A stretch of 33,173 bases of DNA from Isohypsibius dastychi (Eukaryota > Tardigrada > Eutardigrada > Parachela > Isohypsibiidae), in contig JAQIWT010000125.1 in assembly GCA_034696485.1 (NCBI GenBank), positions 1-33,173 on the forward strand. Reading direction: 5' to 3'. The notes below the pieces were generated by a model. That model searched no databases. It had not been told where the DNA came from and was given only the letters and a program-made list of their open reading frames with translations. Positions 1 to 33,173 of the stretch are shown one piece after another. Position 1 is the first letter of the stretch. Every line of letters begins with the position of its first letter. Made by a program: the position numbers and the translations under genes.

Positions 1-1259
1 AATTCCGCTCGATCCGATCTAATAAATTTTCAAGCCCGATCGTTTGATCTATAGCCAGTAATTGTAGGTTAAGTATTCGCAAAAGTAAGCCTGAAATGAA
101 GCCTAAAGGCTTTTACCGCTATTTACCAGTCTCCAAGAAAATATATGTATATAGCGGTCACACTGAAGGTCAGTGTTAAAAAGCCTCCGGAAAATAAACG
201 GTAAATTTCGAAGCTTAAGTTCACATCTGATGCTTGCATCTTTTTTTTAATCGAGATTATTTTTGACTACCAGGTAAAGGTGAAACGCCGAGCAAGACCT
301 TTCTCCAGGTTTCTTTAAATTGCATTTTCATTTAAGGCTCTCAGCTCGTTCTTCGAATCAGTGCCTTGTTACCACGTTCTTGCAAGCAGCCGACTTAAGG
401 CTATAAACCTATCTAAAACTAGAATTTGGCGACTCATATGACTCGACAGAGCAAAACTAGCTCTTTCAGCCCATTTTTGAAAAAAGCTCGTTCGATTTCT
501 TTGCTTAAAGATATTTGCGATTTCAGAACAAACCCCAAAATAAGCAGATGAGCTGGACGCGAGTAAAGCGCCGCCACAATACTATTTTGAAGATAACCAG
601 GTGCAATCCGCAATCAATTGTTTCTTGTCTGTGCCCTTCGGGTAGCCGCAAAAGATTAGAGAATGCACCAGGCGGCGCGATTCTCTCTTCTTCCACAATG
701 ACCATCCTGGTCTGCTAGTCTTTGATCGGCGTTTTCTCAGAATCACTTAATCAATTTTAAATTTGCTCCTATCATCGTCGGCTCAGATTTCGAAACGTGA
801 ATGTTTAAGTTCGACAACGTTTCTGATTCTGTTCCGGATTCAACTCGATAGCTCATCTGGGTAGTAAGTTATTACACTCTAAAATATTCAGGTGTGATTT
901 TAAATTGTTTAATATCGTCCAAATTTCTTCAATTGCGAACAGAACCTTTTACTACTAACTCAATCAGATTTGCCGTCTCAGAATTTGCAATTTCTTATTA
1001 GGAGCGAAATTAAAATCACCAGAAAGAATAAACATTGTGGTGACCCTGTGGTCGATCGCTTCACTGTGCGTGTTTCATTTAAAACTTCGTGTATAATTCA
1101 TCCTTTCCACTAACTGAATTCAATATCGACCCATATTGCAAGCTACTGGTTGGGTCAGAACGCTCTTTCGCGCGCAAGGACCATTTTGGTAGCATTAGAG
1201 CCTCAAGCAACCATTTTTGAACTAGTTTGGCGATCGTAGCTGGGAATGTACACAGCCGC
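1..1259. other. No gene recognised (AT-rich non-coding stretch)
   Basis: Short open frames occur on both strands, for example 515-718 plus and 1079-1303 minus, but none shows a recognisable domain, a convincing start context or codon bias. The stretch lies beyond the 3' end of the minus-strand GH31-like locus and could hold its 3' UTR. I see no RNA gene, LTR or tandem repeat here. Confidence 0.4.
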
Positions 1260-1813
1260 TCAGTGCTTGAAAATTTGTAAAAAGCAGTTTGAAAAACAGT
1301 CATGAAACGTCCCGAATGTCAGCGTGAAATTGCTTCCCAGAGGCATTTCTCCATTGATTTCCAATATCTACAAATTGACATGTTCACCTTTTAACTGGTA
1401 CAATCTGCAAAACATAGTGGTATCATCTATGCATCGCTCACTTGATCGTTAACTTTCCAGTGAGTAAATTGCCCAGGGTTCCAAAAATCCTCATCGTTTT
1501 TGCCACGCCACAGGATCTCCATGCATTTCTCTTTGGTCTTATAGCCGTATATCTTTACAGTCGTGATAAAATATTCATCTTATGGACGATTTCGTATTTC
1601 AAGACGTTCTAGAATAGCGCAGAATCGATAAGTATTATTTGTCACTGTTTTCAAGTCAGGAGTGTTAGGGAGAATTTACGTAAAATCTTGGAAGCAGGAG
1701 GGACAGTCTACCATCATCTCCTCTAAACCAAAATGTAGAGTGTAGGAATTTTCCAGTTTGAATATTATCTGCAACGGGGAATGGAAGTTAACAAAAAGTA
1801 GTCATTGTATTTA

Positions 1814-1966
1814 CTCTATTCTGCCGAAAAAATGCGCCCCTCTTTTCGAAGCACAAATTAGCTCACCAGTGCGGAGCGAGAGGGTGAACATGGGGCTTAC
1901 GCATAGTTTGCGTGGTGAGCCGATTGACACAGGAAAAAGGGGGCGCACTTTTTCGGCAGAATAGAG
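1814..1966. mobile_element. Short palindromic MITE with TA target duplication (153 bp)
   Basis: The ends are inverted repeats of about 35 bp: CTCTATTCTGCCGAAAAA on the left and its complement TTTTTCGGCAGAATAGAG on the right, extending inward through a GCGCCCC tract. Both ends abut TA (1812-1813 and 1967-1968), the target of Tc1/mariner-type transposases. It has no coding capacity. It lies in the 3' part of the GH31-like locus. Confidence 0.8.
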
Positions 1967-1974
1967 TACCGGTA

Positions 1975-2685
1975 CGAGGGCATGTGCCTATTGTGCCTCG
2001 CCGGTTTTAAACCGCCTCGCCAAAATGAACAATCAAATTGCGCATCCTGTTGAATCAACAGATTTCAAGTTAATGAGAAAGTACACGGATACTGTAATCA
2101 CATTAAATTGATGAAATTGATTATTTTATCTATAATTTAAAATTTGAGAATTTTAGCTGGCTCTCGATTTTGAAATTATTGATGTCAAATAAGCGCCTGT
2201 TTAGCAAGCGATTACAGTAATGCTGTGTATCTCGGAGTATGAAATTTGATTGAATTCAGGCAAAGCTTCGAAAAAAATCCCGCTGAGAAGATCAAGAAAA
2301 GGAGCAACAAACCGGCGATGCCAAAAGTCTTCGGAATTTCTAATGCTATCGAAAAAGATGTCGCTGGAAGAAAATTCGTAGGCCTTCGACCCGAAACAGG
2401 AAGAAAGAAATGAAATGTCTCTTCTTGTTGCTTCCGGTTGTGATTTTTATTTTAATTGCTCAAATTTGAAACATATTTACCTGGAGGATGTTTTAAACTT
2501 TCGATTTATTTTTCGATTTATTTGTGTTTTTATTTTACTCTTACGATCAGGCACAAGGAATTTAGTTTAGAATTGAAACTGACAGGCCAGTTGCTAATCC
2601 GCGTGCGAGTTCTGATAGACACAGTACGCTTCAGATTTGGCGTGGCGCTTTAAAACCGGCGAGGCACAATAGGCACGGGCCCTCG
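1975..2685. mobile_element. Non-autonomous Tc1/mariner-like element (711 bp) with about 47-bp TIRs
   Basis: The arms 1975-2021 and 2639-2685 are near-perfect inverted repeats starting CGAGGGC and sharing GTGCCTATTGTGCCTCGCC followed by GGTTTTAAA. TA dinucleotides flank both ends (1973-1974, 2686-2687). The interior has only a short plus-strand open frame (2456-2653) with no transposase features. On its right side the GH31 GELYWDDG motif runs directly into the TIR, so it appears to have landed in coding sequence of that gene. Confidence 0.8.
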
Positions 2686-4837
2686 TATGCTTGCAACTCA
2701 TCGTTTGATACTCCGTCATCCCAATACAGTTCGCCCTTTGCATCGGATCCGTCAGTTTTTGGGCAGACCAGTAATGTGAAGTTGTTTCGCCGGCTGTGAA
2801 GATAACGCCTTCTTTAATGTAGTTAACACCCAGTTAGCTGACGAGGACAGATTTTCTCCACTGCCCTCCTGCGGCTGGCACATTGGCGCCTTAAACGTTT
2901 CTGGCAAGAAATTTTTTTTGGTCTCTCCAGGTCTAAGGTTTAAAAAAAATAATTCGGTCAAGGAATTCCTCAGTTTACCGCGTACTGATAACAGGGGAAG
3001 GTTTTTTAACCTGTTTATGTTTGACCCCGAACCAAAGGAAAGGTTTTCCAAAAGTTTTCGAATCGTTGTCGGGATAGGTCAGGATGTCGTTAAAGAAATG
3101 TAAGCCCTCCTGGCGCGGGGAGTGGGGGGGGGGACTGTTAGTAAGTGGTGAAATGATATTGAAAACGCAGCAGCAATGTTCCAACGCCGACAAAGCTCTT
3201 GAGAGTTATCATCGGAAGCGGAAGGATTTCGCCAGAACCTACAAATGTCGGCGGCAGCCTGGAAAACAAATGTGACGTCAAACCTTCCAGTTAGTAACTT
3301 CTAGAATGCAGCGCACATATGGATATCCCATGCCCGCGTATTCCAACATCCACATGAAGGAATACCGAAGATCTGAGCAGCTCGACATAATGTCACCAAG
3401 CCAGCGTCCGGCATACCGTTGTATTCCAGGAAACGAATTCCTAGTCATCACAACGGCCCTTTCATTCGAGATTGTTCGGAGATTTCTGGAAAATATGTTT
3501 TTAACACTGCGCTCAAGAGGTTAAGGCTAACGATCAGAAACAGTGAACCCTTTTACAAAATCTGTGAAATGTAAACGGTCACTGGTAAATTCGTCAAAAC
3601 GCCGAAATCAAGCCTCGGCCAAAATTTGGTGTGATTTATAATCAAACGTTTATCAAAACGAAATCAACTCACAGTGCGGTGGCTCGTGCGGCAGTGTAAC
3701 CATATATATTGTGCACGTCGTAGTGACGAAAAGTTCTGTCGGACGTAGCGTGCTCGGCGTCCATGCATATCGTCTCGCTGGAAAGCAGGGGCAGTCGGTG
3801 TTTTTCTTTGTCTGTTTTCTCCCATTCTCTTACTGCAGCTGTAACAAAAAAAATTTCTCCCCGCCGAAATTAGTTACCTTGTCGTTCGTACCTGGCTTGT
3901 AGGGAGGATTTTCCAGATAGCTATCAGGGTTGCACTGCAGAAAAAACTTCATGTGCTTCCCAAATCAGGGAATATCCTCATTATTCTGTGAACCCCCTGC
4001 GGGATGTAAAACACTTTTCTCCGGATCTTGAAGGTTGGTGTCAAACGCCTGTGGTTCCGTTCGAGGCATCCAAACGGACGACAACTTGATTTGTTTCTCG
4101 TTGAAAAAAGCCCTGAGCTTGTCACCCCACCATTTAGTAGTCTCTGGCCAAAAGAAGTCTGGGATCGCGGATCTATTAAGTGGCCACATCTAGCGCATAA
4201 ACCAATTGTCTTTCAGCACATATTTATATATGAATAGTCTAGCTTACCTTGGCCAAGAGGCCCCTGCAGTCTTGTAAAATACTTTGATTTTGCGTTGCAG
4301 TGGCCCAGATGCTTTGCTTTGGCGACCACTTGATGTAAACATATTTTTCGCGGCCGGAGTGAAAAAGTTGGAAAGCATCAGTCGTATGAGTGCTGTCGGC
4401 ATGGATCGCTGGCATCTGTGAAATCCCAGTTTTGTGATCTCGGAGCATTTTAAATATCAGGTTCTTACGAGAACACCGCCCACTCGAACTCCTTTGCCAG
4501 CGAGTTTCTTGATCACATCGGAAAAGTTGGCGTATGTCCTCTCGTTAAGCGTGAACATTTGTCCTTGGTCCATATCTTAACATGAAAAGAAAGCAGTAGT
4601 TTTGAATTTGCAAATCGCAGGTCGGACATCCAGTTTCGTTAGACGTACAGTCCATGTCGACGAAGACCATCTCGACGGGAATGCCTTGGCCCATGTTTTT
4701 CTCGACGACTTCTTCGATTTCGTTTGTCGACGTGAAGCCCCATCTCCCGATCTGGTACCCCAGAGCCCAGTACGGCGGAAGGAACGGTCTTCCAACCAAC
4801 TGTATTCATAAATGAACGATAGCTTAAAATGACGTTA

Positions 4838-5014
<177 letters not shown>

Positions 5015-5784
5015 TCACCCATTGCGTTGCTATTACGTAAAAACACGCCATGTGCTTTACCGTCGTTCTCGACTCCCATGTAAAACGGTTGAGCTCCGTA
5101 CGTGTTTCTCCCTTCAGTTTTATGATCGCTGGGTAGGGTCTTCGTACTTTCGCAATCGCGGATGAAAATTGCCCAAGTCCGTCCATCCATATCACGCTTG
5201 AGCCGCGAGTGACGGTTGTCCCCTTTGCAGAATAAAGACTGCATTAGGTTGTTGCTGTTGGGCATCTGAAATGACGACTCACCTAATCCGTATATATTGG
5301 AAGAAGGCAGCTACGTGGCAAACTGGAGAAACTGATCTTGGAGAATGAGTCCTCCAACCCCCGTATCCATTCTGGAATCAAATCGATTTCAGTTGTACAG
5401 ATCAAATGAATTCAACTCAGTTCATATCAAATCAATTTCTGATGCTTCGTCGATACAGATATTTACTTCATTCCCTGAAAAGCCATGATTGAAAGGCTGA
5501 AACCACTCAACATGTTGAGCCCGCCTCACCCGCTCTCATTGAAAATTCACCCGTTTGCTTTGGCGGACTGACAACTTGAGAGTGTAAAGCCAATCAATCA
5601 ACGAGGTTTCAATCATGGCTCTCCAGAGGATAAAGTGGAAATCTGTACATTTCATCTCTGTCAAACGGTGGGGTTCTTCAAATTCAAAATTTCTACTCCA
5701 CCTGCAGCTAGCTAACTGGCTTGCCCTAACTGCCACCAGAGAGAGCTGAGCGGAATTTCAGTGAATACCTTTGGCACATTTGGT

Positions 5785-5799
5785 GGGGGGGGGGGGGGG
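5785..5799. repeat. Poly-G run (15 G) in the first long GH31 intron
   Basis: An uninterrupted run of 15 G lies inside the 732-nt intron between the first two recognised GH31 exons (6103-5372). It is a possible G-quadruplex or assembly-slippage site; its length may be inexact in the assembly. Confidence 0.8.
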
Positions 5800-7224
5800 T
5801 AGCTGAGTAAGATTGAATGAAATGGATCAGGTCACCAAATCATGAAAAGAGTATTGACACAATCTTCTCAACTCTCGGTACGTACAGATGACAAAATACA
5901 GATCAAAGGTCAATTCAGCCATAACTGAATACGTTGAAAGATGTGTATTAGTAATACTGTACAGCCGTCAGGAAAACTCTTGAATTCAACAGAATATATC
6001 GAGGTCCAAACCTGGTTTCCCCGTGCGTTAAAACTTTCTGTGCGTCGGAAACGTTCCAGGAATACCCACCGGGATATTCTTTTCTACGCCAGTATTTACT
6101 TACATCGTCGTATTCACATTGCCAATACGAAGTAGTCGAAATGTGAACGGATGTTTGCTAGTCACATCGAGGAAAAACTGTGATTCCTCTCCAACACCGA
6201 GTTTCAGCTTCGGCACATCAAGTGGTACTTCATAGCGACTTGCATCTTCATCATCATCGAAGAACTGAAAGTGGAAGACGTTTCCCGTGAGAATTTCGGA
6301 GCGGAAGCTAGGCTTCAGAAAATTCGGTGTTGGTCGGTCAGAAAACTCCATAGGCTTGTTATGGATCGGTTGAAGTACCACCGGATGATTCCAGTTTGAC
6401 CATTCGCTTATCGATTTCCTGACCGTCTTGTATCCAATTTTGGATGGGTGGAGGAAGCATGCCGGGGCCAGCTTTGAAGCACCTGTTGCATTGTATTCAC
6501 ACCCAAGTGCCAGACAGTCATCTTCGGTCACACTACACTGGTCCTCGTAATGTGGCACACAGGAGATGCGTGATCCAACTTGGACGTTAGCAGTCGTTAC
6601 TTCGTTCTTTTGATATGTCGTCATTATAATCGGAACAGTGACCGCCACAGTAACGATAAGCAGCAAAACCAACAAACCATAGATAAGATGTCTGCGTCGA
6701 ATCGAAAACGGAAGTGATGTGTTGGGCTTTGAGGTCATCGCCTTGCCCAAGCTCCCAGAACGGATTTTGTCTTCATCTGTTTGAACTCCAGCATCCACTG
6801 AGTTCTGTGAAGACCCCTGACAGACATTTGGCAGATCTTCATAGATGTGGTTTTTCGATGGAGAACTGGCGAATCCGGTATAACTTCCAGATAGCCATGT
6901 TCAACCTCCACATCCGTGTCCGGCTCTGGTCGGATATTGTCGTCAATCAGAATCGTTCCCATGCTCGTCAGGCTGTTTGCAGCTGTTCACATTGATCCGG
7001 CCACACAACGCACTGAGTCAAAATACGAAATTGAGCTTATTGACAAAAGAAGAACATGAACAGCCAAAAATGTTAACTTCATTGACACCGACTAGTTTGT
7101 TGGTTTGAGGATCGCACCGATGTTTGACCAAGGAATCGCTATCTTTGGGCAAACATGCAAACCGGCCTAGCTGACTTTCGTTATCACAGATTAGAATACG
7201 TACAATCACCGGGCACAACGACAA

Positions 7225-8519
7225 TTCATTCGGTGCCAGTCTGAAGCAATTTGAATAACTGAGATCGTGCGGAAAATATGGACAGCTAGGGAGTGTGTTA
7301 CCCGGTTGTGTAAAGCCCCAAAGTGTGTTCGAGTCTCACAAGCAGAAAATAACTAGCAAAATATACCGCCTTGCATAGTTTGCCACCGAAACTCTCATCG
7401 TGTCAATCACTGCCATGCTGATCGTTCCAGTGATTGCTATTGTCCACCGATGTGTTCCTCAGGAGGATGTGCTAAGATGAGAGAAAGTTCAATACCGAGT
7501 GCGCAAAGTGGGTGTACGGAGTCAGGATCAGCGATCAGGATCAGTTTTTACATGATTCTGATTCTGATTCTGATTCATGCGCACCGAGCGACCTCGTGCG
7601 GAATACATTAGGCTACGAATCAATCAATTAATACGATTGATCTGTTTTCAATTGTTTTGATCACAAGACAAACTTCGCAAAATTTCAGCTCATACTTCGG
7701 ATAAATCGTCGGTTTGAAATTTTAACGGTGATCTTACTTTCAATGAGAATAACTGTCTTGTCCAAAGCTAGAAATTACCAAAGAGAGCGACTGGCATTTA
7801 GATGCTCTTGGTTCGTGATCGTTTTATGCCAATCACAGAGGGAGTGCTTTCGTCCGCCATATGCATCTTACAACAGAACTGCCATCACCCCAGATAGTGT
7901 CGCTAACGACAGCACCCCATCTTGTTTCAGAATTTGAGCTGTTAGGGATATTTCAAATGGTGCTGTTGTATTGTTACAGAGAAGCCAAATTCGTCCGTCG
8001 ATCAGCGCGAGGCCAAGGCAGTTCGAAGTGATTGTGGATCAATTGACAGGGATTCACTTTGTTGACCCTCAAACCTTTGCCGGTCTCCCTTATTTCAGAG
8101 TCCCCAATCCTGCCTGGATGAACATGTAATCCAGCAAAAGCTTCGGTAAAATATGTTTATTTTCCTCTTGTTATACGCGTTACAGTGCCGTAACGAACAA
8201 TCAACTGGCGTTGCAGCTCAGGTTCATCCGGTCGATTTTGTCTTCCAAGCTCCCTAGAGCGGCATCAAACCACTCGCGTTACAGCAACTTTAAACCATCG
8301 ACTTAGTTGTCTCTAGTTTGATAGATTAGGACCACGTACGTCAGCACAACTCCAAACACCTTCAAGACCAAAGGGTAACAAGACTTACCAGTTTTCGAAT
8401 GGGACAGACAAGATTAACTCACCGCGGTTAAACACTCTTTTGTGATGTTGAAAAACCTGGCCGCGCTTGTGCAGGCTTCGGAGCTGTCAATGACACAGGT
8501 GAGCTAAGTGCGTCGATCA
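7225..8519. other. No gene recognised; contains a TGATTC microsatellite
   Basis: Open frames such as 7728-7937 plus are short and match nothing I know. Positions 7553-7576 hold four copies of TGATTC. The first part could contain the promoter or a 5' exon of the minus-strand GH31-like gene, but I cannot identify an exon with confidence. Confidence 0.35.
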
Positions 8520-8523
8520 TTAA

Positions 8524-9581
8524 CTCTTCGTTGACCAGGGCATTTCACTTCCACCGATTACCAGGTGGGGTCCGATTGACCCCAGGGCAGTCGGCCAATA
8601 ATGAGCGGTATAGTTAGCCAAACTGGCCTTGGATGAACCATAATAAAATGTGGGCCAGATACGAAACGAAACAGAGATGTTTCCCCACGGTACGCAAAAA
8701 TGCACCAGTTGAAACAGGAATCGGTTCCTTTCAACCATATTCACTGAAATAAATGCATTTTTGAACGGAAGCTCATATCAATCACCGAAGTCTCACCAGA
8801 ATTCTTTCATGATTAAGAGGGTGAGAAAACCCTACAAACCCATTATGAAGTATGGCCACAAAAACCTGGAAAAAATTGTGCAAAAAGTGTTACTCACACC
8901 AGTTTGCACAGATCGGAATTAAAAGAAATCGCACCAATTTTCAAACAACTGGTGCACAGTCGTTAGATTTTGAAGGTTTATTAAGGTTAATTTTCTAAGT
9001 ACTTTCGGCAGTCACTTTAATAGGTTGTAAAAGGATTCAACTTGCTGGGAGAATCCATTCAAAATATCTCCTGTGATATCATTTTCTTTCTTTTGTTCAA
9101 CGCTGTTACTAGCTCATCATAAATGAAGCGCAGTCAGTCTACTTGGTGTGTTCAAGGGACACAAAAGACGAGTGACCGCCGGCTCGCGCTCTTATTTCTG
9201 ACTGCCGGCAGATGACCAGCGGATAAAAATTTCATCACTTGTGATTTTTTGGTGCGTGTGGACACAGAGGTAGAAAATCTATTTTTTCACAATCCTGTAC
9301 ATGATCAATTTCTCTATAACAGCCATTTCAAAATTTTCGAAATAAAATCCGTAGAAAAGCTATAAACTTGCGGAAAAAAATCTCGGCGAACCCTCAAATA
9401 AAGCCCCAGCTAATATTTCAGCTCCTAATTCGAGCTTCACAATTCGGAAAAGACAAAAATATAGCAAAACAAAATCTTAACACTGATTTTGAGGCATGTT
9501 GCGGCATAAGAATTCAGTATTAAGTTATGAATCAATATTCAAAGGCTAGGGTCAATCTGATCCCACCTGGTAATCGAAGAG
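8524..9581. mobile_element. TTAA-flanked MITE-like element (piggyBac-type target, 1,058 bp)
   Basis: The element is bounded by TTAA on both sides (8520-8523 and 9582-9585). The left end begins CTCTTCGTTGACCAGG and the right end, read on the other strand, CTCTTCGATTACCAGG. A longer inverted match (GATTACCAGGTGGG, then GATTGACCC) lies just inside each end; the left arm carries about 24 extra bases between its tip and this match. TTAA duplication is typical of piggyBac transposition, although the terminal bases are not the usual piggyBac CCC. No transposase is encoded, so it would be non-autonomous. Confidence 0.6.
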
Positions 9582-9761
9582 TTAACCTGACGACCAACAT
9601 TTATTGTTCTCAAGGCTATAATACGTCTCTTCAGCTGAAGAATCTGGAGAAAAATAAAACGGTACACCTAGACAGCTATTAATAGTTCAAACAAAAAGAA
9701 ATCAGTCACGACGGATTCAGTCATCAATTGACTCTGGAGTCCCAAGTGAACCCACACTGTG

Positions 9762-10016
9762 AAATCCTACGGATTGTTAGGTCTTCCACCTGAAGCGGAA
9801 ACCCTTCGGATTGTAAGGTGTTCCACTGAGGGGGAACCTTTCGGATTGTTAGGAGTTCCACCGGAAACGGGGAATCCTTCGGATTGTCAGGTGTTCCACC
9901 GGAAGGGGGGAACCCTCCGGATTGCTAGGTGTTCGACCGAAGAGGACCCTCCGGATTATCAGGTCTTCCACCGGAAGGGTGAAACCCTTTTAATGGTAAG
10001 GTGTTCCACCGGAAGT
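9762..10016. repeat. Minisatellite, about 7 units of 36-39 bp
   Basis: Seven imperfect tandem units share the core CGGATTGTTAGGTGTTCCAC followed by CGGAAG and a G-rich tract. Unit length varies by a few bases, so the open frame across it (9759-10064) is not preserved from unit to unit and is probably not a gene. Confidence 0.85.
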
Positions 10017-10416
10017 TTTTGGTCCGCATGCTTTTTGGAATACATCACTCCCTGGCCCTGGTGATCGATAAATTTTACGTTTGACGATCGCAAATGAGCT
10101 GCTCAATCGTTATTTTGATCTGGACTGAGCGGGTCTGAAAAGAATAGTGTAGCAGGCGAAAATATGTCTACAGTTGTGCAAAAGTCAAACCCTCAAAACA
10201 ATCAGTGTGACACACTGACAGACGTTAGCACTTCAATAAAGCGATGACAGCAAACATAACGGAGAAAAACACAACCTTCAAAATGACGACAGAATACATC
10301 CGCATCGCTTCAGCGTCTCAAAGTCATCCAGCAAAAACGAATTCCGATTCGTGGATGACTGACTCTACTGGATCATGAAGAAAAACTGCAAATACACAGA
10401 TAATCGTTGTGAGTTC
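10017..10416. other. No gene recognised
   Basis: No domain-bearing frame, RNA gene or repeat was seen. The stretch lies downstream of the minus-strand receptor-like gene and could contain its missing C-terminal exons, which I could not identify. Confidence 0.3.
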
Positions 10417-11257
10417 TCAAACAGAGCTGACCAAAATGATCCAACTAAACGCATTGTTGAGGGAATAAATAATAACTGCCCAACGTCTGAATTGTAGACT
10501 AGCGTTCTCCAAATGGGTTTCGAGTTGCTCACTATGACAGCTGGCCGTTTCTGCTAGTTTCCGGATGCATGAGCTGATTATCCGAATGAGTAGAGCGGCT
10601 AAGAACTGAAGAGGAAGGTCACCATTCACGAACAAACCAGATTTTAAAACATCAAGCGTTTCAAACGGCACCAGCGAAATATTCAAGTCGATCCCCAGAA
10701 GGTTAAAGTTAAAAGATTGGTTGAGATCAATGCCAAAGTTTTTATCGACAACGATAAACGCAGTTTCTGCACCCATGCTCAAGATCACCTCAGCCCATAT
10801 TCCAAACACCGTTGCTATCGACCATTTTCGTAAATTTCGTGATTCTGCTGGACTCAAAATTCCCCGAGCGATTCCATCCACATCAGTGATGACTTGCAGA
10901 ATAGCTTTTCGCTTCGAAATGACAATGACCAAGGTAAGTGGATCCTAAAAGCGGATTAAAGTGGATTAAAAAGCGGATTCGAAGAGCGGATTAAAGTATG
11001 GGGAAAAACTCAAGACCAGCTAAGTAGTACTGGAAAAAATTAATTGATTCGTACAGAAATCCGTTGGCCGCAAGGAACATGATTATAAAAATGACTGCAG
11101 TCCAGATATTCAGAACAATACTGCACCGACGTGACGACATGGTGAACGGGAAGCAACCGGTGCTTTGAAGATATCGAAAGAGCCATTTCGAAGAACATGC
11201 ATGATTGTAAGACGATATTCCGCTTTCACTCGTGGCAGACACGGTATTTTTGGCCAT
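10417..11257 (-). CDS. Gustatory-receptor-like multi-pass membrane protein, partial (at least two exons)
   Basis: Chemoreceptors of the insect gustatory-receptor type are seven-pass ligand-gated channels of sensory cells. The likely start is the ATG at 11257, in a good context (ACCATGG). The first exon encodes a cytoplasmic N-terminus, the phrase RYLQSTGCFPF that resembles the conserved opening before helix 1 of gustatory receptors, and one or two hydrophobic helices to about 11000. A second exon, whose frame opens at a TTTTAG acceptor near 10950, runs to about 10417 with further helices (WSIATVFGIWAEVILSMG and PLQFLAALLIRIISS) and a segment YSLNNAFSWIILV that fits the loop and helix following helix 4 in this family. 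The intron contains AAGCGGATTAAAGT-type repeats and its donor is unclear. The last three helices and the C-terminal TYhhhhhQF signature were not found, so the gene is partial or broken. Family call from hydrophobic pattern, moderate confidence. Confidence 0.5.
10935..11000. repeat. Short degenerate tandem repeat in the receptor-like gene intron
   Basis: The unit AAGCGGATTAAAGT recurs about four times with small changes between the two recognised exons. It may have obscured or altered the splice donor of the first intron. Confidence 0.6.
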
Positions 11258-11352
11258 GGTAATTTTTTTGATCCGTCGAAATGATCAGTGTCAACTTGCA
11301 AGAAACTAGTGTGACTCGAAAATGGACGAGACGAGAAAGTAATGTCATACAA

Positions 11353-11860
11353 GCGCCTTCTCAGATATCGTGTTAAAGTTGATCCAGCGGGATAAGAGCG
11401 ATGGAACCAACTTCTGAGTTGTACTTATGGGAACCAGTAACACGGAAGAACATAGGGCACTGGCTGTTCTCAACCATTCAATGGTCTCGCTAGTCTATAT
11501 CAAACGCATTAGCGTAGAAAACCTTGTTATCCGGAGTAAGTGGTATTTCGTAGAGCTTGTGATGTCCGAATAAAACGCGGGATATTGGGGCAAGCCATCA
11601 TGAACATCCGCTACCCCGAATGAGACACAGTTATGAAACACAAAGTACCTTAAAAATTTTGCATTTCGTCGTCAACGGCTGTCTCTGGTAGCGGAGGAAT
11701 CTATCTCTTGATAAAAAACCCGCTACAATTGTGGATTTGAGGGACACATCAAGCGGGACTGTCCCAAGAATAACAGTGAGATCCGAGGCGTTCTTAATGT
11801 GATGGAGCTGGATTTTGAAGGGGGATCCACACCGTCGCCGATGAGCAGTGGGCAGAGTTC
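11353..11860. other. No gene recognised; probable 5' flank of the gypsy element
   Basis: This lies between the receptor-like gene and the first gypsy-related frame. I looked for a copy of the 3' LTR start TGTTACGCAACGG and for its end and found none, so the gypsy element appears to lack its 5' LTR. The boundary of the element is therefore not defined. Confidence 0.35.
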
Positions 11861-12244
11861 TTGATGGGTTGTGCCATGGATAAGACTGGCGCATCAGCGG
11901 AACCGGCGCTAATGGCCGATACGATTGCGCAACTCTTCGCGGAGGCCACCGCGAGGAGTGGGGAACAGCTTGTCGAGATAACTGGTGTCACGAGCATGGG
12001 AACTGTGACATCAGAGGACGTAACCATGCTGAGTGGGGACGTCGAACTTTCTATAGTTTCAGAGGAGTGTCCGAACTATTTGAGACAGGGGGAGCAAGGA
12101 CTCTTCACGGAGGATGGGAGAGACACCCAGGTTGGTGGCGACAGGGAGCTCACTGGTCATCGTAACGAACAACCTGAAGTGCCAGCAGGCACGGTGCCAT
12201 CCGTGCATGGACCTGGTCGACGAGAGAATATGGAGAACAGTTGA
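11861..12244 (+). pseudogene. Possible Gag remnant of the gypsy element
   Basis: The frame has an acidic, Ala/Glu/Thr-rich N-terminal half and lies immediately before the protease frame, where Gag would be. No CCHC zinc knuckle is visible. It is much shorter than a full Gag (usually 300-500 aa), so most of Gag is deleted or scrambled. The assignment rests on position only; an ATG at 11861 and a second at 11864 are both possible starts. Confidence 0.3.
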
Positions 12245-13533
12245 GATCTCCATTGCCCAAAAGTCAGGGAGAATCAGGCGATTCGATGTGCAGGCCCAAT
12301 TTGTGGACCACATCGAAAAAAACTGCATTGGTGCGTCGAGGACTCCTGAATAAGGAAGAGCTACGACACGCCAAAAAGACAAAGTCGCTATTGGTTACAC
12401 TGCGGTGGAGGGAACCTGCGATTCCGGGAAAATCCGGTGCGGTCCGGTGGAGGTTTTCCGCAGATCGACTCATTTGCGTTAAACCAACTTCTGGATTGGT
12501 GCAGAATGTTGACATACAACTCCACACGGCTCACGTGCACTCTATTGAATTGATGGTCGACAAAAGGAAGGGACAGCTGGGGAAACTGCTGAGCCCACTC
12601 TTTCAGCTTGAGGAGCGAATGGCCAATGGATTCTTTGGACATCAGCAGCCTTTACTTGCTATGTTAGCATTATCGACGACGCTCAATGCGATGTCGCGGA
12701 GAATGAGTAAACAAAAAATGGACATTCAACGATCGAATTCTCCTTTGCCTAAAATGGGAGTCAAACTAGGAGGCCGGTCAGTGGTCGCTCTGATAGACAC
12801 TGGGGCTAGTCTATCGGTCGTTTCACATAGCTTTGTTTGGGGACTTGGAGTCGACCTCATCAGCTGCGCAGTGGGAGCCAAGATGGCGAACGGGGATCTG
12901 ATGGAAAGCCTGGGTCGCGTGGACCTGCAGCCAGAGATCCTCGGTGAAAAGGTCACGATGCCATTTTGCGTTTTCACGGACTTTGGCGGACTCGGGTACG
13001 ACGCCATCATTGGATGCAACGTGCTGAGCGACATGCAACTCCTAGTGGATGTCGGTCGTAACCGACTTATCAAGCTTCCAACATCAGAAACTGGAAAGGT
13101 CACTGATGGGGAACTGGCGATCATGTCGGAATTCAGTCAGGTAATTCGCAAGTTAATTGGTCGGTTGCAAATGGCGATGAGATACAAGGTTATGGTGCTC
13201 GAAACTACACACGAAACGGACACCACATTGTGGGAGTACTCCTGGGAGAAGACAGCCATTGACCAGTTCAATGTTGGTGATGCCGGCACGATAGCTGGCG
13301 TCGACGCGGTGCGACGGATACTTCATGATTATCAGGCACTTTTTCACACAGAGAACATTGAGATGGGAGGCGCTAAGGATGAACCATTCCGGATTGAACT
13401 CCAACCTGGGACAAGTCTAAAATTCCGACTACACTACCGGTACTCACCGGAGGAAATGGAATGGATCCAACAGAAGATTCAGTCAGTGTTGTCACTCGGA
13501 GTGATTAGAAAGGTTCGCATTTCTCGGAGCTAA
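12241..13533 (+). pseudogene. Gypsy Pol N-terminal part: retropepsin and start of reverse transcriptase
   Basis: The retropepsin active site reads IDTGAS (DTGAS at 12796-12810) and is followed by the second strand motif AIIGCNVL near 13001, giving a plausible one-domain aspartic protease. The frame goes on through a linker to the RT fingers (FRIELQPGT, then HYRYSPEEMEWIQQKI). It ends at TAA 13531-13533 within the conserved S-x-x-xSPIVLVKK-type RT motif; the same frame resumes at once with PIVLAKK, so the TAA is a nonsense change rather than the end of a gene. N-terminal 200 residues are basic and unrecognised. Confidence 0.8.
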
Positions 13534-13989
13534 CCGATCGTGTTGGCAAAGAAAGAGGGTGGAAAGGCCAGGAGACTCTGTAACGATTTCAGAGAGGTGA
13601 ACGAGGTCACCATCGGGGAACAGTTTCCACTACCCAATGTGGACGACTGTCTGAATGTCCTGGCCGAGAGTAAATTTTACACCACCTCGGACTGTCGAAG
13701 CGGTTATTGGCAGGTTCCTCTCGATGAGAAGACCAAACAAATAACGGCGTTCCAAGCGGGGAACGCGTTTCACGAGTACGAGGTTCCCCCGTTTGGATTG
13801 AAGAATGCACCATCTGCGTTCCAACGGATGATAACTACGGTGTTGGCAGGACTTCTCTGGGTTGATGTCATTGTCTACATCGACGACATCGTGAGAGGAG
13901 GAACTCCCGTGGAGCGTCAACTTGAATGCTTGCGTGAGGTGTTCAAAAGACTCGAAAGATTCGAGCTGTCGAACAGTTTCCAATCCTGA
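13534..13989 (+). pseudogene. Gypsy reverse transcriptase palm, with internal deletion
   Basis: Copies RNA into DNA in intact elements. It continues the preceding frame after the nonsense TAA. Palm motifs: RLCNDFREVNEVT, FPLPNVDDCL, FTTSDCRSGYWQ-like motif, PFGLKNAPSAFQRM and the catalytic YIDDI (13876-13887). After VFKRLERFELS the sequence jumps to the end of the thumb/connection (NLKAVVSFLGLCSHYWRFVKGF in another frame), so about 40 codons covering the NPKKC to FLGHxVS region are missing. The thumb piece is at about 13985-14095. Confidence 0.85.
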
Positions 13990-14097
13990 AAAACCTGAAA
14001 GCGGTGGTGAGCTTCCTTGGGTTGTGTTCTCACTACTGGAGGTTCGTCAAAGGGTTCGCTGCGAAAGCTAGCCCTTTTGCACAAACTTTCGAAAAGA

Positions 14098-14580
14098 CAC
14101 ATACCATTTGCATGGAATGACAAACAGGACGTCGCTTTCAACCAATTAAAGCGGGCCATAACTTTGGCGCCGGTATTGGTTCACTTCAACGCCTCGATTC
14201 CAGTGGAAATCCATCCGGATGCATCAAGCTACGCGATTGGTACAGTAGTCCTTTAGCGAGATTCACAGAACCGAAAGCGTGTTGTTGCTGACGCCAGTCG
14301 ACGCCTTGCTGATCCAAAAGCTAGGCACGTGACAACAGAACGAGAAAACTTCGCTATCGTCTAAACTTGTGAGAAGTTTCGACACTTCCTCCTTGGGCGA
14401 AAGGTCACCGTCTTCACGGACCATTACAGTCTGCGTTGGCTCATGAACATTCAGACACCTAACAGCCGACTCGTTCGATGGAGCCTAGGACTCCAGGAAT
14501 ATGACCTTTTGATCGTCCACAAGTCAGGGAAGACCCAGTTGGACGGTGATTGCCTATGTAACGACCTTCAATATTCCTGA
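14098..14580 (+). pseudogene. Gypsy RNase H domain
   Basis: Removes the RNA strand of the RNA-DNA hybrid in intact elements. It opens with PFAWNDKQDVAFNQLK, then the active-site region HPDASSYAIG, a TERE motif and FTDHYSLRWLM, followed by the conserved stretch ending in HKSGKTQLDGDCL. Two in-frame stops, TAG at 14254-14256 and TAA at 14362-14364, break it; the final TGA is 14578-14580. A frame change relative to the RT thumb lies near 14095. The domain is full length in outline. Confidence 0.85.
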
Positions 14581-14629
14581 ACAAAACAGCATCAAAAAGA
14601 ACATGGGGGAGCAGACCCGGATTTGAGAG

Positions 14630-15271
14630 ATGGGTGCGGAACATTTTAAAACCATTGCTGGACATTCTTCTCTACTTGCCGTGAAGTATTCCAAGCTGGA
14701 GGAATTGTACAAGACTTGCCAGCAAAATTTTCATACCTTGTCCGAACGAATCTCCGCCACGAACACCGATTTTAATCAGCGCTGCATCACCAATATTAAT
14801 CGCGGAATGGAGGAGGATTTACGTGGTATACGATCCGGATGAGTGCAGGACTTCACGAAACTTGAAAACGACTTACGGCAACGACAAATGGCTGAACTCC
14901 AGCAACAACGAACGGAGTTCTACAATAACTTCAGTTCGATAAAGAATGCCATTAGTAACGCGCTTCAGGTTCAGCCACGATCAAACGCAGGAATTTACGG
15001 AAATACCAGCGGGCAAGTGCAAAATCAAAAGTATTATCGTACCCCATTGCCAGTGCATAATGTGTACCCGAAGCAACATGTCCAGCAGCAACAAGTTATG
15101 GAACCAGCCCCAAACCCCAGCAAAATTCAAAACATTATCAATATGTTAATGAAGGGGGCCCCTGAGCAAGCTCCGCCGCCGAAAGTTCAGAATTATGGAT
15201 CTGATTACATGGAGGGAATTGGAAATGTGAGTGGGGGCCAGGCAGAGCCGCAGTACCCTTATCAGGGCTGA
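14630..15271 (+). pseudogene. Unrecognised ORF interrupting the gypsy pol gene (possible host retrocopy)
   Basis: One frame of about 213 codons is broken only by a TGA at 14840-14842. The N-terminal half is helical and charged (ERISATNTDFNQR, then LENDLRQRQMAELQQQRTE), predicted coiled coil; the C-terminal half is Gln/Pro/Gly-rich with YPKQHVQQQQVMEP and ends QPYPYQG-like. It is unlike any gypsy protein I know, lies between RNase H and integrase, and is followed by about 600 bp of AT-rich sequence that could be a 3' UTR. The lack of introns and the position suggest a reverse-transcribed host mRNA inserted in the element, or chimeric capture. I found no clear terminal poly-A or target duplication. 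Function unknown. Confidence 0.4.
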
Positions 15272-15900
15272 GGAAATGTTTTGATGTGAAATTTGGAAAT
15301 CCAGTGCTGTACATTGCTTATATTTGGAAATTTATGAGAATATTAATGGGATCATCATCATTTCATTACATTTATAATTCTTCGAGCCTGCCCTTTGAGG
15401 AATTTTAGTAAATTCAGACTATTCCTCAATTGTAATTTACCTCAGGAATGTGCTGCTCGAAACAATCGTCTGTGTTGTGGTTTCATCATATGTGGATTAT
15501 TGGATCACTGCAAAACTACAAAAAAAAAGGATGAGTGGATTTAGTCAAATAATTGCTTATCATTGTGTTTTTGTAATCATGTGTAGCGGAACATCTCTTA
15601 CTTGCATTCCATGATCAGAGTGTGTCTGATCAAGAGATCGATATTACTTCCTCATAACTCGGCATATTTAAGCCGAGATTTTCGCCTGCAATCATTTGCA
15701 TATTTGGGATTCATTGGATTCATGCGTATTGTGAAGTAGAACATGTGGTGCTTTACTTCCGGTCGTTTCCGTTTAACGGGTTAAGACTCGCATATCGAGC
15801 TAAGGCTATCCAAACTGACCTTTCGTAATTTGAGGAAACGACTTATTTTGAATACAACTCGAACCTTGTATTCTTGACATCTTTCAAGATTCATACCACC
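15272..15900. other. AT-rich non-coding stretch between the inserted ORF and integrase
   Basis: No conserved frame. It may be the 3' UTR of the inserted ORF. A short A9 tract lies at about 15519-15528 but not at a clear boundary. The first integrase-like codons appear at about 15976. Confidence 0.4.
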
Positions 15901-15975
15901 AGAGGAGGTGATGCTTCAGGTCCTTGACGTCGAACAACTAGTGGACGATCCTCTGAAGGCATATGATATGCGCGG

Positions 15976-17390
15976 AGCAGCTAAAGGATCGCTACGCTAC
16001 CGGAATCATGGCGGAGTTGGCAGCAGGGAAACGTGAAGTTCGTGATGTATACGGACTGGAAGAGGGAGCCCAGTACCGGATTTGGAAGTCACGAGGAGAA
16101 CGTCGTCTCCTGCTGGTGATTCCCCGTTGACTTCGACCAGAGGTGTAACGCCGCTGCCACGACGAAAAGCGTTGCGGTCATTTGGGATTCAAGAGAACGT
16201 GGAACCGCGTGGGCTCCCGCTTGTTCTGGCCAGGAGTTCTCGACTTCACCAAGAAGTACCTTGCTTCTTGTGTCGAGTGTCAACCGCGAAACGTGATGAC
16301 CAAACGTGCGGCTGGTCTACTCCAGTCGTTCTGTCCGAAACAACCTTGGGGAATCCTAGCTACGGATGTTATGGGACCCCAACCACGTTCAGTGAAAGGG
16401 AACAAGTTCATCATCACCGCGACGGATCTCTCTACGAAATTCTTCGTCGCAAAAGCTGTGCCGGCTCAGAACGCTGAGGCAGTTGCGAGATTTTCAGTTT
16501 TCGACGTGTTTCTGAGGTACTCCATACCCCTACGAATCCTGAGCGACCAGGGGACGCCGTTCGTTAATCAGCCCACGACCGGGTTGTATAAACTCTCCAA
16601 CGTGAAGCGTCTCACAACGTCAGGATACCACCCACAGACTTACGGGAGCTGTAAACGTTTCAACGGCACGTTGGCCGTCATGTTGTCCAAGTATGTCGAT
16701 AGGGAGCAGCGTCGCTGGGATGAGGCTCTTCCATAAATGGTCTCCGCCTTTAACTCAAGTTGTCACGACGCAACTGGTTTTTCTCCATTCGAAATGCTGT
16801 ATGGCCGAGAAGCCACACTTCCAATCGACATTGAAATGCCGACAATCAACGAACCGGTCGTCGCCGAGATGCATAAGAGGCTTGTAAACATCCATGCTGA
16901 GGCGTCTGCGAAGACTGAGATCCAGCAAAATATGATTTTTGCTCGCGATAATCATCCGGATGTCCAGTACAGTATTGGAGAATTCGTTCTTGTCTTCAAT
17001 CCCAGTGGAAAGCGGAGACGAGAAACGAAGCTTCTGAACTGCTGGTACGGGCCGAATCTAGTGGTCAGGAAGGCATCGCCAGTGAACCACGAAGTCGAGA
17101 CACAATTTAAACGTGAAGAGGCAACCTTCCCCGTTCACGTCAACAAGATACGACCCTTTCATGATCGAAACGAGCTCTTTGTGGACTTTGAGGATGAAAA
17201 GGGGAGGGCTGGATACCTACAGCCAGCATCAAGCGGCCCTTCACTGCGGACGAGACTGAGCAGATGTATGAGAGCGATGAGATGTACGGTGAGGACCACG
17301 TTGGTCCCACTCACAGCAGCGAGCAAGAATCGTAGGAGTCAGTCGAACTGGCTAGCGGTACCGAGGAGCAAGTTGATACAACGAGGGTAG
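15976..17390 (+). pseudogene. Gypsy integrase with H2C2 zinc finger and GPY/F module, inactivated
   Basis: Inserts element DNA into the genome when intact. The segment starts in a Gypsy-like pre-integrase region (KDRYATGIMAELAAGK), then a zinc-binding HHCC module (GHLGFKRTW with CVEC) and FWPGVLDFTKKYL. Catalytic core: first Asp in ATDVMGP, second in LSDQGTPF; the third acidic residue should be the Glu of a V-E-R-F-N motif but reads CKRFN, with Lys at 16653-16655. In-frame stops occur before the zinc finger (near 16125 and 16146) and at TAA 16734-16736, after which the same frame continues (FNSSCHDATGFSPFEMLYGR). The C-terminus has WYGPNLVVRKA, a GPY/F module, and HVNKIRPFHD. Clearly an integrase; not active as it stands. 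Confidence 0.88.
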
Positions 17391-17557
17391 ACCCAAGCGA
17401 GCGTGGGCACGATAGTGACGAGGGACTCCTAGTCCGCCGCTCTTCCCGAACAACCAAGGGACAAGCTTCGACTCGCCTGATTGAAGATGTCAGGAAAGAA
17501 GCATTCGGCGGACCCACGATCAAGTGGTCATCCGTCGGGCAAACCAACTTTCTATTA

Positions 17558-18959
17558 ATGTTTCTTGTCTACTTGCTCCATTTCATGATGACGTTGGCGA
17601 TTTCAGTTTCAATCTGCGACCGTAGCAAGCCACGCTATGTCGGTGTTTTGGATTTGTCGAGCTTGATGACCTGCAACGACACTGTTCGACGACTCACACC
17701 GTTGCCTATTCGGTACGACTTGTATCTGGAGAAAGGTCAGGGACGCAACTTCGTTGGTTACTCCTGCCGAGCTTGGGTGAAGATTAAGACCATTAGTGTA
17801 GGAGCTCTTCGGAACCCTGACACTATGTTTCTCGAGGCACACAAGTCGCTCTTTGCAGAGGACTGTTAGCATATGGTTCACGAACATCGGTGCGCAACAG
17901 AACTAGATGATGCGCTCAGAAAACGTGTGGACGTTCACGGGTGAACCCAAAGGGGAGTGGAATTGGTACAGCACGGCGGTGTACAAGACTCTCAAATGCG
18001 AATACGAGTCAGTGACTCTGGTACAAGAGTTTGACACATGCCCCGTACTCAATCACGTTAGTTTGAGTCTGGCAAGTTACCTACCTGAACATCTCCAGTG
18101 GATTATATACTCCCTCCGGGATCAAGAGAACCAGGTCGTAGACGCTGTATACGTGGTCAACTGTAAGCCGGACAGAGCTCGCGCACAGGAGCTCATGAGT
18201 CTGTCACGTTTTAGTGGAGTCTTGGCCGCGAGGGCCAATGCAATGAAAAACTGTCAAATTCTCAAAAGTTTTGAACGCAAAGCTGTCATTCGACCATTCG
18301 TTTCAAAAGAAGCCGACTTCACGGTTGACGTCACGAAGTGTGGAGCTCAACCTCAGTCTGCTGACTGGACGATTTCGAGAGATGGACAAACCGTACTGCC
18401 ATTTCAACCGTGTTTCTTGCAGTCGAGTATCGTCAACTTCAATGAGCGAACTTACATCGCTAAGGATAGCACTTGGTTAGAGAAAAACCCTACCAAGTTC
18501 TCGAACCACCACACGCTTCTTGGTCGTATCGACCAGTCGGTTGATAACTCTGGGACATTGCTGTCTGCTGCAATGGAAAAGGAGCATTCGTTTACTTACA
18601 GCCTGATGTCTTAGTTGGCTGGTACCTTGAAGGAGCATGGTGTGGAAAGTGTGGAAAGCATCGTACAAACGATATCGCGGACTGCGAAGAAATTGCCTGA
18701 TCTCTTTGCTTGGGTCAGTTACGTCAAAATGGTCATGTGGATTAGGGTTGCTGTTGTCGTCTCATTCGGAGTTGCTTACCTACTGTGGTTCTTTCGCGGT
18801 ACGCTCAGAATGTTCTGTAGTCGAGCGGTTCGACGCATTCGGAATCGACTTGAAAGGCAACAACCGAGAAATGTTCCGAACAGTTTTAATCGGTCACGAA
18901 TATACGCGGAGATCCCGAATGCACCGAAAACAGACGAGTCTGTTAACTTTTACCCATAA
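17558..18959 (+). pseudogene. Envelope glycoprotein of the gypsy element, class III-like (possibly chuvirus-derived), broken
   Basis: In intact form such proteins mediate cell entry by membrane fusion. Three blocks: 17558-17869 with a hydrophobic signal-like start, 17907-18614 as ectodomain, and 18615-18959 with a transmembrane helix (about 18729-18794) and a basic cytoplasmic tail. Stops at 17867-17869 and 18612-18614 and a frame change near 17900 interrupt it. Evenly spaced cysteines and aromatic phrases (GEPKGEWNWYS; KCGAQPQ; DGQTVLPFQPC; VNFNERTY) are shared in pattern with the envelope remnant at 25.2-26.4 kb. It lies between integrase and 3' LTR as in errantiviruses. The chuvirus assignment is from remembered pattern and is tentative; envelope role is well supported by place and topology. 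Confidence 0.65.
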
Positions 18960-19067
18960 GCCGAGATCGCCAAATTTTCCGTGAACCTACCTTCCCACAT
19001 GCGTGTTTCACCAACTTAACCGTTTTCCAGGGTGGGCTCTGATGAGCCCCTTGGAGGACCGAGAGAT

Positions 19068-19081
19068 CATAGAGGCGGAAA
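19068..19081 (+). promoter_or_regulatory. Polypurine tract of the gypsy element
   Basis: A purine-rich tract (ATAGAGGCGGAAA) lies immediately before the TGTTAC start of the 3' LTR, where plus-strand DNA synthesis is primed in LTR elements. Confidence 0.65.
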
Positions 19082-19317
19082 TGTTACGCAACGGACTTCG
19101 GAATGTGTGTTTGTGTATTCATTAGTGTGTCAGTCATGTTGCGGTAATTGACAGCCATTGTCTATGCGGTTACTGCCTCAGGTCAATCCACTTGTCTGGT
19201 TTATATTCACTCGTCTTTGCGGTTTGGTTTCAATAATCTTTACTTTTACTTCTGTCTTGTTTTGGTTCATTTATTAAATTGGTTTTGGGTTAAACCGACT
19301 ATCCGGTTTGTTTCACA
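19082..19317 (+). repeat. 3' LTR of the gypsy element (about 236 bp)
   Basis: Starts TGTTACGCAACGG right after the polypurine tract and ends in CA at 19315 or 19317; beyond this the sequence changes to minus-strand Gag of another element. No matching 5' LTR was found in the window, so the end is placed from the terminal dinucleotides and the junction only. Confidence 0.6.
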
Positions 19318-19588
19318 TGCAAGTTCGACAATCTTGAATATAATGACCGGGCCGCTGACAGTAATTGCATAAATCTCTCCGGGGTTCATAATCACGCTGA
19401 CCACGATTATTGTTGTACTGCTTATCTAAGTCATTCCAAAAATCAAAATCGAGCTTTTGTCCAGAATTCTGAGGTTGGTCGTAATTTTTAGTTTCAGTAT
19501 ATCGAATGCGCATTGATGTTTGAACTTTCTTTTGATGTTTGTCACAGCTTTGGATGGGACCGGAGTATATTTTTGTCAAAAGAACCAA
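19313..19588 (-). pseudogene. Gag nucleocapsid fragment with CCHC zinc knuckle
   Basis: The fragment ends in CNYCQRPGHYIQDC, a canonical C-x2-C-x4-H-x4-C knuckle that binds packaged RNA, preceded by an Asn/Gln/Arg-rich linker (QYNNNRGQRDYEPRR). It lies downstream of RT on the same strand although Gag belongs upstream, which points to a deletion between two tandem copies or to separate insertions. The left edge coincides with the end of the plus-strand gypsy LTR. Confidence 0.8.
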
Positions 19589-19611
19589 AGAGTGTGTTTA
19601 CAATAATAATT

Positions 19612-20240
19612 TCAAAAGGACACGAATGAACGCACATCTTTCTGAGTGCGAAGTACAGGAAACCTAGAAATTGCAACAACTTTGTCTTTGTCGGAAAATA
19701 AACCCTTATTATCAATTATCGAGCCGAGAACCTTTCGGGAAAGACCTACAAAACGGCATTTGGTGCCTTTAATTGTAAAGTTGGATTTTCGAAAACGTTG
19801 GAAGATTAGGAGCAAATTCAAAAGTCCCTCGTCAATGTTGTGACCGCCTGACAGAATATCGTCAATGTAGCAGACAACATTCGCGAACATCAGGCCTTCA
19901 AATGTTTGGTTCAATTCGGTCTCAAAGACCGAACTAGCCCAATCCGAGCCAAAGAGAAGACAACGATACTGGACCAGTGGTCCACCGGCGTATGTTGCTA
20001 TCGCTGTTTTCTCTCGACTCTCCTCATCCAAAGGGAATTGTTGGGACGCGTTAAAAAGATCAATTGATATGAATCAGTTTTCTCCACCAAGGAATTCGAA
20101 TACCTGATCAAGGAGTGGGAGAGGACCCTTGTTGGTCTTTAAGATTCTGTTTAACGGAATGTAATTGCCACACAGTCTAGTGGCTCCGTTAGAGCGTTTA
20201 ACTACATTTATTGAGCACGCCCAATTTGATTTCGAGTCTT
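19612..20240 (-). pseudogene. Reverse transcriptase of the minus-strand gypsy element
   Basis: Frame from 20031 down to 19612 carries the catalytic YIDDI (YIDD codons at 19869-19858) and a thumb-side motif ending VRSFVSF, where it is cut off. Upstream, in the region 20240-20032, the fingers motifs are recognisable (CSINVVKRSNGATRLCGNYI and PLPLLDQVFEFLGG) with one stop near 20070 and a frame shift relative to the preceding segment. The substitution of usual RT phrases (LLFGSDWASSVFE in place of the MPFGLxNAPxxFQ motif) shows divergence. Confidence 0.8.
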
Positions 20241-20834
20241 TCAAGACTCCGGCTTTTTTAGCCTGCTGACCTCTACGTTGACTTGCTTCTGCTCAGACGG
20301 GGCAAGGCGATGAGGTTCAACCTGTACTGGTCGTGCATCGCTGGCATCGAAATGGATAAGGGTAATGTTGGCTACGCCATGAGGTACTACCTCTACACTG
20401 AAAAGATCTTTATATTCAATAAATAGGGCGTAGAGCTGATCTCGCTTACTTTTGTCTAGGTCTTTCCCTATCAAAAGAGAAGAGGGATCAAAATTGCTCT
20501 TAGATGATTGGCAATTTGTTTCGGGAAGACCAGTGAAGTTCTTTATCAAGTACGGAGAAAGAGCTGCATAATTGTTTTGATGTTGACGCTGCGTATGTTC
20601 GTTTGTGTCAAACAGGTTTGAGGCAACAAAGTAACGAAAATCGAATGGGCAAATGTGGAGCGAAATTTTCGGGCATTTTGGGAGATGGGTTATCCACTTA
20701 TTCTTGAAGAAGAAGAACACCGCAATTACATCTATATCCTGGCATGCTTGGGTTAATCGGAACATGCATGCAGGTGGCCTGATGAACAGTGGCTCCGTAG
20801 TCCGCGTTGAAAACTCCTCCACAATCGCAGACAA
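20241..20834 (-). pseudogene. Pre-RT polyprotein segment of the minus-strand gypsy element
   Basis: Contains the phrase LYALFIEYKDLFS and VEPHRLAPSEQKQVNVEV, matching the stretch before the RT fingers in gypsy Pol (a short loop DxFS, then PxRxxPxxxxxIxxEV). The N-terminal part has Cys pairs and a Phe-rich stretch that I cannot assign. Frame continues from the protease side with shifts. Confidence 0.65.
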
Positions 20835-21029
20835 TCTTCTCCTGTTCAGTCAACGGTGTCGGACTTGGTTTTACGGAAAAACCGTTCTGGGGAAGAAACG
20901 AAGTTCCGTCAGAAATAGCGAGAATGATTTTAGACAGGTTCATCGCCGCATGAGTGCGATGAGAACACAACTGTTGTCCGGTAAGAGTCAGCGGAGGAAA
21001 TACTGTCCCTAAAGTTGAGATGGGGTGTT

Positions 21030-21240
21030 CAGATACACTGGTTAGAAGAACTGATTCAGATCTGTTGATCTAAAATGAAGCCTTTGATTTGTCCGTCACA
21101 TGTGAGTTCACAATTGTTAAGTGTGAACCGCTGTCTACTGAACAGTTCACCGAAAATTGTTCCGTCAAAAGATCGGTTTCGTCGAGACTAGCCAGAAGAG
21201 CCACATGATCTTGGACAGACATTTCCGGCATATTTGACAT
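21030..21240 (-). pseudogene. Retropepsin fragment (VDSGSHLTIV) of the minus-strand element
   Basis: The minus-strand frame shows SVDSGSHLTIVNSHV, a DSG-type aspartic protease active-site loop and following strand, with a TAG stop soon after. Only the N-terminal part is evident. It sits directly after the Gag-like start, so the bulk of Gag is deleted. Confidence 0.6.
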
Positions 21241-21322
21241 TAAAAAATGGGCAGGTTATTTAAACTCCAAAACCAGTAATGGCACTTTTAATTCGCAAAC
21301 AACAGGTGTTTCCAATTACTCG

Positions 21323-21601
21323 TCATCGAGTTCTTTCAGAAATAAAAGTCTTGTTCAAATCTAAATCAGCGAGTAAATCATCTTCAATCATATTTGCGTC
21401 AGTCGTATCGTCAAAACTGTCTTCGTCAGATTGAGCAGAAATGCCACGGCGTGCCAACTGAATTTGCATTAAAGCTTTTACAGAAGATGGCTTGTGCGAA
21501 AATGGCAGAATGAACGGTTGCAGGCCTTTGCTCCTTAGATTGTACGGCATTCTCGAATTATCACCGGCATCGGATTTCGACATGAGAAACAGAAAATTCA
21601 T
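21323..21601 (-). pseudogene. Gag-like N-terminal fragment of the minus-strand element
   Basis: A 92-codon frame starting at ATG 21601 contains MPYNLRSKG, a short basic motif frequent near the start of gypsy Gag or Pol proteins, and an acidic Asp-rich C-terminal region. The protease fragment follows on the same strand. No matrix or capsid fold can be recognised in so short a piece. Confidence 0.45.
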
Positions 21602-21853
21602 CGATCATTGTCTTATTATCTCAAAAATTGGCAGAAGTGGTCGTCGAGAAAAATACGCAATATAACTCGAAAGATGCTAAAAACGTTCTAGTTCTTTGAA
21701 TCAAGCACAATTAGGTGACTTTCGAATTGACTCAAAATCAAGATCAGTTTTTACACGGCGAACAATAAGTGGTTGGCCACACAAAAGAGAAATCAGAATC
21801 AAACATGCCAGGAGGACTTAAACGTTGTAGCAACCTTCGAATTACTTCCCACA

Positions 21854-22241
21854 GAACATGTTCGGCCACTTCAGATGAGCAGCGATTAAACATCCCCAGC
21901 CGATAAAAATAATAAAGGACAATTATTTGGAAGTTTTCAAGCTTAAGCAAGACGTCCAAAGTTCGGGTCAAGTGCTAGGAAAGTGGAAAGTGCTAGTGAT
22001 CAATGAATTTATTTAATGATGAATTTATCCACCCGACTCATAATCACGGAACATATTCGGCCACTTCAGGTGAGCAGCGGTTAAAAATCCACAGACGATA
22101 GAAATAATGAAGGACAATAATTTGCAAGTTTTCAGGCTGAGTCATGACGTCCAAAGTTCGAGTCAAGTGCTAGCAAAACGAAAATTGCTGGTGAGCAATG
22201 AATTCATTAAGTGATGAATTCATCCACCTGACTCATAATCA
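21854..22241. repeat. Tandem duplication, two units of about 195 bp
   Basis: Units 21854-22048 and 22049-22241 align throughout, starting GAACATRTTCGGCCACTTCA and ending ACTCATAATCA, with roughly one difference in eight bases and small indels. They lie just upstream (in element sense) of the minus-strand gypsy Gag start and could be a satellite, a duplicated LTR part or a duplicated promoter. Confidence 0.85.
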
Positions 22242-24470
22242 AAAGGACAGCTTTCCTGTTGTCATGTCTTCATTTTGTCATTGTGTGCTGTGTATAATTA
22301 TTCGTCGAAAGTTCTTCAAAGATTCAGATCGTCTTTAATCGTCCAGATTCTCATGATTATATTCATCAAAATAATGGACAGATTTTCTCAAAAAAATCAT
22401 GATCGATGCGGGGATAATGTAGTGATGAGCGAAACCGACACATTCTGTCTGAATAGTTTCTGGACGACTTTGGTTTTTTCGTTTAGAGTCGGACCGATTT
22501 TTGTACTGAGTCTGATTCGTTAGATTATGTCACAAATATCGTCGGAAAATTATGGTTAATGATTTCTGTATCAAGTTCTTATGTAGTTACTTGGATGACA
22601 AAGAGAAAGATTATTTCATCGATACGAAAACAGTTTTTCACGCTTTGAGAGAAAAAATTGTGATCAGACCTACGGGATATTCCAGTGGACCTTTTTCGAT
22701 AATTATATAGTTATACTAATTTTTCTTCCGAACAAAAAATGAGCTTGGTCACGATCGTCATCTTCAGGCAGTTTGTTCAAAACGAAATGTGTCTCCGAGT
22801 TTGCTCGCGTCGATATCGGTATCGAGCATGGATATTCCGGCACGGTGGCGTTCGCAAAAGTGGTGATCTTGTTGTGCATTCGATATGTATTATGGATATG
22901 TATACTTCATATTTGCGTTTTACTCTCAAATTCCTCCTAACCTGCGAACTTACAAAGCTGACAGTTCTTCACCTCATGATACGGTCTGTTTCTCATCTTC
23001 ACGCATTTGTTTTGCAGAGAGGATTTCAGCCCTGTATACCGCTAATCTGGTGAATTTTCCAAAACAGAGAGAACTGGAATAAACAATTCCTAGCGCGGTT
23101 CTATCGGTTGACTAACTATTCAGAGTCTTGCATCATTCAGAACTCTATTCTCGCGGCAGAATACATCGGAGAATTTCATCATCATCGTACTTTTCGCTGT
23201 TTAATAACTGGAAAGATGACATCGAAATCCATTCATGGTCACAAAAACATAGTCTTTGATACAGTATGATTAATTGTTCTATAACACTTACACGTTATAT
23301 ACAGCTGCATAGTTCTGCACACTTCTGGTGCAGCTACTATTTTGTCAAGGTTAGCTTGATGATCGGGGCATATAAACCAAACAATCGATTCGCCGCTTCA
23401 TTTGATAGACAATTTCAGGCTTTGTTCGAGGTCGGAAAAAAAAACAGTTGAAGAACTACTTCCGGGTTATCCGTCGTTCCTTTGAAATGTTTGCCGGACT
23501 TTGATTGATCTCGATGAGAACGAAACTGAAAGCTGTTCGAAGTCAATTCTGCAAAAAAGTGCACCTTGGACTGGGCCACGTGAATGATGTCCACGGATTG
23601 AGAAACATTCTAGTTCAGCACTTCCCAAGTCAGGCATCGTTCAAAACTCTGGTCTCGCGGCAGAATGCATCATAAATTGTCATCGTTATCGTTTCTATTG
23701 CATTTGAATAAGTTGACAAAGAGTATCAAAAATCATACACAATTACAAAATTATAGTAAGAATAATTGTGAAATTATCATGGCAATTGTTTGCCCTGAAT
23801 GACATCACAATCTCAAAGATGGATTAATTCGAGCAGCCTATCAAATTAACTCCACGAGGCTCTTCTTGACAGGGCTTCAACTATGATATGGATAATGTTG
23901 GCTTCTTCTCATTCAGGCTGTTTAAGATTTCTAAGTAGATACAGTGAATGATAAAGTCTTTTACTCGGAACTGATCACAAAAACATGTCACGAGGATTTG
24001 CGAACTGAAGTACTCATGCGTGCTGCTGATAGAAGTGATGATTGTATTCTTACTGAATATGAACTTGTGTAAACAGATTATTCACCACTTCTTCCCTGGA
24101 GATAAATAATGTGTGTCAAACTCAAGTGAATTGTGCATGAATAAACTGCGGGCAGAACGTCAACGAAGAGAAACATGATCGGAAACGTTAAAAATTTTTG
24201 ACCTTTTAGCATTTGGATAAACCATGTAATGAAGAGATTATCGTTACGGACAACACCGTTCAGGTCCCGTATGCAAGCGATACCGACATTTTCGAGAATA
24301 ATTCTATTGAGAACTGCCATTCTCAAGGAACATTTGTTCGTTTGAACGTTATTGGCTGTTGTAAGACGTATGGTACCAATCCTGTTGCCATACTTTCATG
24401 GAATAATGATCGGTAATTTTGTCGGAACATTCCACTTTTGTGTTTGTCTCGTTCTATCAACAATTCATTT
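22242..24470. other. No gene recognised; contains a degenerate direct repeat
   Basis: AT-rich. A segment at about 23130-23195 (TCTCGCGGCAGAATACATC) recurs in altered form at about 23650-23695 (TCTCGCGGCAGAATGCATC). Open frames up to 104 codons (22739-23053 plus) have no secure family. A weak likeness to a BTB/POZ C-terminal segment at about 22885-23082 was considered and not accepted. It is the 5' flank of the next LTR element. Confidence 0.35.
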
Positions 24471-24477
24471 GCAACAG

Positions 24478-24744
24478 TGTGAGGTTGTCCACTAGGGTCA
24501 ACGCTCACATACAAGGACTCGAGCACTGAGCCCGGCCTTGTGCGTGTTATTTCTATATTCATCCTGACTCGGATGAGTCTTGCCTGCAGCCACCATATAA
24601 AATGGGGCGCAGGAGTAAGAACGTTTCGAACATCTTTGAATAAACTTGCATCCCGACTGATTGTGCTGGATTGTATTGATCATTTGAGACGAACGGTACC
24701 GTATCATTGTACAAGGTGTTCCTGGGTCTTGTAGGAGACCCACA
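24478..24744 (+). repeat. 5' LTR with TATA box and poly-A signal
   Basis: 267 bp, TG...CA. A TATAAAA box at 24596-24602 and an AATAAA at 24639-24644 lie 40 bases apart, giving a plausible U3-R-U5 order with a short R. It differs from the 3' LTR only at three sites, near 24529, 24559 and 24724. Confidence 0.9.
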
Positions 24745-24745
24745 T

Positions 24746-24763
24746 TTGGTGCCGAAACACGGT
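24746..24763 (+). promoter_or_regulatory. Primer-binding-like site
   Basis: TTGGTGCCGAAACACGG begins one or two bases after the LTR. TGGTGCC is the complement of a tRNA 3' end GGCACCA, so it fits minus-strand priming by a host tRNA; I cannot name the tRNA. Confidence 0.65.
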
Positions 24764-24904
24764 TTGGAATCGTTGTTTACTGTAGTTATTTCTTTCAGAG
24801 AAACATTTCGCGCGATTGGAAAACTGCATAAAGAGACGAAAGATTTGGAAAATTCGAAACCGACAAAAAAAAGCAACAAACTAGGAACCTTTCCTCGGCC
24901 AAGG

Positions 24905-24915
24905 AAAAGGTAAGC
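24905..24915 (+). promoter_or_regulatory. Splice donor in the 5' leader
   Basis: GAAAAG followed by GTAAGC: exon would end at 24909. It is the best donor between the 5' LTR and the envelope and is where a common leader for spliced subgenomic RNAs would be cut in a retrovirus-like element. Confidence 0.55.
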
Positions 24916-25246
24916 CATCCAGTTCATTGCAAACTTTTCAGTGAAAACATCTTCACTCCTTCTTTCTACTTCGATCCCTTTTGCCTCATTTTCCTACCTT
25001 AGTTTTCGATAAACTGCTCTCCCACAGCTATTTCCAGGTTAATTAGTAAAGAACTTTCTGATTCACCTGCTTTAGACAAAGTCTATTGTTCTTTAAGGCG
25101 ACAGTGGCGCCATCTCTCGGATAGTTTGATTTCATGTTTGATTTATCTAGAAAGCATAGGAGCATAGGAGAACAACAGCTAACACAAGAGCGACTCGCAC
25201 CTCTACAACGACTTAAAGACCGCAATCAACAACAATCCGCACTCCA

Positions 25247-26415
25247 GTGGTAACTACTCCCGAAATTTCAGATCCAGATGAGGTCAGAGATCAATTTCTT
25301 AGCTCACATTTTCAATTTGATTCTGATACAGCAGTAGATTCTGAAAATATCATCGCGAATGATTTACATAATCTTGAATGCAAGCTCCGAAAATGGCAGA
25401 TCCCAATGATTTGGCTCCTTAGTAATTTAAGTCCAGTTAAAGCAGCTTCATTTTTAGGTTTACCTGAATGTTATGCTTTAAAGCACACAGGAGGACTTAT
25501 TTTTGCTAGCCAGTGTAAGCCAGTCATAGCAAATGTATCAGCTTAAAGAACTCATTGTGGATTTGAACCTTTCTTTGAAAACAAAACTGTTCTTCAAGAT
25601 GGAAAAACTATCAGACCTTTCATTCCTTGCTCAAGAAGTCTTTATGAATTCATTGCTTTTGATGGGATTCCCTATCAATGGGATAATGTCTCATCTGAAT
25701 GGATAGAAATTCCAGAGACAATAGAACTCCAGCATGATCATTAAGCTTCATTTTTCAGACTTCGGATTGACCGATCAGATCGAGAAGGCTTAGCTATTCA
25801 TGCATCGAATAAAAAACTCTTGATTTGTTTTCCCAGTTTTCAGAACTTATGGAAAACACAGGAGGTGAAACCTTATCTCAAGCTTTAATGAAAACTCGAG
25901 ATGAAACTTCAAACTGGTCAAATTACTTCTCTTTTCAATTCTGGTTTGATTATTGGCACTACTTGACGATTGCGCTAGTAATCATCATCACTTTGATCGT
26001 TCTTTTGATCTGCTGTAAATGTGGAATTTGTGGAAAAATTTGGAAGACTTGCTGCAGGAAGAAAAAGCCTGACAACTGTCAAGAAGCCATTGAGTTACAA
26101 ATTTTGGAATCACAAATGCTCTTAGCCCAACAAGCTGCTAATCCTCCACAACCAAAAGAAACATCTCCTCAAAAATCATCCAAATTTGTAACTAAAAGTA
26201 AGCAAGCCAGATCGAAATCAACTTCCGTTTCTCAAACGATAGTTCAGCAGAACCCACCTAAAACGAATTCTCTGTTGCAAAACTCCTCTGAAAAACAACC
26301 CATTAGAGTCCCCGTTTTGGAAGAATTGAACCGGTACTCTTTCACAACTCCGGCTCATGTACCAGAAAAAACAGCATTTTCAGATATCAGGAAACTGCTC
26401 AAACGTTCGAAATGA
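25247..26415 (+). pseudogene. Envelope glycoprotein remnant (C-terminal half), class III-like, with membrane anchor
   Basis: Fusion glycoproteins of this kind mediate entry when intact; this copy is broken. The frame from 25247 is stopped by TAA at 25544-25546, resumes in the same frame to a second TAA at 25742-25744, and shifts near 25815 to the frame 25825-26415. The first part holds HCGFEP and DGKTIRPFIPC, matching in pattern the gypsy envelope at 18.3 kb. The last part has a membrane-proximal region rich in Trp and Phe, a membrane helix (about 25960-26016, YLTIALVIIITLIVLLI), a Cys-rich juxtamembrane CCKCGICGKIWKTCC and a Lys/Ser/Gln-rich tail of about 120 residues. The N-terminal half is missing. 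Chuvirus-type origin is tentative. Confidence 0.65.
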
Positions 26416-26549
26416 CTACATGGCACTTTTTCGACATCTCGTAGCATTTTTAATTACTTTGAGCCAAAAATATCAAGATTTCATATATTCAGCATTTTAT
26501 TATTGCTTTTTTCACAAATTATTCATGCAGTAGAACCGGGTTTCGCTAG

Positions 26550-27125
26550 TTGGTCGAACTTCAAAAAGCGTTTGAATTAGTCCACAAAGAACCTCTAGCA
26601 GGACTTCGATTTTCCAACAGTTCAGCAGCAAATAACCTGGTTCTTAGTCTTGTCAAGAAGTTCTCTGTAAAATATGATATGCATTATACTCGTGCTGCAT
26701 GTGTGCGTGATTGTTTCAGCAAATTTACTATATCTCATAATATCTCGTTTCCATATTTAGAGCAGAATCAAGATTATCAAACTTTGCTTCAGTATGCTCA
26801 GCAAGGTGAAAGAGTTCGAAGAAGTTGGCCTATTTTGAACATAATGTACGGGAACAGTAACGACAAATTCCGCCATTTGAAAGCCTTTCATAGAACTCAC
26901 GGAGAATCAATTCTCGAAATAATTGCAATTTCTGATCATATTGCGAATTGGCTAACATTTTTGCATTACGAAGAACTCTGCATGTTTGCCAAATTTTTCA
27001 CTTCGAGAGATAAACATTCATTAGATGAGTGCATCACTTATTGGCTATTTCTCAATGCCGATACTTTTTCTCATTTTAGAAGAAGCATGCTCGACGATAT
27101 CATTAGCGAAATTGATGCCCCTTAG
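26550..27125 (+). CDS. Unrecognised ORF A of the LTR element (about 190 aa)
   Basis: An uninterrupted frame of 191 codons, between TAG at 26547-26549 and TAG at 27123-27125. A splice-acceptor-like sequence (TTTTTTCACAAATTATTCATGCAG, ending 26530) lies just before it; no ATG occurs at its start, the first being 26680 within the text KYDMHY. The protein is soluble, mixed charged/aromatic, mostly helical, with YEELCMFAKFF and a C-terminal acidic helix (MLDDIISEID). Not similar to any retroviral product I know. Being intact while the envelope is broken makes it notable. Could be an accessory or captured gene; function unknown. Confidence 0.45.
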   Translation: MVELQKAFELVHKEPLAGLRFSNSSAANNLVLSLVKKFSVKYDMHYTRAACVRDCFSKFTISHNISFPYLEQNQDYQTLLQYAQQGERVRRSWPILNIMYGNSNDKFRHLKAFHRTHGESILEIIAISDHIANWLTFLHYEELCMFAKFFTSRDKHSLDECITYWLFLNADTFSHFRRSMLDDIISEIDAP

Positions 27126-27189
27126 CATACGAAAAACCTAACATTTCATCCGTGCTAACACTTCGCTCATTACTAGTTTTTCGCAGAAA

Positions 27190-27951
27190 ATGAATCCTCG
27201 CATCATGCTCTTCGTCGCTTTTCTGGCAGTGGCTTCCGCAGTCACTATTCCGCCAGCAGTCATCCAGTAATTTCTTAAACATCGTCAGGAATTCACTCAC
27301 CTTGAAAGAGCTGGAATCCGCATCAAACGTCATGCCGAAATCCCTGAAAAACATGATTTTCATGCAAATACCGCTTCGTCACGTCCTTCCGGACTTTTTA
27401 ATCGAGAAGAAACTGAAATCCTTCAACGTCTCACTCCTCAAGTTTTTTTGGAGGCTGGAGAACGCTCCGGTGCATTAGTTGCACAGGGTTTGTACAAGAG
27501 GTTTTGTACTCAATTTACCTTCTCTCATCCCAGTTTAGTCGATCGTTGCACTCAATATTTCATTATTTTTCATTTTGAAGATATGGAAGCTTATATTCCG
27601 AAGTCAGATTCAACAACTCTATTCGATAACCTTCAAATAGAAAGTACTACGGATCTTTCTATCATACGTTCGAATCTCCATGCATCGAACTCGTCCGATC
27701 ATCCGGACATCACTGAATATTGATATCCTCACTGGAATCATTTCAGTCTCCAATCAGCTTATTTTCTTCTATGCAGAGTATCGAAAAAACCGTATGGTGC
27801 AAAAAATGCCTGTATTTGTGTTGATATTCCAATTTATCACTTGGATATTCTGAAATTGCCAGTACTGGATGGCCGTCCTTGTATTGACACAAAAATACCT
27901 AAAAAGAAATGTCGCATCTTAGTTTGCGTTTTTCTCAGTAGAAATGGTTAA
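27190..27951 (+). pseudogene. Secreted-protein ORF B of the LTR element, broken by two stops
   Basis: ATG at 27190, four bases behind an acceptor-like TTTTTCGCAG (ends 27186). A signal peptide (MNPRIMLFVAFLAVASA) opens it. TAA at 27268-27270 stops it after 26 codons, but the same frame then runs to TGA 27721-27723 and beyond to TAG 27949-27951. The region after the first stop has a dibasic IKR site, a pair of close cysteines around FCTQFTFSHPSLVDRC and a later Cys-rich stretch (KKCRILVC). The pattern suggests a secreted, disulfide-bonded protein. No family recognised; an envelope-subunit or host-derived secreted factor are both possible. Confidence 0.45.
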
Positions 27952-28058
27952 ATTTCATGCTGCCATTTTTTTTCTGTTTATTGAAAAATGCCCAAAAATA
28001 TTTATTTTGGTCAATTATTTATCTTCATCTATTTTATTAATCCATTATTTTGCTCCAG

Positions 28059-28658
28059 ATGGACCGCAGTTCATCTCCGGAATATCCTTTTCCCGTTAAG
28101 TCATCATCTCGTCGAAGTCAATCATCTCGTCGAAGTCAATCATCTCGTCGAAGTCAATCATCTCGTCGAAGTCAATCGTCTCGTCGAAGTCATTCTTCAT
28201 CACCCGCAACTTGGTCGTCTTCATCGGACTCATACCAGTGCAGTGGTCACTCCGAGTTTTCTTCACGAAACTCTTCGGAGTTTAGTAAACCGGAAACGGT
28301 GGTCTCGTTCAGAGCCACCCGTCGCAGTCGTCGTTTGCGCCACCCCCCATCCTACCTGCTATCCGCATTTAGTCTTCACTATTGGGAAAAGGTTTTCAAC
28401 TCCTTTTCCGCTCATCCGCGTGTTCATCGGATTCGGAAGATGGCTAAGTTAATCAAGCCATCATCCAGCATCAGCTGCTCCACCATTGCCTTGCTGCATC
28501 ATCTAGTTCCGCTCTTCCTTGATCCAGACTGCAAGCTTAAAAGCTGCGGTCTTTATCAAGTTATCCGGATTGCCCGAGAGTGGGCACATCATCATCGTAT
28601 CGTCGGACTTTCGGAAAGTTCACTCCGAAGTTACATCGAAACTATGTATCCATCTTAG
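28059..28658 (+). CDS. SR-repeat protein ORF C with histone-fold-like C-terminal region (about 199 aa)
   Basis: ATG at 28059 directly follows an acceptor-like TATTTTGCTCCAG (ends 28058); the frame is open to TAG 28656-28658. Residues 16-45 are five tandem SSRRSQ units, followed by a Ser-rich and then basic RRSRRLRHPP stretch. The last 75 residues (about 28434 on) align by eye with the histone H2B fold: KxxxLIKPSSSIS against the helix 1 end and loop 1, then helix 2 with ALLHHLV, and REWAHHH, LSESSLRSYIETMYP against helix 2 end, loop 2 and helix 3; about 11 extra residues (DPDCKLKSCG region) would interrupt helix 2. This could be a nucleic-acid or chromatin-binding accessory protein. ORF and SR repeats are certain; histone likeness is a hypothesis. 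Confidence 0.5.
   Translation: MDRSSSPEYPFPVKSSSRRSQSSRRSQSSRRSQSSRRSQSSRRSHSSSPATWSSSSDSYQCSGHSEFSSRNSSEFSKPETVVSFRATRRSRRLRHPPSYLLSAFSLHYWEKVFNSFSAHPRVHRIRKMAKLIKPSSSISCSTIALLHHLVPLFLDPDCKLKSCGLYQVIRIAREWAHHHRIVGLSESSLRSYIETMYPS
28104..28193 (+). repeat. Five 18-bp tandem units encoding SSRRSQ
   Basis: Units of TCATCTCGTCGAAGTCAA repeat five times with almost no change (the last has TCG and CAT), inside ORF C. Being a multiple of three they preserve the frame and suggest recent expansion. Confidence 0.95.
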
Positions 28659-28840
28659 TCACTTTCATTTTCATTAATCTTGCCTTATTGTTTTTGCTCA
28701 TAGTTCTTCTTGCCTTAAGCACTTTAGCCTTTGTGTGTTTTTCATAATATTTTGCTATCATTTTATTTGGTTTTTTCACATACGATAGGTTATGTGAGGT
28801 TGTCGCCGACGGGACCGGCTCTGGTCTTGTTGGTGGGTTA

Positions 28841-29107
28841 TGTGAGGTTGTCCACTAGGGTCAACGCTCACATACAAGGACTCGAGCACTAAGCCCGGCC
28901 TTGTGCGTGTTATTTCTATATTTATCCTGACTCGGATGAGTCTTGCCTGCAGCCACCATATAAAATGGGGCGCAGGAGTAAGAACGTTTCGAACATCTTT
29001 GAATAAACTTGCATCCCGACTGATTGTGCTGGATTGTATTGATCATTTGAGACGAACGGTACCGTATCATTGTACAAGGTGTTCCTAGGTCTTGTAGGAG
29101 ACCCACA
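28841..29107 (+). repeat. 3' LTR of the envelope-bearing LTR element
   Basis: 267 bp, matches 24478-24744 at all but three positions. It is followed by ACAG (29108-29111), the same four bases that precede the 5' LTR. A second copy of its first bases with two bases before it, GGTTATGTGAGGTTGTC, lies at 28788-28804, and no convincing polypurine tract precedes the LTR. Confidence 0.92.
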
Positions 29108-31330
29108 ACAGGAACAGTTACCTAAATTCTACAGTATTTCATGTAATGTTGTCCCAGGAGAACGGAAAAACTGTTCAGATCAACAGTCAGAATAAGTGTG
29201 TTTTTATGCTCTTTTTCCAACCAGTTGCCGTCATTTCACTTTCCATCCTCTTTCTTTCCTTCTCATCCTCTTTTGTCCATTCGACTGTCCATCCTTTCCA
29301 TCCATCATTTTTTTTGCACCATAGTCATTCGTTATATGGAAATCTATTCGAGTTTGATTTTGATTATTTGATTTTCCGCGCACTTGAACTAGAAATTCCT
29401 ACATAAATCTTATCGGGTTCCCTGTGACTCCGTGAGATCGTCTTTTGCGAACTGCTGCATCTAGGAAAAATGTGCGCGGTACTCGCGTTTTATCATACCG
29501 AAGGTTCTCCGGCGATCTCTAGCCTGCAGCATCAGCGGCCTCTCATTCCTCGACATTTCAGCAAGATTTTCACAGCATCAAAGAAATCCAGAACACAAAT
29601 AAACCGCGGAGGTTTTGTTAGCTGAGCCGATAATCTTCTTAGATCGAGATGGGTCGAGTTTCTCACTTGGTGATGATGTTACTGAATGGAGGACTGATTT
29701 GAGATCAAACCGCATTCTGGCGTTCCTTTGTCAAAGTACCGCACCCGCAAGTCGGTCGCAACTATGTCGCAATCTTGCGCCTATGGCGTCATGTCACGCA
29801 TTTACCACGCCTAGTCGAACTCAGACAAGGTTGTATGTCTAGAACCTGACTTACTTGTCTCAGCAAGATTTGCTCTCGTTTTCTTCCGTTTAATCTGCAG
29901 TAGTTCCAAGGTTTCTGATTCACATGACTTGAAAACATTATTTTCATTCAGATTTAAATTTTAATTCTCCGCGCAACACCAGTTTCACAAGTTACTCACC
30001 TATTCTGTTGGTTTTTCTTGTGAGATCTCTCACGTGATTGGATTTCATCCGATTTTGAAAGCAATTTTGCAACTGGATCGATCTCGTTCCTCAAGGCGAT
30101 TTTTCTTCTGATCCAATGTGCACCGTGCATTGAACTCGGTACCGAACAAAAACCGACATAATATGCGTTGGCTAAATTTCTCCGGTATAAAATCTTGGTT
30201 TCTGGCTTAGCGCAATCACTTTTGTAAGTTCATGCTTCAAACCGAACCTGACTATCTCACACTTCAGGTATTTTGGAATTTACACGATGATGATCTGATC
30301 CCAGGAATACTTCGCAAAAGGACGTTTGCGAAAGTAAATGATATATGACATATTTCAAAGTTCTGAAAAACATTTTTTTGTCCGACTGATTTTTGTACCT
30401 GACGCTTTTTCTTCTTTGAGCTGCTCCCAAGTGGGTTGTTCGATTGAGACAAAAGAGAAAAAAGGGTTTTCCAACGCAAGAGTTCTTTTCGTAACACGGT
30501 TGAAAGTTTTGGAAGACACTTTCTTGTCCGAGTGATCATTGGACCTGACGCATTTTCTACCTAGAACTGCTCCCAACCTAGTTTCTTTGATCGGAACAAG
30601 TGTGATACTGAGGATTAAAATCACCAGAATACTTTTCATGGTTGAAAATTCTGACAACAATTCCTTGTCCGACTGATATTTGTACTTTATTGTCACGCCG
30701 ATAATTCAAGAGTATTGGCCTCCGATCGTCGAAGGATGGATCGCTGACCCCGTTCAAAGTTAGAACGCCGATTCCCAAACCGTGATATATTTGGGTTGCG
30801 AGCTGTAAAATGGTGAGTATATCAGTTACCGTTATTTATAAATACTGAATTTGTTCCTTCATACTTATTTTCGAAATTTTCATTAAGAGATCCTGGCAAA
30901 CCCAGCTGCTACCATGTTCCGCTTTCACTTTGCCAAAGCATTTACCGTCGAACATGAATTGATGGACACCTTGAATCACGGTCGTAGATGTTGCAAATTC
31001 TGCCATTCATCACCGTCAGTTATAAACGCTTCTTCGAAGCGACTGGTCGAGATGATGAATCTGCATATCAACAGACGATGCAGAAAGGTAATTGTTTTGA
31101 TTTCAAATTCAATCTCGATGTGAGTGCATGCATTTGCTTTGTATTCAAATCGCAAATCGGTGCAGAAAGTGCGCAACCCGTTTATTTATCGTTGACTAGT
31201 TAATTTTCTTTTCCTCAGTATTTGAGTGCTAGATCTGTCGTGACTTCTGTTGTCGGTGTGCCGTTGAACTGCACGAGTTTAGTTGAGCACTATTGATATT
31301 TCATGTTATGATTGATTGACAGTTGTGTAG
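29108..31330. other. No gene recognised; tandem repeat at 30355-30680
   Basis: The open frames here are short and without recognisable domains. Part of it may be 5' sequence of the BIR-like locus that follows: a frame at 30914-31087 ends in a donor-like AGAAAG/GTAATTG and holds a cysteine pair CKFC, but I cannot link it to that gene. Confidence 0.35.
30355..30680. repeat. Degenerate tandem repeat, about 2.3 units of 140-147 bp
   Basis: Units begin near 30355, 30502 and 30642; each has CTTGTCCGA followed by TGAT, then (in the first two) GACCTGACGC-like and CTGCTCCCAA motifs. Similarity is partial and stops occur in every frame, so it is treated as non-coding. Confidence 0.6.
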
Positions 31331-31651
31331 TACAACTCTGAAAACCCCACCAGTTTTTCCTACGAGCGTTTGATTACCAAGGAACGGGTATTCCGCAATT
31401 TGATTGAACACCCGTCTTCACGGAAGAGATATGAGAGCTTCTTTGGCCGCTTCAAATTACTCAGCACCCGGCAATTCAACGTATTAGGCTCTGGTTTCTC
31501 TTACACAGGTTCCGAAGATCTCGTCGGTTGTTTTCATTGCGGCGGGGTTATGTCAGACTTAAAATCTGATGATGTTGTTGAGAGTGAATACTTCGAAATA
31601 TTTCCCAAACTGTGTTGCAGCAAGACTGGCGGAGCAACGTCGAAAACGTGA
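31330..31651 (+). pseudogene. BIR-domain (IAP-like) exon, zinc ligand His replaced
   Basis: BIR domains bind caspases or IAP-binding motifs and fold round one zinc held by C-x2-C, His and Cys. The frame opens behind a TTGTGTAG acceptor at about 31330 (no ATG) and shows the BIR order: SRKRYESF, GSGFSYTGSEDLVGCFHCGG (cysteines at 31529 and 31538), a D-D pair, then ESEYFEIFPKLC. The expected E-H before the F-P-x-C ending is E-Y (Tyr codon 31589-31591), and the usual Trp between the Cys pair and D-D is Leu. The frame closes at TGA about 30 bases on; no RING is seen. Fold assignment good; likely degenerate or non-zinc-binding. Confidence 0.6.
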
Positions 31652-31717
31652 CTGACAATGAATGTTTTGTTTTTGAACGAACAAACTTTAATAAAATAGT
31701 AGGACATGTGTTCGATT

Positions 31718-32029
31718 GTACGTCTAGGAATTGATTTTTCTTGCGATATCCTGATGTGGAAACATATGCGAGCCGAACACAGAAACCTTGTACTGAGTGT
31801 TCTTAGTTTTTTCGCCACAGGGAATGGATTGATTATGGAGAATATTGCGGAGAACTTTCTTGGTGAAATCGAAGCACCCGAAGCTAGAGCTTTTTACTCG
31901 TTCCAGATCTATACAGAAAATATTCACCCAGAAATTCACTCGCTTGCCATTGACACGTATGCACAGTATGAGATGAAAAAACAGCTTGTTCTCCAAGCCG
32001 TGATTCGGAATCCTGCAGTCGAGTTTTAA
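31718..32029 (+). pseudogene. Ribonucleotide reductase small subunit (R2)-like exon, radical Tyr replaced
   Basis: R2 makes the diiron-tyrosyl radical that lets ribonucleotide reductase form dNTPs. The exon starts at an acceptor-like CGTCTAG and encodes about 100 residues covering helices around the metal site: IDFSCDILMW (first Asp ligand, conserved Trp), FFATGNGLIMENIAENF, then EARAFYSFQIYTENIHPE with the E-x2-H ligands. Where R2 has Tyr four residues after that His (ENIHxExY), this has His (ENIHPEIH). It ends at TAA 32027-32029 soon after the helix and lacks the second half, with the other Glu/Glu/His ligands. No 3' continuation found to the end of the window. Family call strong; truncated, so probably a pseudogene fragment. 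Confidence 0.75.
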
Positions 32030-32934
32030 ACCGACCGGGCATCAACATATCTTTGGGATTGTGAATTAAGTTTCCTGAAAGGCTTGTGGTTTTTGTCAGC
32101 GTAGAAATGTTGTTATTTTGTGTATCCTGTGCTATTTAATTCTGGTCCGGAAGCCGCAGTCTCGTACCTGGGTTGTTTTTTTCAAACAACCTTATCAGCC
32201 GTGATGAATCCCTGTATGTGTTGTTCGCGTGTGCCTTACATGGTGAAATGGATTTGAAACGTCAACCAAAAGGACAGTTCTGGATGCATGCAGAGTAGAG
32301 AGTATTCTGCTAAAGCTCGATCACGAGAGATGTCATCGGTATGGAAACCACAACAATGGATCATTGCATTAAATAAGTTTGTGACAATCTTTCTACTTCG
32401 TTTGGCTCAACTGCATACTCTCAAACACTAAACTCTTTATCTTTTGTTGAGAATAAATCTTAGTTAAACAAATGAAATTCTTTCGGACGCAAAGTTGCGG
32501 AATACAAGCTGTCAATAATTGGTCACGCAACAGAATTCTGTACTGATGCAACATTTCAATGATGTTATTCAAAAATAAACAAGAGCCGTGACTCGTTGAG
32601 TTGTCTTCACTAAACGGGTTACTACCTTCCAATGATTCATTGTATAAGTTGCATCCTGTAAAAAAATTATCCAGGGTGGGTCACTAAGATAGCGAGATGC
32701 TGCCACCTTGAGTAATTCACGGTGAACCTTGACTTGAAATTTCGGCATTGTTTGGGGTTTTGGATCCTCTCGGCAGCATAATACAAATGTGTCTGGAGTA
32801 ACATGAAGGTGAAAAATAATATCGGAATTGAGTAACCTGCGTTCATTATTCTCACAAAAGTGTAGATCACGACCGCTCGCTCTACCATAGGCAATACCAG
32901 AGTGGAGATGACTGTCAACGATAAAAAATTCCCC
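32030..32934. other. No gene recognised
   Basis: Minus-strand frames at 32393-32632 and 32667-32918 are hydrophobic or mixed and not recognisable. A second minus frame over 32690-32800 contains FQVKVHRELLKVAASRYL, which recalls BTB domains, but too little is present to accept. Confidence 0.3.
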
Positions 32935-33053
32935 GAACTTTTGCCTTCATTACCTAAAATTGGGGAATTCTTTTATCCCAAACGAGAATGATGTCATCAA
33001 TGTATCGGCGGTACAGCTCAGGTTTATACTTGCCAATGATTTTATTGATGTGT
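32935..33053 (-). pseudogene. Reverse transcriptase catalytic-motif fragment (Penelope- or non-LTR-like)
   Basis: The minus-strand frame reads from ATG near 33059 through IGKYKPELYRRYIDDIILVW to a stop near 32955. R-Y-I-D-D-I-x-x-x-W is the RT motif 5 context typical of Penelope-like elements and some non-LTR elements rather than gypsy (usually V-Y-I-D-D-I-L-V-F). Only about 35 codons remain; the rest is beyond the window edge or lost. Confidence 0.5.
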
Positions 33054-33058
33054 CGCAT

Positions 33059-33079
33059 GAGTGAGTGAGTGAGTGAGTG
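33059..33079. repeat. GAGT/GTGA microsatellite
   Basis: About five copies of GAGT, directly at the upstream edge of the RT fragment on the minus strand. Confidence 0.9.
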
Positions 33080-33173
33080 TTGGTTTATTTCGTTTTGCCC
33101 TCTCGGACTGTACAGTAGAGCCTGCTACCATCAGGACAGATACTGCCACGAAGAAAAATTCTACCATACTACG

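Follow-up and report, generated by a model that had tools for sequence, protein, structure and literature searches.

Accessory genes downstream of env in a probable Ty3-like LTR retroelement family of the tardigrade Isohypsibius dastychi

We have analyzed a 4.6 kb LTR element (24478-29107) within a 33,173-nucleotide stretch of the genome of Isohypsibius dastychi (contig C125; the whole stretch is referred to as the window). The locus raises the question of whether the three open reading frames that follow its env remnant, designated A, B and C, are genes of the element itself, and if so how they could be expressed. In complex retroviruses several small genes lie around or after env and are expressed by splicing from a single leader donor, and a set of accessory genes with a separate acceptor for each is usually seen as a feature of such viruses of vertebrates. 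A reading of the window by its letters alone (the sequence-only reading) had proposed this same plan here. We searched the genome (30.4 Mb, 1648 contigs) for relatives, which are named by contig (C11, C86 and so on). The gene order, the recurrence of the genes, the selection on their proteins and a conserved acceptor before ORF B are read directly in the sequence. The explanation that we favor as a whole, and regard as probable, is an env-bearing Ty3-like family with 3' accessory genes expressed via splicing from the leader.

The window copy and its env remnant

The features of the element are listed in Table 1. Its two LTRs, of 267 bp each, differ at three positions (24528, 24560 and 24724; 98.9% alike), and by eye the 5' LTR contains TATAAAA at 24596 and AATAAA at 24639. 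Together with the ACAG on both flanks and the primer binding site TGGTGCCGAAACACGG at 24747, this bears out the initial view that the locus is a real retroelement. The primer binding site presumably resembles the 3' end of tRNA-Phe; the exact tRNA-Phe-like pattern was absent from the genome in a pattern search for the primer tRNA. Among the hallmarks of Metaviridae, the window element has the pair of LTRs, the target duplication and the primer site; gag followed by RT before integrase is found in C11 and has been lost from the window copy. The tentative assignment as Ty3-like was made on the order of the genes and the appearance of the RT.

Table 1. Coordinates of features of the element in the window
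Feature	Position	Strand	Remark
Target-site duplication ACAG, left	24474..24477		Adjoins 5' LTR directly
5' LTR	24478..24744	+	LTR pair comparison
Primer binding site	24747..24762	+	Starts 2 bases past 5' LTR
Presumed leader exon	24625..24909	+	Ends at donor 24909/24910; start assumed
Junction of internal deletion	25137..25202	+	Leader similarity ends 25136, env similarity starts 25202
3' part of env	25202..26415	+	Broken by two TAA within 25277-25813
Signal-peptide-like stretch before A	26416..26549	+	Other frame than A body, no ATG
ORF A body	26550..27125	+
Spacer between acceptor and B start	27187..27189	+	Three bases; AG ends 27186
ORF B	27190..27723	+	Signal-peptide-like start; natural stop TGA 27721-27723 after ..TEY
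Putative acceptor before C	28041..28058	+	CAG/ATGG
ORF C	28059..28658	+	199 aa; arginine/serine repeats, then conserved C-terminal part
3' LTR	28841..29107	+	LTR pair comparison
Target-site duplication ACAG, right	29108..29111		Adjoins 3' LTR directly

The similarity of the window to its nearest copies, C90 and C319 (94%), stops at the left edge of the junction, where both of these continue into pre-gag sequence; past the deletion the window resumes in mid-env, where it aligns with C86. The deletion has removed the pre-gag ORFs, gag, pol, integrase and the 5' part of env. It had been noted that no gene besides env was a known retroelement product, which reflects this deletion: relatives have gag, RT and integrase. 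Further damage consists of the two TAA codons in env, one TAA in B, and the leading stretch of A, which is out of frame. With LTRs so alike and gag-pol gone, the copy was probably moved recently, and in trans, by proteins made elsewhere. As part of the explanation favored above, and with the same degree of confidence, we take 24474-29111 to be a defective member, inserted fairly recently, of an env-bearing Ty3-like (Metaviridae) family.

The env remnant includes a membrane segment and cytoplasmic tail within 25825-26415 and matches the Pfam family Baculo_F under the cut-off (E 0.0098; 15 bits against 24.1). The env of C11, which includes a 583-aa open piece, has no Pfam match and no relative was found for it in a large protein database; within the genome it has at least 71 matches. 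One further match, of the env tail to C333, was taken as chance, C333 being a cellular contig. The env dN/dS is 0.08, a value given by NG86 only, and the third codon position is the most divergent (p 1e-4 and 6e-7).

Recurrence and selection of the genes past env

The search for fuller relatives yielded a near-complete element on the minus strand of C11, about 12.2 kb long and bounded by LTR-like pieces of 116 bp (33188-33303 and 21088-21203; 93% alike). The first LTR-like piece runs on into TGGTGCCGAA, and after 33188-33303 the sequence reads TTTTTGGTGCCGAA. Between the pieces lie, in order, gag, RT, integrase and env, then A and B and, in third place after env, an ORF termed C'. The gag (31823-32398) is 39% alike to that of C319, the RT matches two distant RTs in the large protein database, and the integrase matches rve with E 2.7e-9; an RVT_1 match was also found in C233. 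This copy is itself interrupted by stops inside A, B and C'. In the fuller members the 5' LTR and the leader are followed by small pre-gag ORFs (observed in C319) and by gag, RT, integrase and env; A, B and another gene, which is C in the window and C' in C11 and C319, then lead up to the 3' LTR.

The stretch past env was read at ten loci: the window, C86, C862, C27, C128, C298, C211, C1283 and two places on C11 (24.2 kb and 46.9 kb). At seven of them (the window, C86, C11, C862, C27, C128 and C298) A and/or B follow env, and two (C1283 and C11:45000-46950) have neither, one of these carrying a JmjC gene instead. In general A and B recur with env, and C recurs with the LTRs. Since A and B stand past env in the far diverged C11 element, along with gag, RT, integrase and env, they belong to the element. 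Sequence comparison thus points to a Ty3-like lineage that bears env and whose 3' accessory block is missing from some relatives.

All three ORFs are present where the sequence-only reading had placed them, with the qualification that B has an in-frame TAA (27268-27270) and that the signal-peptide-like stretch of A is out of frame and lacks an ATG. None of the three has a Pfam family match. Relatives of A in the genome are found in C86 (73%), C11 (23%, E 4e-5) and C128 (24%, E 0.006), and none was found in the large protein database. For the window and C86, dN/dS of A is 0.24 (NG86) or 0.31 (YN00), with the third codon position the most divergent (p 0.014). A single-sequence structure model of A is all helix with pLDDT 42 and is uninformative.

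A search with the B protein of C11 found relatives in C319, C27, C862, the window (E 0.004), C774 (E 0.003) and C856 (E 0.4), and DNA similarity revealed a further piece on C475. In the distant env lineage of C298 an ORF past env matches the B profile with P 2e-4, a score reached by 0 of 60 shuffles; C211 has a weak B-like ORF past env (hhalign P 5e-4, ranking first among 26 ORFs). The dN/dS of B between the window and C86 is 0.40 (NG86) or 0.33 (YN00); the pair of the window and C475 is saturated and gives no value. With the frame set by the ATG at 27190, divergence is highest at the third codon position in three comparisons (0.250, 0.476, 0.333). A and B match each other in hhalign with P 0.008 but a probability of 5%, which is only a hint that they may be paralogs.

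Relatives of C occur in C90 (75%, open), C688 (72%), C1608 (52%) and C193 (48%). Three pairs give dN/dS values of 0.25-0.28 (NG86) and 0.46-0.55 (YN00), and in each of the pairs compared by codon position the third is the most divergent, with significance in only some (p 6e-5, 0.085, 0.044, 0.13 and 0.07); three spacer controls in the same test gave p 0.79, 0.05 and 0.62, with only one near significance. An H2B-like histone fold, an idea taken from the C-terminal pattern, was rejected, as neither Pfam nor PDB returned a match by sequence or profile; the single-sequence structure model of C is poor (pLDDT 47). C', which comes after B in C11, is matched by an ORF in the same position on C319 (hhalign P 1e-8), and neither of the two shows a relation to C by BLAST or hhalign. 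The third gene is therefore not one conserved gene; the comparison suggests that the same slot is occupied in both lineages, though by a different gene. Both dN/dS and codon positions indicate selection on the accessory genes past env and, as judged by comparison of copies, A, B and C are genes of the family. The proposal of three extra ORFs past env as genes of an LTR element family is thus upheld by their recurrence in other copies.

Candidate splice sites and alternative explanations

A strong donor, GGAAAAG/GTAAGC, lies at the place proposed for it (24909/24910); it is identical in C90 and C319 and is not kept in the more distant C193. The presumed leader exon of the window has no ATG in 285 nt, while shuffled sequences (n=2000) contain 4.8 on average and 0.15% contain none. 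The C90 leader likewise has none in 284 nt, that of C319 none in the 210 nt held by the contig, and in C11 the first ATG is 273 nt past the LTR end. The ATG-free run continues beyond the donor, to the next ATG of the window at 25134, so that it does not single out the donor.

Four acceptors had been proposed, with each accessory ORF behind its own, and two of the four, those before B and C, are supported by comparison. The other two are coding: the site at about 25845 falls within the coding part of env, and C86 and C11 lack its AG, and the AG at 26530 falls within the codons H-A-V-E that end the signal-peptide-like stretch, kept as protein in C86. The site before B (AG ending at 27186) fared best. 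The start of B could be placed in seven copies (the window, C86, C11, C862, C319, C27 and C298), and in all seven a YAG precedes the ATG, by 3 nt in the window and by 4 nt in the other six, with 6 to 11 pyrimidines among the preceding 12 bases. The B pieces of C475, C90 and C688 lack a placeable start and are outside this count. Of the 324 ATGs that these stretches contain, 23 (7%) have a YAG 3-5 nt upstream. For three independent lineages the chance would be 0.07 cubed, or 4e-4, a generous figure in that the starts were chosen knowing the pattern. Before C, the window and C90 have CAG/ATGG and C688 has CAA/ATGG, so that the acceptor stands in two of three copies; the C pieces of C1608 and C193 lack a start. 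Upstream of A, C11 and C27 each have an ATG with a YAG 6 nt ahead of it; in C27 a stop comes directly after this ATG, and neither the window nor C862 offered a placeable A acceptor. A simple scan of the stretch 24910-28840 returned 12 acceptor-like strings, none among the four proposed sites, so that acceptor-like strings alone mean little. Overall, an acceptor appears to be conserved before B and partly so for C and A, and B and C are likely to be expressed from spliced RNAs.

In the explanation that we favor, a single LTR promoter would give a full-length RNA serving as genome and for Gag-Pol, and the 3' genes would be translated from mRNAs that join the ATG-free leader, presumably at its donor, to acceptors that lie 0-6 nt ahead of each ATG. 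The A and B proteins, with their signal-peptide-like starts, may enter the secretory route with Env and probably aid spread between cells. The arginine/serine-rich C is probably nuclear and would act on the RNA of the element, as CERV does for Cer1 (see below).

The acceptors might instead be joined by a host spliced-leader RNA, which would cut a long RNA into single mRNAs for A, B and C, with the leader donor playing no part. Trans-spliced genes, in nematodes and flatworms among other groups, have acceptors 0-6 nt upstream of the ATG, and the lack of the donor in C193 also fits. We consider such trans-splicing unlikely, given the strong donor that ends an ATG-free leader; in addition, none of the 50 candidates scored, out of 7334 in the assembly, matched the C. 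elegans-type SL1 RNA family, a search which other leader types would escape. A polycistronic RNA or internal promoters could also make the extra ORFs, the acceptor-like sites then being chance T-rich sequence. The coding position of two of the four proposed sites and the 12 other strings agree with that, but the B site lies in a spacer and is kept in seven of seven copies across lineages whose proteins are only about 30% alike, and we give this account little credence.

Lastly, A, B and C could be host genes or other inserts trapped between the LTRs of one non-autonomous copy, as in a large retrotransposon derivative. The window copy does lack gag-pol, and host sequence captured between LTRs has been described (PMC6431247). 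Such cargo would be private to that copy, which is also the outcome that the sequence-only reading had named as fatal to its proposal. A, B and C instead recur: A and B stand past env in C11, C862, C27 and others, with C11 contradicting the idea outright, and the lack of any Pfam family match for the three speaks against host genes. This is the least probable of the accounts, and we regard it as very improbable indeed.

Relation to known elements

The env-bearing Metaviridae of insects (gypsy, errantiviruses) share with the present family a Ty3-like gag-pol followed by env between LTRs and a 4-bp target duplication, and gypsy expresses env from a spliced RNA. They differ in that the window env matches Baculo_F only under the cut-off, and we know of no A-B-C block past env described in them. 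The likeness to complex retroviruses (lentiviruses, deltaretroviruses) lies in the small genes past env, with splicing in the window predicted from DNA; those viruses belong to another family, and A, B and C lack Pfam matches.

Extra ORFs have been published in other invertebrate LTR elements. Cer1 of Caenorhabditis, also Ty3-like, expresses a 3' gene, CERV, via a spliced mRNA with a TTTCAG-type acceptor, and CERV is required for export of unspliced RNA (PMC10309623). As described there it is a single gene at the env position of an element without env and shares the N-terminal exons of Gag; by analogy, CERV may be the nearest precedent for a regulator of the C type. LTR elements of bdelloid rotifers carry an extra ORF3 past pol (env-like, GDSL and DEDDy types) expressed from spliced messages (PMC5408684), one per element in that account as against a block of three past env. 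In the MDG1 group, sORF1 and sORF2 precede gag, one with a membrane segment and a basic stretch (PMC11952523); C319 has the same arrangement, but MDG1 elements are without env and showed no splicing, and the fly elements described there have nothing past pol. The suggestion that three extra genes past env are undescribed in invertebrate LTR elements is thus too broad as regards extra ORFs and stands for the env-A-B-C block, of which no example was found in the literature covered, most subscription papers and Repbase lying outside that coverage.

A wider interpretation, to which we would give slightly less than even weight, is that a Metaviridae lineage has become a complex retrovirus independently of Retroviridae, with small pre-gag genes, a pair of secreted proteins (A and B) that may be duplicates, a nuclear regulator (C or C'), one promoter and alternative splicing; a related element has a KDM4-like JmjC gene in the same slot, which could lift heterochromatin silencing. 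A conserved accessory block past env in Ty3-like elements would mean that the same plan arose separately. The A and B proteins with their signal peptides, the RS-rich C and the JmjC protein of the relative would then be proteins with which to study cell-to-cell spread, export of unspliced RNA and resistance to silencing.

ORF C, the adjoining spacer and the 3' LTR

The spacer between ORFs B and C, which contains no long ORF in its alignable part, can still be aligned at about 79-82% to related copies on contigs C86, C90 and C688. ORF C itself harbours an 18-bp tandem repeat in five registered copies, which encodes RS-type repeats; the length of this region varies in C90 and C688. The opening bases of the LTR (GGTTATGTGAGGTTGTC) are repeated about 53 bases 5' of the 3' LTR, and this extra LTR-start block is also found in C90.

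Features of the window and of related contigs
Feature	Location	Strand
Second Ty3-like element, remains only	window 12241-18626	+
C11-type gag/pol fragment	window 19630-21231	-
Alignable B-C spacer	window 27724-27936	
18-bp repeat in ORF C	window 28103-28198	
Extra LTR-start block and first bases of the 3' LTR	window 28788-28856	
Two small pre-gag ORFs	C319 3649-4646	
JmjC domain gene 3' of env	873-2669 of C1283:8600-11517	

Other Ty3-like sequences and the pre-gag ORFs of C319

Two other sets of Ty3-like remains are present in the window. The plus-strand remains match C11, a diverged near-complete relative, at 29% in RT, 32% in integrase and 26-29% in env, and the minus-strand gag/pol fragment is of the C11 kind (RT 68% identical). 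C319, one of the nearest copies, carries ORFs of 108 and 73 aa upstream of gag, as well as an intron-like sequence of about 50 nt (CAG/GTAAGT ... TTTCAATAG) immediately 5' of the gag ATG. The 108-aa ORF, with a membrane segment and a basic stretch, is by eye similar in outline to the MDG1 sORF2 described in PMC11952523. In C90 this first ORF is cut off by a frame change.

The JmjC gene after env on C1283

The env of C1283, a locus lacking A and B, lies within an open frame of 2435 codons. The gene that follows it matches the Pfam JmjC domain (E 3.9e-8), is closest among solved structures to KDM4D (E 1.3e-7), and is interrupted by an intron-like stretch. Downstream of this gene, AAGGGGAGGGA followed directly by TGTCACG resembles a polypurine tract and LTR start, and 65 identical bases are common to both ends of the contig. 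On the basis of this single contig, the JmjC gene is likely carried by the element.
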